Positions 1-64,000 are shown, numbered from the stretch's first letter. The stretch is 64,000 bases of DNA from Planctomycetia bacterium (GCA_005799495.1 SYGP01000035.1:124001-188000); one strand, 5' to 3'. Program-made: numbers and translations. The notes: generated by a model from the sequence alone, not told the origin.

Positions 1-133
1 CCAACTCCACGACGCCGATCATGGTGCCATGCTGATCGATGAGCCGAAGTGGCGTCACGCGGATGCGATCATTGATCCGCGGACCGTAGTCGCGCGAGTC
101 ACGGAAGGGGGGACGGCGATTGAACTGCGTAAT
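1..133 (-). CDS. infC: Translation initiation factor IF-3, N-terminal part (partial, AUU start)
   Basis: IF-3 binds the 30S subunit, blocks premature 50S joining and proofreads initiator tRNA and start codons. Only about 44 N-terminal codons lie in the window; the rest is beyond the left edge. The translation reaches the family hallmark RINDRIRVTPLRLIDQHG followed by TMIGVV. No in-frame ATG, GTG or TTG lies near this motif. The frame begins naturally at an ATT codon (131-133) read as MTQFNRRPPF, with an AGAGGAA Shine-Dalgarno sequence at 141-147, seven bases upstream. AUU is the known, autoregulatory infC start codon in many bacteria. Its position downstream of thrS on the same strand is the classic thrS-infC order; rpmI and rplT would be expected further left. 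The start is inferred from spacing and family knowledge. Confidence 0.93.
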   Translation of the reverse strand, partial: MTQFNRRPPFRDSRDYGPRINDRIRVTPLRLIDQHGTMIGVVEL

Positions 134-599
134 GGCTAAGTTCCTCTGGAGGCGATGAAAGAAAGGGATGAACGAGCACGGTCCTGTCGGCTCGCTTGGC
201 TGAACGACAGCCACTGAGCAAGTGCGGTCACGCTTGCGGTCTGCAAAGACTGGGTTGGGCTTGATGCGCTGGACCCGGCTGAACGATGGCTCGAGCCGAT
301 CGTCATGCGCGGAGGTTGAAAGACAGAGCCATGCTGTGTGGAATCTCGCAGGGGGTCTGATGGTCCAGATCGTGTGCCCGAGGACGCTCCTCGAGCACAG
401 AACAGTACCACGGTTTCGGGGGTTTGCACACGCAAGGCACAAAAATCGGCGCTTCTGGCAGTCGTGGGGGCTGCGGAGTCAGGGTGAAACTGCGTGATTT
501 GCCTTGCTCGCGGCAAGAATTGTCCCAATTCGGGACAGTTTTTGCCTGGAGCAGCGCCCCGCTCGATCATCGAGCGACGCCCGAGTGGCTGCCGCCCGA
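134..599. other. thrS-infC intergenic region (466 bp), presumed infC leader
   Basis: No open frame here resembles a protein, and the short frames on both strands read as low-complexity Arg/Ser-rich shadows. The region holds a long inverted repeat next to thrS (512-546, listed separately) and the infC ribosome binding site at 141-147. A promoter or leader for infC is plausible because thrS-infC spacing is usually far shorter, but I could not pin convincing -35/-10 boxes or a tRNA-like structure. Confidence 0.4.
512..546 (+). repeat. 15-bp stem hairpin with 5-nt loop
   Basis: The arm at 512-526 and the arm at 532-546 are inverted copies separated by AATTC. In plus-strand RNA all 15 pairs form, two of them G-U wobbles. 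In minus-strand RNA those two become A-C mismatches. The right arm contains a T run, so it resembles a terminator read rightwards. It lies 54 bp beyond the thrS stop codon, in the opposite sense to both flanking genes. It could be an extragenic palindrome, the end of an unseen antisense transcript, or (weaker) part of the thrS 3' end. Confidence 0.6.
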
Positions 600-2669
600 T
601 CAGGTCCCCATCCGCGCGCGGAGCGTTTCGGCGCCGCGGCTGCGGACTTCCCCCGACAGCCCCTCGACGAAAGCGTCGAAGCCAATCTCGCCGAGATTCG
701 CTTCAGTACCGAACGCGCGGACGCTGACCTTGCGCCCTTCCGCATCGCGCGGGCCGACAACGGCGAGGTAAGGAACCTTCATTTCACTGGCGTCCTTGAT
801 CTTGCCTTGGATGCGTTCATTGCCCTCATCGATGCCCGCGCGAAGTCCCGCCGTCACCAACGCGCCGTGGAGTTCGCGCGCATAGGTCGCACTCTTCTCA
901 CTGATGGGCAGCACGCGGACCTGTTCGGGTGCGAGCCATGCGGGGAAGGCGCCGGCGAAGTGCTCGATGAGGCAACCGATGAACCGCTCCATGCTGCCGA
1001 ATGGCGCACGGTGAATCATGACGGGTCGGTGCGGCTGATTGTCCGCGCCGACATAGGTGAGGTTGAAGCGCTCGGGCAGGTTGTAATCCACCTGCACGGT
1101 TCCGAGCTGCCAACTGCGTCCAATGACATCCTTCACGACGAAGTCAATCTTGGGTCCGTAGAACGCCGCCTCGCCCGGCTCCTCACTGAACGGAACGCCG
1201 AGCGTGCGTGCAGCAGTTCGGCAGGCGTCTTCCGCCTTGTCCCAGTTCTTCGGATCCCCGACATACTTGGCGCTGTCCGGGTCGCGTAGTCCGACCCGCA
1301 CTCGGTAGTCGTGCATGCCGAGGGTCCCGAAAATCAGTTTGACGAGACTGAGGCAGCCAAGAAGCTCCTGCGCAACTTGATCCTCGCGACAGAAGAGGTG
1401 CGCATCGTCCTGCGTGAAGCCGCGCACGCGCGTCATGCCGCCAATCTCGCCCGATTGTTCCCAGCGGTACACGGTGCCGAACTCGCTGAGGCGCACGGGC
1501 ATGTCGCGGTAACTATGGGGACTGCTCGCAAAAATGCGGATGTGGTGCGGGCAGTTCATCGGCTTGAGCAGATAGCCGTCGATCTCGCCCTTCTCCAAAC
1601 GGTTCGCCAACTCGCTGCAACTGCAGCCCTCCTTCGCGAGCGCCGCCATCTGCTCATGCTCGATCACGGGTGGGTATTGGCTCTCGCGGTAGTAGGGGAA
1701 GTGACCGCTCGTGCGGTAGAGGTCGAGTTTGCCGATGTGCGGAGTGAACACCTGCGTGTAACCCTGCTTGCGCAGTTCATCGCTGATGAAGTTCTGGAGT
1801 TCCTGGCGAACGATGCTGCCGTTGGGGGTCCAGAGGATCAGCCCTTGCCCGACCATCTCATCGATGTGGAAGAGGCGCAATTGCTTGCCGAGCACACGGT
1901 GATCGCGCTTCTTTGCCTCATCGAGCTGCGTCAGATGTGCCGCGAGTTCCTCGGCCGTCGCGAACGCCGTGCCATAGACGCGGGTCAATCGGTCGAGCGT
2001 CTCGTCGCCCTTCCAATAGCTGCTCGCAAGGCTCATCACCTTGAACGCACCGATCCGTCCAGTGCTCGGCACATGCGGTCCGCGGCAAAGGTCCTCCCAG
2101 TGGGTGCCCGGAACGCCCGTCGCATACCAACTCAGCGTCGTGCTTCCTGCCTCGCGTGCGCGCTCTGCATTGTCGAGCTTGAACTTCGATCCTTCCGCGC
2201 GCAACTTGGCGAGCCCATCGTCGAGCGACAATTCACAGCGCGTGAAGGAGCGGTTCTCGGCGATGATCCGCGCCATTTCCGCTTCGATGGCGGGGAAGTC
2301 CTCCGTGGAGATCGCTCGCCCGCCTTCGAAACTGATGTCGTAGTAGAAGCCCGTTTCGAGCGGCGGTCCATACACGAGCTTGGCACCAGGGAAGAGTTTC
2401 GTGATGGCCTCCGCCATCACATGCGCACAGGAGTGACGAATGATCTGCAGTGCATCGGCATCGACGCCACGGTCGCGAGTGCGCGGGGTGATGAGTGCAA
2501 CGGTGCAGTCGCGGTCGATCATCGACGAGAGGTCGCGAACGGTTCCCTCGATACGCGCGGCCAAGGCGGCCTTCGCCAAGCCTGGACCGATGTCCGCCGC
2601 GAGTTGCGCTGCGGTGATCGGCTGTTCATAGGAGCGGCGGCTGCCGTCGGGCAGTGTGATGGTCGGCAT
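600..2669 (-). CDS. thrS: Threonyl-tRNA synthetase
   Basis: Cytoplasmic class II aminoacyl-tRNA synthetase charging tRNA-Thr. At 689 residues it is complete and somewhat longer than the usual ~640. An N-terminal TGS domain (about 1-65) is followed by the editing domain with the HxxxH pair H79/H83. Then comes the catalytic core with motif 2 (YRWEQSGEIGGMTRVRGF, about 401-418) and motif 3 (HRAPFGSMERFIG, from 553). Zinc ligands are visible as C373 (PMNCPHH), H424 (DDAH) and H553. The anticodon-binding domain is C-terminal. An approximately 30-residue insertion carrying CSCS lies at about 332-362, just before the zinc Cys. It starts 14 bp after nrdR on the same strand and precedes infC. Confidence 0.98.
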   Translation of the reverse strand: MPTITLPDGSRRSYEQPITAAQLAADIGPGLAKAALAARIEGTVRDLSSMIDRDCTVALITPRTRDRGVDADALQIIRHSCAHVMAEAITKLFPGAKLVYGPPLETGFYYDISFEGGRAISTEDFPAIEAEMARIIAENRSFTRCELSLDDGLAKLRAEGSKFKLDNAERAREAGSTTLSWYATGVPGTHWEDLCRGPHVPSTGRIGAFKVMSLASSYWKGDETLDRLTRVYGTAFATAEELAAHLTQLDEAKKRDHRVLGKQLRLFHIDEMVGQGLILWTPNGSIVRQELQNFISDELRKQGYTQVFTPHIGKLDLYRTSGHFPYYRESQYPPVIEHEQMAALAKEGCSCSELANRLEKGEIDGYLLKPMNCPHHIRIFASSPHSYRDMPVRLSEFGTVYRWEQSGEIGGMTRVRGFTQDDAHLFCREDQVAQELLGCLSLVKLIFGTLGMHDYRVRVGLRDPDSAKYVGDPKNWDKAEDACRTAARTLGVPFSEEPGEAAFYGPKIDFVVKDVIGRSWQLGTVQVDYNLPERFNLTYVGADNQPHRPVMIHRAPFGSMERFIGCLIEHFAGAFPAWLAPEQVRVLPISEKSATYARELHGALVTAGLRAGIDEGNERIQGKIKDASEMKVPYLAVVGPRDAEGRKVSVRAFGTEANLGEIGFDAFVEGLSGEVRSRGAETLRARMGT

Positions 2670-2683
2670 GCGAGCAGCGAATC

Positions 2684-3184
2684 CTAGCGATTGGGCTGCT
2701 CGAACAGTGAGGGATGGCCCGGAGCCGGTGGCTTGTCGACCAGATGGGTCAGTTCCTCCTGGAACTCGCTCACGCTCTGGAAGTCGTGGTACACGCTCGC
2801 GAAGCGCACATACGCCACTGGATCGACATCGCGCAGTCCCAACGCGACACGCCGCCCGATCTCCCTGCTTGGGACTTCCTGCTCGAAGTCGCGGTGCACG
2901 GATTCATCCACCTGATCGGCGATTCGCTGCTTCACCACTTCTGGCACGGGGCGCTTCCCACACGCGGCCTGAATGCCGCGCAGCACGCTCGCGGGATCGA
3001 ACGGCACGCGCGAGCCATCCTTCTTGATCACCTTCAGGCGTGTTTGTCGCTCCGCGCGCTCGTAACTCGTGAATCGCTTCTTGCAGGCGAGACATTCGCG
3101 GCGTCGACGGATCCCGGAGCCATTCTCGATCGGTCGACTGTCGATGACCCGTGCGTCGGGCGTGTTGCAGGAGGGGCAGTTCAC
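2684..3184 (-). CDS. nrdR: Transcriptional repressor NrdR
   Basis: NrdR senses ATP/dATP and represses ribonucleotide reductase operons by binding NrdR boxes. The 166-residue product has the full family layout. The N-terminal zinc ribbon has Cys pairs C3/C6 (MNCPSC) and C31/C34 (CLAC), followed by the RFTSYER signature. An ATP-cone domain covers roughly residues 49-139. The C-terminal tail is short and probably disordered. It sits between frr (77 bp gap upstream) and thrS (14 bp downstream), all on the minus strand. No ribonucleotide reductase gene is in the window, so its targets lie elsewhere. Confidence 0.97.
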   Translation of the reverse strand: MNCPSCNTPDARVIDSRPIENGSGIRRRRECLACKKRFTSYERAERQTRLKVIKKDGSRVPFDPASVLRGIQAACGKRPVPEVVKQRIADQVDESVHRDFEQEVPSREIGRRVALGLRDVDPVAYVRFASVYHDFQSVSEFQEELTHLVDKPPAPGHPSLFEQPNR

Positions 3185-3261
3185 GAGAGGTCATCCGCGT
3201 GGGATGCATCCATCCCCGACCTCGATGCTGTCGTCGTCGAGCAGGAAGCGCCGCGGTTCAC

Positions 3262-3828
3262 TCAGATCTCCTCGACTTCGGCGACCTTCTTCGTCGTGAG
3301 TTCGTCGATGCGCGCGGTTGCCTTCTTGGTCGCGTCATCGATCGCTTCCTTCGCACGCTTCGCCTGGTCTTCCGAGACTTTCGCCTTGGGATCCGTCAGC
3401 AGGGCATCGACGGACTTGTTCGCATCGCGGCGCTCATTGCGGATCGTGACGCGCGAATCCTCGGCCATCTTGCGCACCTGGGCAGCGAGTTGCTTGCGCC
3501 TTTCTGCGGAAGGCGGCGGCAGCATGATGCGAATCTGCGATCCCTCAGACTGCGGGTTCAGACCGAGTCCACTGCGCTCGATCGCCTTGATGATTTCGGT
3601 CTTCGCGCCCGGATCGAAGGGCTTGACGAGAAGTTGGGTCGGCTCCGGCACGCTGATCGCTGCGATCTCGCGCAGATCGACTGAACTGCCGTAGTACTCC
3701 ACCTTGATGTACTCCAAGAGCGCCGTGTTGGCACGACCCGTGCGAACTCCGCGGTACTCGCGCTGCAAGTACTCCACGCTCTTCTCCATGCGATCTTCGG
3801 CTTCGAGGATGACCGAGTCCATGTCCAT
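3262..3828 (-). CDS. frr: Ribosome recycling factor
   Basis: RRF splits post-termination ribosomes together with EF-G. The 188 residues match the usual ~185. The sequence shows the family core: YLQREYRGVRTGRAN near residue 20, the central VPEPTQLLVKPFDP segment, and a C-terminal helix rich in Lys/Asp/Glu (NERRDANKSVDALL). It lies three bases after the pyrH stop codon on the same strand, the conserved pyrH-frr order, so the two are almost certainly co-transcribed. tsf and rpsB, often upstream of pyrH, are absent here. Confidence 0.97.
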   Translation of the reverse strand: MDMDSVILEAEDRMEKSVEYLQREYRGVRTGRANTALLEYIKVEYYGSSVDLREIAAISVPEPTQLLVKPFDPGAKTEIIKAIERSGLGLNPQSEGSQIRIMLPPPSAERRKQLAAQVRKMAEDSRVTIRNERRDANKSVDALLTDPKAKVSEDQAKRAKEAIDDATKKATARIDELTTKKVAEVEEI

Positions 3829-3831
3829 GTG

Positions 3832-4623
3832 TCAGCGTCCTCCTCCTGCACCCTGCAACTGCCCCTTGGAGCCGCTGCTGGTCACGCGTGTACCGATCGG
3901 TTCGCCTGCGATGACGCGCCGGATGTTGCCCGCGGTGCGATAGTCGAAGACAACAACAGGCAGATTGTGTTCCATGCACATCGTCATGGCGGTCAGGTCC
4001 ATGACGCCGAGCTTTTGCTCAATCGCCTCGTTGTAGGTGAGTCGGTCGAAGCGCTTGGCGGTTGGATCACGCCGCGGATCCGCCGAGTAGATGCCGTCCA
4101 CCTTTGTGCCCTTCAGCAGCACATGTGCGCCCAGCTCGATGGCACGAAGCGATGCGCAGGTGTCCGTCGTGAAGAACGGGTTGCCTGTGCCGGCGACGAG
4201 GATGATGACGCGCCCTTTCTCGAAGTGCCGGAGCGCACGCGCTCGAATGAACGGCTCCGCGACGCTCGGCACATGGATCGCGCTGAGGACCCGGCTCTCC
4301 ACGCCGAGCGACTTCAGCGCCTCCTTCAGCGCCAGCCCGTTGATGACTGTCCCGAGCATGCCCATGTAGTCGGCAGTCGACTGGTCGAACGTGCCATCGG
4401 CGGCGAGGCGTGCGCCACGGATGATGTTGCCGCCTCCCACCACCACGGCGAGCTCGATGCCGTCCTGTGCGGCCGAGGCGATCTCCGCCGCAATCGCGTG
4501 CAGTTCGCCCGGATGGATGCCGAACGATCCTTCACCAGCGAAGCTTTCGCCACTGATCTTGAGGAGGACGCGCATGCGGTCCTTGCTCGAGTCCTTGCCG
4601 TCGCTGCCGAGGTGGGACGCCAT
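3832..4623 (-). CDS. pyrH: Uridylate kinase (UMP kinase)
   Basis: Phosphorylates UMP to UDP, feeding pyrimidine nucleotide synthesis. The amino-acid-kinase fold is recognisable from RVLLKISGES, VVVGGGNIIRG, GTGNPFFTTDT and KVDGIYSADPRRDP. The frame is open up to 4686, but that ATG would put its 5' end inside the divergent VWA gene. I prefer the ATG at 4621-4623 (MASHLGSDG, 263 residues). A shorter start at 4575 (MRVLLKISGES, 247 residues) has an AAGGA four bases upstream and would match typical length. The C-terminal QGAGGGR tail is unremarkable. It heads the pyrH-frr-nrdR-thrS group. Confidence 0.96.
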   Translation of the reverse strand: MASHLGSDGKDSSKDRMRVLLKISGESFAGEGSFGIHPGELHAIAAEIASAAQDGIELAVVVGGGNIIRGARLAADGTFDQSTADYMGMLGTVINGLALKEALKSLGVESRVLSAIHVPSVAEPFIRARALRHFEKGRVIILVAGTGNPFFTTDTCASLRAIELGAHVLLKGTKVDGIYSADPRRDPTAKRFDRLTYNEAIEQKLGVMDLTAMTMCMEHNLPVVVFDYRTAGNIRRVIAGEPIGTRVTSSGSKGQLQGAGGGR

Positions 4624-4634
4624 GGGCACAAGAC

Positions 4635-4640
4635 TACAAT
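4635..4640 (+). promoter_or_regulatory. Possible -10 box for the VWA/Tol-like operon
   Basis: TACAAT lies in the 55-bp divergent gap between pyrH and the VWA gene, 30-40 bases before the two candidate start codons (4670 and 4679). No good -35 box stands 16-18 bases upstream, so this is a weak call based on the -10 match and location only. Confidence 0.3.
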
Positions 4641-4678
4641 CGGCGGGCAGGATCCGCCGCGCGAGCGGCATGCCCCCG

Positions 4679-5608
4679 ATGTCCATCGAACCAGTTGAAC
4701 AAACGGCCCACCGCAGGGTGTCCTGGATCTGGATCGGACTTGCCGTGTCGCTTCCTCTTCACGCGCTCCTGCTCGCGCTTCTCTCGCTGTTCGAGGTGCC
4801 CATCGGTGTCCCGCAGGCGCGCGCCGAGGCGGAGGTGGAGTACACGCTGCTCGACCTGCAGCCACTCGAAGCGGCACCCGATGCAACGGTCGCAGGTGGC
4901 GAAGTGTCGCCCGAGATTCGTCCTGCAGGCGAGGACAACAATGCGTCGGACCCGACGCGGTTCGGATTGCCGGATCCCACGGGCAACGACGGAGGCGAGG
5001 CGGATGCCGTGAGCACGGGAGCCGAGGGTCTGTTTTCGTCGGGCGGTGGGGGAGGAAGCGGTGGACTCGGCGAGGGCAGCGGCGCGGCGACCACTTTCTT
5101 CGGCGTCAGCGGGCGCGGGAGGCGCTACGGCTACGTCGTCGACAAGTCGGGGTCGATGGGCATGCAGGGCCGCATGCAACGGGCGAAGGAGGAGATCGTC
5201 CGCAGCATCTCGGCGCTCCCCGATTTCGCTTCCGCGTGCATCACGCTGTTCGATGACAACTTCACGACGCTCGACCGAGAGCGCGGGTTCCTCAAGTGCC
5301 GCGACGATACCGTCAGACAGTATCGGGAGTGGATCGAGAAGGTCGCGCAAGGGGGCGGTACGAATCCCATTCCCGCGTTCGAGTTTCTCTTCACGAGGCC
5401 CGAACGCCCCGATGTGGTGTTCTTCATGAGTGATGGTGAGATTCCGCCCGATGCGGCGGATGAGATTCTCCGTCTCAATCGTCGGGGCCCCAACACGGTG
5501 ATCCACTGCATCGCATTCGGACAGGCCGCGGCGACCGCCCCTCTGCGGCGCATCGCATCGGAGACGGGCGGAACATTCACCGTTGCCACGCACGGAGCCT
5601 CGCCATGA
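4679..5608 (+). CDS. Membrane-anchored von Willebrand factor type A domain protein
   Basis: 309 residues. A single hydrophobic segment at about 15-38 anchors the protein in the inner membrane. A Gly/Asp-rich linker (about 60-140) leads to a VWA domain. The MIDAS metal site is complete: D155-K-S157-G-S159, T228 in GGGTNP, and D252 in FMSDGE. VWA domains bind partner proteins in a metal-dependent way; no enzyme activity is implied. It is the first gene of a seven-gene operon with ExbB/ExbD channel proteins, so it is probably the extracytoplasmic sensor or scaffold of that complex (inference). The next ATG overlaps its stop. ATG 4670 is an equally possible start, adding three residues. Confidence 0.85.
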   Translation: MSIEPVEQTAHRRVSWIWIGLAVSLPLHALLLALLSLFEVPIGVPQARAEAEVEYTLLDLQPLEAAPDATVAGGEVSPEIRPAGEDNNASDPTRFGLPDPTGNDGGEADAVSTGAEGLFSSGGGGGSGGLGEGSGAATTFFGVSGRGRRYGYVVDKSGSMGMQGRMQRAKEEIVRSISALPDFASACITLFDDNFTTLDRERGFLKCRDDTVRQYREWIEKVAQGGGTNPIPAFEFLFTRPERPDVVFFMSDGEIPPDAADEILRLNRRGPNTVIHCIAFGQAAATAPLRRIASETGGTFTVATHGASP

Positions 5609-6759
5609 ACGCCGCACGCCGACCGATGTCGCGGGTGATCGCATCGGCAGGTGCTCTGGCGGTCGCGGGTGCGGGCGCGTTGGGCGATCGTGTGACGATT
5701 GAGCTGCGCGATTCGATGGGACGCCGCGAAGTGGAGGCCGTCCGTGAGGACGCGGATGGAATGAGCATCCGCACGAGCGATGGGAACACGGTGATCGAGC
5801 AGTCCCTGCGCTGGGATCAGATCCGTGCAGTGGAGGGCGGCGCCCCGTCGCCGGAGCGAGCTGCAAGGCTGGCGCTGGGCGAGCAACTGTGGCGCGCTCG
5901 TACTCGGCTCGCGCGCGGCGATCTGGTGGGTGCGCGTGGCGCGTTCACCGATGCAGCGGCACTCCTGAACGCGCAGGCGACCGCGCAGGCGCGCGTGCAC
6001 CGGTGGATGGTGCTGGAAGGCCTCGCACGGACTTCGGCGGTGGTGCCGGACGATGCGGCGCGTGTGGCCCAGGCGTTGGAGGCCGCAGCACTGCGGAGCC
6101 AAGTCGGCGCTCTCGACGGCTGGCTCGCTGGTGGTGATGCCTTCGATGCGCGCAGTGGCTTGATGTTGACGGTTCCGCCCGCATGGTTGGATGCACAGCG
6201 TGCGGCGGCGGCCGGCGCGTCGCTGGACGATGCCGCGGCGCTCGCGCGCAAGGCGCAGGACTTCGTCGCGGCAGGGATCCTCGAAAGTGCGGGTCGAATC
6301 GCTGCCGCAGAGGCTGGAAAGCCGCGACCTGCGGCAGTGGCTGCCACGACGGCTGCACCGCAAGGTCCGCTCCGCAAGGGCCGTCAGCTGATCGATGCCT
6401 GGGCGGATGCGCTCAGCGACAACGCAGAGGCTCGCAAACGCGCGCGTCAGAAGCTCGCACAAATGGAGCGGTCGGAGGAGGGTGCACTTCGCCTTCTCGC
6501 GATCTACGCGCAGGGACGCAGCCTTGTGCTCGAGAACGACCCGGAAGAAGTCCGCCGTGGCGTGGGCAAGATGCTTCTCATCCCCGCTGCGCATGCCGAT
6601 GCGATACCACCGCTGACGGCCGTGGCTCTCGCGCAGTCGGCGGATGCACTCGCGCGGATCCGCGACGATGCTTCTGCCGGCTTGCTTCGTGCGGCAGGCG
6701 CAAATCTGGAGGATCCATTGCAGGATTCGCGACCGGTTGAAACAGGAGACACTCCGTGA
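5605..6759 (+). CDS. Exported protein of unknown function in the VWA/ExbBD operon
   Basis: 384 residues beginning with a probable signal peptide (MNAARRPMSRVIASAGALAV, cleavage near residue 27). A short beta-rich segment follows (about 28-75: DRVTIELRDSMGRREVEAV), resembling the small barrel often found in planctomycete secreted proteins. The remainder is Ala/Arg-rich helical sequence, possibly degenerate tetratricopeptide-like helices. I recognise no catalytic motif. Its ATG overlaps the stop of the VWA gene (ATGA), and its own stop overlaps the GTG of the ExbB-like gene (GTGA). That implies translational coupling and a shared complex. Confidence 0.8.
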   Translation: MNAARRPMSRVIASAGALAVAGAGALGDRVTIELRDSMGRREVEAVREDADGMSIRTSDGNTVIEQSLRWDQIRAVEGGAPSPERAARLALGEQLWRARTRLARGDLVGARGAFTDAAALLNAQATAQARVHRWMVLEGLARTSAVVPDDAARVAQALEAAALRSQVGALDGWLAGGDAFDARSGLMLTVPPAWLDAQRAAAAGASLDDAAALARKAQDFVAAGILESAGRIAAAEAGKPRPAAVAATTAAPQGPLRKGRQLIDAWADALSDNAEARKRARQKLAQMERSEEGALRLLAIYAQGRSLVLENDPEEVRRGVGKMLLIPAAHADAIPPLTAVALAQSADALARIRDDASAGLLRAAGANLEDPLQDSRPVETGDTP

Positions 6760-7433
6760 CTTTCTTCAAGTACATCGAGGGCGGCGGCGTCATCGGCTAT
6801 CTCATTCTCGCACTCAGCATTGCGGCAGTGGCCTTTGCGCTGCCAGCCGTGCTGCGAACCCGCAGGAGCAAGCTCGTGCCGCCGACGCAGATGGACGATC
6901 TGCGCATGCAGGCCGAAGCAGGCGACTTTCAGGCAGCATTGGAGCGCTGTCAGGGCGAGGAGGGTGACACATTCCTCGGTCGCATCGCTGCAGCAGGAAT
7001 CTCCCGTTCCTTTCGCAGTCCTCTGGGAGGACTCGAGGCTCGTGCGGCGATGGAGGATGCAGGAGAGGATGAGACGGCTCGGTTGTTCCGCGTCATCGAT
7101 CCGCTGGCATTGATCGCGAGTGTCGCTCCGCTGCTTGGGTTGCTCGGCACGGTGCAAGGAATGATCGGAGCGTTCGAAACGGTGGCAGGAACCGCCGCGC
7201 GTTCGAGTACCTACTACGAGACGCTCGCGGCCAACATCAGCATCGCTCTCATCACGACCTTTCAGGGGTTGGTGGTGGCGATTCCCTGCGTGATGGCGCA
7301 CTCCTGGCTGCGGGGGCGCATTGATCGCGCCGCGTCCGATGCCGGCAAGGCACTCGAGCCACTCGCGACCTCGCTCGAAAGGGTCGGTACCGACCTTGCC
7401 GCGGCGCCGCGTGAGGGAGAGCTGGTTCGATGA
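6756..7433 (+). CDS. MotA/TolQ/ExbB family proton channel protein
   Basis: 225 residues with the three-helix TolQ/ExbB topology: TM1 about 10-32, TM2 about 111-136 (VAPLLGLLGTVQGMIGAF, the family signature) and TM3 about 160-185. The large cytoplasmic loop between TM1 and TM2 is of normal size. Such proteins form a pentamer around ExbD/TolR and use the proton motive force to drive a periplasmic partner. The start is GTG, fixed by the four-base GTGA overlap with the preceding stop. Context (VWA protein before, two ExbD-like proteins after) points to a dedicated complex rather than canonical TonB or Tol-Pal. No TonB, TolA, TolB or Pal is adjacent. Confidence 0.92.
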   Translation: MTFFKYIEGGGVIGYLILALSIAAVAFALPAVLRTRRSKLVPPTQMDDLRMQAEAGDFQAALERCQGEEGDTFLGRIAAAGISRSFRSPLGGLEARAAMEDAGEDETARLFRVIDPLALIASVAPLLGLLGTVQGMIGAFETVAGTAARSSTYYETLAANISIALITTFQGLVVAIPCVMAHSWLRGRIDRAASDAGKALEPLATSLERVGTDLAAAPREGELVR

Positions 7434-7846
7434 AGATCGGCCGCAGGCGATACGGCATGGTGTCGCTCGACATGACGCCCATGATTGATGTCGTCTTCCT
7501 GTTGCTCATCTTCTTTCTCGTGACGGCACAGATGTCCGACATGGCGTCGACGCCCGTCACGCTGCCCGAGCAGCAGGGCACCGAGCAGGAGTCGGAGGGG
7601 GCGATCGGGCTTGTCGTGAATCTGGATGCGGCGGGAGTGATCGTGGTGGGGAGCGACGCACTGGAGCCAGCGGGCCTGATCGATCTGGCGAAAGATGCGC
7701 TCGCGCGCGATCCGACGGCGGTCCCTGTCGTGCGCGCCGATCGTCGCGCGCCTGCTGCGCGCCTGAACGAGGTTGTCGAAGGTCTTCGAAGTGGCGGGTG
7801 CCGCGCCGTACGCGTGGCCACGACGCGCCCCAAGGAGGCGCCATGA
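7430..7846 (+). CDS. ExbD/TolR family protein (first of two)
   Basis: 138 residues: a short basic cytoplasmic N-terminus, one transmembrane helix (about 17-37), and a periplasmic domain with the ExbD/TolR beta-alpha pattern. The membrane helix contains MIDVVFLLL with the proton-carrying Asp (D20) retained, so the protein should be functional in the motor. The ATG overlaps the ExbB-like stop (ATGA). A second, different ExbD-like gene follows immediately, so the channel could hold a heterodimer. Confidence 0.92.
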   Translation: MKIGRRRYGMVSLDMTPMIDVVFLLLIFFLVTAQMSDMASTPVTLPEQQGTEQESEGAIGLVVNLDAAGVIVVGSDALEPAGLIDLAKDALARDPTAVPVVRADRRAPAARLNEVVEGLRSGGCRAVRVATTRPKEAP

Positions 7847-8262
7847 AGATCGGTGCACGCTCGCGGCAAGCGGTGCATGGGCCGATCTCGCTGAGCATGA
7901 CCAGCATGATCGATGCGGTGTTCCTGCTGCTCTCCTATTTCATCTTCACCACCATGGCTGGGGAGCAGGAGTCGCACCTGACCGCCGATGTTGCTGCGAT
8001 GCGCCCCGGCAGCGGCGCATCGGCGCTGAGTCCGCAGATCGTGGAAGTGCAGTCCGATGCCGAAGGAGCGGTCTTTCGGATCGGAGCAAATCAAGTGCGT
8101 CAGTCCGGGCAGCTCGCGGCGATCCTGAAGCAGTTGCCCCACGAACCGGGCGTGGTGGTTCGAGTGCACCGAGGTCCCGATGTGGCTGCAGTCGCTGCGG
8201 CCATGCAAGCCGCGCAGGATGCGGGCTTCGAGAAGGTGTCCTATGTCGCGGCAGGCAAGTGA
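7843..8262 (+). CDS. ExbD/TolR family protein (second of two)
   Basis: 139 residues with the same plan as its upstream neighbour. The single membrane helix starts at SMIDAVFLLL with the key Asp kept at D24, and a short periplasmic domain follows. The start chosen (ATG 7843) overlaps the preceding stop (ATGA) and has a strong AAGGAGG ribosome binding site at 7832-7838. An ATG further upstream at 7798 would lie inside the previous gene without such a site. Sequence identity to the first ExbD copy appears low outside the helix, suggesting old duplication or specialisation rather than a recent tandem copy. Confidence 0.92.
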   Translation: MKIGARSRQAVHGPISLSMTSMIDAVFLLLSYFIFTTMAGEQESHLTADVAAMRPGSGASALSPQIVEVQSDAEGAVFRIGANQVRQSGQLAAILKQLPHEPGVVVRVHRGPDVAAVAAAMQAAQDAGFEKVSYVAAGK

Positions 8263-10927
8263 ACGCGGCTCGAGAGTCCCGTGGCCCGCGCGCCAACGCA
8301 TCCCTGCGTGGTTCGCGATTCCTGCGTGCGCGTGCTGCATCTTCTGGAACACGGCCACCGCGCGCGTGCAGGATGAGGCGCAGGCTGCCGACGAGAGTGC
8401 GCTACTTGCAGACTGGCTCGCGCAGGCTGGGCTGGATGAGGTCCTCGCGGTTGTGCTCGATGAGCAGGTGCGAAAGGCAGGCGCGGCGAGCCCAGCCGCC
8501 ACCGCGCGGCTCGCCGAGGTGTATGTGCGGCTTGCCGCGGCCGCGAGCGACGAAGACAGGGTCGCGGACTTGCGCCGACGGGTGGAACGATTTCTGCTGC
8601 GTGAGAAGGTGGCGCAACAATTCCGCCTGAGGTTGGCGATCGGACGCGCGGACTATCGCATGGCGCTCCGTGGGATCGAGCGACTTCGCCAAGGGCAGGG
8701 TGATCCGGAGTCACGAGCACAGACCATCGCCTCGCTCGAACAAGCGCGCATCGGTTTCGTGCGCATGGGTGAGCAGTTGACGAGCGAGGTGGAAGATCTG
8801 CGGACGCGGATGAACGGATCCGATGATGCGCAGCGCATCGGGTTGATGGCGCAGATCGATGAGAGTCGAGATCTGCAGCTCGCCGCACGATTCTTGGAGG
8901 CGTGGTGCGGGTACTGGCTGGTGTGGATCGATCGCCCGACGGCGGCATCGCCCGCGCCACCCGCGTCGGACTGGCCGCAGCGCGCCGAGAAGAGTGTGGC
9001 AGCCTGGATGGACTTGCTCGAGACGGGCAAGGCGAATCCACAGCCCGCGGATTGTTCGCTCGACCTCATGGCCGAGGAGTACTACGCACAGTCCGTGCTC
9101 GGGATGGCGCTCGCAAAGTCGCTGACGAGCGGTTGGGATGCATCGGCTCGGTGGTTCGCGCTGCTGGACAGGCCCGATGTGTGGCCTGGGCTTGCTGACC
9201 ACACGGATTGGCAACTGCATGCGATGATCGATGCGAGCGCCTTGGAACAGGCACGCGAGTTCGCCGCGAAGTCGCAGTCTTCTCTCGCAGCGAGCGCTCT
9301 GGCCGGAGCGGCAATCCGCGCAGTGCAGGAGAGTCGTGGCGAGGATGCTGCGGCGATGGGACTGGCGCGGTCTGCGATCCAGATTGCCGCGGCTCGCGGT
9401 GACTTTGGGTCCATTCGGCGCTTGACGCGTCGCATTCCGGCGCTCGCACGCGGCGGCGACTTCGAAGCGAGCCTCGCGCGAGGCATTGACTTGTACGACA
9501 AGGGGCGTTCCGCCTCGAGCGAGCAGGAACGGCGCACAACGCTCGACGCGGCTGCGCGCGAACTGCGTGCGGCGCTCGAGGGGGGTGGTGCGGAGCAGAC
9601 AGTGAGTGCAGCGGTGCGCGAACTGCTCGCGTGGTCGCTGCTGGGAGCCGGGAAGCCATGCGAGGCGTGCGAGTCCTTTGGGCTTGCAGCAAGCCAATCA
9701 TCCGGCAACAAGGCGGACGAGGCGCTGTGGATGGCCGTGCAGAGCGGATGCAGCGATGCATGCAAGAAGGCGGCTGATGGTGCGACGCGGTGCGTTGCGC
9801 TTGCGAAGGAATATCTTGCACGCTTCGAACTGGGAAATCATGCGTCGAGTGCCGCCGCGATCGTTGGAGAGTCGGAGGGCGCTGAGCGGGACGATGCGCT
9901 CGTGGAGCGCTTGCTGCACGACACGCTGCGCGGGGGCGTTCCTGTGCAGGTCCGAGAGACCGCGGCGCTGCTGCTCTATCGGCGCTTCCGTGGGTCGGAT
10001 GGCGTACGGCGGGTGCAGGAGGCGCGTCGCCTCCTTTCGATCGAACCGCTCGCAGACGATCGCTGGCCGCCCGAGAGTGTTGATCTCGTCCTGCGGCAGC
10101 AGCTCGAGGCTGCACTGGATCCTGTGGTCCTCGAGCGCGAGCAGGCTCGGGAGATTCTGGCGCGCGTCGCCAGGAAGTTCGCCGAAGGGAAGGAGCCCGG
10201 TGCAATTCGTGCAGAGCTGGCACTGCGGAGGCTTTCGCTTGCCGTGGCAGACCGCGACCAAGATCGGATGCAGCGTGCAATCGAGGCGGTTCGCCGTGCG
10301 GGCGATTCGCCGTGGCGGGGCATCGCCGAAACGACCTTGATTCGCGGTGCAGAGGCGCTGCTGCTGGATCCATCGACTCGGTCCTTGGAGGCAGTGGAGT
10401 TGCGCGGAAGCATCGTCGCTGCGCGGAGGCAACTCCAGACGCTTGCCGTGGCATCGAAGGACCCTGTGCGAATCCAGCGTGCAGAGGTGCAACTCGGCAC
10501 TTCGCTGCTCGAGTGCGCGCGCGCGATGCGCGAGGCAGCCGCGGACGGCAGCACGCTGCCTCCGAGGGCGGATGCGTCGGCACTGGCGCGCGAGGCGCTC
10601 GATGTCGCCAAGGCCATCCTGAAGCAGCGACCCGATGATGCACAGGGCTTCGCCATGCTTGCGGATGCCGCGATCGCGTGCGGACAGTTCGATGTCGCCT
10701 TCGAGGCACTCGGTCGATTGGTCGGATCGCTTCCGTCGCGCTCCGACGAGTGGTTTGAACGCAAGGCGGACTTGTGCGAACTGCTCGCGCGCCAGAATCC
10801 AGAGGAGGCACGCGCGATTCTTCGGCAGCATGTCGTCCTGATTCCCGACTGGGGACCTGGCAAGGCAGGTCAGCGCTTGGCACAGGTTGCGCAGCAGCTC
10901 GGCGTGACCGCGGGGAAGTCGCCATGA
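8243..10927 (+). CDS. Large exported repeat-rich protein of the VWA/ExbBD operon
   Basis: 894 residues. The start ATG at 8243 lies 20 bases inside the end of the second ExbD gene. The N-terminus (about 20-45) has a hydrophobic stretch ending in ATARVQDE, consistent with a signal peptide. The body is almost all alpha-helical, with repeated Ala/Leu/Arg helices (for example LAREALDVAKAILKQRPDDA) that look like degenerate TPR or HEAT units. No catalytic motif is recognised. It is probably a periplasmic scaffold for the motor complex (inference from operon position). Confidence 0.78.
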   Translation: MSRQASERGSRVPWPARQRIPAWFAIPACACCIFWNTATARVQDEAQAADESALLADWLAQAGLDEVLAVVLDEQVRKAGAASPAATARLAEVYVRLAAAASDEDRVADLRRRVERFLLREKVAQQFRLRLAIGRADYRMALRGIERLRQGQGDPESRAQTIASLEQARIGFVRMGEQLTSEVEDLRTRMNGSDDAQRIGLMAQIDESRDLQLAARFLEAWCGYWLVWIDRPTAASPAPPASDWPQRAEKSVAAWMDLLETGKANPQPADCSLDLMAEEYYAQSVLGMALAKSLTSGWDASARWFALLDRPDVWPGLADHTDWQLHAMIDASALEQAREFAAKSQSSLAASALAGAAIRAVQESRGEDAAAMGLARSAIQIAAARGDFGSIRRLTRRIPALARGGDFEASLARGIDLYDKGRSASSEQERRTTLDAAARELRAALEGGGAEQTVSAAVRELLAWSLLGAGKPCEACESFGLAASQSSGNKADEALWMAVQSGCSDACKKAADGATRCVALAKEYLARFELGNHASSAAAIVGESEGAERDDALVERLLHDTLRGGVPVQVRETAALLLYRRFRGSDGVRRVQEARRLLSIEPLADDRWPPESVDLVLRQQLEAALDPVVLEREQAREILARVARKFAEGKEPGAIRAELALRRLSLAVADRDQDRMQRAIEAVRRAGDSPWRGIAETTLIRGAEALLLDPSTRSLEAVELRGSIVAARRQLQTLAVASKDPVRIQRAEVQLGTSLLECARAMREAAADGSTLPPRADASALAREALDVAKAILKQRPDDAQGFAMLADAAIACGQFDVAFEALGRLVGSLPSRSDEWFERKADLCELLARQNPEEARAILRQHVVLIPDWGPGKAGQRLAQVAQQLGVTAGKSP

Positions 10928-13575
10928 GTGCAGCTCGGCGACTGCTGCGACTTCCCCTCTCGTGTGATGAACACACGCTTATTGGCGTGCGGGTCGGTGC
11001 GAGCGGCGCAGAGGTAACGGAGGCCCTTCGCGCGCGACTGCGCGCAGTCGATCAGGAGATTGGCGTTCCACCGGACATGGTGTTGAACGCCCGCCGGGAA
11101 CTGCAGGATGCGGTGCGTCGGCTGCTGCTCAGTCCTGCCGCCTCGCCCGTGGAATCGTCCGCCCCGTTGCAGTCTGCGTTCATGCCGCTCGCGGATCGTC
11201 GAATGTCCGCGCCCGTGGACGGGGATTCCACGCACCAGCCTGCGCACGATCTGATTGCCGCCACCATCCTGCTTCGCCGTGATCGTCGCCGCGCACACCT
11301 GCATGTGGCGCGTCTGATTGCACAGCGACCAAGCCTTGGCGTCCTTCGGTCGACCAGCGCTCGCGCTGTCGAAGCGCAAGTGGAACGGATCGGTCGACAG
11401 GCCGCCACGCTCGGAGAGGTGGATGCACCGCGCATTCGCCGCGCGAGTTGGCTGCTGCCGCTTCTGGTGGTTGGATCGATCGTCGGGCTCATTGCCGAGG
11501 TGATCGTGCTGCGGGGCAAACTGCTTGATGCGCAGCAGGGTGCGACCGATGCAGCGGCGGCACTCCGGGCATCCGCGGAGGATGCGCAGCGTGCGCATGA
11601 GCGGGAGATGGAAGCGCAGCGGTCGCCGATGAAAGGCGCGAAGAATCCGTCCGCGCCCGATACGAAGGCTGTGGTGCAAGAGGCCGCGGTCGGGATGCGT
11701 GATGAGCCGATGCCTCGAGGAAAAGAGGAGCCTCCCGTCCCACGCACGAACGAGGCGGGTCGCCTCCTTCGTGACCGCTGGCAGCGAACCGCGCGAGCGG
11801 TGTTCGACATCGACATCGATGCGCTTCGGAGCGATCGTGATCCATTCGCAGAGCCGCTTCGGCAACTGATCGCCCTTGAGCGCATGCTGACCGTTCATCA
11901 GGTTGCCGTGCAGTTGGAGGCGGGGCAGGACAGCAGTGCGCAGTCGTTGCTCGACACGCTGCCGACCGATGCGGTCATCCAGATTCCTGCGATGCCAACG
12001 GCGCGCGCAAGAAAGAGCGGACCGAACGATGGACAGTTGAAGAAGTCACTGGAACAGCAGCGGGGAGGGAACGATGCTCGCCTGTCGCTGCTGCGTGACT
12101 ACCGAACTCGTCCAGAGCCCGCGGGGCCTTTGGATGCGCGAGTCCTGGTGCAGGAGGCGCTGCGGGGACCATCGCGTGGAAGTCGGACACTGGCGCAGGC
12201 GATCCTCGTGGACCGTGGCTCTGATGCGCTCGATGTGCTGGAGGCGGTGGACGAACGCTACAAGGAGTGTGCGACGGACCTTTCGCTGCAGCCGATGATC
12301 CGCGTCCTCAGCGGAGTGGATCCTGCGGGTGCCGGCGGAGCCGCTGCCGCCCGTGCGGCGCTTGTGCGGCGCATCTTGGAGATGCGTGGATCTCGTGTGC
12401 CGCAAATCGATGATGCAGTCCGTGAGGTCACGATTCGTCTGGGGAGGATGCGGGGGCTGGCGAACGCGGAGCGATCGGATCCCGTCGACTCGCTCCGCAT
12501 GCTCGGGACGCGAGCCGTGAGTGGGAAGACAGCCGTCCGATTGCAGAGGCAGGGGATTCTCGCGGCGCTCGTGCAGGCGGGCACGGCTCTGCTGCATGAA
12601 CAGGCGGCGCTCGTGGAGGCGCGGCGTCCCGCGGATCGGGATCAAATCCGAAGGTTGGTCGCTCATGCGCAGTCCGATCGCCGCGCGAGTGCCAGTGCGC
12701 TCGGGCAAGCCCTGGTCAACGCGCGTTCACTGCTCGAACTGGATGCGCTGCAACTTGGCGTGACGCCGCTGCGCAGTCCGAGGACTGATCCGACTCCGCT
12801 GCTCAAGGACTACGAATGGGATCGGCCAGTGGACCCTGCGGTGCAAGATCGATGGGCATCGCGACTGGGTGAACTCGATCCGCAGCGACCTGCGGCGTAC
12901 TTCCTGCTCGCGGAGGAGGTCGCCGATGCGGGTGGTGGTTCATCGGACTCCGTGCGGCTTGCCGCGCAACTCTACGCACTCGCCGCGACGCTCGATCCAT
13001 CCGCACATGCCGCATCGAGCGCGCTCGGGCTTGCGGCCCTGCAGCCCAAGACGCCGGCGGGTGCCATCGCGGCGGCAGAGTGGCGCGCTGCTGCGCAGCG
13101 CTGGAGTGTGACGCGGATCGCTGCCCTGGATGCCGCGCTGCCTGACCCGTCCGCAGCCAGTCTTTCTGCGCGGCAGGGGGTCGTGGATGTCATCACGAAT
13201 CTGCGCCGTGGACTCGGACGCAAGGCCATGGAGCGCCTGAAGGATGATGCGGTGCGTTCACTCTTCGACCGCGTCATGCTCAGCGTGCCAGGTGGACCTG
13301 CGGCCGTGGAGCAGTTGATCGCGCAGCATGTGAACGCGACGCCGCCCATGCTCGACCTGCCCGTGGAACAGGCGCTGCTCGGCATGGAACTTGCGCTGCT
13401 CGCACCAGATCGGCGTCGTTGGTCTGACGCGATCTTGCTCGGGGGTGACGCGCCCATCTCGGATGCGCCGCTCGGCAGCGCGTCGGAGGTGTTCGGCGCG
13501 GATCCGCAGAAAAGCAAGTGGAGCGCGGTGCAAGGTTGGTCGTCGCCGCCGGTGCAGTCGGCGCCGCAACCGTGA
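10924..13575 (+). CDS. Large single-pass membrane protein, last gene of the VWA/ExbBD operon
   Basis: 883 residues starting at the ATGA overlap with the preceding gene. Residues 1-70 are a compact helical segment (ASGAEVTEALRARLRAVDQ) that faintly recalls the helical pair of a J-domain, without an HPD motif. One transmembrane helix lies at about 175-197 (LLPLLVVGSIVGLIAEVIVL), followed by an acidic/basic linker and a ~650-residue helical domain. The helix predicts cytoplasmic N-terminal and periplasmic C-terminal parts. Function is unknown. Coupling to the channel genes suggests it is the energised partner or a structural strut (inference). Confidence 0.78.
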   Translation: MSAARRLLRLPLSCDEHTLIGVRVGASGAEVTEALRARLRAVDQEIGVPPDMVLNARRELQDAVRRLLLSPAASPVESSAPLQSAFMPLADRRMSAPVDGDSTHQPAHDLIAATILLRRDRRRAHLHVARLIAQRPSLGVLRSTSARAVEAQVERIGRQAATLGEVDAPRIRRASWLLPLLVVGSIVGLIAEVIVLRGKLLDAQQGATDAAAALRASAEDAQRAHEREMEAQRSPMKGAKNPSAPDTKAVVQEAAVGMRDEPMPRGKEEPPVPRTNEAGRLLRDRWQRTARAVFDIDIDALRSDRDPFAEPLRQLIALERMLTVHQVAVQLEAGQDSSAQSLLDTLPTDAVIQIPAMPTARARKSGPNDGQLKKSLEQQRGGNDARLSLLRDYRTRPEPAGPLDARVLVQEALRGPSRGSRTLAQAILVDRGSDALDVLEAVDERYKECATDLSLQPMIRVLSGVDPAGAGGAAAARAALVRRILEMRGSRVPQIDDAVREVTIRLGRMRGLANAERSDPVDSLRMLGTRAVSGKTAVRLQRQGILAALVQAGTALLHEQAALVEARRPADRDQIRRLVAHAQSDRRASASALGQALVNARSLLELDALQLGVTPLRSPRTDPTPLLKDYEWDRPVDPAVQDRWASRLGELDPQRPAAYFLLAEEVADAGGGSSDSVRLAAQLYALAATLDPSAHAASSALGLAALQPKTPAGAIAAAEWRAAAQRWSVTRIAALDAALPDPSAASLSARQGVVDVITNLRRGLGRKAMERLKDDAVRSLFDRVMLSVPGGPAAVEQLIAQHVNATPPMLDLPVEQALLGMELALLAPDRRRWSDAILLGGDAPISDAPLGSASEVFGADPQKSKWSAVQGWSSPPVQSAPQP

Positions 13576-13598
13576 TGCCGCTGCGGGGACGCGGGGAG

Positions 13599-14828
13599 TC
13601 ACCGCAGCGCCTGATCCAAGTCGCCGATCAGGTCATGTACCTCTTCGATGCCCACGGACAGTCGGACGAGCGAGTCGCTGATGCCAAGCTTTGCGCGCTC
13701 GTCCGCCGGAACGCTCGCGTGCGTCATGATGGCAGGGTGTTCGATCAGGCTCTCGACGCCCCCGAGACTCTCGGCGAGCGCGAAGATGCGGACGCGCTCG
13801 AGAAAGCGCCGACTCTCCGCGATGCCGCCGCGCAGATGGATCGTGACCATGCCGCCGAATGCGGGTTCCCCGGCCAGCCGCATCTGGCGCGCAGCAAGCG
13901 CGTGATGCGGATGTGATGGGAGGCCTGGATACACGACCCGCTCGACAGCGGGGTGCCTTTCGAGATGGCGTGCGATCTGCATGGCGGAGGTGCAGTGCCG
14001 ATGCATGCGGACGGCAAGCGTCTTGACGCCGCGGAGCGCGAGATACGCATCGAAGGGACCGAGCACGCTGCCGATGGCGTTCTGCATGAAGCGAAGTCGT
14101 TCCGCCAACGGCGGGCGAGAGGTCACGAGGCACCCGCCGACGACATCGCTGTGTCCACCGAGGTACTTGGTGGCCGAGTGCATGACGATGTCTATCCCAT
14201 GCTCGAGCGGGCGCTGCAGCATCGGTGATGCGAAGGTGTTGTCGACGACCGTGATGGCGCCACACGATTGCCCGAGGCGCGCCAGCGTCTGGACATCCAC
14301 GATCTTGAGGGTCGGATTGGATGGCGTTTCCGCCCAGATCATGGCGGGACGCGTTGCTGCAACCGCGCGTTCGAGGCTCTCCGCACTGCCGAGATCGGCG
14401 AAAGTCACCTGCAGTCCCTGTGATCGCTTGCGAACGCGCTGCAGCAGACGGTTGGTGCCGCCGTAGACATCGTCCATGCAAAGCACGGTGGCGCCTGCAT
14501 CGAGCAGTTCAAGGCAGGTGCCGATCGCAGCAAGTCCGCTCGCGAAGGCGAAGCCGCCGCAGGTGCGGTCCTGAGCCTCCGTCAGCCCGCTCGACTCGAG
14601 GTCTGCGATGCAACGCTCGAATGCAAAGCGTGTGGCATTGTGACTGCGGGAGTACTCGTATCCCTTGTGCACGCCCGGCGACTCTTGGATGAAAGTCGAC
14701 GAGGTGTAGATCGGTGGCATCACGGCTCCCGTTGTTGGGTCCGGAGCCTGCCCCCCATGGATGCAGCGGCTCTCGAGACCAAGAACCGGGTGACCGTGGC
14801 CGCTCGACGAATGACCGGGAGTTGTCAT
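13599..14828 (-). CDS. Cys/Met metabolism PLP-dependent enzyme (cystathionine gamma-synthase/lyase type)
   Basis: 409-residue fold-type I PLP enzyme. The Schiff-base lysine is K221 in SATKYLGGHSD. Other family motifs are YSRSHNATR (about 59-67), FASGLAA near 95, the PLP-ring Asp D196 in VVDNTFASP, and the C-terminal ESLIEHPAIMTHAS segment. Members make or break cystathionine in trans-sulfuration or eliminate thiols; gamma-synthase, gamma-lyase and beta-lyase cannot be told apart reliably from sequence by eye. The start at 14828 (MTTPGHSSSG) is chosen over 14876 because conserved sequence begins soon after it. It converges with the VWA operon and follows ssb by 114 bp. Confidence 0.93.
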   Translation of the reverse strand: MTTPGHSSSGHGHPVLGLESRCIHGGQAPDPTTGAVMPPIYTSSTFIQESPGVHKGYEYSRSHNATRFAFERCIADLESSGLTEAQDRTCGGFAFASGLAAIGTCLELLDAGATVLCMDDVYGGTNRLLQRVRKRSQGLQVTFADLGSAESLERAVAATRPAMIWAETPSNPTLKIVDVQTLARLGQSCGAITVVDNTFASPMLQRPLEHGIDIVMHSATKYLGGHSDVVGGCLVTSRPPLAERLRFMQNAIGSVLGPFDAYLALRGVKTLAVRMHRHCTSAMQIARHLERHPAVERVVYPGLPSHPHHALAARQMRLAGEPAFGGMVTIHLRGGIAESRRFLERVRIFALAESLGGVESLIEHPAIMTHASVPADERAKLGISDSLVRLSVGIEEVHDLIGDLDQALR

Positions 14829-14942
14829 GCGGAGAGGGTACTCCCCTCCGCACTCACTGATGCCTCGTCGACCCATGCGATGACTCGCACGCAGCCGACG
14901 AAAGGTTGCAGTCCTGTTTCGAAGGACTTCCGCCCGTCCGTG

Positions 14943-15371
14943 TCAGAACGGGATTTCCTCGTCGCCTGTCGGCGTATGGCTGTCGTGGGCAGCCGATGTC
15001 GTCTTGGCGGCACCACCTGCACGCGATCCGCCTTCACCGGCTGGACCACCGATGAACTGGAAGTTCTCGATGACGACTCGCATCTTGGAGCGCTTGGAGC
15101 CATCCTTGTCCGTCCACTGATCGAGCTTGAGCCGACCTTCCACGAACACTGGACGCCCTTTGGAGAGGTACTGCTTCATCACTTCGGCCGTGCGCCCCCA
15201 CGCTTCGCAGTCGACGAAGGTTGTTTCTTCTCGGTCCTCGCCTTCCTTGGTGCGGTAGCGGCGGTTGACCGCCAGTCCGATCTCCGCGACTTGTTGTCCG
15301 CCGGTGATGCTCCGAAGTTCCACATCACGCGTCAGGTTGCCCATCAGAAACACTTTGTTGTAACTCGCCAT
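14943..15371 (-). CDS. ssb: Single-stranded DNA-binding protein
   Basis: 142 residues. An OB-fold covers about 1-108 (MASYNKVFLMGNLTRDVELR at the start, WGRTAEVMKQYLSKG in the middle). A Gly/Ser-rich linker and the acidic interaction tail ending DEEIPF follow. It coats single-stranded DNA and recruits replication and repair partners through the tail. A purine-rich ribosome binding site (GGAGGACAGAAC) precedes the ATG. It follows rpsF, the common rpsF-ssb pairing, but rpsR (bS18), which normally comes next, is not here. Confidence 0.98.
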   Translation of the reverse strand: MASYNKVFLMGNLTRDVELRSITGGQQVAEIGLAVNRRYRTKEGEDREETTFVDCEAWGRTAEVMKQYLSKGRPVFVEGRLKLDQWTDKDGSKRSKMRVVIENFQFIGGPAGEGGSRAGGAAKTTSAAHDSHTPTGDEEIPF

Positions 15372-15511
15372 CGTTCTGTCCTCCTGCGCCCGATCCTAGC
15401 TCCTTCCCGCCCTACACCAAGAAACAGGGAAGAATTTCCTGCAGCGGATCGCTCCCCATGCCACAGCCGCACGCTCCCCACACCGCCCAAGGCGGGCGCG
15501 GGCGAGTCCTT

Positions 15512-15532
15512 GTCCCCTCTGGAGAGAGGGAC
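15512..15532 (-). other. Hairpin just after rpsF
   Basis: On the minus strand GTCCCTCT pairs with AGA-GGGGAC (one bulged G, four-base loop), 11 bases beyond the rpsF stop. There is no following T run, so it is more likely an mRNA-end stabiliser or weak attenuator before ssb than an intrinsic terminator. Confidence 0.35.
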
Positions 15533-15543
15533 GAGCCGCGAAG

Positions 15544-15981
15544 TCAGTCGATCATCGGGGCAGGGGCTGCCTCGCCCTCGCCTTCGGCACCCTCGGGTGC
15601 CTGTCGCCGCAGCTTCGCCTCGAGCGCAAGCTTCGCCTGCCCTTCGGCATCCTTCATCTGCTCGGGCGTGAGGTGATCTGCGCGCACGATGAGCGCACGG
15701 AGCATCCGTTCCGACAGGTTGCAGTCGCGCTCGATCAATGCCACGATCGACGGCGGGGCGTTGAAGTATGCAAGGAAGTAGACGCCGCGCTTGTTGCCGC
15801 GGATATCGAAGGCAAGCTTGCGTTCATCCCACTTCACGAGGCTGACGACTTCACCGCCGTGGCGAGTGATCGACTCGCGCACATGCTCTGCGGCCGCCTC
15901 GAGATCGGCAGTGACTGCTTGCGGAAAGAGGAAGAGCCCCTCGTACTGACGGGCGGCGGACGATGTGGTGGTGGCAGACAT
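15544..15981 (-). CDS. rpsF: 30S ribosomal protein bS6
   Basis: 145 residues with the bS6 ferredoxin-like pattern: YEGLFLFPQAV at the start, VVSLVKWDERKLAFDIRGNKRGVY in the middle (about 46-69) and the NLSERMLRALIVR helix (about 88-100). The acidic, Pro/Ala-rich C-terminal extension resembles the modified tail of other bS6 proteins. It sits between pth and ssb on the minus strand. A GGAGTAT-type ribosome binding site precedes the ATG. Confidence 0.97.
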   Translation of the reverse strand: MSATTTSSAARQYEGLFLFPQAVTADLEAAAEHVRESITRHGGEVVSLVKWDERKLAFDIRGNKRGVYFLAYFNAPPSIVALIERDCNLSERMLRALIVRADHLTPEQMKDAEGQAKLALEAKLRRQAPEGAEGEGEAAPAPMID

Positions 15982-16054
15982 GGATACTCCTTCAGAAAAA
16001 GTGTTGGTCTCTGGATGATGTTGGATCGGAAACGATGTTTGGATCTGGAATTGT

Positions 16055-16660
16055 TCAGGCTTGGTCGAGGGTCTCCGACGCGGCGGAGGCTCGCTTGTTG
16101 AAGAGATTCATGCTGGCCGCCATGCCGTCGCGACACCACACCTCGCACGCGGATGCAGCCTGGTCGAAAGACTCCTCCGCCACAGGCTGCTGCTCCGGGG
16201 TGAAACGGCCGAGGACATAATCGGCGGAGGGCATTGTCGACGAACGCCCGATGCCCACGCGGCAGCGCGCCCAATCTGGTCGACCGAGGGCACCGAGAAT
16301 GTCCTGCAGTCCGTTGTGACCGCCGGATCCGCCCTCCGCGCGCAGACGGATGATGCCGCATGCAAGATCGAGGTCGTCGGCCACCACGAGCAGGTCGCGG
16401 GTGGAGTCGATCTTGTAGAAGCCGATCGCCTCCGCGACGGAGCGACCGCTCCGATTCATGAAGGTCAGTGGTTTCAGCAGCAGCGTGCGCTCGCCACCCA
16501 CCGTCGCTTCCACGACCAATCCGCCGAAGCGATTGCGGGCGCCCTCGGCGGGGCGATCCGCCCATCGACGCGCAAGGCGGTCCACCACCTCAAACCCGAC
16601 GTTGTGTCGCGTTCCGTTGTACTGGCTGCCTGGATTGCCGAGTCCGACGATGAGTTTCAT
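16055..16660 (-). CDS. pth: Peptidyl-tRNA hydrolase
   Basis: Cleaves peptidyl-tRNA released by stalled ribosomes. 201 residues from ATG 16660 (MKLIVGLGNPGSQY), matching the usual ~190. Family motifs are GLGNPG, TRHNVGFEVVDRLA with the catalytic His, KPLTFMNRSG, the ADDLDLACG segment containing the catalytic Asp, and GGHNGLQDI. The reading frame is open further upstream to 16891, but that stretch lies between pth and rplY, is Arg/Pro-rich and lacks family similarity. It follows rplY, the frequent rplY-pth arrangement. Confidence 0.97.
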   Translation of the reverse strand: MKLIVGLGNPGSQYNGTRHNVGFEVVDRLARRWADRPAEGARNRFGGLVVEATVGGERTLLLKPLTFMNRSGRSVAEAIGFYKIDSTRDLLVVADDLDLACGIIRLRAEGGSGGHNGLQDILGALGRPDWARCRVGIGRSSTMPSADYVLGRFTPEQQPVAEESFDQAASACEVWCRDGMAASMNLFNKRASAASETLDQA

Positions 16661-16721
16661 TGTTCTCCGAGTGCGACGACGGTGCAGGGGGCGCGGCACG
16701 CGCCGCGCCCCGCACCGAAGA

Positions 16722-17390
16722 TCACTTCTTGTCCGCCTTCTTGTCCTTGTCGCCAGCGGCTGGGGCGTCTTCCTTCTTTGCCGTGAGCACTTCAGGCTCG
16801 GCCGCAGCCGTGGTGGCAGCAGCTTCGCCGACCGCTTCTTCGAGCACCGTCTGGATGCGGGCGAGCGCTGCGTGCGGATTGCTGATGGCAACGAGCCCCG
16901 CAGCCAACTTGAGCTGCGAAACGGTCATGAGCTCGCCCTCCATGGGCGTGAGATCGACACGGATCGACTCGGGGATGTCGCGCACCTTGCAGCGCACCTG
17001 CAGTTCCGTGATGTCGTGCGTGAGCACGGCGCCCACGCGGCGCGCCGCCTCGGGTGTGCCGACGAAGTGCAGGGACACGCTGACGGTCACCTCTTCATCG
17101 AGATTCACGCGCGTGAAATCGACATGGACGACATTGTCGCCGAGCCAGCCGAACTGCAGGTCCTTCACCAGGCATGTCTCGCTGGTGGCGCCGACCTTCA
17201 GGGAGAACACATGCAATCCGCGCTTGAGCGCGGAGAGGACGGGCTTCTCCTCGATGCTCACATGCGTGGGCTGCGATCCGTGTCCGTAGATCACGGCGGG
17301 CAAACGGCCTGAAGCGCGCAGGCGCTTGGCGTACTTGGTGCCCATGCGATCACGGGGCTGTGCGTCGAGAACGGGAACTTCATGGCTCAT
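16722..17390 (-). CDS. rplY: 50S ribosomal protein bL25 (Ctc type)
   Basis: 222 residues: an N-terminal 5S rRNA-binding domain (about 1-90, GRLPAVIYGHG and LVKDLQFGWLGDNVVHVDF) plus the C-terminal beta domain typical of the longer CTC form. An Ala/Glu/Lys-rich tail ends in KDKKADKK. It stabilises 5S rRNA in the large subunit. It lies 43 bp after prs and 61 bp before pth on the minus strand, the widely conserved prs-rplY-pth order. Confidence 0.97.
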   Translation of the reverse strand: MSHEVPVLDAQPRDRMGTKYAKRLRASGRLPAVIYGHGSQPTHVSIEEKPVLSALKRGLHVFSLKVGATSETCLVKDLQFGWLGDNVVHVDFTRVNLDEEVTVSVSLHFVGTPEAARRVGAVLTHDITELQVRCKVRDIPESIRVDLTPMEGELMTVSQLKLAAGLVAISNPHAALARIQTVLEEAVGEAAATTAAAEPEVLTAKKEDAPAAGDKDKKADKK

Positions 17391-17433
17391 GGGAAATCTC
17401 CTTTGGGGGGTTCAAGTGTGGTTGGTTCGTGAA

Positions 17434-18417
17434 TCAGCGCTTGGTCCCCGCACCGTGCGTGAAGAGCGCCGAGATGGACTGGTCATGGTGGATGCGGTGC
17501 ACCGCTTCGCCGAGCAGCGTGGCGACGGACAGCACCACGAGTTTCGACTCGAGCGCCTTGTGTCGAATGCCAACGGGAACGGTATCCGTGGTGATGATGC
17601 TTCGGATGCTGCTCTCGAGCAGGCGTTCCACCGCCATGCCGACGAACAATCCGTGCGTGCACGCAACATGCACTTCCTTGGCGCCGTGGTCGCGCACGAC
17701 GGCCGCCGCCTCGCAGACGGTTCCCGCCGTGGAGATCATGTCATCGAACATCAGCACCGTGGTGCCCTCCACGGAGCCGATGAGATTCTTGACGGACACT
17801 TTCGACCCGCTGTGGCGTCGCTTGTCGATGATGGCGAGGTCCGCACCGAGCAGGTTCGCGTACATGTTGGCGACCTTCACATTGCCCACATCGGGCGAAA
17901 CGATCGTGAGTTCGCCGAGCTCGCCGCGGATGCGGCGGAAGTGATCGCTGATGACGGGCGCCGCAGTGAGGTGGTCGACGGGAATGTCGAAGAAGCCTTG
18001 GATCTGCGCGGCGTGCAGGTCCATGCACAGCACGCGCTGCGCACCCGCGGTGACGATCAGGTTCGCCACGAGCTTCGCGGTGATCGGCACTCGACCCTCG
18101 TCCTTGCGATCCTGCCGCGCGTAGCCGAGGTCGGGGATCACCGCCGTGATGCGACGCGCGCTCGCGCGGCGCAGGCAGTCGATGAACACCAGCAACTCCA
18201 TGATGTTCTGGTTGACTGGATCGCTGCAGCTCTGCACCACATAGCAGTCGCGTCCGCGCACATCCTCCTCGAGTTTGACGAGAAGCTCGCCGTCAGGGAA
18301 TGTGTTCAGCTGCGCCTGCCCGATCGGCAGTTCAAGGTGATCGCACATTGCCTGCGCCAGTGTGCGTCCCGTGGTGCCGGCGAAGATCTTCAGTTGCTCG
18401 CGGTCCGTTGCGCTCAT
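17434..18417 (-). CDS. prs: Ribose-phosphate pyrophosphokinase
   Basis: Makes PRPP from ribose 5-phosphate and ATP for nucleotide, His and Trp synthesis. The 327 residues show LKIFAGTTGRTLAQAMCDHL at the start, SCSDPVNQNIMELLVFIDCL, the flag region YARQDRKDEGRVPI, DLHAAQIQGFFDIPVDHL, and the PRPP-binding loop VLMFDDMISTAGT. Its ATG overlaps the end of the GlmU-like gene by four bases, so the two are translationally coupled. In many bacteria glmU also precedes prs. Confidence 0.98.
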   Translation of the reverse strand: MSATDREQLKIFAGTTGRTLAQAMCDHLELPIGQAQLNTFPDGELLVKLEEDVRGRDCYVVQSCSDPVNQNIMELLVFIDCLRRASARRITAVIPDLGYARQDRKDEGRVPITAKLVANLIVTAGAQRVLCMDLHAAQIQGFFDIPVDHLTAAPVISDHFRRIRGELGELTIVSPDVGNVKVANMYANLLGADLAIIDKRRHSGSKVSVKNLIGSVEGTTVLMFDDMISTAGTVCEAAAVVRDHGAKEVHVACTHGLFVGMAVERLLESSIRSIITTDTVPVGIRHKALESKLVVLSVATLLGEAVHRIHHDQSISALFTHGAGTKR

Positions 18418-19232
18418 GGCGTTGCCTCCTCAGGACGGTGCGCGCCTTGCGCCGAGCCAGCCGTGCGCCGCTGCTTCAGGATATCGCTGACCTCCTGCAA
18501 CTGAGCGGGCGTGTTCACCGACAGCACTTCATCCGCAGGAACGGCATCCACCACATGCACCACCTTGCCGGCCGCCTTGAGCAGCGTGAACACATCGGTG
18601 ATGTAGTACTCGCCCGCCGCGTTCCGATTGTCGACGCGCGCGAGGCAGTCGAAGAGATCGCCCGCTGCGAAGCAGTAGTACGAGGGATTCACTTCGCGGA
18701 TCTTCAGCTGTTCGGGGCTGCAATCCTTCTGTTCCACGATCGCTTCAAAATCACCGCGGCTGTTTCGGCGGATTCGGCCGTAGCCCGACGCATCGGGGAT
18801 GACGCTTGTGGCGAGCGTCGCCGACGCGTGTGCACCGTGATGCGCATCGAGCAGACGCTGGACCGTTGCGGTCGTCAGCAGCGGCCCATCTCCGCACAAC
18901 ACAAGCAGCGGTGTGGAGCGATCCACGCCCTGCAGCAGTGGGCGCGCCTGATCGACCGCATGGCCCGTGCCGAGTTGCGGAGACTGCGTGACGAACTCGA
19001 CTTCACGGCGCGCAGCGAAGTGCTTGCGAACCACTTCCTGCTGATGACCCACCACCAGTATCACGCGCCTCGCACCCGCATCGACAACGGCATCCACGAC
19101 CCACTCCACGAGCGGCTTTCCAAAGGCAGGATGCATGACCTTCGGCAGGTCACTGTTCATGCGCGTTCCCTTGCCAGCCGCGAGAATCACGGCGGTGGGC
19201 GCATCAGGACGATGGGCGGAAGCGTGTGACAC
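18414..19232 (-). CDS. NTP transferase, GlmU-type uridylyltransferase domain only
   Basis: 272 residues corresponding to the N-terminal pyrophosphorylase half of GlmU, which makes UDP-GlcNAc from UTP and GlcNAc-1-phosphate. The nucleotide-binding signature is LAAGKGTRMNSDLPKVMHPA (about 17-36). QLGTGHAVDQA, the LCGDGPLL metal site and GYGRIRR also match. The left-handed beta-helix acetyltransferase domain (about 200 residues) is absent: the frame stops after KQRRTAGSAQG and goes straight into prs. Either acetylation is done by another protein or this is a GlmU paralogue with another sugar substrate. It is the first gene of the prs-rplY-pth group. Confidence 0.9.
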   Translation of the reverse strand: MSHASAHRPDAPTAVILAAGKGTRMNSDLPKVMHPAFGKPLVEWVVDAVVDAGARRVILVVGHQQEVVRKHFAARREVEFVTQSPQLGTGHAVDQARPLLQGVDRSTPLLVLCGDGPLLTTATVQRLLDAHHGAHASATLATSVIPDASGYGRIRRNSRGDFEAIVEQKDCSPEQLKIREVNPSYYCFAAGDLFDCLARVDNRNAAGEYYITDVFTLLKAAGKVVHVVDAVPADEVLSVNTPAQLQEVSDILKQRRTAGSAQGAHRPEEATP

Positions 19233-19854
19233 GACTGTTGGGTGCGCGTCTTGCGCGACGCGGCAGACTGTTCGGCGATCCGAGGCGCGCGCATCCGTGC
19301 AGCGCGCGAGCAGTCAAATTGGCCCACCTTGATTTGAACAAGGACAAAGAGAACCAAAATCTCCTGTGCTACCGTTACACCATGGGCCAGTCGGGCTGTG
19401 AATCCCAGACCGTGCTCCACATCTTACCCGTGCCACTGGTTGGTGGTCGACGAGAAGATGTCGGTGTCGATCAAACGGTGGTGGACTGCCGAGCTGTCTT
19501 TTCTACGCGCCGCCCGAAGGCAGCGGGAACGCAGGGTGGGTCGGCGCCGCCGTGCGTTCACGGGGGGCACCGCGCCGGATCAACCGGCGACGGACACGCG
19601 CGACGCGGGGTCGGGCGCCCGTCGAGGGGACCCTGTCCGCGGCTTCCTCAAGGCTGGAGTGTCCCTTGGCCGCGCCAAGACACCCCGTGCGGCGCCGCTG
19701 TTGCAGGAGGCAGCTCCCGCATCATCCGTCACCGACGGCCCATCAAAGAGGGATCGAAATCCTACCGATTCGCGCCGCCATTGCAAGCCGTTGGAGCATG
19801 TTCCATCGTGGCAAGCGATGGCGATGCCGTGCGCGCACGGCCCGCAAAGTCTGC
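19233..19854. other. 622-bp region between divergent genes without a recognised gene
   Basis: Flanked by the GlmU-like gene (minus) and aat (plus). A short AT-richer patch at about 19312-19380 probably holds the divergent promoters, but no -35/-10 pair is convincing. A plus-strand frame from 19458 (MSVSIKRWWTAELSFL) stays open for over 160 codons and runs into aat in another frame. Its codon third positions are not strongly GC-biased and its translation is Arg/Pro-rich, so I do not call it. No tRNA, tmRNA or RNase P signature was seen. Confidence 0.4.
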
Positions 19855-20472
19855 ATGAAACGCGTCACAGCCGAGGAACTCCTGCCCATCATTCTCGATG
19901 GTTATCGCCACGGCGCATTTCCGATGGGCGATCCGGAAGATGGTTCGCTTGGGTTTTACACCTGTGATCCGCGCGCGGTGATGCCGTTGGAGGCGGGGGC
20001 GCTTCGCATCAGTGACTCGCTGCGGCGGCGGGTGAAGAGTGGTCGCTTCCGAATCTCGGTGGACACCCACTTCAGCGATGTGATCGATCGGTGCGCCTTC
20101 GACCGAAGCGACACGAACCGCACTTGGATCACGCCGCTCCTGCAGAAGGCGTATGCGCTGCTGCACGAAGCGGGTCATGCACACTCCGTCGAAGCATGGC
20201 GGGATGGAAAGCTCGTGGGCGGTCTGTACGGTGTCGCGATCGGCGGGGCGTTCTTCGGTGAAAGCATGTTCACCCGGCCGCGCGACGGCGGAACCGATGC
20301 AAGCAAGGTGTGCCTCGTGCATCTGGTGGAACGCCTTCGCGCCAAGGGATTCATCCTGCTCGACTGCCAGTACGCGAACGCGCACACCCGGTCGCTCGGC
20401 GCGGTCGAGATGCCTGTCGAGACCTACGCGGCCCAACTCGAACGCGCCGTGGCATTGTCCGTTTCTTTTTGA
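19855..20472 (+). CDS. aat: Leucyl/phenylalanyl-tRNA-protein transferase
   Basis: Adds Leu or Phe from charged tRNA to N-terminal Arg/Lys of proteins, marking them for ClpS/ClpAP degradation. 205 residues, start ATG 19855 (MKRVTAEELL). Family motifs are GYRHGAFPMGD (about 17-27), FYTCDPRAVMPLE, HSVEAWRDGKLVGGLYGVAIGGAFFGESMFTR split across about 120-150, LVHLVERL, and DCQYANAHTRSLGA. The frame is open upstream to 19552, but that part has no similarity. It converges with ychF 19 bp away. Confidence 0.95.
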   Translation: MKRVTAEELLPIILDGYRHGAFPMGDPEDGSLGFYTCDPRAVMPLEAGALRISDSLRRRVKSGRFRISVDTHFSDVIDRCAFDRSDTNRTWITPLLQKAYALLHEAGHAHSVEAWRDGKLVGGLYGVAIGGAFFGESMFTRPRDGGTDASKVCLVHLVERLRAKGFILLDCQYANAHTRSLGAVEMPVETYAAQLERAVALSVSF

Positions 20473-20491
20473 GGGCGCTCGGCAGCAGCCT

Positions 20492-21580
20492 TCACACATT
20501 GAAGAGGAAGTGGACGACATCGCCGTCCTGCATCACATAGCCGCGCCCTTCACTTCGCAGTTTTCCAGCCTCGCGGATGGCCTTTTCGCTGCCATGCTCC
20601 TCGAGGTCCTTCACGCGGAAGCACTCCGCGCGAATGAAGCCCTTTTCGAAGTCCGTGTGGATCACTCCTGCAGCCTGCGGCGCCGTGTCGCCCTTGCGGA
20701 TCGTCCAGGCGCGGATCTCCTTCGGCCCGGCGGTGAAGTAGCTCTGCAACCCGAGCAGGTCGTACGCGGCGCGCGCGACGGATGCGAGTGCTGGTTCACG
20801 CATGCCGAGGCTCGAGAGCATTTCGGCGCGGTCGGACTCGGGCAACTCCGACAGTTCGCTCTCGATCTTCGCGCAGACGACGACCACGCCGCCCTCTTCC
20901 TTCTGCGCACGAGCGCGGACGCGCTGCACCATCGGCCCCTTGCCGTCGAGATCGCCTTCATCCACATTCGCGATGTACAGCACGGGCTTTGCCGTGATGA
21001 GTCCGAGCCCGCGCGCGAGCATGCGCTCTTCGGGAGTCCATGTCGCGCTCCGCAGTGCGGTGCCCTCGCGCAGCAGCGCAAAGGCCTTCTCCAAGCAGGC
21101 CACCTTCGCGATCGCCTCCTTGTCGCCGCTGCGCGCAACGCGCTGCTGCTTGTCCAGATTGGACTCCACGCCCTGCAAATCCGCGAGCGCCAGTTCCGTG
21201 TCGATCGTTTCGATGTCGCGGATCGGGTCGGGGCCGCCATCGACATGCATCACATCGGCATCCTCGAAGCAACGCACGACATGGAGGATCGCATCCACCT
21301 CCCGGATGTGGCTGAGGAACTTGTTCCCCAGCCCCTCGCCTTCGCTCGCGCCCCGAACGAGTCCCGCAATGTCCACGATCCGAACGCTGGCCGGCAGGAT
21401 TCGTTCGGACTTGATGAAGCCGGCGATCGTCTGCAGCCTCGCATCCGGCACGCTCACGATTCCGACATTCGGCGCGATGGTGCAGAAGGGGTAGTTGGCC
21501 GCAGCCGCACCGGCGGATGTGAGCGCGTTGAAGAGCGTGCTCTTGCCGACATTGGGAAGTCCGACGATGCCGCATTCCAT
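20492..21580 (-). CDS. ychF: Redox-regulated ATPase YchF (OLA1 family)
   Basis: 362 residues from ATG 21580 ([18 protein letters not shown]). The P-loop [19 protein letters not shown] (G3) and the unusual G4 motif NVDE, which favours ATP over GTP, are all present. A C-terminal TGS domain has [20 protein letters not shown] and ends [10 protein letters not shown]. It associates with ribosomes and is involved in stress responses. The frame is open upstream to 21673, but the added residues do not look like the family. No clear Shine-Dalgarno is visible before either start. It is divergent from mrdA. Confidence 0.96.
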
Positions 21581-21708
21581 GGGGAGGGGAATGGTAGGGA
21601 GATTTCTTCCCATTGCACCGAACCTTGGTGCGTTCGCGTGCGTGCAGTGGTAGCATCTCATCACGCGCGGCATGGATCGCTTGCGCGCCCGCCGTCACGG
21701 AGGATTGC

Positions 21709-23955
21709 ATGGGCTATGCGAGCATCCACAGCGACCTGCGCAAGAGGATCATCACCTTGGCTGCATTGGTGGTGTTCGCTGCGGCGGTGCTGATGCTCCG
21801 ACTCGGTCACCTCACGCTCTGGCAGGGCAACCGGCTTGCACGCGCCGCGGAGGAACGGCTCGACACCGAGGCGCTGCTGCCGACGTGGCGCGGCAGCATC
21901 CTGGACAGGACGGGGCGCGTTCTCGCGGAGGATGTCGCGAGCTATGACCTTGCCGTCAGTTATCCGCTGGCAAGCGGGACATGGGCGACCGACCGCGCGC
22001 AAGAGCAAGTGAAGCGCGAGTCAGGCGGATCCTGGCGCAAGATGGATGCTGCGCGGCGTGCCGAAGAGGTGAACGCACGGTTGCCGGAGTGGCAACGGCG
22101 CGAGCGTTCGCTGATGAAACTGCTTGCAGCGAGGACCGGCATGGCGGAGTCGGAGCTGCGTGAACGCCTCTCCGGGATCGCCGCGCGCATCGACCGGCAG
22201 CGTGCTGCGGTGCATGCCCGCACGATCGAACTGCGCAAGCAACGCGGGCAGTCGCTCGATGTGGCGCCCGAGCCGATCCGCGAAATGCGCGAGATGCATG
22301 TGGTGGCCCGCGACATTCCAGGGACGACCGCCTTCGAACTGCGCAAGGTCGGTGACGACTCTCCAGGGGCCATCGAGGTCCTGGATGCTGCGCGACGACG
22401 CACGCCGTGGGACACCGCGGAAGTGGAAGTCGCGCGCGATCATCTGCCGCGAGCCATCCGCACTTCGGTGCCGCTCGTGATGCGGCTCGATGGCGCGCTC
22501 GACGCGATCGTCGGGTCCGTTCGCACCGAGGCATGGAGGGAGGACATCGAGCGGCGACCCTTCGAGCGCGTGACGGACGATGGTTCCATCGAGGTCGATC
22601 TCGGCGGGTACCGCGCGGGTGCCGAGGCGGTTGGTTCCCGAGGTTTGGAGCGACGCTTCGAGGATCGGTTGCGTGGGCTGCGCGGGCGCGTGATCCGCCG
22701 GCTCTCCACGGATCAGGAAGAACGCCTCGAGCCCGTGCCCGGTGCGCATGTGCAGTCGTCCATCGATGCGGCGCTGCAGTTGCGCGTGCAGGCGGCGCTC
22801 GATCCGCGCACGGGACTCACGCTCGTCCAGCCGTGGCACACGAGCAGCGATGCGCTCGTCATCGGCGATGCCCTGCCCGCCGCAGCTGTCGTGATCGAGA
22901 TCGCCACGGGTGAGATCCTGGCTGCCGCGACGACACCTCGTTCGGGGGATGCCGAGCGGGGGGGGCGACCGCCCATGGCCATGGAGACTGCAGGCATTCA
23001 CCGGGCGTTCGAGGCGAAGTATCCGCCCGGTTCGCTGGTGAAGCCGCTGGTGTATCTCGCCGCGGTGGCGGAAGGAGTCGCCGCCGAGGATGAGACGATC
23101 GAGTGCAATGGTCACTACTTCAAGGAGCGCTCCGATGCGGCTCGCTGTTGGATCTTCCGCGAGCGTTACAAGTTCGCCACGCACACCAAATCGATCGGTG
23201 GCCCGCTTGGCATCGAGCAGGCGATGGCGCGTTCCTGCAACATCTACTTCTACACGCTCGCGGATCGCCTCGGCGCGGAGCGGCTGTGCGAGTGGTACAG
23301 GCGCTTCGGCTTTGGGCGGCTCGGCGGTGATCTGCCATCGGTGGACGCGGCACGACTGCTCGAAGGGCGCGGAGATCGGTTCGCCACTGTCTCGCTCGGC
23401 ATCGGTCAAGGTGCGATGGCTGTGACGCCGCTCGAAGTTGCGGCGGCCTATGCGATGGTGGCGCGCGGCGGATCGTGGGTGGAGCCGACATGGCACAAGG
23501 GAGGTGGCCGAGTCGCCTCCGTGCAACCCTTCTCGTCCACGGCGGTCGCGCGGGTGCTGCGCGGGCTCGAGCAAGTGACGAGCGAGTCCTATGGAACCGG
23601 CAACCACATGGATCACGGTGGCGGCGTGCGGGAACCGATCATCGAAGCGCCGGGTGCGCGCTGGTGGATCAAGACGGGAACGGCGGAGGCGCCGCCGCTG
23701 CGACTGGACCGCGACGGCGATGGCGTGATCGAGAAGATCGTCACGGACGCGGATCATGCATGGTGTGCAGGCTTGGTGGGCAGCACGGTGGATGGTTTGC
23801 CGCGCTACGCCGTTGCGGTGATCGTCGAGCATGGTGGTGGAGGCGGGCGCACGGCTGGGCCCGTCATGGCCGCTGTCATCCGAGCACTGGTGGACGAGGG
23901 CTCTCGCGGTTCGGCTCGTGCGTCGAGCGCTCCTCGGTCGGAGGCGAGTCGATGA
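21709..23955 (+). CDS. mrdA: Penicillin-binding protein 2 (peptidoglycan D,D-transpeptidase)
   Basis: 748 residues starting after a GGAGGATTGC ribosome binding site. One N-terminal membrane anchor lies at about 14-36. The transpeptidase domain carries all catalytic motifs: S442-L-V-K445, S509-C-N511 and K655-T-G. The pre-catalytic region is about 110 residues longer than in E. coli PBP2 (active Ser near 330), with a charged helical stretch at about 90-210. It cross-links elongation-phase peptidoglycan together with RodA. The stop overlaps the rodA start (ATGA). Confidence 0.94.
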   Translation: MGYASIHSDLRKRIITLAALVVFAAAVLMLRLGHLTLWQGNRLARAAEERLDTEALLPTWRGSILDRTGRVLAEDVASYDLAVSYPLASGTWATDRAQEQVKRESGGSWRKMDAARRAEEVNARLPEWQRRERSLMKLLAARTGMAESELRERLSGIAARIDRQRAAVHARTIELRKQRGQSLDVAPEPIREMREMHVVARDIPGTTAFELRKVGDDSPGAIEVLDAARRRTPWDTAEVEVARDHLPRAIRTSVPLVMRLDGALDAIVGSVRTEAWREDIERRPFERVTDDGSIEVDLGGYRAGAEAVGSRGLERRFEDRLRGLRGRVIRRLSTDQEERLEPVPGAHVQSSIDAALQLRVQAALDPRTGLTLVQPWHTSSDALVIGDALPAAAVVIEIATGEILAAATTPRSGDAERGGRPPMAMETAGIHRAFEAKYPPGSLVKPLVYLAAVAEGVAAEDETIECNGHYFKERSDAARCWIFRERYKFATHTKSIGGPLGIEQAMARSCNIYFYTLADRLGAERLCEWYRRFGFGRLGGDLPSVDAARLLEGRGDRFATVSLGIGQGAMAVTPLEVAAAYAMVARGGSWVEPTWHKGGGRVASVQPFSSTAVARVLRGLEQVTSESYGTGNHMDHGGGVREPIIEAPGARWWIKTGTAEAPPLRLDRDGDGVIEKIVTDADHAWCAGLVGSTVDGLPRYAVAVIVEHGGGGGRTAGPVMAAVIRALVDEGSRGSARASSAPRSEASR

Positions 23956-25163
23956 GCGCGTTCGTTCGCGCGCCGGCGCGCGCGGTCAAGTCCGCGCCGA
24001 ATCGTCCCGTGGTGTCGCGGATGCTCGGCATCTCCTGGCGCACGATCGGTTGGGTGCCGATGGCCTGCGCCGCACTGCTCACGGTGATCGGCATTGCCGC
24101 GATCGCCACGACGGAGCCGGGCATGGCCGCACGGCAGGCGGCGTACGCGTTCGTGGGTGTGCTCGCCGCTGCGCTGATCGTGATTCCCGCGCCAGCCGTG
24201 GTGGAACGGTGGAGTCCGCATGTGTTCATCGTGATGCTGCTCCTGCTGATCTTGCTCGTGTTGCCTGGCGTGCCGCAATCGCTCGTGCGACCGCGCAACG
24301 GCAGTCGCTGCTGGATCGATCTGGGTCCGATCGACTTCCAGCCGGCGGAGTTTGCGAAGGTTGCCTGGATTCTTGCATCCGCGTGGTGGCTGCGGCGGGC
24401 CGCAGACCTGCGAACGCATGCGGGATTGCTGCTGCCGATCGTGCTGACGGCCGTTCCCGTGGTGCTGATCCTGCTGCAACCCGATCTGGGGACCGCACTG
24501 CTGTTCTTTCCGACGCTGCTTGCCATGCTGCTGATGCAAGGGGCACGGCGGAAGCACCTGTTGGCGGTCATCGCGAGCGCTGCGCTGCTTGCGCCCGCCA
24601 CCTATCCCGTGTTGAAGCCGCACCAGCGCGCGCGCATCGATGCGCTCGTCGCGCAGTTGACGGGCGATGATCGCTATACGCGTTCCATCGGCTTTCAGGC
24701 GGACCGCGCGCGAACGCTCGTGGGTGCCGGCGGCCTCGCGGGCAACGGTAAGGACGACGCGCGCGATCTGATCCGCTACAACGCGCTGCCGGAAGAGCAC
24801 AACGACATGATCTTCGCGGTCGCTGCATGTCGCTGGGGGTTGCTCGGTGGATTGCTGCTGATTGCGCTCGAAGTTGCGCTCGTGGGTTCGGCCCTTGCGA
24901 TCGCGGTGATGACTCGAAGTCCCTTCGGACGCCTCGTGGCCACGGGCATCGGATCGATGGTCGGGTTCCAGTCGTTCGTGAACATCGGCATGACCATCGG
25001 ACTGCTGCCGATCACGGGGCTGACATTGCCGTTCGTCTCCTCAGGGGGAACGAGTCTTGTGGCCTGTTGGGTGGCGGCTGGATTGTTGTTCTCCGTGGCG
25101 GCTCGTGATGCGCGCGTTGCTGGCGGCATGATGGGCGGCAGCGCCGCGCGGGTGGGAGGCTGA
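23952..25163 (+). CDS. rodA: SEDS peptidoglycan glycosyltransferase RodA
   Basis: 403 residues and about ten transmembrane helices. SEDS signatures include GSRCWIDLGPIDFQPAEFAK (about 117-136), LLQPDLGTALLF (about 177-188), LPEEHNDMIFAV with the catalytic Asp, and GLTLPFVSSGGTSLV. It polymerises lipid II glycan strands in complex with PBP2, whose gene overlaps it by four bases upstream. The N-terminus has a ~30-residue basic cytoplasmic extension. rsmG begins within its stop codon (TGATG). Confidence 0.96.
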   Translation: MSAFVRAPARAVKSAPNRPVVSRMLGISWRTIGWVPMACAALLTVIGIAAIATTEPGMAARQAAYAFVGVLAAALIVIPAPAVVERWSPHVFIVMLLLLILLVLPGVPQSLVRPRNGSRCWIDLGPIDFQPAEFAKVAWILASAWWLRRAADLRTHAGLLLPIVLTAVPVVLILLQPDLGTALLFFPTLLAMLLMQGARRKHLLAVIASAALLAPATYPVLKPHQRARIDALVAQLTGDDRYTRSIGFQADRARTLVGAGGLAGNGKDDARDLIRYNALPEEHNDMIFAVAACRWGLLGGLLLIALEVALVGSALAIAVMTRSPFGRLVATGIGSMVGFQSFVNIGMTIGLLPITGLTLPFVSSGGTSLVACWVAAGLLFSVAARDARVAGGMMGGSAARVGG

Positions 25164-25885
25164 TGGTGAACGACGCCGCGGCGGCGCCCGGTGGTGGACG
25201 CGAGGCGTGCATGCGTGCGCTGTCCGATTACGGGATCGAAATCTCGGGCGACGAGATGGATCGACTCGCTCGGTTCCTTGGGCTGCTGCTCGATGCCAAC
25301 ACGCGCATGAACCTCACCGCTGTTCGCGATGTGGATGCCGCCTGGATGCGGCATGTCTTCGACGCGCTGACGCTTCTTCCCATTCTGCAGCAAGCGGATG
25401 CGCGGCGCGTGGCGGATGTCGGGAGCGGCGGGGGAGTGCCCGGACTGGTGTTGGCGATCGTGTGGCCGCAGGCGACGCATCTGCTGATCGAGTCGACGGG
25501 GAAGAAGGCGGCGTTCCTGCGAGAGACTGCGGATGCGCTTTCGCTGCGATCGGTGGAGGTACGGAGTGAACGCGCCGAGTCGCTGGCCCGCGGGCCGCTG
25601 CGCGAGAGCATCGATGTGGTGACATCGCGCGCCGTGGCTCGCCTGCCGATCCTGCTCGAACTCTGCCTGCCGCTCGTGCGCGACCATGGTCACATGGTCA
25701 CGATCAAGGGGGAAAAGGCGGCAGCCGAGGTGAACGAAAGCGCCCGCGCCCTCGGCACGCTCCGCGGTGCAGTGACCGATTGCATCCGCACGCCAACGGG
25801 AACCATCGTGGTGATCGAAAAGGTCGGGAAGACGCCGCGTCGCTATCCGCGGCCAGCGGGCGAGCCGCAGAAGAGTCCGCTCTGA
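25163..25885 (+). CDS. rsmG: 16S rRNA (guanine527-N7)-methyltransferase RsmG
   Basis: 240 residues. The SAM-binding motif is VADVGSGGGVPGLVLAI (about 83-99). NTRMNLTAVRD (about 46-56), DVVTSRAVA and GHMVTIKGEKAAAE also match the GidB/RsmG family. It methylates G527 of 16S rRNA; loss gives low-level streptomycin resistance in other bacteria. The ATG shares its A with the rodA stop codon, so it is translationally coupled to the mrdA-rodA pair, although rsmG more often lies beside mnmG or parA/parB. Confidence 0.96.
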   Translation: MVNDAAAAPGGGREACMRALSDYGIEISGDEMDRLARFLGLLLDANTRMNLTAVRDVDAAWMRHVFDALTLLPILQQADARRVADVGSGGGVPGLVLAIVWPQATHLLIESTGKKAAFLRETADALSLRSVEVRSERAESLARGPLRESIDVVTSRAVARLPILLELCLPLVRDHGHMVTIKGEKAAAEVNESARALGTLRGAVTDCIRTPTGTIVVIEKVGKTPRRYPRPAGEPQKSPL

Positions 25886-25952
25886 CTTGATGTCTCGCTG
25901 CGCGCAGGCTTGGAAGTGCCTGCCCCCGCCGAGCCACTGCACGGGTTGTGCA

Positions 25953-27353
25953 TCAGGGATTCTGCGGAGCAGGCGGCTCGGCATTGGGCGGCGAAGTCCG
26001 CTCGTTCATCGACTCATCCTCGCCGCCGCGCGCGGGCGCCCTGGCTGCGGCAAGGAACTGGTTCGTTCGCAGTGGACGGCTGCCGATCGACGCATCGCGG
26101 TCGCAGCGCGTATTCGGAGTCAGCTCCGCGTCGTGCATGCGCCAGTTCTTCCAGGTACGCCGCACAGCCTGCGCAGCATCTCGCGCAGTCGACTCCGCGC
26201 GGAGAATGCGAAGCACCGATCGCTCGGTCGTGAAGGGCCGCCATCCGCCTGCAGGCACGGACTGTTCGAAGGACTCTCCTCGGCGCCGATAGACGCGACC
26301 GTCGAGACCGACGAAAAGATTGTCCCGCACCGAATCAGGTTGGAACGCATCTGAAACATCTGGCATCGGCGGTGTGATCGTGTGATCCACGGGCACATCC
26401 GCGGGGAGTGTCGGCGCTGAAGCGGTGCATGCGGCGACCCAGCGAAGACTCCATGGGTTCCACCACCAGTCCGTGCCGATGCAGGGCGGGTCGCTCGGCG
26501 CAGGAATGGGTGATGCGATCTGCCGAGCGAGTTCGGCGATGCGACTGTGCAGCGTGCCTGGTACCGCGGCAAGCGCACTGCCAAAGCGGGAAGTCTCGCT
26601 GATGTCTCGCAGGACTTCGGGTACTTCATCCGATCCAATCCATGTCCACAGCGGCGCGGTGATCGAGCGAGCTTCGAGCCACCGACCCGCGTGCAGGAGA
26701 AGGTGTCGTCCGTTCGGTTCACGCAAGAGGAGCGACGAGCTGTTGACCGCGCCCTCGAGTCGTCCTTCGATCACGCGCTCGAATGTGGGCTCGCCAAGCC
26801 AGCGAACGGCGATGGTGCCGTCGGGCGGCGGGGGATCGTTCACCTGGAGCATCAGGACCGAGCGCGTGCCGCTGCAATCGGGAAGTGGTGTTTGATCTGG
26901 GAATGACTCGGTGCGCATGACCGCGATGAGGTCGTCGAACGCGACGGTGATGGTGACGCCCGCGAGCGCGCTCGAGAGGGCCCTGTTCGCAGCTTCCGCA
27001 TGCTCGGGCGCGGTTTCGACCCGCGTGGCAGGCACCGTGATGGGGCCGATGCGAATGGTGCGCGCAGCTCTGTCAAGAACCGCGTCACCCGTAAAGTTCG
27101 CCGTGCCGCGAAAGTCGGGCACACCACGGAGGGCGCTCACTTCGATCGCCATCTTGCCGCGCACGGCAGCGCCCGTGAAGTCATCGACATGCGGTTGGCT
27201 GATGCTGACGATGGCGTCGGTCGTCTGGCGGATCCGCGGCCAGGAAAGCGCGGATTCCCGCTGCGACTGCTGCGCCCAGCCTGGCGCTGCACAGGCCAGG
27301 GCAACGATCGTGGCCCAGAGGGTGGCCCAGAGGGTGGCCCAGAGGGCAATCAT
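25953..27353 (-). CDS. Exported protein of unknown function
   Basis: 466 residues. A signal peptide contains a perfect tandem of Leu-Trp-Ala-Thr units encoded by three 12-bp repeats. It ends near ACAAPGWA-QQ (cleavage about residue 28). The mature part starts with an apparently beta-rich domain (about 35-250) with scattered Trp, followed by a less ordered Pro-rich C-terminus ending PPNAEPPAPQNP. No catalytic motif or known family is recognised. It is the last gene of a minus-strand group with a 100-residue protein, an LpxL-like acyltransferase and a coiled-coil membrane protein. Confidence 0.75.
   Translation of the reverse strand: MIALWATLWATLWATIVALACAAPGWAQQSQRESALSWPRIRQTTDAIVSISQPHVDDFTGAAVRGKMAIEVSALRGVPDFRGTANFTGDAVLDRAARTIRIGPITVPATRVETAPEHAEAANRALSSALAGVTITVAFDDLIAVMRTESFPDQTPLPDCSGTRSVLMLQVNDPPPPDGTIAVRWLGEPTFERVIEGRLEGAVNSSSLLLREPNGRHLLLHAGRWLEARSITAPLWTWIGSDEVPEVLRDISETSRFGSALAAVPGTLHSRIAELARQIASPIPAPSDPPCIGTDWWWNPWSLRWVAACTASAPTLPADVPVDHTITPPMPDVSDAFQPDSVRDNLFVGLDGRVYRRRGESFEQSVPAGGWRPFTTERSVLRILRAESTARDAAQAVRRTWKNWRMHDAELTPNTRCDRDASIGSRPLRTNQFLAAARAPARGGEDESMNERTSPPNAEPPAPQNP
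27310..27345. repeat. Three perfect 12-bp tandem repeats in a signal peptide
   Basis: The unit GTGGCCCAGAGG (plus strand) occurs at 310-321, 322-333 and 334-345 of this kilobase without mismatch. On the coding strand it encodes repeated tetrapeptides in the hydrophobic part of the signal peptide. The unit length is a multiple of three, so gain or loss of copies would keep the frame. Confidence 0.9.
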
Positions 27354-27362
27354 GGTGTGCGT

Positions 27363-27665
27363 TCAGTGAGCGCCGAAGGTGAGTTCGTCGCCCGTATTGA
27401 GGTCTACGAACTTCCAGTGAAGGGTCTTGCCCATGCGCTCGACGACGAGCCAGCCGATGTCCTCATCGCTCACCGTGAGGATCATCTGCGTCACAGGATC
27501 CTGCTGCGGTGGCAACTGCAGTTCGACACCGGGACCGAACAGCACATCGCCGCCGTTGCGGTCAGGTCCTGTGTTGAGATGGGAGAGCCGCTCTTCCAGT
27601 GACTTGCGCGATCCGAGATGGGGCGCTGGACTGGATCCGTTGGCAAGAACGACAAGTGAGCGCAT
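27363..27665 (-). CDS. Small hypothetical protein (100 aa)
   Basis: 100 residues, MRSLVVLANGSSPAPHLGSR at the start and FVDLNTGDELTFGAH at the end. It has no signal peptide or membrane segment and no recognised motif. Codon third positions are GC-rich like the neighbours. The gene fits snugly between its same-strand neighbours (9 bp downstream, 39 bp upstream), which supports it being real. The compact size with alternating hydrophobic strands suggests a small beta domain. Confidence 0.7.
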   Translation of the reverse strand: MRSLVVLANGSSPAPHLGSRKSLEERLSHLNTGPDRNGGDVLFGPGVELQLPPQQDPVTQMILTVSDEDIGWLVVERMGKTLHWKFVDLNTGDELTFGAH

Positions 27666-27704
27666 GAGAGGGAGGAAGAATACGGCGGGGCGGGAGGTGC
27701 GGGT

Positions 27705-28736
27705 TCAGATGCACACGAGCGGTTCGATGCGCTGCTCGAGCCGTTCGAGGTCCGCGCCGACCATCCAGGGCAGGCTGCGGAGTTTCTCGCGGAGCCGCTC
27801 GGGCATCGGCTTGCCGGCGCGCTCATGCGCGGGGCGACTCTTCCAGCGGCGGTGCATCCAGAGATATTGGTCCGGCGCTCGGCGTACCGCCATTTCCATC
27901 GCACGATTGAAGCGGGCGGTGATGTAGAAGAGCGGATCGGGCTGATCGCGCCAATCGCTCGGGCGGATCACATCCACCCCATCGAGTTCGTAATCGAAGC
28001 GCCCTCCGATGCGCTGCGCAGCACCGACGACGATCGGCACCTCATACCGCATGGCAAGCAGTCCGATCGACTTGTAACTCGATGCGAGTCGGCCGAAGAA
28101 CGGCACGAACATGCCGTCCTCGCCCGCATTCTGATCGGCGATGAACCCGACCCGTCCGCCGGACTCGATGATCCGCTGTACTTCGGTCGTCGCACCCCAC
28201 TTGGTCAGCACCGTCAGTCCGCGCGCCTCGCGAACGCCGCGCACCCAGCGGTCGAGCCATGGATTGTCGAGCGGTCGCGCGAGTGCATGCAGGCGGAAGC
28301 CGAGCAGTGCCAGCGTGAAGCCGAGCAGTTCCCAGTTCCCGCAGTGCCCCGTCACGAAGATGACGGGATCATTGCCCACGAGCAGCCGCAGCGATGCTTC
28401 GATGTTGCCTGTGCGCACATGCTGCGGCCAGGAGGTCGGCGTGAGGAGGCGGGGGACTGCCGTCGCCTCGACGAGGAACATCTGGAAGAGACTGCGCAGC
28501 GAATCATCGGCGAGCTTCGCCACGGCGGGCTCGTCGAGTTCAGGGAAACTGCGGCGAATGTGCCCTCGAGCGCGTTCCCGGTGCCGATTCACCAGCCGCC
28601 CGTAGAGGCTCCCGAACTGCGCAGCGGTGCGCATGTTCTGCGCAGGCGGGAACATGTGGAACGCCCCGAACAGCCCTCGAAGCGCCGCGTACTGTGCGAA
28701 CGCCGCCGCGTGATCGATGAAGCTCTGCGGTCGCAC
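27705..28736 (-). CDS. LpxL/HtrB-type lipid A acyltransferase
   Basis: 343 residues. The family HX4E catalytic pair is H131-CGNW-E136 (TGHCGNWELLGF). ARPLDNPWLDRWVRGVRE, GRVGFIADQNAG and a C-terminal QYLWMHRRWKSRP motif all match late acyltransferases, which add secondary acyl chains to lipid A at the inner membrane. There is no obvious N-terminal membrane helix beyond a moderately hydrophobic start. Together with the LptC-like and MsbA-like genes in this window it argues for lipopolysaccharide in this organism (inference). Another acyl-acceptor lipid cannot be excluded. Confidence 0.9.
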   Translation of the reverse strand: MRPQSFIDHAAAFAQYAALRGLFGAFHMFPPAQNMRTAAQFGSLYGRLVNRHRERARGHIRRSFPELDEPAVAKLADDSLRSLFQMFLVEATAVPRLLTPTSWPQHVRTGNIEASLRLLVGNDPVIFVTGHCGNWELLGFTLALLGFRLHALARPLDNPWLDRWVRGVREARGLTVLTKWGATTEVQRIIESGGRVGFIADQNAGEDGMFVPFFGRLASSYKSIGLLAMRYEVPIVVGAAQRIGGRFDYELDGVDVIRPSDWRDQPDPLFYITARFNRAMEMAVRRAPDQYLWMHRRWKSRPAHERAGKPMPERLREKLRSLPWMVGADLERLEQRIEPLVCI

Positions 28737-28743
28737 GCGCTGA

Positions 28744-30117
28744 TCAGCGCTCCGCGGAACCCGTCAGGATCTGAAAACGATTCCAGTTCAGCACGGGGAC
28801 CTGCGCCGCGCTCGCCGCGGCAACGAGAGCCTGGTAGGAGTCGTAGGCACGGCTTGCTTCGAGTTGCGCCGCATAGGCAGCGTCATCGGCACCGATCGAG
28901 CGAATCTGCGGGCGCACGGGGACGCTGCCGAGCACGATGAAGTCGATGTCGGGCGTGATGTCCGATCCGTCCACCACCACGCCGCCCCACTCGCGGATCT
29001 TGGCGCGGATGTAGTCGCTTTCGGAATCCGTGACCTTGCCATCACTGTCCACATCGAACTTCCCGTGGACGAGGAACTTGTACTGATAGTTGGGGCTGTA
29101 GACGGCATTCGCAAGCACATTGCCCTTCGCCACCGTGGCGCGCGGGGCCTTTCGGGTCACGCGGGCCGTACTCGTCGTATCGCCCACCTTGATGATCTCG
29201 ATGCTCGCGATCCCCGGGGACTGCCGATCGGTCTTGGGGTCGTACAGGATTGCCGACGGATCGGGATAGACCTCGAAGGTCATCCCAGCGCGGACTCGAT
29301 CCTTGTTGCCAAGCGAGATGAAGACCTGATCCTTCGCCGTTTGCGAGAGGTCGATGACACGCCCGTCCACCAACAGCGCAGGATCCGCAGGCTTGATGCG
29401 GAATTGGTCGACCTGCTTCTGCAGTTCCTGCACGCGTGCCGTCAAGGCTTGATTGGCGGCCACAAGGCTCGCTTGCTTCGCGCGTTCTTCCTCGATCTCG
29501 GTCGCGTATTCGGTCTTGGCACTCTCTCGCGCGGTGGCCAGTTCTGCCTTCAGTTCTTCGAGCGAGGCGAGTGTGCGTTCGGTTGCTTCGGCGTACGGTG
29601 CGATGGTTGCCTGCAATTCACGAACCTGCTCTTCGGTCACCCGTTTCGCTTCGTCCGCTTGCGCCTGAATCTGAGAGACCTCGGCCGACGCCTGTTCGAC
29701 TGCCCGCTCGAGTTCCGTCGCCTTGTTGACTGCATCCACTCGTGCCCGCTCCAGTGACTGCAGTTTCTGCTTCACCGTCTCATCCGGCTTGAGATTGAGT
29801 GCGCCACGGAGCGTCATGGCATCGCCCGATGTCTCGCCCGTCACCGCGGACATCAGGTTGGCGTTTCGTGAAACGAGGAACTCCACCAAGCTCTTGCCTT
29901 CACCCTGCGCAGCCTGCTGCGCTTGCATGCCCGCGTCCTGATCCAGATAGCCGGGCGGAACGACCGCCGCGAGATCGCGCTTCGCCTTCGCCTCCGTCGC
30001 AGCGGACTTGTTCCACTCGGTGAGCAGGTAGACGGAACTCGCCGCAGCCAAAACAAAGAGGATCACAAACACCACCAGGCCGATGAGGGGCCCGGCCGTT
30101 TTTGAGGGCATCGCCAT
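28744..30117 (-). CDS. Membrane-anchored coiled-coil protein with one EF-hand loop
   Basis: 457 residues: a transmembrane helix at about 11-33, then a long coiled coil (about 100-240, rich in Glu/Ala/Lys with EEERAKQASLVAANQAL). A C-terminal globular domain follows (about 245-457), beginning LVDGRVIDLSQTAKDQVFIS. Residues 355-366 form a canonical 12-residue EF-hand calcium loop, DVDSDGKVTDSE, with acidic residues at positions 1, 3, 5 and 12 and Gly at 6. I do not recognise the family. It probably acts in the periplasm. It is the promoter-proximal gene of the group leading to the LpxL-like enzyme, 7 bp away. Confidence 0.8.
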   Translation of the reverse strand: MAMPSKTAGPLIGLVVFVILFVLAAASSVYLLTEWNKSAATEAKAKRDLAAVVPPGYLDQDAGMQAQQAAQGEGKSLVEFLVSRNANLMSAVTGETSGDAMTLRGALNLKPDETVKQKLQSLERARVDAVNKATELERAVEQASAEVSQIQAQADEAKRVTEEQVRELQATIAPYAEATERTLASLEELKAELATARESAKTEYATEIEEERAKQASLVAANQALTARVQELQKQVDQFRIKPADPALLVDGRVIDLSQTAKDQVFISLGNKDRVRAGMTFEVYPDPSAILYDPKTDRQSPGIASIEIIKVGDTTSTARVTRKAPRATVAKGNVLANAVYSPNYQYKFLVHGKFDVDSDGKVTDSESDYIRAKIREWGGVVVDGSDITPDIDFIVLGSVPVRPQIRSIGADDAAYAAQLEASRAYDSYQALVAAASAAQVPVLNWNRFQILTGSAER

Positions 30118-30176
30118 GGAACCGCGTAGTGTCGCTCCGCGAGCGGGGTTGCGTCAAGTGGAGGATTCGGTTGCAC

Positions 30177-30205
30177 TTGCACAAGCGGACGCGATCTGCG
30201 ATACT
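30177..30205 (+). promoter_or_regulatory. Sigma-70-type promoter for rpsT
   Basis: TTGCAC (30177-30182) and GATACT (30200-30205) are separated by exactly 17 bases in the gap between divergent genes. The predicted transcript starts about 30212 and gives rpsT a leader of roughly 58 bases that contains the hairpin at 30220-30243. A second overlapping TTGCAC at 30171 is less well spaced. Confidence 0.6.
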
Positions 30206-30219
30206 CCGCGGTCCCGCTG

Positions 30220-30243
30220 ATCGACCTGCGCGTGCAGGTCGAT
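30220..30243 (+). promoter_or_regulatory. Perfect 10-bp hairpin in the rpsT leader
   Basis: ATCGACCTGC (30220-30229) and GCAGGTCGAT (30234-30243) form a perfect 10-bp stem closed by a GCGT tetraloop, 26 bases before the GTG start of rpsT and just upstream of its ACGAGG ribosome binding site. It may be the autoregulatory site for S20 or an mRNA stabiliser. Confidence 0.6.
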
Positions 30244-30269
30244 GCAGGCGGCAGACGAGGATCATTCCA

Positions 30270-30545
30270 GTGCCCAATACCGAATCAGCGAAGAAGCGAG
30301 TCCGTCAAGGCGTCGAGCGCAGCGCACGCAACCGTTGGCGCCGCACGAAGGTCAAGGATGAGACGAAGGTCTTCCTGAAGGCAGTCCACGATGGCGACAA
30401 GGCAGCAGCGGAGAAGTCCCTGCGCGCGCTGTCGGGCATGCTCGATCGCTTTGCGCTCACGCCGACCATGCACCGCAATACTGCGGCGCGTCGCAAGAGC
30501 CGTCTCGCGCGGCGACTGAACGCGATGACCGCTGCCAAGAGCTGA
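30270..30545 (+). CDS. rpsT: 30S ribosomal protein bS20
   Basis: 91 residues, highly basic, with the bS20 helical pattern: PNTESAKKRVRQGVERSARN, then FLKAVHDGDKAAAEKSLRAL and HRNTAARRKSRLARRL. It binds 16S rRNA. The start is GTG at 30270, reading MPNTESAKK. The only ATG in frame upstream (30102) would add 56 residues crossing the promoter and hairpin. ACGAGG at 30254-30260 is the ribosome binding site. A non-AUG start on rpsT is known from E. coli (UUG), where it takes part in autoregulation. Confidence 0.95.
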   Translation: MPNTESAKKRVRQGVERSARNRWRRTKVKDETKVFLKAVHDGDKAAAEKSLRALSGMLDRFALTPTMHRNTAARRKSRLARRLNAMTAAKS

Positions 30546-30572
30546 TCGAGTTCAACGTCGACCGAAGGCGCC

Positions 30573-31394
30573 ATGGCCCAGCGCAAGGCTGCGCGACGAG
30601 GTTCCGCCCCAGCGAACGGGGGGAAGGGTGGCGCGCATTCCTCCCTGGCGTCGAACGGATACTTCGAGCGTTCCAAACAGCCCCTGGAGATCCTGACGCT
30701 TGTTGCGCCGCTGATCGTCCTTTACGAGATCGGGCTGATTTTCGCACTGCGGACGCAGGGCGGGACCCTCACGAACTCAGCGCATGAAGGACTGCTTCGA
30801 CTGTTCGACAGTCTCGGCATCGATGCCGGGCGCTTCAGTCTGCCTGCGCTGGCACTGCCCGGGGTTGGCGTGATCGTGGTGTTGGTCGTCTGGCAGGTGC
30901 TGTCGCGCCGCGTGTGGACCGTTCACCTGCCCACGGTGGGAGGCATGATCATCGAGTGCGTGCTCTTTTCGCTGCCGCTGCTGGTCGCGGCGCAGATCAT
31001 CACGCGCATCTTTCCCCCCGCGGCCATGGGGGAGATGGACGGACTCGGCACCTTCGGCAAAGTGGCGATGAGCGTGGGCGCTGGTGTGTACGAAGAACTT
31101 CTGTTCCGCATGGTGCTGATCGCGCTGCTGCACACGCTGTTCGTGGACTTGCTGCGGTGGCGAGAGGCGTGGGCGCTCGGGATTTCGGTCCTCGTCGCCG
31201 CGGTGCTCTTCACGCTGTACCACCCGCTGCGATTGCCGAGCGGCGCGCTCGACCTTCGTCGCGTGGTCTTCTTCCTTGCCGCAGGCAGTGCGTTCGGTGT
31301 GCTCTATGTGGTGCGCGGCTTCGGCATCGCCGTGGGAACGCATGCGTGGTACGACATTGCGGTCGTGGTGCTGCTCGCGCCGCCGGAGCCCTGA
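30573..31394 (+). CDS. CPBP-family intramembrane glutamic endopeptidase
   Basis: 273 residues with about seven transmembrane helices after a basic 35-residue N-terminus. The family motifs are E174-E-L-L-F-R179 (EExxxR), the TLYHPL His motif and GTHAWYD near the C-terminus. These carry the catalytic Glu/His residues of the CPBP (CAAX/Abi, Rce1-like) proteases. The substrate is unknown. It lies 27 bp after rpsT and 45 bp before the LptC/OstA-like gene on the same strand. Confidence 0.88.
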   Translation: MAQRKAARRGSAPANGGKGGAHSSLASNGYFERSKQPLEILTLVAPLIVLYEIGLIFALRTQGGTLTNSAHEGLLRLFDSLGIDAGRFSLPALALPGVGVIVVLVVWQVLSRRVWTVHLPTVGGMIIECVLFSLPLLVAAQIITRIFPPAAMGEMDGLGTFGKVAMSVGAGVYEELLFRMVLIALLHTLFVDLLRWREAWALGISVLVAAVLFTLYHPLRLPSGALDLRRVVFFLAAGSAFGVLYVVRGFGIAVGTHAWYDIAVVVLLAPPEP

Positions 31395-31439
31395 GAGGCG
31401 CGAGCGCGATCCGCGCCGCGTCTACACTCGAGGTCCCTC

Positions 31440-34154
31440 ATGGAAGAGCGGACTCGGCGAAGCATGATCATCGCAGTGGCGGTTGCGCTCGCGGCAACGC
31501 TCGCCGTGGGTGCGTGGTTCATGGACCGAAATCTGGCGCCGTCGCGTCAGTCCCGCGGCGTGCCCGTGGAAGATCTCGTGGCGCCGTCTCCGCTCACCGC
31601 GGAGGAGCGTGAAGCTGCGCGTGAACGGGCCACGCAGAGCAGCAGCGTTCAGCTCGAGCAGGGAGCGTGGGTGCAGGTCGCGGCGCCCGATGGCCGCCTC
31701 GCGCAGCAGTACAGCGCGCGCAAGTTGGACCCGGAGCCGGGCGCGTTCCTGTCGATGGATGGACCGCAGACGGTCTTCTTTTTCGACGATGGTCGCGTGG
31801 CGACGCTGCGCGCGGATGCGGGGCGGGTTCGCGTGCCCAACCGCGCGCTGGAGTCTGGCGTGTTTCGCGGCGATGTCGTCATTCGCATGTACCGACCAGC
31901 GGCGGGAAAGCAGGTGGACCTCGGGAAGGACCAGCCGTCGCTGATCCTGGAATCGGAGGAGCTGGACTTCGATCAGACGCTCGGGACGATCCGCTGTCCC
32001 ACGGCATTTCGTCTCACGACCGATGTGCTGACCTTCGATGGTGAGGGGCTTGATCTGCTCCTCAGCGGTGATCGGCGCACCATCGAGCGTCTCGTGGTGG
32101 AACGCCCCCTCGGGCCGATCGTGATCGACCGACAGCGGCTCCCCGCATCGCAGGCCATGGGCGGTGAAGCCGCGCCGAGCTGGCGTGGCGATGCGCCTCG
32201 CCTGCAGCGCGCGGCTGCACCGCTCCTTCGCCGCGCGCGCTTTGGGCGCCTGCATGCTCGCTCGCTCGGGTCTCCGTGGACATCTCCGTCCGCGCAGGGT
32301 GCTGCCGAGTCTCCGTCGTTCTACCGATTGGAGCTTCACGACACCGTCGAGATCCTGCGGCAGTCGCCGAGTGATCGCGCCTGGACGCGCGGCGATCTGC
32401 TCGTCGCGGTGTTTGCCCTCGAGAACGATCTCGTCAGCGGCGGCATGGTGGATGCGCGTGGCAGTCGTGCGCCTCGCGCCGTGCAGCGCGTCGATGCGCT
32501 CCATGCCGTGCGTGCGAAGCCGATCGGCTGGCGTGGTCAACTGGCGCAGTGGGCCCTCGCCGCGACAATGCCGCGCACACGCGTGGATGACCTGCTGATC
32601 GTGCGCTACAAGGGTCGACTCGAGATGCGGCCGCTCGCTGCGGACGCACCTCGACCGCCCGCGTCCGATGCGATGATCGTGGAGGTCGATGGACAGCGAG
32701 TGGAACTTGCGAATCAGGCGGGACTGGCGCTGCGTGCGCGTTCCGTGGATATCGATGTGCGCCGGACTGCGGGCGGGCAGAGTGCGCCGCGGCACTTGAA
32801 GGCCGCGGGAGGCGTGGAGGCGACCGACGTGCTGCAGACGCTCTGGTGCGATTCGCTTGATGTCGCGTTCACCGACATGCCCGCAGCGGCGCAGGCGGCG
32901 GCTGCGGCGGATCCCGCGCTCGGCGCGGTGGAGGCATCTCAGGTCGATGCCGTGGGAGGCGTTCAAGTGCGGTTGAAGGATGGTGCCCGGATCTTCGCGC
33001 AGTCGCTCTCGGCGCAGCCGACGGCTGCCACGGCGGTCCTGCAGGGGCCTGGGCTGAGCGTGGTGCGTGCGGGCATGCTGCTTGATGGCATGCCGCAGGT
33101 GCAGGTCGCGGAGCGCGAGCGAGATGTGAAGGCGCCGGGTGGTGGCCGCGCGCGGAACTGGAAGCAGCCGATTTTTCCCGAGCAGGCGCAGGGGAAGGTG
33201 GATCCGCCGACGGTGCCCACGCAGCGCCCCGAACTCGATGCGAAGTGGAGTGGTGGCATGTCCTACCGCGACCGCGCCGCCGACGGCGCGCTGCTCGAAC
33301 TTGCGGGTGATGTGCGTGTGCGAGCGGAGCCGCGAGCGGAGGAGTTCGACGCGCTGGACGGTCAGTCGGTGCTGCTGGAGTTCGAGCCGGTCGCGAGCGG
33401 TGTTCGAGGCGGCGAAGGCGAGACTGCCGCCAGCGCGGACATGCGTGTCCGCAGGCTGGTCACGGTGGGTGATGCGCGCTTGGAGAATCAGGTGTGGGCG
33501 AACGCCGCCCGCGCGGGTGCGCCGCGGCTCTTCCAGTTGCGTTCACAGCGAGTGGAGTACGACGCGCGCAGCAGCGAACTTTCGGTGCCGGGCGCGGGCA
33601 CCGTGCTGGTGCATGTGCCCGCGGAGCTTGCGGGCGATGCCGCCGCACAGGCGAGGCAGCAGCGCGACAAGGGCATTGCCGGTGGCGGCGTGGAGGGCAC
33701 GAGCCGCTTCCGCTGGGGTGGTTCGATGGATCTCAAGCGTGTCGTCGATCAGCGATATCTGATGACGATGCAGGCGTCCGTCGAACTCGTGCGCGCGGGC
33801 GACCGGCCGGATCAGGCGTTGACGATGACCTGTGATCGACTGGAAGCGACCGTGCTACGGAGCGAACATGCCGTCGCACCTGCCGAACCGTTCTCGCTTG
33901 GCGGAAGCATCGAAGTGCAGCGCATCCGCGGTATCGGGCGCTGCTTCATCCGCACGTCAGACTACGACATCGAGTGCGAGGAGTTCGATTACAACGTCGT
34001 CACGCAGGTCGCGGAGCTGCGCGGCCGCGCGGGTCGCCTTGTGCAGGTGTTGCCCAAGGGACAGGGCGAGCCGCTCAAGGCGGCATCGATGCTGTGGGAC
34101 ATGCAGTCGGGACGGATCCGGGTGCGTGCAGGATCCGGCGGGGCTGGGCTGTGA
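31440..34154 (+). CDS. LptC/OstA-like lipopolysaccharide transport protein, very large
   Basis: 904 residues with one N-terminal membrane helix (about 9-28). The region at about 65-200 reads like LptC: QQYSARKLDPEPGAFL, ATLRADAGRVRVPNRALESG, FRGDVVIRMY. At least one later segment resembles the LptA/OstA jelly-roll (LFQLRSQRVEYDARSSELSV, about 695-720), again near the C-terminus (CEEFDYNVVTQVAELRG). LptC and LptA form the periplasmic bridge carrying LPS from the inner to the outer membrane. Here the bridge seems merged into one chain about five times LptC length. The assignment rests on motif feel, not a profile search. Confidence 0.68.
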   Translation: MEERTRRSMIIAVAVALAATLAVGAWFMDRNLAPSRQSRGVPVEDLVAPSPLTAEEREAARERATQSSSVQLEQGAWVQVAAPDGRLAQQYSARKLDPEPGAFLSMDGPQTVFFFDDGRVATLRADAGRVRVPNRALESGVFRGDVVIRMYRPAAGKQVDLGKDQPSLILESEELDFDQTLGTIRCPTAFRLTTDVLTFDGEGLDLLLSGDRRTIERLVVERPLGPIVIDRQRLPASQAMGGEAAPSWRGDAPRLQRAAAPLLRRARFGRLHARSLGSPWTSPSAQGAAESPSFYRLELHDTVEILRQSPSDRAWTRGDLLVAVFALENDLVSGGMVDARGSRAPRAVQRVDALHAVRAKPIGWRGQLAQWALAATMPRTRVDDLLIVRYKGRLEMRPLAADAPRPPASDAMIVEVDGQRVELANQAGLALRARSVDIDVRRTAGGQSAPRHLKAAGGVEATDVLQTLWCDSLDVAFTDMPAAAQAAAAADPALGAVEASQVDAVGGVQVRLKDGARIFAQSLSAQPTAATAVLQGPGLSVVRAGMLLDGMPQVQVAERERDVKAPGGGRARNWKQPIFPEQAQGKVDPPTVPTQRPELDAKWSGGMSYRDRAADGALLELAGDVRVRAEPRAEEFDALDGQSVLLEFEPVASGVRGGEGETAASADMRVRRLVTVGDARLENQVWANAARAGAPRLFQLRSQRVEYDARSSELSVPGAGTVLVHVPAELAGDAAAQARQQRDKGIAGGGVEGTSRFRWGGSMDLKRVVDQRYLMTMQASVELVRAGDRPDQALTMTCDRLEATVLRSEHAVAPAEPFSLGGSIEVQRIRGIGRCFIRTSDYDIECEEFDYNVVTQVAELRGRAGRLVQVLPKGQGEPLKAASMLWDMQSGRIRVRAGSGGAGL

Positions 34155-34165
34155 ACGCGGCGCGT

Positions 34166-34948
34166 TCAGATGCGGTCGCGGATGGACCACAGATCGGGGA
34201 AGAGCGGGCGGAAGAGCGTGGAGCGCAGGTATGCAACGCCGCTTGAACCGCCCGTGCCCACCTTCGTGCCGATGGTTCGTTCGACCATCTTGACATGGCG
34301 ATAGCGCCACTCCTGCATTCCCTCATCGAAGTCCACCATGAGTTCGCAGATCACGCGGTCATCGCGGTGGTGGTGGTAGACATCGAGCAGCACATCCTGC
34401 AGCGCTTCATTCGGCTCTGGGATCGCCGTCAGCTTCGCATCGATCAGTGCCTGTGGAACGGCATGGCCATCGGCGCGCAGTCGCATGAGGAAGGACTGCC
34501 AGAGTGTGCGACCTTCGAGTCGTCTGGTGAGCGCCGCGCGTTCGGGACCGCCCTCGGGATAGCGGGCAATCGCCGCTGGATTCCGGTTTCCGAGAATGAA
34601 CTCGAACTCGCGGAACTGCACGGATTGAAAGCCGCTGGCGTTGGCAAGCAGGGAACGGAACGAATCGAATCCGATGGGGCTCATGGTCTCGAGCACATCG
34701 ATCTGGCCGACCATCGTCTTGAGGATGGTCAGCATGCGACGCAGCGTGGCATGCGTCGCGGGATCGTCGTTCCGCTCGAGGGCCTGCTGAAGATGCAGGA
34801 CTTCGTGGATCTGCTGCTTGAACCAGAGTTCGTAGACCTGATGGATGATGATGAAGAGCGTCTCGTCGTGCTCGCGTCCGCCGGAGAGCGGTTGCTGCAG
34901 CGAGAGCAGTTCGGGAACGCGCAGATATTGTCCGTAAGTCAGCGTCAC
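34166..34948 (-). CDS. kynA: Tryptophan 2,3-dioxygenase
   Basis: Heme enzyme opening the indole ring of L-Trp to N-formylkynurenine. 260 residues, all-helical. The active-site His is H36 (FIIIHQVYELW) and the proximal heme ligand is H218 (EWRYRHVKMVER). The substrate-binding FREFEFILGNRNP and GTGGSSGVAYLR segments match the family. It is slightly short at both ends compared with the Xanthomonas enzyme. No kynureninase or formamidase is nearby. It converges with the LptC-like gene (11 bp gap) and lies 15 bp after a carotenoid desaturase gene on the same strand. Confidence 0.95.
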   Translation of the reverse strand: MTLTYGQYLRVPELLSLQQPLSGGREHDETLFIIIHQVYELWFKQQIHEVLHLQQALERNDDPATHATLRRMLTILKTMVGQIDVLETMSPIGFDSFRSLLANASGFQSVQFREFEFILGNRNPAAIARYPEGGPERAALTRRLEGRTLWQSFLMRLRADGHAVPQALIDAKLTAIPEPNEALQDVLLDVYHHHRDDRVICELMVDFDEGMQEWRYRHVKMVERTIGTKVGTGGSSGVAYLRSTLFRPLFPDLWSIRDRI

Positions 34949-34963
34949 GCCGCCGAGGATAGG

Positions 34964-36604
34964 TCAGCGGGCAGCGGCGAGTGGTGGAACGCCGCCGCGA
35001 GACGGAGCGTTCGTGCCTGCACCGAGCAACGACGACGCGTGGAGTGCCCCGGGAACGGGCGCATCGAATGGATGGACACGCCCATCGAGTTCGCAGATGT
35101 GCCGCGATGCGATCGTGGATGAGAGGAAGATCACGGGCAGCCCAGATCCGGGGTGCGTGGCACCGCCCACGAAATGCAGCCCCGCCAACTTCGGATGGGT
35201 GTGCGGGATGCGCTTGTGGAGCATCTGCCCGAAATTGTGCGCAAGGTTGAAGGTCGCGCCATGATTGATCCGCTCGCGCTGCCAATCGAGAGGGGAGACG
35301 AGGATTTCCTGTTCGATGCGACTTCGGATGTCGCGGATTCCAAAGGGACCCTCGAGTTGCCGCAGCGCATCCTCGCGCAGGCGCGGGCGTTCACGTTCCC
35401 AGTCGATGCTGCACTGTCGCGGATCGTTGTTGGTCACGGGCAGGAGCACATAGAGCGCACTGTTGCCCGCGGGCGCGAGCGTCGGGTCAAGCGCGGAGGG
35501 ATTGTGGACGTAGGTCGAAGGATCTTCGCTGAGCCGTCCGAGCTGCGAGATGTCGCGGAAGGTTGCCTCGTACCGCCCCGACATGTAGATGGTGTGGTGA
35601 GGCAGGTCGATCATCCCGCGCACACCGAGGTACATCATGAATGTTGAACACGAATAGCGACGCGCATCGATGGCTGCGTCCGTGTCGCGCCCGCGCAGTT
35701 CCTGCGGAATCAGGTTCTTTATCGCCCAGGTGCCGTCGGCGTTCACGACCACTCGGTCGTGACGGCGCAGCGAACCTCCGATCTGCACACCGACGACGGA
35801 TCGACCGTCGAACGCGATGGCGTTCACGGCAGTGCCCGTCTCGATCCGCACTCCCATCTTCCTGCACGCGTCCGCCATCGCACTCATCAGTCGGTTGCAA
35901 CCGCCTTCGGGATGCCAGATGCCGTACTCGTACTCGATGAAAGGCAGGATGCTGAAGAGGCTGGGGCACTCATAGGGGCTCATGCCGAGGTACTTCGCTT
36001 GGAAGCAGAGGGCGAGCCGAGTACGGCGGTCATGGAAACTCCTGCTCAGGCATTGATGGACCGACTCCCACGGGCGCACATACGGCGCAGCTGCGATCCC
36101 CTCGGGCGTCATGAGGTCGAGCAGCGATTGAACGCGCTGCTTCAGGACCGGTGTCAGGCGCGCGAGCTTCCGCCGATTCTCATCCATGAAGCGGTGGAAC
36201 GCCGCGCCGTCGCGCGGGTCGATCCTTGCGAGGCGCTGTGCCATCTGTGCGACATCCTGCGTCGTGTCGAGCACCGTCGATTCGCCGTCGCGACTGCCGA
36301 TGATGAGGCGGTACATCGGGTCGAGCCGGCGAAGCGTGGCGAAGTCGCTGAGCCGAAACCCGCAGGCAGCGAAGATCTCCTCGAGCACGTAGGGCATCAG
36401 GAAGAATGTGGGACCACAGTCGAAGGAGTAGGGTCCTGCGGTCAGTCGCCTCGATCGTCCGCCCACGACGGATTGCGCTTCGTACACCGTCACGTCGAAT
36501 CCCGCGGCCGCGAGTTGCATGGCCGCGGCAAGTCCGCCCGGACCTGCCCCGATGATGCCGATCGATCTGCCGGGGATTCCTGCAACGGGGGAGGTGTGGA
36601 TCAT
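34964..36604 (-). CDS. CrtI/CrtN-type carotenoid desaturase/oxidase (first of two)
   Basis: 546 residues from ATG 36604. The N-terminal FAD-binding dinucleotide fold is IGIIGAGPGGLAAAMQLA, followed by GGRSRRL. The C-terminal FAD motif LAGLHFVGGATHPGSGLPVI is typical of bacterial phytoene/diapophytoene desaturases. It likely desaturates or oxidises a C30 or C40 polyene at the membrane. ATG 36667 would overlap the divergent aldehyde dehydrogenase gene at a shared CATG, so the downstream start is preferred. Its partner desaturase and tailoring enzymes are on the plus strand immediately upstream. Confidence 0.9.
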   Translation of the reverse strand: MIHTSPVAGIPGRSIGIIGAGPGGLAAAMQLAAAGFDVTVYEAQSVVGGRSRRLTAGPYSFDCGPTFFLMPYVLEEIFAACGFRLSDFATLRRLDPMYRLIIGSRDGESTVLDTTQDVAQMAQRLARIDPRDGAAFHRFMDENRRKLARLTPVLKQRVQSLLDLMTPEGIAAAPYVRPWESVHQCLSRSFHDRRTRLALCFQAKYLGMSPYECPSLFSILPFIEYEYGIWHPEGGCNRLMSAMADACRKMGVRIETGTAVNAIAFDGRSVVGVQIGGSLRRHDRVVVNADGTWAIKNLIPQELRGRDTDAAIDARRYSCSTFMMYLGVRGMIDLPHHTIYMSGRYEATFRDISQLGRLSEDPSTYVHNPSALDPTLAPAGNSALYVLLPVTNNDPRQCSIDWERERPRLREDALRQLEGPFGIRDIRSRIEQEILVSPLDWQRERINHGATFNLAHNFGQMLHKRIPHTHPKLAGLHFVGGATHPGSGLPVIFLSSTIASRHICELDGRVHPFDAPVPGALHASSLLGAGTNAPSRGGVPPLAAAR

Positions 36605-36665
36605 GAATGCGACTCGATTCCGACGCTTCGGAGCGGCGCGGGTTCTATCATGAACGGTAGGCATC

Positions 36666-38099
36666 ATGGCGGAAGGCGTTCTTGAAAGTCAAGGTTCGGC
36701 GCATGCGGCGCGCGTTCTCCAATCGCAGCCGTACGCACTCGAGCGAGCCGGGGGCGCGGAGGGGAGGATGGCGGCGAGCGTCTGGGACCTGGACGATCGA
36801 CTCGGCTGGCTCGCCGGGTTTTCCGCCGCGGTGGAGGTGCATGCGGACGAACTGGCCGCCGCCGTGTGTGCGGACTGCGGGAAGAGTTCCTGGGAGGCAT
36901 TTGCTGCGGATGTCCTGCCCCTGCTGGCGTGTGCGAGGTGGACCGCCGCCAACGCCCCGCGCATCCTGGCGAGTCGACCCGTTCGCGGCAAGCCGTGGTG
37001 GCTGGTGGGACAGCGGCACTGGACGCATCGCGTGCCGCTTGGCTCGGTCGCGCTGATCGCCACATGGAACTATCCAGTCCAGCTTCTCGGCATCCAGTTG
37101 GTGCAGGCAATCGTTGCCGGCAATCGGGTGACCGTGAAGCCATCGGAGCACTCGCCGCGTTCACAGGGATTGCTGCTTCGGCTTGCCGCAGATGGGTTGC
37201 CTGCGGATGTTCTGCGGCGCACGCCTGCGACTCGGGAAGCGGGAGCGGATCTGCTTGTGCGCGAGTCCTTCGATCATGTCGTCTTCACTGGATCCACGGA
37301 GGTGGGGCGGCAGATCGCGGTCGGTTGTGCGTCTTCGCTGACGCCGACCACGCTCGAACTCTCGGGCTGTGACAGCGCCATCGTGCTGCAAGGTGCCGAT
37401 CTCGCGTTGGCCGCGCGCACGATCTGGCAGGCGCTGTCGATGAACGCTGGTCAGACCTGCATGGCGCCGCGCCGCATCCTCGTGGATGCGGCGGTGCAGC
37501 GGCCGTTCCTCGCGGCTTTGGCGCCGCTGGTCGCGGGCGCCGCGCCCCGAGCGCTGATTTCGGAGGTGGCCGCGCGCCAAGTGGATGCGTGCGTTCGCGA
37601 AGCGGTCGCTTCGGGAGGTCACTCATTGAGCGGCGTGGTCGAGGCGCCCGAAGGGCGTCGGGTGCGTCCCGCGATCGTGAGCGGTTGTTCGCCGCAGTGC
37701 AGACTTTCGCGCGGCGATCACTTCGGTCCCGCCGCTGCGGTGCTCGCTGCCCATGGTCTCGATGCGCTTGTCGCGCTGCACCGCTCGTTCCCGCAGCATC
37801 TGGCAGTGTCGTTCTTCGCGCCTCCTGCGCAGGCACGCGCGCTGGCTCACGATCGCGCCTTCGTTGCATCGCTCGGCGCAGGGTTCGTGACCTTCCACGA
37901 TGCGGTCCTGCCGACTGTTCATCCAGCAACGTCGATCCGTGGCAGAGGACTCAGCGGATGGGGCGCTTCGCGCGGTGAAGACGGACTGATCGCCATGACG
38001 CGGACGGTGACCGTGTCGCAGACAAGCGTTTCTCGGCGCATTCCGGCGGGGGAACCGCAGGGACTCACTCGGCGGCTGCTGAGGGCTATGCTTCGCTGA
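36666..38099 (+). CDS. Aldehyde dehydrogenase of the carotenoid cluster
   Basis: 477 residues. The catalytic pair is E231 (LELSGCDS) and C265 (NAGQTCMAPRR), 34 residues apart as usual. The NAD-binding VFTGSTEVGR segment and ATWNYPVQLLGIQLVQAI also match. In staphyloxanthin-type pathways an aldehyde dehydrogenase oxidises the terminal carotenoid aldehyde to the acid before glycosylation; position suggests the same job here (inference). It is a little shorter than average, with a divergent C-terminal third. Confidence 0.88.
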   Translation: MAEGVLESQGSAHAARVLQSQPYALERAGGAEGRMAASVWDLDDRLGWLAGFSAAVEVHADELAAAVCADCGKSSWEAFAADVLPLLACARWTAANAPRILASRPVRGKPWWLVGQRHWTHRVPLGSVALIATWNYPVQLLGIQLVQAIVAGNRVTVKPSEHSPRSQGLLLRLAADGLPADVLRRTPATREAGADLLVRESFDHVVFTGSTEVGRQIAVGCASSLTPTTLELSGCDSAIVLQGADLALAARTIWQALSMNAGQTCMAPRRILVDAAVQRPFLAALAPLVAGAAPRALISEVAARQVDACVREAVASGGHSLSGVVEAPEGRRVRPAIVSGCSPQCRLSRGDHFGPAAAVLAAHGLDALVALHRSFPQHLAVSFFAPPAQARALAHDRAFVASLGAGFVTFHDAVLPTVHPATSIRGRGLSGWGASRGEDGLIAMTRTVTVSQTSVSRRIPAGEPQGLTRRLLRAMLR

Positions 38100-38129
38100 T
38101 CGTTCGTTCCGACGGAACGCCTCGCTTCC

Positions 38130-39734
38130 ATGATTCACCGCGCGTCATCGTCGTCACAACCATCCGCCATCGTGGTCGGAGGAGGACTCGCCGGGCTGTC
38201 GTCCGCGGTGGAACTGTCGACCCATGGCGTTGCGGTCACGGTCGTGGAACGCAACCAGCATCTCGGCGGCAAGATGAATGTGCTCTCGGAGTCGGGCTAC
38301 CAGTTCGACATGGGGCCGACGATTCTCACGCTGCCGCAGGTCGTGCGCGGAATCATCACCCGATCGGGTCGCCGTGTCGAGGATTACATCGACCTCGTGC
38401 GGCTCGATCCGCAGTGGCGCTGTTTCTTCGAGGATGGCACGATCATCGATCTGCGCGACGGCGTCGATGAGATGGCCGCTGCGATGGACCGGCAGTTCCC
38501 GGGGCGCGGCGTCGGACAGGGGTGGCGTGATTTCCTCGCGTACAGCCGTCGCATGTTCAGCCTGAGTGAGCGCGTCTTCTTCTTCAAGGACCTCGAAGGC
38601 GTCTCGGATCTCATGCGAAAGCCGCCGGCGAAGGACCCTGGGTTGCTCCGTGATGTGCTCGGCATGCGGATGCATGCGACCGTTGCGGGCACGGTGCACA
38701 AGCATGTGCGTGAGCCGCATCTCGCACAGGTGTGCGAACACTTCCTGCAGTATGTCGGTTCGAGCCCGTTCCTTGCCCCTGCGATCCTCTCGCTGATCGC
38801 GGCAGCGCAACTGGATCACGGCTGCTGGTACTCGATGGGCGGAACGCGCTCGGTCGCCCGCGCGCTCGAGCGCATCCTCGGCGAGCAGGGAGCGCGCGTG
38901 CGAACGGGCGTGGTTGTGCGGCGGATCTTGGAGGAAAGCGGACGCGCGTGCGGAGTCGAACTGGAGTCGGGAGAGGTGCTGCGCGCAGATGTCGTCGTGT
39001 CCAACTGCGATGTGCAGCGCACCTACCGCGACTTGCTGGGCAGCGTTGCTGCGCGGCGCGCGCAGTCGGCGATCGCAGCGGCGTATCGGCCTGCCTGCAG
39101 CGGCTTCGTGCTGTATCTCGGGCTCAAGCGGCAGTATGACCACCTGCGCCATCACGACTTCCTGTTCAGCGGGAACTCCGCGCAGGAGTTTGATGACATC
39201 TACGCCAAGGGCATTCCCGCGCGTGATCCCACGATTTACCTGTGCGTGCCGAGTCGCACCGATGCGGCCCAAGCGCCGGCTGGCTGCGAATCGCTGTATG
39301 CGCTCATCCACACGCCGTTCTTGCGAGCGGGGCAGCGGTGGGAGGGTGTGGGCGGCATCGCGGAGCAGTACCGGCCCGTGATCATCGAGAAACTCAAGCG
39401 CTTCGGCATGCCCGATTTGGAGGAGCAGATCGCCGTGGAGCGTCATCTCACGCCGCAGTCCATTGAGCGCATGTACAACGCGGAGGGCGGAGCGATTTAC
39501 GGGCTCGCGTCGCACGGACGCCTGCGGGGAGGGTTCAAGCCGCGGAATCGAAGCCGCGTGCTGCGAAACCTGTACATCGCGGGCGGCAGCGCGAATCCAG
39601 GTCCTGGCGTTCCGATGGTGCTGATGAGCGGGGTCACCGCAGCGCGCAGCGTGTGCGAGGATCTGTCGATCCCGCTGCACGGATCTGTCCAGGCGGGCAA
39701 CGAGTCATGGCGTCCCGCGATGGTCACGAGCTGA
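38130..39734 (+). CDS. CrtI/CrtN/CrtP-type carotenoid desaturase/oxidase (second of two)
   Basis: 534 residues. The FAD-binding start is AIVVGGGLAGLSSAVELSTH with GGKMNVL after it. Substrate-channel features include FDMGPTILTLPQVV, and the C-terminal FAD motif is LRNLYIAGGSANPGPGVPMV. One of the two desaturases probably introduces double bases of conjugation (CrtN role) and the other oxidises the terminal methyl (CrtP role); sequence alone does not say which. It lies 30 bp after the aldehyde dehydrogenase gene and overlaps the acyltransferase gene by 28 bp. Confidence 0.92.
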   Translation: MIHRASSSSQPSAIVVGGGLAGLSSAVELSTHGVAVTVVERNQHLGGKMNVLSESGYQFDMGPTILTLPQVVRGIITRSGRRVEDYIDLVRLDPQWRCFFEDGTIIDLRDGVDEMAAAMDRQFPGRGVGQGWRDFLAYSRRMFSLSERVFFFKDLEGVSDLMRKPPAKDPGLLRDVLGMRMHATVAGTVHKHVREPHLAQVCEHFLQYVGSSPFLAPAILSLIAAAQLDHGCWYSMGGTRSVARALERILGEQGARVRTGVVVRRILEESGRACGVELESGEVLRADVVVSNCDVQRTYRDLLGSVAARRAQSAIAAAYRPACSGFVLYLGLKRQYDHLRHHDFLFSGNSAQEFDDIYAKGIPARDPTIYLCVPSRTDAAQAPAGCESLYALIHTPFLRAGQRWEGVGGIAEQYRPVIIEKLKRFGMPDLEEQIAVERHLTPQSIERMYNAEGGAIYGLASHGRLRGGFKPRNRSRVLRNLYIAGGSANPGPGVPMVLMSGVTAARSVCEDLSIPLHGSVQAGNESWRPAMVTS

Positions 39735-40528
39735 TCTTGGCCGATTGCTGGAGCCCGCGCGTTCTGCGAGGCTTCCAGTGGTATGTGCGTCGCCTGCTGC
39801 GCAAGAGGTTCTTCGCCGTGCGAACATCGCGCAGCGGCGTGCCGAGTGCGGATGCGTGGCGTTCTCATCGGGGTCCGCTGCTGCTGCTGTTGAACCACGC
39901 ATCGTGGTGGGATCCGATCCTGCTGGCGTTCCTGCAGGGAGAGTGGTGCGCGGACCGCCGCGTGGTGGCGGCGATGGACCGCGTGCAGCTCGAGCGATTC
40001 GCCATGTTCCGCAGCATGGGAGTCTTCGGTCTCGATCCGGATGATCCTGCAAGCCTGCCGGCGATGGTGGACTATGTCGGGCAAATCGTGACGCGCGAGC
40101 CGCGCAGCATCGTCATGCTGACGCCACAGGGCCGATTCACGGATGTGCGCGAACCGCTGCGATTGCGCCCGGGCGCTGCGGCCACCGCGGCGCGACTGCC
40201 GAATGTGCGCGCCGTGTCGTTGTCGCTGGAGTATCCCTTCTGGCTCGATGCGAAGCCCGAAGTCCTGCTGCGCTTCACGGACGTGCCATCGCCACGCGTG
40301 CCTTCCACTGCCGCATGGCAGCGCACATTGACGGAGGCGATGCAGGCGAACGCCGACGCGCTGGCAGCCGAGTCGATCTCGCGCGATCCGACGCGCTTCG
40401 ACGCGATTCTGGGCGGCGGCGCTGCGCAGGTCCACCCCTTCTACGACGCATGGCTCCGCCTGACGGGTCGAGGAACCGCCATCGATGAATCGGGGCGCGC
40501 TCATCGCGGAGCGGGCGGCGCGTCATGA
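39707..40528 (+). CDS. PlsC-like acyltransferase of the carotenoid cluster
   Basis: 273 residues from ATG 39707 (MASRDGHELILADC). The acyltransferase HX4D motif is NHASWWD (about 63-69), and TPQGRF stands where PlsC has its FPEGTR motif. It probably transfers a fatty acyl group to the sugar of a glycosylated carotenoid, the role CrtO has in staphyloxanthin, or acts on a glycerolipid. The family differs from Staphylococcus CrtO. It overlaps both neighbours (28 bp upstream, 4 bp downstream). Confidence 0.85.
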   Translation: MASRDGHELILADCWSPRVLRGFQWYVRRLLRKRFFAVRTSRSGVPSADAWRSHRGPLLLLLNHASWWDPILLAFLQGEWCADRRVVAAMDRVQLERFAMFRSMGVFGLDPDDPASLPAMVDYVGQIVTREPRSIVMLTPQGRFTDVREPLRLRPGAAATAARLPNVRAVSLSLEYPFWLDAKPEVLLRFTDVPSPRVPSTAAWQRTLTEAMQANADALAAESISRDPTRFDAILGGGAAQVHPFYDAWLRLTGRGTAIDESGRAHRGAGGAS

Positions 40529-41685
40529 GCTGGCAGACCACACTGATGTCGGTGGCGTTCGCGTGCAGTGCGCTGCCTGCGCTGCTTGGTGCGATCAACC
40601 TTCGTCGGTACCGGGTCGTGGATGCGGGTGGCGATCGAGGGGGAGAGCATCCCTCGGTGACGGTCTGCATTCCCGCACGCAATGAGGCCGCCAACATCGA
40701 AGGGTGCGTTCGCTCGGCGCTCGCGAGTACGGGGGTGGTTGTGGAAGTGATCGTGCACGATGATGCGTCGACGGATGAGACGCCGGCAATCCTTGCGCGG
40801 CTGTGTGAGGAGGACTCGCGTGTGCGAGTGGTGGAACGCCAGTCGTTGCCCGATGGTTGGAATGGGAAGCAGTGGGGCTGTCAGCGGATGGGATCGGCTG
40901 CGACGGGTGATTGGTTGCTCTTCACCGATGCCGATGTGCGGCTCGCACCGAGTGCGCTTCGAAGCGCGTGGCTCGCTGCGCGCGGTGGCGGCAGCGCGCT
41001 CGTCTCGACCGTGCCGCGCCAGGAGACGGGGTCGTGGATGGAGGATGCGATCATCCCCCTCATCCACTTCGTGCTGCTCTGCTACTTGCCCTTCGGACAG
41101 ATGCGTTCCACGCTTCGCCCTGCGGCGAGCGCAGGGTGCGGTCAGTTTCTCTTCGTGGATCGCGTCGCATGGCGTGCAGCGGGCGGACATGAGACATTCC
41201 GCGCATCGATGCACGATGGGATCAAGTTGCCGCGCGCGGTGCGCCGCGCAGGACTGCGCAGCGATCTCTTCGATGGAACGCCCGTCGTGTCCTGCCGGAT
41301 GTACCACGGAGCGGGAGCCGTCTGGCGTGGCTTCGCCAAGAACGCATTCGAAGGGCTCGGATCGTTCGGCTTGCTGATCTTCATCACGGGCGTTCACGCG
41401 CTCGGGCAGATCCTTCCCGTCGCCTGGATCGCGTGGGCACTCCTCTCGGCGAAACCGTGGAGTGCAGCGGAGTGGCTGGCGGCGTCTGCGATGACCATCA
41501 GCATCGCGCTGCGGATTGCGTTCATGCTGCGCTTTCGACAGTCCTGGCGGGCAGTCTTGTTGCATCCGATCGGGATCGCACTGCTCACGCTCATCCAGTG
41601 GCACAGCGCTTGGCTTCACGTCACGGGGCGGCGGAGCTGGAAGGGACGGACTTCGGGGGGTGCGGCTGCCCCCGCTGCGGGGTAG
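40525..41685 (+). CDS. GT2 glycosyltransferase (CrtQ-like) of the carotenoid cluster
   Basis: 386 residues. A membrane helix starts the protein (about 5-23). The GT-A domain has VCIPARNEAANIEGCV, DDASTDETPAIL and the DxD metal motif FTDADVRL. Three or so C-terminal helices (about 285-375) anchor it. Such enzymes glycosylate the carotenoid carboxylate in staphyloxanthin synthesis (CrtQ). The start overlaps the acyltransferase stop (ATGA). The last 65 bp overlap the convergent ABC transporter gene. Confidence 0.88.
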   Translation: MSWQTTLMSVAFACSALPALLGAINLRRYRVVDAGGDRGGEHPSVTVCIPARNEAANIEGCVRSALASTGVVVEVIVHDDASTDETPAILARLCEEDSRVRVVERQSLPDGWNGKQWGCQRMGSAATGDWLLFTDADVRLAPSALRSAWLAARGGGSALVSTVPRQETGSWMEDAIIPLIHFVLLCYLPFGQMRSTLRPAASAGCGQFLFVDRVAWRAAGGHETFRASMHDGIKLPRAVRRAGLRSDLFDGTPVVSCRMYHGAGAVWRGFAKNAFEGLGSFGLLIFITGVHALGQILPVAWIAWALLSAKPWSAAEWLAASAMTISIALRIAFMLRFRQSWRAVLLHPIGIALLTLIQWHSAWLHVTGRRSWKGRTSGGAAAPAAG

Positions 41686-43642
41686 CCGCGGGCGTGCCGA
41701 TCGCCTTCGGAGCGGCGGGCGGCGCGGTCTGCAACAGGACCATCTGTCGATAGCGGTCGCTGTGTTCCATGAGGTGGTGGTGCGTTCCGGATGCGGTGAT
41801 GGATCCCCCTTCGAGCACGATGATCTGATCGGCGTGCTGGATCGTGCTCAGGCGATGCGCAATCACGAAGGTGGTGCGGTCACGCAACAGTTGCGCGAGC
41901 GCGGACTGGATGAGCCGCTCCGATTCCGAATCGAGACTGCTGGTTGCCTCGTCGAGAATCAGGATCTTGGGATCGGCAAGAAGCGCTCTCGCAATCGCCA
42001 GTCGCTGCCGCTGACCACCGGAGAGGCGCACGCCACGCTCGCCGATGCGGGTGTGCAGACCCTGTGGCATCGCATCGATGAAGTCGGCGGCGTTCGCCCG
42101 TTCGATCGCATCGCGTAGCGCTGCTGCGCTCGCCTCGCGCGTGCCGTAGCGGATGTTGTCCTCGACGGTGCCATCAAACAGGAAGACATCCTGCTCGACG
42201 ATGCCGAGGACACGATGCCAGGAGCGCAGTTGGATGTCCCGCAGATCCGCGCCGTCGATGAGCACGGAGCCCTCGGTCGGATCGAAGAAGCGCGCCACGA
42301 GATTGCAAAGCGTCGTTTTCCCGCTGCCCGAGGGACCGACAAGCGCCACCGTCTTGCCGGGCGGAGCCACGAGTGAGATGCGATCCAGGACCGGTCGATC
42401 GGTCTGCGGATATCGATAGGAGACGGCGCGAAGTTCCACATGACCAACGATCGCGGGCTTCGCCAGTCGGATCGCCCCTGCACGATCGGGCATGTCGGGC
42501 TGCTCTGCGAGCAGGTCGAGCAGGCGATCGAGCCCGGCCAGATTGGTCTGGAACGCCGTTGCACTCGATGCGAGCATCTGGATGGGCAGCAGCAGCATCA
42601 TCACATAGGTCAGGAACAGCACGAGATCGCCCGCGGTGAGCGTGCCGCGCAGCACTTGCGTTCCGCCGTACCACAGCAGTGCCGCGCTCGCGCAGGGAAT
42701 GAAGAGAGCCCACGCCAAGTCGATGCCGCGCGACCACCACCAGACATACATCTCCTGGCGCGACATGAGGTGGGAGGATCGGGCTGCGCGCGTCGCTTCG
42801 GAGCGTGTCCGATCGAATCCCCGCACGACACGCATGCCGCTGAAGACTTCCGCAGCGTGCGCGTCGATGGACTCGCGGGTTTGCTTGATGTCGCGGTAGA
42901 TCGGTCGGATGCGCCCGATCCAGGTGCGGTGCGACAGGACCACCACCGGCAACACGATCAGCGCTCCGAGGAGCAGCCGCCAGTCTGTCGCGCCAAGCAC
43001 GGCCAGGCTGCCGATCAGTTGGATGACCGCACGCCACGGGTTGTACAGCATGCTGAACACGAGATCGCCGACCCCCGCCGCATCTTCGCGGAGCGCCGTC
43101 ACCATGCCGCCTGCGCGGATGTGGTGAATCCGCGAGAGCGGCAGCTTCATCGCATGACCGAGCACGCGGCGCCGCATGCGGGTTTGCACGGACTTGACCG
43201 AGCGCGTCGCGAGCAGCCTGCCCGTGATGCTGAGGAGGACGGCGATCACCGACAGGACCACGATCGTGACCGCGAGCATCGCAAGCAGCGAGTGCGGATC
43301 GGCAAGGACCGCATCACCCACGGGCAGCCAACGACGAAGCGCCTCGGGGAGGGGTGCGCCGCCAAAGACATTGTCGATGGCGATCTTGGTGGCTGCCGGC
43401 GGCAGGAGTTCCAGGATGCTGCCAACCGTGGCGCATGCGAGCGCAATGAGGACCTTTCGGCGATCGCGGCCGAGCGTTCCTGCAAAGGAGCGAAGCAGCT
43501 CGCCGAGCGAACGGTTGCGGCGCGCACTGACTTCGCTTCCGTGTCGAGTGACGATCGTCCGCTGTGTCCTGCTCTGCGCAAGACGCTTCGTTGCTTCCTC
43601 GCGATAGGCGCCGTACTGCTTTCGACTGGAGAGGAACGCCAC
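41621..43642 (-). CDS. ABC exporter, fused permease-ATPase (MsbA-like)
   Basis: 673 residues. The six-helix permease domain spans about 60-340; the ATPase domain has Walker A GPSGSGKTT, signature LSGGQRQRLAIARAL, Walker B ILILDEATSSLD and the H-loop AHRLST. Its C-terminus is Pro/Ser-rich. The likely role is lipid flipping or export, given neighbouring envelope genes. The reading frame extends to 43939, but there is no ATG between there and the domain. I choose GTG 43642 (MAFLSSRKQYGAYREE) because the divergent nuclease gene starts 39 bp away. That start has no clear Shine-Dalgarno. Confidence 0.9.
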   Translation of the reverse strand: MAFLSSRKQYGAYREEATKRLAQSRTQRTIVTRHGSEVSARRNRSLGELLRSFAGTLGRDRRKVLIALACATVGSILELLPPAATKIAIDNVFGGAPLPEALRRWLPVGDAVLADPHSLLAMLAVTIVVLSVIAVLLSITGRLLATRSVKSVQTRMRRRVLGHAMKLPLSRIHHIRAGGMVTALREDAAGVGDLVFSMLYNPWRAVIQLIGSLAVLGATDWRLLLGALIVLPVVVLSHRTWIGRIRPIYRDIKQTRESIDAHAAEVFSGMRVVRGFDRTRSEATRAARSSHLMSRQEMYVWWWSRGIDLAWALFIPCASAALLWYGGTQVLRGTLTAGDLVLFLTYVMMLLLPIQMLASSATAFQTNLAGLDRLLDLLAEQPDMPDRAGAIRLAKPAIVGHVELRAVSYRYPQTDRPVLDRISLVAPPGKTVALVGPSGSGKTTLCNLVARFFDPTEGSVLIDGADLRDIQLRSWHRVLGIVEQDVFLFDGTVEDNIRYGTREASAAALRDAIERANAADFIDAMPQGLHTRIGERGVRLSGGQRQRLAIARALLADPKILILDEATSSLDSESERLIQSALAQLLRDRTTFVIAHRLSTIQHADQIIVLEGGSITASGTHHHLMEHSDRYRQMVLLQTAPPAAPKAIGTPAATPQRGQPHPPKSVPSSSAAP

Positions 43643-43681
43643 TGGTCGAGAATGGTAGGTCCGCGCGGTACGCTGCCACTC

Positions 43682-44941
43682 ATGCTCCCGTCGAACTGGT
43701 CGGTCGTTGCCCTTGCGGCGTTCATCGTTTGCTCGTCCCTTGCGCAGTCGCAGCCCGCGCAGCCGCCCACCCAGGGAAGCTCGCCTGCAGCACAGGGCGC
43801 AGGAACGGAGGACAAGGGTGCGCGTCCACCGAAGAGGCAGCGGGAAGCGGGCATGCATTACGGACTGCAGCAGGCGCCACCGAAGGCACAGGGTGCCGTG
43901 CGGCTCGCCTGCTACAACCTGCAGAACCTCTTCGATCACGTGGATGACCCCAAGCTCTCGGGCGAGTGGGAGGACCTGAAACTCGCGGTGAACGATGACC
44001 GCGCGAAGTCACTTGCGGCGGTCATACGGCGGCTCGATGCGGACATCCTCTGCCTCGAGGAGATCGAATCGAAGGAAGCACTGACATGGTTTCGGGACAC
44101 CTATCTCCAGGGGCTCGGCTACGACCACATCGAGAGCATCGATGCGGGCTATTACCGCGGCGTGGAGCAGTCTGTGCTGTCGCGGTTCCCCATTTCGTCG
44201 CCGACGGTCTTCGTCGGCACCGTGCTGGACACGCGGGGCGGCGGAAAGAAAATGGAAGGCAAGCCAGCGGGCGACAAGCCCGACTCGAAGGAGAATGCGA
44301 AGGAAGCTGGCGGTGCTCCCGATGATCCGACGAAGTTCCAGCGCAGCCCGCTCGCCTTCGATGTGCAGTTGCCCGGCGGCTACGCGCTGACGGCATTTGT
44401 CATCCACCACAAGGCGGGTGGCGAGAAGTTCAATGACCACCGCGAGGCGGAGGCTGCGAAGATCATCGAGTTCGTGAAGCAGAGGCTCGAGAAGGATCCC
44501 CAGGCGAACATCGTGGTGGTTGGCGATTTCAACGCCACGCCGCTGAGCGATGTGCGGCGCATGTACAAGGACGCGGGAATGCAGAACGGCTACGACTTTC
44601 GAAACGGGGATGATCAGGCAGCGGGGCGCAATCGCAGCACACCCGAAGCGCAGAAGCAGCAGTTGTACGACCGCTACACAACGCACGAATCTGGACGGTC
44701 GATCGACTACATCCTGCTTTCGAGCGGATTTGCGGATGAGATCGTTCCCGGCTCGTTCTTCGTGCTTTCGTCGCTGCATCCCGGCGACAGCTACGACTGG
44801 CGCAAGGACACGCCCCCGAGCGGTTACGCGAGCGATCACTATCCCGTGGCGCTCGACTTCATCCCGCGCGAGGGGGCGGCGAAGACGAACTCGAAGCGTG
44901 GTGCGCAGTCCGAGGCGCAGACTGGGCGCCGCTCGTCGTGA
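43682..44941 (+). CDS. Exported endonuclease/exonuclease/phosphatase-family protein
   Basis: 419 residues. A signal peptide ([20 protein letters not shown], cleavage after SLAQSQ) is followed by a Pro/Gln-rich linker. The DNase I-like fold shows [12 protein letters not shown] (metal Asn), [12 protein letters not shown] (catalytic Glu), [29 protein letters not shown] and the terminal [12 protein letters not shown] with the catalytic Asp-His. It could cleave nucleic acids or phosphoesters outside the cytoplasm. A start at ATG 43652 is also possible. The 3' end overlaps trpB by 83 bp. Confidence 0.88.
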
Positions 44942-46139
44942 GCAGGCTGATCGCCTCCGTGACATCCTTGTCGCCGCGCCCGGACACATTGATCACCACG
45001 ACCTGATCCGCACGCATCGTGCGTGCGGCATGGACGGCAGCATGCACGGCGTGCGCGGTTTCGAGCGCGGGAATGATCCCCTCAAGCCGAGCGAGCAACT
45101 GAAACGCCTCGAGTGCCTCCGCATCGCTGACGGCGCAGTACGCCACGCGCCCCGCATCACGCCAGAAGGAGTGTTCGGGACCGACCCCTGGATAGTCGAG
45201 CCCTGCGCTGCAGGAGTGCACATCGGCGGTCTGTCCATCGGCAGTCTGCAGCACATACGAGTAGGAACCATGCAGAACGCCGGGCGTTCCAAGAGAGAGC
45301 GGCGCCGCATGTTGCCCCGCGCCGAGCCCGCGACCGCCCGCCTCCGCGCCGATGAGGCGGACCGAACCGTCCTGCACGAAGGGCGCAAAGATCCCCGCTG
45401 CATTCGATCCGCCGCCGACACATGCCACCACTGCGTCGGGGAGTTTCCCGAGTTGTTCAACACACTGTGCGCGGCACTCCTGACCGATGACGCTCTGGAA
45501 GTCCCGCACGATGGTCGGGAACGGATGCGGGCCGACCACGCTGCCGATGATGTAGTGCGTGTGGCCGACGGAACCCATCCAGTCCCGCATGGCCTCGTTC
45601 GTCGCATCCTTCAGTGTGCGCGAGCCTGACGAAACTTCGTGGACCGTCGCCCCGAGCAATCGCATGCGGAAGACATTGAGCGATTGCCGCCGGACATCCT
45701 CGCTACCCATGAAGACTTCGCAGGGCAATCCGAAGTGTGCGCAAGCGGTCGCTGTCGCCACGCCGTGTTGACCTGCTCCAGTCTCCGCGATGATCCGCTT
45801 CTTTCCCATCCGCAGGGCGAGCAGCGTCTGCCCCATCGTGTTGTTGATCTTGTGGGCGCCCGTGTGCGCGAGATCCTCGCGCTTGAGCACGATCCGCGCG
45901 CCGCCCGCATGCGCCGTGAGTCGTGGTGCATCGCACAGTGCCGTTGGTCGCCCGACGAAATGGCGAAGCAGTCCTCGGAGTTCCTCCTCGAAACCGGCAT
46001 CCCGACGCGCATCGATGTAGGCGGCCTCGAGTTCCTGCAGTGCAGCAATCAGTGTCTCGGGGACGAACTGCCCGCCATACGGACCGAATCGCGCTGGCAA
46101 AGCGGTCGCGGGGGAGGGATGCGTCGGGGTGGCTGTCAT
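44859..46139 (-). CDS. trpB: Tryptophan synthase beta chain
   Basis: Condenses indole with L-Ser using PLP. 426 residues from ATG 46139 ([10 protein letters not shown]). The PLP lysine lies in [11 protein letters not shown], the catalytic Glu in AETGAGQHG, and the phosphate loop is [22 protein letters not shown] marks the conserved start. Its ATG overlaps the pssA stop (ATGA). trpA is not adjacent, unlike the usual trpBA pair. The C-terminal ~25 residues are a Ser/Pro-rich tail beyond the family end, encoded in the overlap with the convergent nuclease gene. Confidence 0.97.
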
Positions 46140-47038
46140 GCCGCTTCCGAGCTGATAGGACGAGGTGAGCGAATCCGCAGCAGGACCGTCAGTGGACCCG
46201 ACAGCGCGTAACCGCAGAATGCGATGGCAAGCGCGACTTGGAACCACCATATGGCAAATGCGATCGGCAGCATGAGCCATGCGACGAAGGCGAAGGAGTG
46301 TCTGCCACGCAGATAACGGTTCACGAAGTGTCCATACGGAACGCGGGAGATCATCGCGAACGAGGCAAGCACGGTCGCGAGGGGCAGGAGCAGTGCGGAT
46401 GTCCTCTCGAATCCGTCGGGGGGGACTTCATGAAACCGGATCACCGTGAGATGCTGGTGCAGCAGCGTGAGACTGGCGATGGCACCCGCCGAACCCGGGG
46501 AAGGCAATCCACGGAACACGCGGTGGTCCGCTTCATCGGTGGAATCCACCTCCGCGTTGAAACGCGCGAGGCGAAGGGCTGTGCAGCAGATGTAGAACGC
46601 CGTGACACCCCAGATGATCTTCCCGTACACCCCTTCTGCATCGGGGCCGAGGATTCCCGTGTAGTGATCGGGACCGCCGTAGTAGTAGCTCACGAGCCGC
46701 AACACCATGAACGCCGGCGCGACGCCGAAGGTCACCATATCGGCCATCGAGTCGAGTTGCGCGCCGAACTCACTTGCCGAATTGGTGATTCGCGCGGCGA
46801 AGCCGTCAAAGGCATCGAACAGCATGCCGAAGAAGACAAGGCTGCCCGCGATGGTGAGCGTGCTCCAACCAAAGATGTTGCTCGGACCGATCGGCTTGCT
46901 CGCGTAGTGAATCGCCGCGAATCCGCAGATCAGGTTGCCGAGCGTCAGGAGCGTCGGAAAGACAGCCACCGTCAGCAGGCGCTTTCGGTGACGGTGTGTC
47001 CGCACCTGATCGGGCAGAATGGGAGGCGAGGCAGTCAT
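46136..47038 (-). CDS. pssA: CDP-diacylglycerol-serine O-phosphatidyltransferase
   Basis: Makes phosphatidylserine, precursor of phosphatidylethanolamine, in the inner membrane. 300 residues and about seven transmembrane helices. The CDP-alcohol phosphotransferase signature D-x2-DG-x2-AR-x8-G-x3-D-x3-D is intact as [18 protein letters not shown] followed by [11 protein letters not shown] 47038 ([10 protein letters not shown]) is chosen over 47083, which lies inside the upstream gene. Coupled to trpB by an ATGA overlap; a psd gene is not seen in the window. Confidence 0.95.
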
Positions 47039-47063
47039 GGAGGTGCGCGCAGTGCCTTGGATT

Positions 47064-48023
47064 CTACGGCGCGACCTCCGCAAAGTGACGATCGGCGATC
47101 AGCGGCGCGATCACCACGATGGGGCGAAGTCGCAGCAAATCCCCGGGACCGCCTTGCCGCCCGAGCAACAGTTCGCCCAGCGTGGCAGGCGGGAGGACCG
47201 GCGGACCCGCCGAGGGGCCCTTGCCGATGCGATGCGCACGCGGCGGCGCGCTGGTCACGAGCAGTGCCGTCCCGCGTTCGAGCGCAAGGGAGAACCCCGC
47301 GCCGGCAAAGTTCTCTCGCGCCGACGCACGCGCGCCAGGCACGGCACCGCCCGCGAGGAACGCCGGCTGCAACTCCACATCCGTCACCGCACCATGCTCG
47401 AGTGGCACGGTCCAGCCGCGCACGAGCAGCTGCAGCGTGCCGTTCGAGAGGCGACGCGTGCTTCCATCGATGAGCGCCGCACGCTGCCCGCGCACCGGCA
47501 GCGCGTTCACGGGCGTCCACGCATGCGCCTGACCGAGCCACAGGCGAATGCTCGATGCGGTTCCACCGAGAGCGTCCAGGGACTTTCCGAGGTCCTTCAC
47601 CGAAACGGCAGCCACTCGGATGCCGTTGCCGAGCAGTCGATCCTGCGCGCCGTCGGTCAGCATGGTCGGCTTGTGGGCCTCGAAGAATGTGTGGATCGCA
47701 TCCGCTTCGTCGGGGACTTGCCAGCGGAGAACGACCACGCCGTCGGTCGATCCATCCTCCGACGGAATCCACACATCGCGAGTCGGGATCGATGCGGCGA
47801 TCTCGGCCCATTCCCTGCTGATGTCGCCTGCATCGGTCTGCTCATCCGCAGCACGCTCCGGGCGAGCTCCATCGGCAGTTTCACCTCCGCTGCTCGCTGT
47901 GGCCGCGGGCTGCGTGGTCGGCAGCGCACTGCATGAGAGGAATGCAAGGGAGGAGGCGGCGAATGCCAACCGCGGCAGGCATGTGATCATCCGGCGGATG
48001 GCGGAGGTTCCGGTGGCGTTCAT
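47064..48023 (-). CDS. Secreted protein of unknown function, possible lipoprotein
   Basis: 319 residues. The N-terminus (RLAFAASSLAFLSCSALP) looks like a signal peptide with a Cys at about 31, but the residue at -3 is Phe, so lipobox assignment is weak. A low-complexity Ala/Thr/Gly stretch follows. From about 75 on there is a mixed alpha/beta region with DVWIPSEDG and LLVRGWTVPLEHGAV; no family is recognised. Its ATG overlaps the LOG gene stop (4 bp) and pssA follows after 25 bp. Confidence 0.75.
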   Translation of the reverse strand: MNATGTSAIRRMITCLPRLAFAASSLAFLSCSALPTTQPAATASSGGETADGARPERAADEQTDAGDISREWAEIAASIPTRDVWIPSEDGSTDGVVVLRWQVPDEADAIHTFFEAHKPTMLTDGAQDRLLGNGIRVAAVSVKDLGKSLDALGGTASSIRLWLGQAHAWTPVNALPVRGQRAALIDGSTRRLSNGTLQLLVRGWTVPLEHGAVTDVELQPAFLAGGAVPGARASARENFAGAGFSLALERGTALLVTSAPPRAHRIGKGPSAGPPVLPPATLGELLLGRQGGPGDLLRLRPIVVIAPLIADRHFAEVAP

Positions 48024-49084
48024 GAGGCAGCGTGCGGGAGAGAGTTGATGCGGTCAATCAGTCGCCGAATCAACCCGAACAGCCTTCGATTGTGGTGGAA
48101 CCATATGCGCGGCGTTCCTTCGGGTGCATCGTCGCCCTCCAACGAATCGCCTTGCTGCATCGTGCCGGAATCCAGCAGGGGCGCAAACTCCCGTGCAAGT
48201 TCCTGGAGTTGGGCGGGGGAGAGCGGCGCATCGATTCGCAGCACGAGCAGGTCATCGACGTATCGGCTCGATCGGTAGCGGCGGTAGAAGGTGGTGATGA
48301 TCTCCACCGCCTCGGCCGCGGATGATGCGCGCGTGAAGAGATCCGTGTCCTCGGGGCTGATCCAGTGCGTGCGTTCCATGCATTCGTTCACGAAGGAACG
48401 CCAGCGTTCCCAATAGTGTCCGGATTCGCCCTCCACGAGGACGATGGGAACCACCAGACTGCGCCCGCACTGCACCAGCGTCAGCGCCTCGAAGAGTTCG
48501 TCCTGCGTGCCATAGCCGCCTGGAAACGCTGCGACCGCATCCGCGCTCCCCATGAACGCGAGTTTGCGGGTGAAGTAGTAGCGGAACTTCAGCAGTTTCG
48601 GGTCGCCTGCGATGACGGGATTCGGGCGATCCTCGAACGGGAGTCGAATGGAGAGCCCAAACGACTGGTCGGGTGTCGGACCCTCGTTGCCCGCCTGCAT
48701 GATGCCGGGGCCGGCGCCCGTGATGGCCATCCAACCTCGTGCGGCGAGGGCGCGCGAAAAGTCGAGTGCTGCGATGTAGTCGGGGTGGTCGCGAGGCGTG
48801 CGTGCGCTGCCGAAGATCGCCACCTTGCGCAGCGAACGAAAGCGTTCAAACATCGTGAACGCAGCTCGCATCTCGCGAAGCGACTGGCGGATCAAACGCA
48901 GTTCGCCCATCGTCAGGCGGTCGTTCGCGAGGTGGAGCGCCGTTGCAACCATCTCGGAGATCAGATGTGCGCGCGATGGCTGCTCATCGTCGCTCGGACG
49001 GTCGGCGAGCGCGAGCGCGACCATCTCGTCGATCGCTCGGCGCAGGTGTGGCGCGAGGCGCTGGTGTTCGCCCTTCGGCTTCAT
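48020..49084 (-). CDS. LOG-family protein (TIGR00730 type), possible nucleotide phosphoribohydrolase
   Basis: 354 residues. A helical N-terminal extension of about 85 residues precedes a Rossmann-like LOG domain: VAIFGSARTP, ITGAGPGIMQAGNEG and the signature PGGYGTQDELFEAL (about 190-203). Relatives hydrolyse N6-substituted or plain nucleotide monophosphates to base and ribose phosphate. A C-terminal extension of ~80 residues is unusual for the small LOG proteins and matches the longer subfamily. It is coupled by four-base overlaps to both the AsmA-like gene upstream and the secreted protein downstream. Confidence 0.88.
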   Translation of the reverse strand: MKPKGEHQRLAPHLRRAIDEMVALALADRPSDDEQPSRAHLISEMVATALHLANDRLTMGELRLIRQSLREMRAAFTMFERFRSLRKVAIFGSARTPRDHPDYIAALDFSRALAARGWMAITGAGPGIMQAGNEGPTPDQSFGLSIRLPFEDRPNPVIAGDPKLLKFRYYFTRKLAFMGSADAVAAFPGGYGTQDELFEALTLVQCGRSLVVPIVLVEGESGHYWERWRSFVNECMERTHWISPEDTDLFTRASSAAEAVEIITTFYRRYRSSRYVDDLLVLRIDAPLSPAQLQELAREFAPLLDSGTMQQGDSLEGDDAPEGTPRIWFHHNRRLFGLIRRLIDRINSLPHAAS

Positions 49085-52000
49085 GGATCCCTCCGCGCGA
49101 TCGGCGAGGTGGGTGCGGCACTCGCGGGAAGTTCTGGCGCGGGAAGCAGCAGCGGCAGCGGGACGAGGGATCCCTCTGGCTTGTCCAGCGTGCCGCGGAC
49201 ATCGATCTGGAAGATCTGGTTGGAGACGCCGCCGAGCAGATCGCTGACGAGCGGAATCGTGCCCTTGTTTGCAAGCCGCAGTGCAATGGCACGCGTTTCG
49301 GTATCGAGGCTGCCCGAGCCCTCGAGGATCATGCTTCGCGAGGCGAGATCGAAGCGTTCGAAGTGGATGGTGGGACCATCGATGGTGAACTCAAAGTCGC
49401 CGCGTTCAATGACAGGGTCCAGATTGATGCTGGCTTGGCCGAGTTGCAGGAGCGCAATGGCGATCGGCAACCGCGTCAGCTCCGTCCGCTCGATGACGGC
49501 GCCGCCTCGTCCGCGCCGACCTGTGAGGCCGCGTTGGTCGCCCTCGACCGTGATGCGCGCATCGACTCGTCCCGGATCCGATCCTGCGGCGTTGGAATCC
49601 ACGGATGCCGTGGACTGCACCCCGGCAAGCAACTCCACCGGAACACCCGACACTGCACAGTCCGCGACGATGGAGTAAGGAGGGGCAAGTCCAAAACGCG
49701 CCGACGCAGAGAGGTTGCCGCTTCCGAGTCGCCCTTGGCAGTCGAGCAGCTCCAGCACATCACTGCCCTGCGCGACGCGCATTCGCATCGACACATCGTG
49801 GATGGGGCGGTCGGCGATCTGCATCGATGTATCGCTGACGATTGCCTCGAAGAGTGGACGCAGGTTGCGTCCAGTTCGGCTGCACAGGAATGCGGACGCA
49901 TCCGCCTCCGCGATGCCGGGGCCGATCTGGAGCGAGGCGTTCCAGACACGCAGGTCGACGCCGACATCCGTGACCAACTCGCCAGCCTCGCGAAGAAGCG
50001 AGATCGATGCATCCGCTCGCAGCAGGTCGCGCACGCCGAATCCGTTTCGATCCAGCACCTTCGCGAGACTCTCGGGGATCACCCCATACAAGCCTTGCAC
50101 GGGAGCCTGCGAAGTCACCCGCGCCGAGAACTCGCCCTGCATGACCTGTCCCGATGCATCGCCGTCGATCCACCCGCCGCCTTCCAACGATCCGCCGATG
50201 ATTGCAGCGGAAAATGGATGCAGCAGCAGATCGCCGTTGCTCGCCGTGATTCGCAGAGGCTGCGACAATTGCAGAGCCGTTTCAAAGGCGCCATGACCCA
50301 CGCTGAGATCGGAAAGTCGGACGTCGAGGTCGAAGTCACTGAAGGAGACATCTTGGTTGCTCGAGACGCTGATGAACGCGTCGTAGCGGCCCTTCGGCGC
50401 AAGGTTTTCCTGGACAGCCCCGAATCCGCCGGCATCAACCCTGTCGGCGATCTCGAGCAGCAGTGGTCCTTGCAACAGCCCATCCTGCACGTGCGCCTCC
50501 ATGTCAATCGATGACAGATCAGTCCCCACGCTGCCGTCGATGCAGATGCGGGTGGCGTAACCATCCCGCGGTCCCACGGTCATGTTGACTCCATCGCAGG
50601 TGAGATGCGTTCCCTCGACCGTGATCGTCCCGGAATGAAAGACCGTGAAGACCTCTCCCTGCGGCAACTGCAAGAGCAGATCGTGCGGCGCGATCGTGAC
50701 GGAACTGCGCAGTTCGCCTTCCCATTCGCCCTGGAGCCGCAGGTCGGCATCAAAAACGCCTTGTGGTGCGTAGCGATTCCACAGTGCATCGGCTTCCGAC
50801 TGTTCACGGAATGGCAGCAGATTGACCGCGTACTCGGCAAGTTGGATGTCGCGCAGATGGACCTCCACCGATGTGTGCGCGCCCCCGATGCCGACGATGC
50901 CCGCTGCGCTGATGCTCCCGTTCTGGCGGGATCCAGTGAAGTCCTTGATCTCGATCGCATCATCCGTGACGTGGAATGACCCTGCACAATCCTCGAGGCC
51001 GAATCCAACGGGCCAGGCGATTTCGTCACTGGAAAGGATTTCGCCGGCGGGAATGATCGGATAAATGCTGCCGTGCGTGAGCTCGATCCCGCAGTCGAGT
51101 TTCAACTGTCCGTTCGCGTCGCTGCGCAATCCCCCCATGAGTTTCAGGCGACCGGCTGGATTGATCTGCTGCAGGATCGATCCGCCGCGCGCGAGCGCAA
51201 GTCCTGGCCAGCCGACGATGCATTCATCAGGCTCCGGCGGGATCGCCGTGAACATCCTCGCGTTGATCCGTTCATCCGGCAGCTCGAACCTGATCTCAGG
51301 CTCGAAGCGAAGCGTTCCATCCGCTGCAGTGCTGAATCGGACTCCACCGCTGAAACTGCCGATCCCACCTGCGAAGGTGGAGAAGGGCACCTTGTCGCCA
51401 AAGTCGATGCTCGAGTCGGTCAACCGGATCGTGCCGTCGCGCGCACGCACGGGGTAGGGAAACTCCTCGGGAAGCAGATCCGCCTCGATGAGGCCGATCT
51501 CGCCGCGGACGGCAGGGGGCTCGTTCGACTGCTGCGGCTGCTTCACCGAGAGGTCCAAGCGGATGAGACCTCCGGGCATGAATGGCCCCTCTTGGATGAT
51601 GCGAGTGAGTTCGCCCGCACGAGTGGAGAGAGCTGCGATCTGGACCGGATCGGAGTTTGTCGACTGCGAGAGCGCGGCGAGTGCGCGCTCCACCTGCGTC
51701 CGTTCATCCCGGCAGGCATCCACTTGGGTCGGGTCGCGCAGCAGTCCTGCGCGCTGCATCGTGAGGAAACCTCCGTACCAGAAGATGCTCTCAAAGAGCC
51801 TGCGCTCGCTGTCGGGGAAACTGCGGATCAGAGCGCCGTCGATCGGCGCGCGATCGGATGTGATCCTCAGGTCCACGCCTGGATCGCTGCCCATGCCGCG
51901 GATATCGCCGCCGATGCGGATGACTGCACCGCCGGATCCGATGCCCTCGAGTGACTCGATGTGCGCATCTCGTCCGCGGATCCGGATCGTCGACTTCACT

Positions 52001-53430
52001 TGCGTGAGCGGATAGGGGAAGTCCTCGAAGGCACCGCGTCCATCCAGGATGGTCAGCAACGCCTGGTGCTCGGTGTGCGCCGCTGCGAGCGAACCATCCG
52101 GCGCAGCGGTCGGTGCACCTCGGTGCGCAGACCACTCCGCGGTTGCGCGAAGCTCGCGGACCATGAAGGACTTGAGGAACTCTGCAACGGCGCGCGGTGC
52201 CTCGAGTGCGCTGGTGTCGCGCTGCGTGCCCAGTTCGAGCGCGGGAATGCGCACCTGGACCGAAAATGGAGCGAGTGCGCGCACGCTGTCCAGCCATTCC
52301 GCGCGCCGGTCCCAGTCGAAGTCCTGCAAGGGCACGGCCGAGAAATCCACCTCCATGGACGCAAAGAATGGAAGTCGCGCCACCTTCCCATCCCTCGAAT
52401 CGCTCAGCACATCGAAGTCGAGATCTTGCAGCGCAATGCGCCCACCCTCGATCTGCAGTGTCCCGCTGCGCACGAAGACCTCAGGCTTCCCCTGCGCACC
52501 GAAGATCTTCAAGCCTTCGTACCGCACCCACGAGCCGAACAGATTGACCGGCAGTTTCGCGGACAGATCGCGAACCTCCAGCGTCCCGCGCAGCGGGTCG
52601 GTCGCGCTCGACGAGAGTGTCGCTCGCACCACTTGACCCGCCGCCTCGGATGCAAGCACGACGGATCCAACTTGCCGCGGCATCATGAACGCGAGGCGCT
52701 CGGTGATCGTGACGCCGGTTGCGCTCAGGTCGAACGCGAGCGACGATTGCTCCCACCAACCGCTGATCCGCATCTCGCCTCCCCGTTCCTGCAACTCCAA
52801 GCGGGAGCGCGAAGCATCCGCCAAGTCGGGAGCGAGGCTTGCCGACGCAGTGAACTCGAAGGGATTCCGCAGCACGCTGCCGCGGAGCCGACCCGCCGTC
52901 ACTCGAATCTCATCGATGGACCCGCGGTCCATCCGAAGTGCGCCACCATCGCCAGGGCTCGCGAGCGACCGACGCAGGGACTGGAAGTTGTAGCCACCCT
53001 CGGCGGTGGTGCGTTCCACGACTTGGATGTCGAGCGTTCCAATGTGCAGGGAGTGAATCTGCAGCGGTCCCCAGAGCAGGGTCCACGGAGCGAGCTCCAC
53101 TTCCATGTCCTGCACGGTGATGAGGTCCCGCCCGATTCCCTCCCAACCCGGCACGCGAACGACGAGTCCTTCGAGTCGCGCCTTCCCCCAACCCTGCCAG
53201 GCAAAGCGGTCGAGCGTGGCGTCACCGCCGACGGTTCGCCCCACCTGTGCCGCCACCAGCGACCCGACCCACGATGGCGTCAGCACGAGGATCACTGCGA
53301 GAATCAGCAGCGCTGCGGCACCAGCGATTCCCACCCACACGAGGCGCCGCGCTCCGCGGTACATCGCCCGCCACGCCTCGCGGAACGAGGGGCGGTCAGC
53401 GCCTTGAGATGAGGCTGTGGGTGGCTGCAT
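49081..53430 (-). CDS. AsmA/TamB-like inner-membrane-anchored giant protein
   Basis: 1449 residues. A cytoplasmic N-terminus and single transmembrane helix (about 32-54, LVWVGIAGAAALLILAVILV) are followed by a very long periplasmic beta-rich chain. Repeated blocks such as LEGLVVRVPGW, GTLEVRDLSAKLPV and FRASARFGLA-like strands fit the beta-groove of AsmA-like proteins. The C-terminal block (LASRSMILEGSGSLDTETRA, then ALRLANKGTIPLVSDL) matches AsmA family ends. Such proteins are thought to move phospholipids to the outer membrane; pssA in the same operon is consistent. ATG 53430 (MQPPTASSQG) chosen; the frame is open further upstream into the divergent SDR gene. Confidence 0.82.
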   Translation of the reverse strand: MQPPTASSQGADRPSFREAWRAMYRGARRLVWVGIAGAAALLILAVILVLTPSWVGSLVAAQVGRTVGGDATLDRFAWQGWGKARLEGLVVRVPGWEGIGRDLITVQDMEVELAPWTLLWGPLQIHSLHIGTLDIQVVERTTAEGGYNFQSLRRSLASPGDGGALRMDRGSIDEIRVTAGRLRGSVLRNPFEFTASASLAPDLADASRSRLELQERGGEMRISGWWEQSSLAFDLSATGVTITERLAFMMPRQVGSVVLASEAAGQVVRATLSSSATDPLRGTLEVRDLSAKLPVNLFGSWVRYEGLKIFGAQGKPEVFVRSGTLQIEGGRIALQDLDFDVLSDSRDGKVARLPFFASMEVDFSAVPLQDFDWDRRAEWLDSVRALAPFSVQVRIPALELGTQRDTSALEAPRAVAEFLKSFMVRELRATAEWSAHRGAPTAAPDGSLAAAHTEHQALLTILDGRGAFEDFPYPLTQVKSTIRIRGRDAHIESLEGIGSGGAVIRIGGDIRGMGSDPGVDLRITSDRAPIDGALIRSFPDSERRLFESIFWYGGFLTMQRAGLLRDPTQVDACRDERTQVERALAALSQSTNSDPVQIAALSTRAGELTRIIQEGPFMPGGLIRLDLSVKQPQQSNEPPAVRGEIGLIEADLLPEEFPYPVRARDGTIRLTDSSIDFGDKVPFSTFAGGIGSFSGGVRFSTAADGTLRFEPEIRFELPDERINARMFTAIPPEPDECIVGWPGLALARGGSILQQINPAGRLKLMGGLRSDANGQLKLDCGIELTHGSIYPIIPAGEILSSDEIAWPVGFGLEDCAGSFHVTDDAIEIKDFTGSRQNGSISAAGIVGIGGAHTSVEVHLRDIQLAEYAVNLLPFREQSEADALWNRYAPQGVFDADLRLQGEWEGELRSSVTIAPHDLLLQLPQGEVFTVFHSGTITVEGTHLTCDGVNMTVGPRDGYATRICIDGSVGTDLSSIDMEAHVQDGLLQGPLLLEIADRVDAGGFGAVQENLAPKGRYDAFISVSSNQDVSFSDFDLDVRLSDLSVGHGAFETALQLSQPLRITASNGDLLLHPFSAAIIGGSLEGGGWIDGDASGQVMQGEFSARVTSQAPVQGLYGVIPESLAKVLDRNGFGVRDLLRADASISLLREAGELVTDVGVDLRVWNASLQIGPGIAEADASAFLCSRTGRNLRPLFEAIVSDTSMQIADRPIHDVSMRMRVAQGSDVLELLDCQGRLGSGNLSASARFGLAPPYSIVADCAVSGVPVELLAGVQSTASVDSNAAGSDPGRVDARITVEGDQRGLTGRRGRGGAVIERTELTRLPIAIALLQLGQASINLDPVIERGDFEFTIDGPTIHFERFDLASRSMILEGSGSLDTETRAIALRLANKGTIPLVSDLLGGVSNQIFQIDVRGTLDKPEGSLVPLPLLLPAPELPASAAPTSPIARRDP

Positions 53431-53491
53431 GCAGCGTCGCCGATGGTAGTAGGCTCCTCGATGCGATCGGACACGCCGATCGCTGCGGAAC

Positions 53492-54250
53492 ATGCCAGAA
53501 AGACCACGAGCCATCATCACGGGCAGTGCGGCGCGCGTGGGGCGCGCGACCGCCGTCGAGTTCGCGCGCCGCGGGCTCGACATCACGCTTGCCGTCCGGG
53601 CGGACAACGCCGCCGCACGCGAGAGCGCGCGACTGTGCCACGCGGCTGCGCGCGAGGCAGGGCGACCGGAGCCCGAGGTCGCGATCGAGTGTGCGGAACT
53701 CGATGATCTTGGCGCCGTGCAAGCAATGGGTGCCCGCCTCGCTGCACGGAGTGCCGATGTGATCGTGCACTGCGCGAGTCGGTACGACCCGCAGGCGTTC
53801 GGCTCGATCACTGCCGATCATGCGCTCTCGCATCTGAGGGTGAACGCCCTCGCGCCGCTGTTGCTGACACAGGCGCTCGCGCCGAAACTGTCCCAGTCCT
53901 CGCTCCCGTCGGGCGGCGCGGTCGTGTGCTTCAGCGACATGCATGCGGCGGGGCGCCTCTACAAGAATCACGCCTCGTACTTTGCGTCGAAGGGCGCTCT
54001 CGATGCGCTCATCGGGGCACTCGCCATCGAACTCGCGCCGCGCGTCCGGGTGAACGGCATCGCGCCTGGCGTCGTGGCATGGCCCGTGAACGCCGATCCT
54101 GCGATGACGGCGCGGTACATCGAGCGCACGCCACTCGGTCGGGCAGGAACGCCCGAGGAGGCAGCGCGCTGCGCCGCATGGCTCGCGCTCGAAGCGACCT
54201 ATCTCTGCGGCGAGATCATCCGCCTCGACGGGGGTCGGTGGCTGAAGTAG
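53492..54250 (+). CDS. Short-chain dehydrogenase/reductase, FolM/pteridine-reductase-like
   Basis: 252 residues. The NAD(P) motif is ITGSAARVGRATAVEFA (about 9-25), the catalytic YxxxK pair is Y163/K167 (SYFASKGAL), and VRVNGIAPGVV follows. At the position of the usual SDR catalytic Ser there is SDMH (S148-D149), resembling the Asp used by FolM and PTR1 pteridine reductases, with one extra residue before the Tyr. The start ATG 53492 follows a 61-bp gap from the AsmA-like gene. Its 3' end overlaps the convergent TPR gene by 35 bp. Confidence 0.85.
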   Translation: MPERPRAIITGSAARVGRATAVEFARRGLDITLAVRADNAAARESARLCHAAAREAGRPEPEVAIECAELDDLGAVQAMGARLAARSADVIVHCASRYDPQAFGSITADHALSHLRVNALAPLLLTQALAPKLSQSSLPSGGAVVCFSDMHAAGRLYKNHASYFASKGALDALIGALAIELAPRVRVNGIAPGVVAWPVNADPAMTARYIERTPLGRAGTPEEAARCAAWLALEATYLCGEIIRLDGGRWLK

Positions 54251-55217
54251 GCAGGGGCGGGGGAACCCAACCGCGCTGCACCGCGACGCGCCGCCAGGAT
54301 GCGGCTTGGATTGGATCGCCCGCGTCGTCCCAGCGCCGAGCGGCATCGGCCGCGGCCTCTGCGGTGGAGCACTGCTCCGCCCACTCGCCCCATGCTTTCG
54401 CAGCTGCGATGCGGTCGCCGAGCGACTCGTACGCACTCGCGATCTCCCATGCGAATGCTTCGCCCGCCCGCGACTTCGGTGGCAATGCCAACAGCAATGT
54501 CAGCACATCCGCATGGCGACCGAGCTTGCGGAGCGCCTTCGCCTCGGCAATTCGGAGCTGATCAGCCTGCGGATCGAGCGTTCGCGCGCGCCGCGCGAGT
54601 TCGAGCGCAAGGGGCGCGTTCCCAAGTTGCAACTCCAGCACGGCAAGTCCGCTGATCGGCCAGGGAGACTCCGGCGCGAGCGCGCGTGCTCGTTCGAAAC
54701 TCGAACGGGCGCGCGCTCCATCCCCCGATTGCAACAAGGCCTGCCCGAGATAGAGCGGATGCTGCGCGTTGGCGCCATCGGCGGACTGCGCCCGCTCGAA
54801 GCACGCAACCGCGTTGTCGAGCATGCCCGCCTGCTGCGCAGCGACGCCTGCGGCCGACTGGATTCCAGCGTGGTTCGGTTGCAGGTGCGCGGCGCGCAGG
54901 TACGCCGCGGCCGCCGCAGCGCGTTCGGCCGCCTGCAGGGCAGGCTGAACGACTGCGAGCGAACGCGCCAGATGCGTGCGTGCGAGGATTTCGTGCGCAT
55001 CCGCATCGTTCGGAAGGGCCTCGGCAAGTCTGCGGGCAATGCGAAGCGCTTCGTCGAGTCGCATCGAACGCAGCGAAGTCTCGACAGCGTCGAGCGCAGC
55101 GCGGCGCGCAGCGGGATCTTCGGCGCGTGCGATTGGATCGTCCTGTGCCCCGCAGTGCACGCTCATCCATACGGCGCCGAGCGCCGCACACCATGCAGCG
55201 CAGCGCAGAAGGTCCAT
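54216..55217 (-). CDS. Exported tetratricopeptide-repeat protein
   Basis: 333 residues from ATG 55217 (MDLLRCAAWCAALGAVWMSV), a signal peptide with cleavage near CGAQ-DD. At least five TPR-like helix pairs follow, for example LDEALRIARRLAEALPNDADAHEILARTH and AVACFERAQSADGANAQHPL in register, then LALELARRARTLDPQADQLR. TPRs mediate protein contacts. The frame is open to 55298, but that start overlaps valS (55297). No partner can be named from context. Confidence 0.8.
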   Translation of the reverse strand: MDLLRCAAWCAALGAVWMSVHCGAQDDPIARAEDPAARRAALDAVETSLRSMRLDEALRIARRLAEALPNDADAHEILARTHLARSLAVVQPALQAAERAAAAAAYLRAAHLQPNHAGIQSAAGVAAQQAGMLDNAVACFERAQSADGANAQHPLYLGQALLQSGDGARARSSFERARALAPESPWPISGLAVLELQLGNAPLALELARRARTLDPQADQLRIAEAKALRKLGRHADVLTLLLALPPKSRAGEAFAWEIASAYESLGDRIAAAKAWGEWAEQCSTAEAAADAARRWDDAGDPIQAASWRRVAVQRGWVPPPLPTSATDPRRGG

Positions 55218-55296
55218 CCGCGAGCGCCCGCGACGCGTGGCCGGGCAGGCACCATCCCGACCGTTGGCGTGCTGCAATCGGTAGACTCGCTCGATC

Positions 55297-58395
<3,099 letters not shown>

Positions 58396-58408
58396 CGAGA
58401 TTCCCTCC

Positions 58409-59599
58409 GTGCCGCAGGTCACGCGCAGCCTTCGACAGACGCGCCGACACTTCACCCGCCGCCGCGTGACCGCCAGCGCTTTCGCCGCGTGCATCCTGGG
58501 CATGGTGGGTTGTGCCGGGTCGGGCACGGGTGGTTCGATGGCGATGACGCGCGGGCCGTGGTCGTCGCCGCTCGGCGGCATTCGTGGCGATGGTGGCGGC
58601 GCGCTGCTCGATCCAAGCGACACGACCGCCGATTCACAAGTCACGGTGACCGACTGGACAGAGGGTGGTTCTCGTGCGCAGCAGATCGTCACGCCCCACT
58701 TCACCATCCGCACTTCCATTGGCAATCAGGAACTTCGACGCTTCATTCCGATCTTCCTCGAGCGTGCGCTGCGTCAGTATGCCAATGCCATCTGCAGGCT
58801 CCCCGCACCCAACAAGCGGCTCGAGACATTCATCTTCGGTTCCCGCGATGGGTGGGCACAGTTCACCCGCAAGCGGCTGGGAAGCGATGCGGGCATTTAT
58901 CTGGGGCTTGGTCGCGGCGGGTACACGACGAAATCCACCGCGGTGCTGTACGACATCGGTCCCAACGACACGCTCACCATCGTGGCGCACGAGGGTTGGC
59001 ACCAGTATTCGCAGTCGGTGTTCCGCGAAGAGCTTCCGGTCTGGCTCGAGGAGGGGATTGCCACCTATATGGAAGGGTTCCGGGTGGATGAGCAGCGCGC
59101 ACCCAACTTCGCGGCGTGGCGGAACTTCGAGCGATTCGGCGAACTTCGTGAAGCGGTTCGCAGCGAGAACCTGATTCCGCTGCAGGACCTGCTCGAGCGC
59201 TCACCGCAGCAGTTCCTCGGGGATGGCAAGGATCGACTGCTCGTCTACTACGCGCAGGTCTGGGCGTTCACGCACTTTCTCGTCGATGGGCTCGAAGGAC
59301 GGCATCGGTCGCAGCTGGCAGAACTCCTGCAGGATGCGGTGCGCGGCAGCATCTCCGCGTCGCTGCTCGCGGCCGCGGACGACAGCGATGCACGCGACGC
59401 GCTGCAGCGCGGTCTCGCCCGTGGAGGCATCCGCGCACTGCCAGGGCCGTTGGTGGCGAGTGCCTACTTCGGTCGAGACCTCGATGAACTCGCTCGCGAC
59501 TACGAAGACTTCGTCCGCCGTCTGTGTGTCCGCGGGTCTGGCGATTCGATCTGGCGCGGTCAAATGCCCGCATCCGTTCGTGGAACGTCGGCGCGCTGA
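58409..59599 (+). CDS. Gluzincin-type metalloprotease lipoprotein (DUF1570-like)
   Basis: 396 residues. The start is GTG, 13 bp after valS. A signal sequence ends in the lipobox MVGC (Cys about 35), so the mature protein is lipid-anchored. The zinc site is H194-E-G-W-H198 with E214/E215 in WLEEGIATY about 17 residues on, the HExxH...E pattern of gluzincins. Similar DUF1570 proteins are frequent in Planctomycetota. The C-terminal part (LLVYYAQVWAFTHFL, about 277-291) is helical. The substrate is unknown. Confidence 0.82.
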   Translation: MPQVTRSLRQTRRHFTRRRVTASAFAACILGMVGCAGSGTGGSMAMTRGPWSSPLGGIRGDGGGALLDPSDTTADSQVTVTDWTEGGSRAQQIVTPHFTIRTSIGNQELRRFIPIFLERALRQYANAICRLPAPNKRLETFIFGSRDGWAQFTRKRLGSDAGIYLGLGRGGYTTKSTAVLYDIGPNDTLTIVAHEGWHQYSQSVFREELPVWLEEGIATYMEGFRVDEQRAPNFAAWRNFERFGELREAVRSENLIPLQDLLERSPQQFLGDGKDRLLVYYAQVWAFTHFLVDGLEGRHRSQLAELLQDAVRGSISASLLAAADDSDARDALQRGLARGGIRALPGPLVASAYFGRDLDELARDYEDFVRRLCVRGSGDSIWRGQMPASVRGTSAR

Positions 59600-59631
59600 A
59601 CGCGCGCGGACTGCGCGGAGCACCGCTCGCG

Positions 59632-60426
59632 TCAGGCGGGATCCTGGACTTCGACGCCGCAGCACGCGGCAGTGAAGCGCGTGCCTCTGGACTTCGCGTC
59701 GGATGCCATCCTGCCGAACCCCATGTGCTCGTGCGGCGCATCCGTCCGTGCGTACTCGTGCAGTTCGATCGAGGCAGGATGGGCGGACTTCGCCTGAAGT
59801 GCCGCGATGAATCGCCGCTGTCCGTCCACGGGGATCCACTCATCGAGCGTCGCGTGCAGTGCGAGGACGGGAGAATCGCGCCAGCCCGCGAGATGGGTCA
59901 GTGGGTTCAATCGTTCCACGGCGGCTGCCGGGAAGCCGGGGCGACCGCAGAGCGTGCCCCAGTCGCCCGTGGTTGCCTCGAGCAGGAACCCGCGGAACGG
60001 GTGGTGCGAGCAGCCGCGCAGCGCGGCCGCCATGCCGCCCGCACTCAATCCGCCCAGGACGCTGCAACTTGGATCGAATCCAGCCGCTGCTGCGTCGGCA
60101 TGAATGCCGTCGATCTCCGACGCCGCCTGTTCCACAACCTCGGCAGTTCGGCTGCCGTCCTGCATCGATGCGTCCGGGCGTTCGCCATGACCAGGAAGAT
60201 CGACGGCAATGCAACCGATGCCTGCGCGGACGAGACGCAGGTATCGACCCGGGTCTGTTTCCTTGTTCACGGTTCGTCCATGGAACCACAGCAGAAATGG
60301 CAGCGGCGTTGCCGCGGGTCGCTCGGGCCGCATCACGACAACGGGAACGCTCCCATGCACGAAACGCGTCCAGGTGCTGACGCGCATGAGCGACGAGGGG
60401 AAGCGCGCGTTCAAGTCAGGCATCAC
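59632..60426 (-). CDS. Alpha/beta hydrolase
   Basis: 264 residues. The nucleophile elbow is LGGLSAGGMAAAL (GxSxG), with LDEWIP as the probable acid Asp and EHMGFG as the probable His region. FLLWFHGRTVNKETDPGRYL carries the oxyanion-hole HG. No signal peptide, so cytoplasmic. Similar to acetyl-xylan-esterase/YqiA-like small hydrolases; substrate not predictable. Its ATG overlaps the rsmD stop by four bases (a second ATG lies one codon later), so it is coupled to rsmD. Confidence 0.85.
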   Translation of the reverse strand: MMPDLNARFPSSLMRVSTWTRFVHGSVPVVVMRPERPAATPLPFLLWFHGRTVNKETDPGRYLRLVRAGIGCIAVDLPGHGERPDASMQDGSRTAEVVEQAASEIDGIHADAAAAGFDPSCSVLGGLSAGGMAAALRGCSHHPFRGFLLEATTGDWGTLCGRPGFPAAAVERLNPLTHLAGWRDSPVLALHATLDEWIPVDGQRRFIAALQAKSAHPASIELHEYARTDAPHEHMGFGRMASDAKSRGTRFTAACCGVEVQDPA

Positions 60427-61016
60427 GAAGGTTGTGTGCGTTCGCGGGTGGGCATGTAGAGCAGCACATGCTGCTCGCGCCCATAGTTGTGCAGTTCAGG
60501 TCCATCGAAGCCATCGATGGCGAAGTCGGCGGGGTTCACCACTTCGGGTGCGCGCAGGACAAGGAAGGACTTCGGCGCCATCACTGCCTTGAAGCCTGCG
60601 AGTTGCTGCAGCAGTCGCGCTCGGGACGCATCCGACCGCATCAACACGAAGGGGGGGTCGCAGAAGACCACATCCACGGGAGCGGGCGCTGCAGCGATCG
60701 CCACCGGCCCGAGCGCATCGCTTTGCACCCATCGCACGCGGTCGGCGCAGCCGAGCGCAAGGATGTTGGCCTGCAGGAACTCGCCGACACTTCGGTCCTG
60801 CTCCACGCACACGACCTGCGACGCGCCGCGACTGGCGGCTTCGAGCCCGAGCGTCCCGACGCCTGCAAAGAGGTCGAGCACGCGAGCGCCGTCGAACCAA
60901 CCCCTCAGGATGTTGAAGAGCGCCTCCTTCGTGCGGGAACCCATCGGGCGAGTGCGTTCACTCTCGGGCACCTGAAGCCGACGCGATCGAAATGTTCCTC
61001 CGAGGATCTGGAGCAT
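60423..61016 (-). CDS. rsmD: 16S rRNA (guanine966-N2)-methyltransferase RsmD
   Basis: 197 residues from ATG 61016 (MLQILGGTFRSRRLQ). RsmD signatures are GTFRSRRL, RPMGSRTKEALFNIL, VLDLFAGVGTLGLEAASRGA (SAM site) and the catalytic DPPF in VVFCDPPFVL. It methylates G966 of 16S rRNA in the assembled 30S subunit. The frame is open a further 446 codons upstream, opposite the alpha-toroid gene, with no family similarity. The last bases overlap the alpha/beta hydrolase start. Confidence 0.94.
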   Translation of the reverse strand: MLQILGGTFRSRRLQVPESERTRPMGSRTKEALFNILRGWFDGARVLDLFAGVGTLGLEAASRGASQVVCVEQDRSVGEFLQANILALGCADRVRWVQSDALGPVAIAAAPAPVDVVFCDPPFVLMRSDASRARLLQQLAGFKAVMAPKSFLVLRAPEVVNPADFAIDGFDGPELHNYGREQHVLLYMPTRERTQPS

Positions 61017-61073
61017 CGGGAGATCGTAGGGAGGAGGCGGGGAGTTGCGCCGCCGCGCGGGTAATGTGCAGCG

Positions 61074-62189
61074 ATGGAAACGCTGCTCGTCGCCATTCTC
61101 TTTCTCGTGCGCCCCGCGCCCACACAGGCGCAGATCGACGAAGCGATGCGCACCGCCGCGGCAGAGGTCGTGACGATGCAGTCGGGCGAGGGCGTCGGCG
61201 AATGGCCTTACGAGGGGGTGTACCGCGTGGGCGGCGACATTCCCGTGGCGTACCGCGTGGGCGGCACATCGATCGTGGGGGAAGCGCTGCTGCGTGTTCC
61301 GGGGCTTGCGGACGATGCGCAGCGGCAGCAGGCGATCCGCCGGGCAGTGGAGTTTGTCTGCGGCGCAATCGACGAACCGCTGCTGCAGGTCGAGACGTAC
61401 AAGGGCGGCTACGACGTGCGCGCCTGGGGGGCGTGCTACGGCGCGCGGTTCCTGCTCGCGCTGCAGCGAGCGAACGCAACGCCCGATGGACTGGGCGATC
61501 AGGTTCGCGCGGCCACCGAGTGGTATCTCGGTGCGCTGCAGAAGTTCGAGATTCCCGAGGTGGGTGGGTGGAACTATGCGCGCGATCCCGGCGCGGAGAC
61601 ACCGAGCGCGGCGAGTGCGTTCATGACGCCTGCCTGTCTGCAGACGCTGTTCGAGGCGCGTGCGGCGGGCTACGCGGTCGATGCGGCGGTCGTCGAGCGC
61701 GCGCTCGTGGCGCTCGAACGCTGCCGCACGGATGACGGCAACTTTGCCTACGCGGCGCAGCAGCAGGCACGCAGGCAGTCGCGCATGATCCCCGGGGCCG
61801 TCGGGCGCATGGTCAGCGGTGAAATGGCGCTGTTTCTCGCGGGACGCAGCGATACGGCGCGCGTGCAGGCGGCCGTGGAGGCGTTCATCCGCTTCTGGCG
61901 GGAACTCGAAGTCCGCCGCGCGAAGGGCGGAACGCACCTGCCACCCTACGGTGTGGCGCCGTACTACTTCTGGTTCGCGCATTACCACGCTGCGCAAGCG
62001 GTGGAGGCTCTGCCGGAGCCGCGCCGCAGCGAACTTCGCGCACAACTGAACTGGCTCCTCTGGCAGACGCGCGCGACGGACGGCACATGGAACGATCGTG
62101 TGTTCCGCCGCTCCGCCGCGTACGGCTCTGCGATGGCGATCCTGTCGGCGCTGATGCCGACGAGTGATCCGCCGAGCAAATGGGAGTGA
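61074..62189 (+). CDS. Exported alpha/alpha-toroid protein (prenyltransferase/terpene-cyclase-like repeats)
   Basis: 371 residues with a short signal peptide (METLLVAILFLVRPAPTQAQ). The mature part is all-helical, with repeat units typical of alpha-toroid folds: GGYDVRAWGACYGARFLLAL, VGGWNYARDPGAETPSAASAF, RTDDGNFAYAAQQ, and an aromatic APYYFWFAHYHAAQAVE. Units resemble the Gly-x-Trp-x-Tyr blocks of squalene cyclase and related repeat domains found in many planctomycete secreted proteins. Catalytic DxDD or zinc ligands are not seen, so an enzyme role is doubtful. Confidence 0.75.
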   Translation: METLLVAILFLVRPAPTQAQIDEAMRTAAAEVVTMQSGEGVGEWPYEGVYRVGGDIPVAYRVGGTSIVGEALLRVPGLADDAQRQQAIRRAVEFVCGAIDEPLLQVETYKGGYDVRAWGACYGARFLLALQRANATPDGLGDQVRAATEWYLGALQKFEIPEVGGWNYARDPGAETPSAASAFMTPACLQTLFEARAAGYAVDAAVVERALVALERCRTDDGNFAYAAQQQARRQSRMIPGAVGRMVSGEMALFLAGRSDTARVQAAVEAFIRFWRELEVRRAKGGTHLPPYGVAPYYFWFAHYHAAQAVEALPEPRRSELRAQLNWLLWQTRATDGTWNDRVFRRSAAYGSAMAILSALMPTSDPPSKWE

Positions 62190-62200
62190 AAATATTCTGG

Positions 62201-62220
62201 ACTCCGCGCGCGCGTGGAGT
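62201..62220 (+). promoter_or_regulatory. GC-rich hairpin upstream of speA
   Basis: ACTCC and GGAGT flank an alternating GCGCGCGCGT core; pairing gives an 8-bp stem (one G-U) with a four-base loop. It ends 15 bases before the speA ATG, in the 46-bp gap after the alpha-toroid gene, overlapping where a ribosome binding site would be. No T run follows, so it is more likely a translational control element than a terminator. Confidence 0.4.
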
Positions 62221-62235
62221 ACGATTGTCCCTTCG

Positions 62236-64000
62236 ATGCCCCCGACCCGACTGCCTGACGCTCCCCCTTCCGCACCCTCCGTCAGCACGCCTCTGATCGC
62301 TGGAAGCACGGTTCCCTCGGCGGAGCCCTTGCGTGCCAAGGCAGGGCAGGTCACCCTGAGCGGCGGTTGGACGGTCGAGGACTCAGCAGATCTCTACCAA
62401 GTTCGATTGTGGGGCAAGGGATTCTTCGATGTGAACACGAAGGGGCACGCCGTCGTTCGTCCCACGCGAGTGGCGGGGCACGAAGTGGATTTGTGCGAAG
62501 TGGTCAACGGAATGCGTGAGCGGGGACTGCACACGCCCGTGCTGCTGCACTTCACCGATCTGCTCGAGCGGCGGATGCGCGACATGCGCGAGGCGTTCGC
62601 GCAGGCGATCGAGGAGAACGCGTACAAGGGTGCGTACCTCGGCGTCTACCCGATCAAGGTGAACCAGCAGCGCCGTGTCGTCGAGGAAGTGCGCCGCAAT
62701 GGCATGGAACTCGGCTTCGGACTCGAGGTGGGATCCAAACCAGAGCTTCTCGCGGTCATGGGGCTCACCACGGACTCGCCCGACCGATTGATCATCTGCA
62801 ACGGCTTCAAGGAAGAGAAGTACATCGAGTTCGTCACTCTCGCCGCGAAGCTTGGACGGAACATCATCCCCGTCATCGAGAACATCGGTGAACTTCGGTT
62901 GATCGTCGAGGCTGCCCAGCGCTTCGATGTCCGACCGAAGATCGGCGTTCGCATGAATCTCTCCACGCCAGGGGCGGGGCGTTGGCGTCACTCGTCGGGG
63001 GTCAAGGCGAAGTTCGGCCTGTCGCTGAGCGAAGTCCTCGAGACACTGGAGTATCTCAAGTCGATCGGCATGGCGGACTGCCTGCAGTTGTTGCACTGCC
63101 ACATGGGGAGCCAGATCCACGACATCCGGCAGGTCAACAACGGCGTGAACGAACTCGCCCGCATCTATGCAGACCTGACCAAGATGGGTGCGGGGCTGAA
63201 GTACCTCGATGTGGGCGGCGGTCTCGGCATCGACTACGACGGCAGTCAGACATCCTTTGAGTTCTCGATGAACTACTCGCTCATCGAGTATGCCAACGCG
63301 GTCGTGTACAAGGCGATGAGCGTCTGCGATGAGGAGGGCGTCCCGCATCCGACGATCGTCACGGAATCCGGGCGTGCCATGGTCGCGCAGCAGTCGGTGC
63401 TCATCTTCGATGTGCTCGGCGCCAATCGACCAGACCGCGTGCGGGTCCCCAAGTCGCTCGACGGCGTTCCGCCGGTGGACGGCGAGATTCCGCGTCCCGT
63501 GACGGATCTCTGGGACCTGCTCGGATCCATCAACGCGCGGCGTCTGCTCGAGCAGTACCACGACGCGCTCGAGGCGCGTGAAGAGGCGATGCGGCTCTTC
63601 TCCGTCGGCTACCTGCCGCTCCAGCACCGCGCGCTGGTCGATCAGCTGTTCTGGGCGATCTGTGCGAAGGTGCGGGATGTGGCGCGTGATCTGGGCGATC
63701 GCAAGCCGGAGGAACTGGCGGATCTCGATTCGATCCTCAGCGATACCTACTTCTGCAATCTGTCCATCTTCCAGAGTTTGCCGGACATCTGGGCGATCAA
63801 CCAGCTCTTCCCGATCATGCCGATTCACCGGCTCAACGAGAAGCCCACGCGCAAGGCGACGCTGGCGGACATCACCTGCGATTCGGATGGCAAGGTCGAC
63901 CGTTTCGTCGACGACCATGACATCAAGCGATGCCTCGAGGTCCATGACTTCGAGGACGGCACGACCTATCTGCTGGGCGCGTTCCTCGTCGGTGCCTACC
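62236..64000 (+). CDS. speA: Biosynthetic arginine decarboxylase (C-terminus missing at window edge)
   Basis: Converts L-Arg to agmatine for polyamine synthesis. 588 codons are present and the frame is still open at the edge; E. coli SpeA is 658 residues, so perhaps 70 are missing. The PLP lysine is K141 in GVYPIKVNQ. IIPVIENIGELRLI, IGVRMNLSTPGAGRWRHSSG, LHCHMGSQIHDIRQV, YLDVGGGLGIDYDG and IVTESGRAMVAQQ all match the SpeA subfamily of fold-type III decarboxylases. The first ~45 residues are Pro/Ala-rich and unconserved, so the true start might be an internal codon. No Shine-Dalgarno is visible. Confidence 0.96.
   Translation, partial: MPPTRLPDAPPSAPSVSTPLIAGSTVPSAEPLRAKAGQVTLSGGWTVEDSADLYQVRLWGKGFFDVNTKGHAVVRPTRVAGHEVDLCEVVNGMRERGLHTPVLLHFTDLLERRMRDMREAFAQAIEENAYKGAYLGVYPIKVNQQRRVVEEVRRNGMELGFGLEVGSKPELLAVMGLTTDSPDRLIICNGFKEEKYIEFVTLAAKLGRNIIPVIENIGELRLIVEAAQRFDVRPKIGVRMNLSTPGAGRWRHSSGVKAKFGLSLSEVLETLEYLKSIGMADCLQLLHCHMGSQIHDIRQVNNGVNELARIYADLTKMGAGLKYLDVGGGLGIDYDGSQTSFEFSMNYSLIEYANAVVYKAMSVCDEEGVPHPTIVTESGRAMVAQQSVLIFDVLGANRPDRVRVPKSLDGVPPVDGEIPRPVTDLWDLLGSINARRLLEQYHDALEAREEAMRLFSVGYLPLQHRALVDQLFWAICAKVRDVARDLGDRKPEELADLDSILSDTYFCNLSIFQSLPDIWAINQLFPIMPIHRLNEKPTRKATLADITCDSDGKVDRFVDDHDIKRCLEVHDFEDGTTYLLGAFLVGAY

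Follow-up and report, generated by a model that had tools for sequence, protein, structure and literature searches.

A seven-gene operon of Planctomycetota predicted to encode a proton-driven envelope motor with a VWA-domain force transducer

Here, we describe a seven-gene operon in a 64,000-nucleotide stretch of DNA (the window) from a Planctomycetia bacterium (GCA_005799495.1, SYGP01000035.1:124001-188000). Its products most probably form a Ton/Tol-type machine, which would be driven by the proton motive force and would transmit force across the envelope with a VWA-domain protein as the transducer. The gene set, its synteny, the motifs with their spacing, the invariant pore residues and the modelled solenoid folds were all established from sequence. 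Motifs, conserved pore residues and phylum-wide synteny support the original prediction that the operon encodes an energised complex of the envelope, with a VWA protein in the place of TonB or TolA.

An ORF check of the window recovered all seven genes on the plus strand between positions 4679 and 13575, in the predicted series of a VWA protein, an exported protein, ExbB, two ExbD proteins and two proteins of ~890 residues (Table 1). The predicted junctions were likewise correct, namely ATGA, GTGA, ATGA, ATGA, a 20-base overlap and ATGA in this order. As named from translations, the neighbouring genes are pyrH/frr/nrdR/thrS on the divergent side and cystathionine gamma-synthase/ssb on the convergent side. 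Pfam families were matched by P0001, P0003, P0004 and P0005, and P0002, P0006 and P0007 had no match above the cut-off. Genes for TonB, TolA, TolB or Pal were not found at the locus, which bears out their predicted local absence.

Table 1. Features of the operon, in coordinates of the window.
Feature	Coordinates	Strand	Evidence
P0001, candidate VWA force transducer, 309 aa	4679..5608	+	VWA_3 1e-7 (residues 153-300), alignment, conservation
Ser24-x3-His28, putative TM-helix motor-contact pair (SHLS motif)	4748..4762	+	homologue conservation
D-box-like strand V53-E-Y-T-L57, start at His28 +25	4835..4849	+	pattern count in homologues
VWA domain with complete MIDAS (D155-x-S157-x-S159, T228, D252)	5126..5587	+	conservation
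P0002, exported protein, 384 aa	5605..6759	+	alignment, AlphaFold2 (pLDDT 86.6), weak TPR-like matches
P0003, ExbB/TolQ-type ring subunit, 225 aa, GTG start	6756..7433	+	MotA_ExbB 1.8e-25
P0004, ExbD1, 138 aa, pore aspartate D20	7430..7846	+	ExbD 1.7e-22
P0005, ExbD2, 139 aa, pore aspartate D24	7843..8262	+	ExbD 9.4e-13
P0006, large exported TPR-like solenoid, 894 aa	8243..10927	+	alignment, AlphaFold2, TPR hits
P0006 C-terminal ~110-120 residues, most widely conserved part	10520..10882	+	profile matches
P0007, membrane-anchored protein, 883 aa	10924..13575	+	two alignments
P0007 C-terminal part, own exported gene outside the genus	12844..13575	+	split genes in relatives

The candidate transducer P0001 consists of an N-terminal TM helix, a disordered glycine-rich linker of ~110 residues and a C-terminal VWA domain. 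Among the 92 distinct VWA homologues used for all residue counts of this protein, Ser24 is present in 92/92 and His28 in 91/92, the remaining one having Asn, and no other position of the TM helix is conserved above about 75%. The gene for the homologue with Asn (L090, 9530-10564) is adjoined by ExbB and ExbD genes. The Ser-x3-His core of the SHLS motif is how TonB and TolA bind ExbB and TolQ (PMC12215075); the third position of the motif is Leu in 57/92 of the VWA homologues and the fourth is not conserved. Furthermore, the genome's own TonB was matched by the VWA TM region in a profile comparison (E 1.8e-5, probability 78%). In E. coli TonB, the D-box starts at Ile45, 25 residues past His20 (PMC12215075). 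The alternating-hydrophobic strand pattern in the VWA homologues has its maximum at His+25 (36/92), is almost confined to +22 to +29 and lies near 1% across most other linker positions.

In the VWA domain, the MIDAS residues D155, S157, S159, T228 and D252 each occur in 92/92 homologues, so that this distal domain probably serves to bind a ligand in a metal-dependent manner. Together with the TM helix, this agrees with the earlier description of a MIDAS-competent, membrane-anchored protein. P0001 looks like a substitute for TonB/TolA, and it is the only product of the operon in which motor-contact motifs can be recognised. The original prediction had given the TonB/TolA role to the VWA protein and the two ~890-residue proteins together; the assignment stands for the former, which carries these motifs, but not for the latter, which do not.

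The hallmarks of an ExbB/ExbD proton motor, the pore threonines of ExbB and the membrane aspartate of ExbD, are present in P0003-P0005. In P0003, the pore threonines T132 and T168 as well as P177 are found in 69/69 homologues, and S21 is invariant in all ungapped sequences. The pore aspartate is equally constant in both ExbD proteins (70/70 for ExbD1 and 68/68 for ExbD2), the second of which is clearly distinct from the first. In E. coli, Ser16 and His20 of TonB touch Ser34 and Trp38 of ExbB, and Trp38 in turn touches Pro190 (PMC12215075). By our own reading of the TM helices, S21, a hydrophobic residue and P177 of P0003 would be the counterparts of ExbB Ser34, Trp38 and Pro190, with Leu/Val at the position of the Trp through which TonB/TolA is connected to the E. 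coli ring.

The AlphaFold2 model of P0002 shows a small five-strand beta domain (residues 29-77) followed by a helical solenoid. In that of P0006, which has good confidence (pLDDT 88.5), a disordered, signal-like start leads into a solenoid of about 40 helices. TPR hits were obtained for 4/21 members of the P0006 family, and the C-terminal part of P0006 alone matches proteins of ~800-900 aa in other classes and further families. With Foldseek, P0002 obtained weak TPR matches only, and P0006 was matched by generic helical scaffolds at low TM-score; no specific relative of either protein was among these TPR-like scaffolds. The match of P0006 to a chain of the Campylobacter flagellar-motor periplasmic scaffold (2e-5, low TM-score) was not taken as homology.

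P0007 comprises a cytoplasmic, possibly J-like N-terminus, a TM segment at about 11449-11511 and a periplasmic helical portion. Outside the genus, it mostly corresponds to an adjacent pair of genes for a membrane protein of ~970-1140 aa and a protein of ~250-335 aa with a signal-like N-terminus; such split genes occur in L057, L060, L062, L065 and L066 as well as in at least about 20 public loci. On this comparison P0007 is a gene fusion, and the free-standing exported version indicates that its C-terminal part is periplasmic. The N-terminal ~75 residues are possibly a degenerate J domain. The DnaJ profile gave only a weak match in the P0007 family (E 0.18, one relative), and in most of the longer relatives His-Pro, though not HPD, stands where the motif would be expected, while P0007 itself has neither.

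A single-sequence search detected P0006 in 19/19 genomes of the genus, in 6/6 other sampled genera of the family and in 5/16 other genomes of the order. Among 23 loci read around these matches, all those on complete contigs have the order VWA, exported protein, ExbB, ExbD1, ExbD2, P0006 and P0007, and the operon adjoins pyrH/frr in most loci inspected. With its gene order conserved in relatives that have a complete locus, the operon is far more than a chance arrangement. A scan of public genomes yielded at least 80 loci, mostly from Phycisphaerae, of which at least 45 have the VWA, exported protein, motor trio and P0006 genes together; in at least four others, the exported protein (and a recognisable P0007) is all that is missing. 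Many of the remaining loci are contig ends, and these counts overlap the 23-locus set and are not frequencies. In L128 (6083-7875), an extra ExbB-ExbD-ExbD trio lies immediately upstream of a complete VWA operon. The P0006 profile also found full-length relatives in one family of another class, beside the C-terminal matches in further families. At the loci of these matches, the series VWA-ExbB-ExbD-ExbD-solenoid recurs and Ser-x3-His is present in 8/8 VWA proteins found; near three of the matches (L218-L220), motor genes were not found. The operon is thus order-wide and its core is shared with other classes of Planctomycetota, so that the synteny is not confined to a single genome; such confinement would have told against the original prediction.

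The conserved setting also bears on a possible role in defence. Zorya anti-phage systems use a MotA/ExbB-like motor, and a motor of this kind triggering an effector could in principle be read into the present operon on the strength of that common component. However, none of the seven proteins was matched at E<=1 by a PADLOC model, those for ZorA/ZorB and effectors included, a nuclease/helicase effector is absent, and a conserved site next to pyrH/frr does not amount to a defence island. Zorya-type defence was rejected on the PADLOC result and is highly improbable.

In at least nine public loci, the VWA gene and P0006, usually with P0007 relatives, occur without ExbB/ExbD, and the VWA proteins of these loci retain Ser-x3-His. 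Five of these genomes carry a closely matching, free-standing ExbB-ExbD1-ExbD2 trio elsewhere (L206-L210), a sixth has an ExbB match of equal strength elsewhere, and three (G045, G046 and G049) gave weaker ExbB matches only. Given these trios, the motor behaves as a movable cassette for which the junction overlaps are dispensable. In L049, moreover, a gap of ~40 bases precedes the ExbB gene, and this gap, together with the motor encoded elsewhere in several relatives, means that the overlaps are not obligatory. The original prediction took the overlapping junctions as a sign of fixed stoichiometry. This part was not upheld, since overlaps are lost and the motor is relocated in relatives. Nor do overlaps imply a fixed stoichiometry in general, because known motors have a stoichiometry of 5:2.

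Combining these observations, we propose that proton flow would be converted into movement by a ring of ExbB, the pore of which would hold an ExbD1/ExbD2 pair, presumably a heterodimer. The TM helix of P0001 may dock on ExbB via Ser24 and His28, and its linker strand may attach to the periplasmic ExbD domains in the manner of the TonB D-box. The VWA domain would then grip a ligand through its metal-dependent site and be pulled. Several observations speak against this proposal, namely Leu/Val in the place of the E. coli Trp, the variable fourth SHLS position, the Asn homologue of L090 next to an intact motor and the weaker ExbB matches of G045, G046 and G049. The P0002 and P0006 solenoids and the membrane-anchored P0007 probably act as a periplasmic scaffold or clutch that presents the ligand. 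The most likely task, if weakly supported, would be outer-membrane tethering or remodelling rather than the uptake of one nutrient, and tethering or constriction as the specific function is offered tentatively. A fuller version, in which the operon encodes Planctomycetota's own outer-membrane tethering and constriction machine, with the VWA arm serving for TolA plus TolB and the J-like P0007 linking the cytoplasm to the solenoid clutch, seems rather improbable.

The remainder of the genome (2.36 Mb, 97.8% complete, 50 contigs) was surveyed by family searches, which gave five MotA/ExbB matches. Contig C13 holds a complete Ton set with ExbB, ExbD, the genome's only TonB_C protein and its only receptor plug domain. 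The compact cassette (L012, 5234-10422) encodes a coiled-coil protein, a long ExbB, ExbD, TonB and a TPR protein, and the plug domain lies ~5 kb from it. A nearby TonB/TolA-Pal set as the true partner of the present ExbB/ExbD proteins would likewise have told against the original prediction, but TonB of this genome is provided with a separate motor and receptor on another contig, C13. These data also touch on the proposal of macromolecule uptake or export, in which an outer-membrane gate would be opened to large substrates by the VWA domain. Macromolecule uptake has been reported for planctomycetes, which would fit this proposal, as would the Ton-like motor motifs. However, an outer-membrane barrel or receptor gene is neither part of the operon nor constantly beside it, and the only plug domain of a receptor is located with TonB. 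We consider transport of large substrates unlikely.

A second, divergent operon of similar design with overlapping junctions lies on contig C11 (L014, 4423-10664). Its products are a DoxX-like protein, a VWA protein of 423 aa that has both Ser-x3-His and MIDAS, ExbB, a pair of ExbDs and an exported helical protein of 861 aa. Similarity between the latter and P0006 was not detected (hhalign probability 0.3%), and homology of the two was rejected on this basis. A lone ExbB-like protein without ExbD is encoded on contig C26 (L013, about 9259-10989), where it adjoins an FHA/PP2C-type phosphatase gene. Contig C4 has a MotA-like gene region (L015, about 7640-9330) followed by two small single-TM-helix proteins, one of which begins MSFFSFQDIMACVTGIMILVTLILAL.

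The survey also bears on a sharper form of the favoured explanation, rather than an exclusive rival to it, in which the operon is the planctomycete equivalent of Tol-Pal. Here, the VWA arm would replace TolA (and TolB) and act on Pal-like lipoproteins or peptidoglycan, whereby the outer membrane is kept or constricted. TolB_N had 0 matches in the genome, E. coli and other controls being detected, and yet the genome encodes two Pal-like OmpA-domain lipoproteins (contig C26). A TolA-type protein was not found beside any motor read, near-universal retention in relatives fits a housekeeping role, and the periplasmic TPR proteins are reminiscent of CpoB. On the other hand, the Pal-like genes are unlinked to the operon and Pal binding is only putative, and two VWA operons per genome suggest more than one task. 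An equivalent of Tol-Pal is possible but doubtful. Surface gliding or adhesion in the manner of AglRQS, with trans-envelope partners, would suit the make-up of one TolQ-like and two TolR-like subunits and the role proposed for vWA transducers in PMC12204202. Gliding-type genes were not recognised near the loci read, however, and gliding is not what one would expect of an operon universally present in planktonic relatives with small genomes, which makes this role very unlikely.

The cell biology of Planctomycetota is unusual, and little is known of how their outer membrane is energised. With the present analysis, a structural prediction of 2025 (PMC12204202) becomes a defined set of genes with residues open to testing, namely Ser24, His28, strand 53-57 and Asp155 of the VWA protein and Ser21 of ExbB. 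New here are the constant accessory set, the gene fusion, the detachable motor cassette and the second operon in the same genome. If the fuller reading as an outer-membrane tethering and constriction machine is true, it would add a distinct proton-driven envelope-motor architecture beside Ton, Tol and Agl, and it would explain outer-membrane maintenance in lineages without canonical Tol-Pal. In the literature, an experimental study of any operon member was not found, and the main text of the essential-gene paper on Planctopirus limnophila does not mention the operon's genes.

The operon shares with the Ton system the motor subunits, Ser-x3-His and a D-box at the equal +25 spacing, but TonB_C is replaced by a VWA domain, the two ExbDs differ from each other and the operon has no receptor. 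Canonical Ton membership was rejected, as TonB_C is not in the operon and the only TonB_C and Plug domains lie on C13. The motor type, a transducer in one operon and a periplasmic TPR protein recall Tol-Pal, from which the operon differs in lacking the TolA C-terminal domain, TolB and Pal; canonical Tol-Pal membership was rejected on the missing TolB_N. The AglRQS motor of Myxococcus has one TolQ-like and two TolR-like subunits, the same composition as here, but Glt/Agl-type genes were not seen and the present operon has a dedicated TM-anchored VWA transducer.

The closest likeness is to the inner-membrane vWA force transducers with an SHLS helix, a motor box and a C-terminal vWA domain predicted by Williams-Jones et al. 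in 2025 (PMC12204202). Their genes lie beside tolQ-like, paired tolR-like and TPR genes, and the hosts include the PVC group with Planctomycetes; docking through the His was modelled with AF3, a gliding role was proposed and the function was stated as unknown (PMC12204202). Both share an SHLS-type TM helix (Ser-x3-His), a motor-box/D-box strand, a linker (disordered and about 100 residues long there, about 110 in P0001), a C-terminal vWA domain, and synteny with one TolQ-like gene, two different TolR-like genes and a TPR gene. Every testable sequence feature of the class, as that paper describes it, was found here, and judged by these features the operon is a member of it. The earlier label "uncharacterised" hence holds experimentally but not for the class, which had been predicted in 2025. 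In contrast to the published arrangement, the operon opens with the VWA gene and has the large TPR gene behind the motor genes, and P0002 and P0007 are extra constant members that its main text does not mention. Set against that account, the operon is not a categorically new machine, and what distinguishes it is its gene order and its additional constant components.
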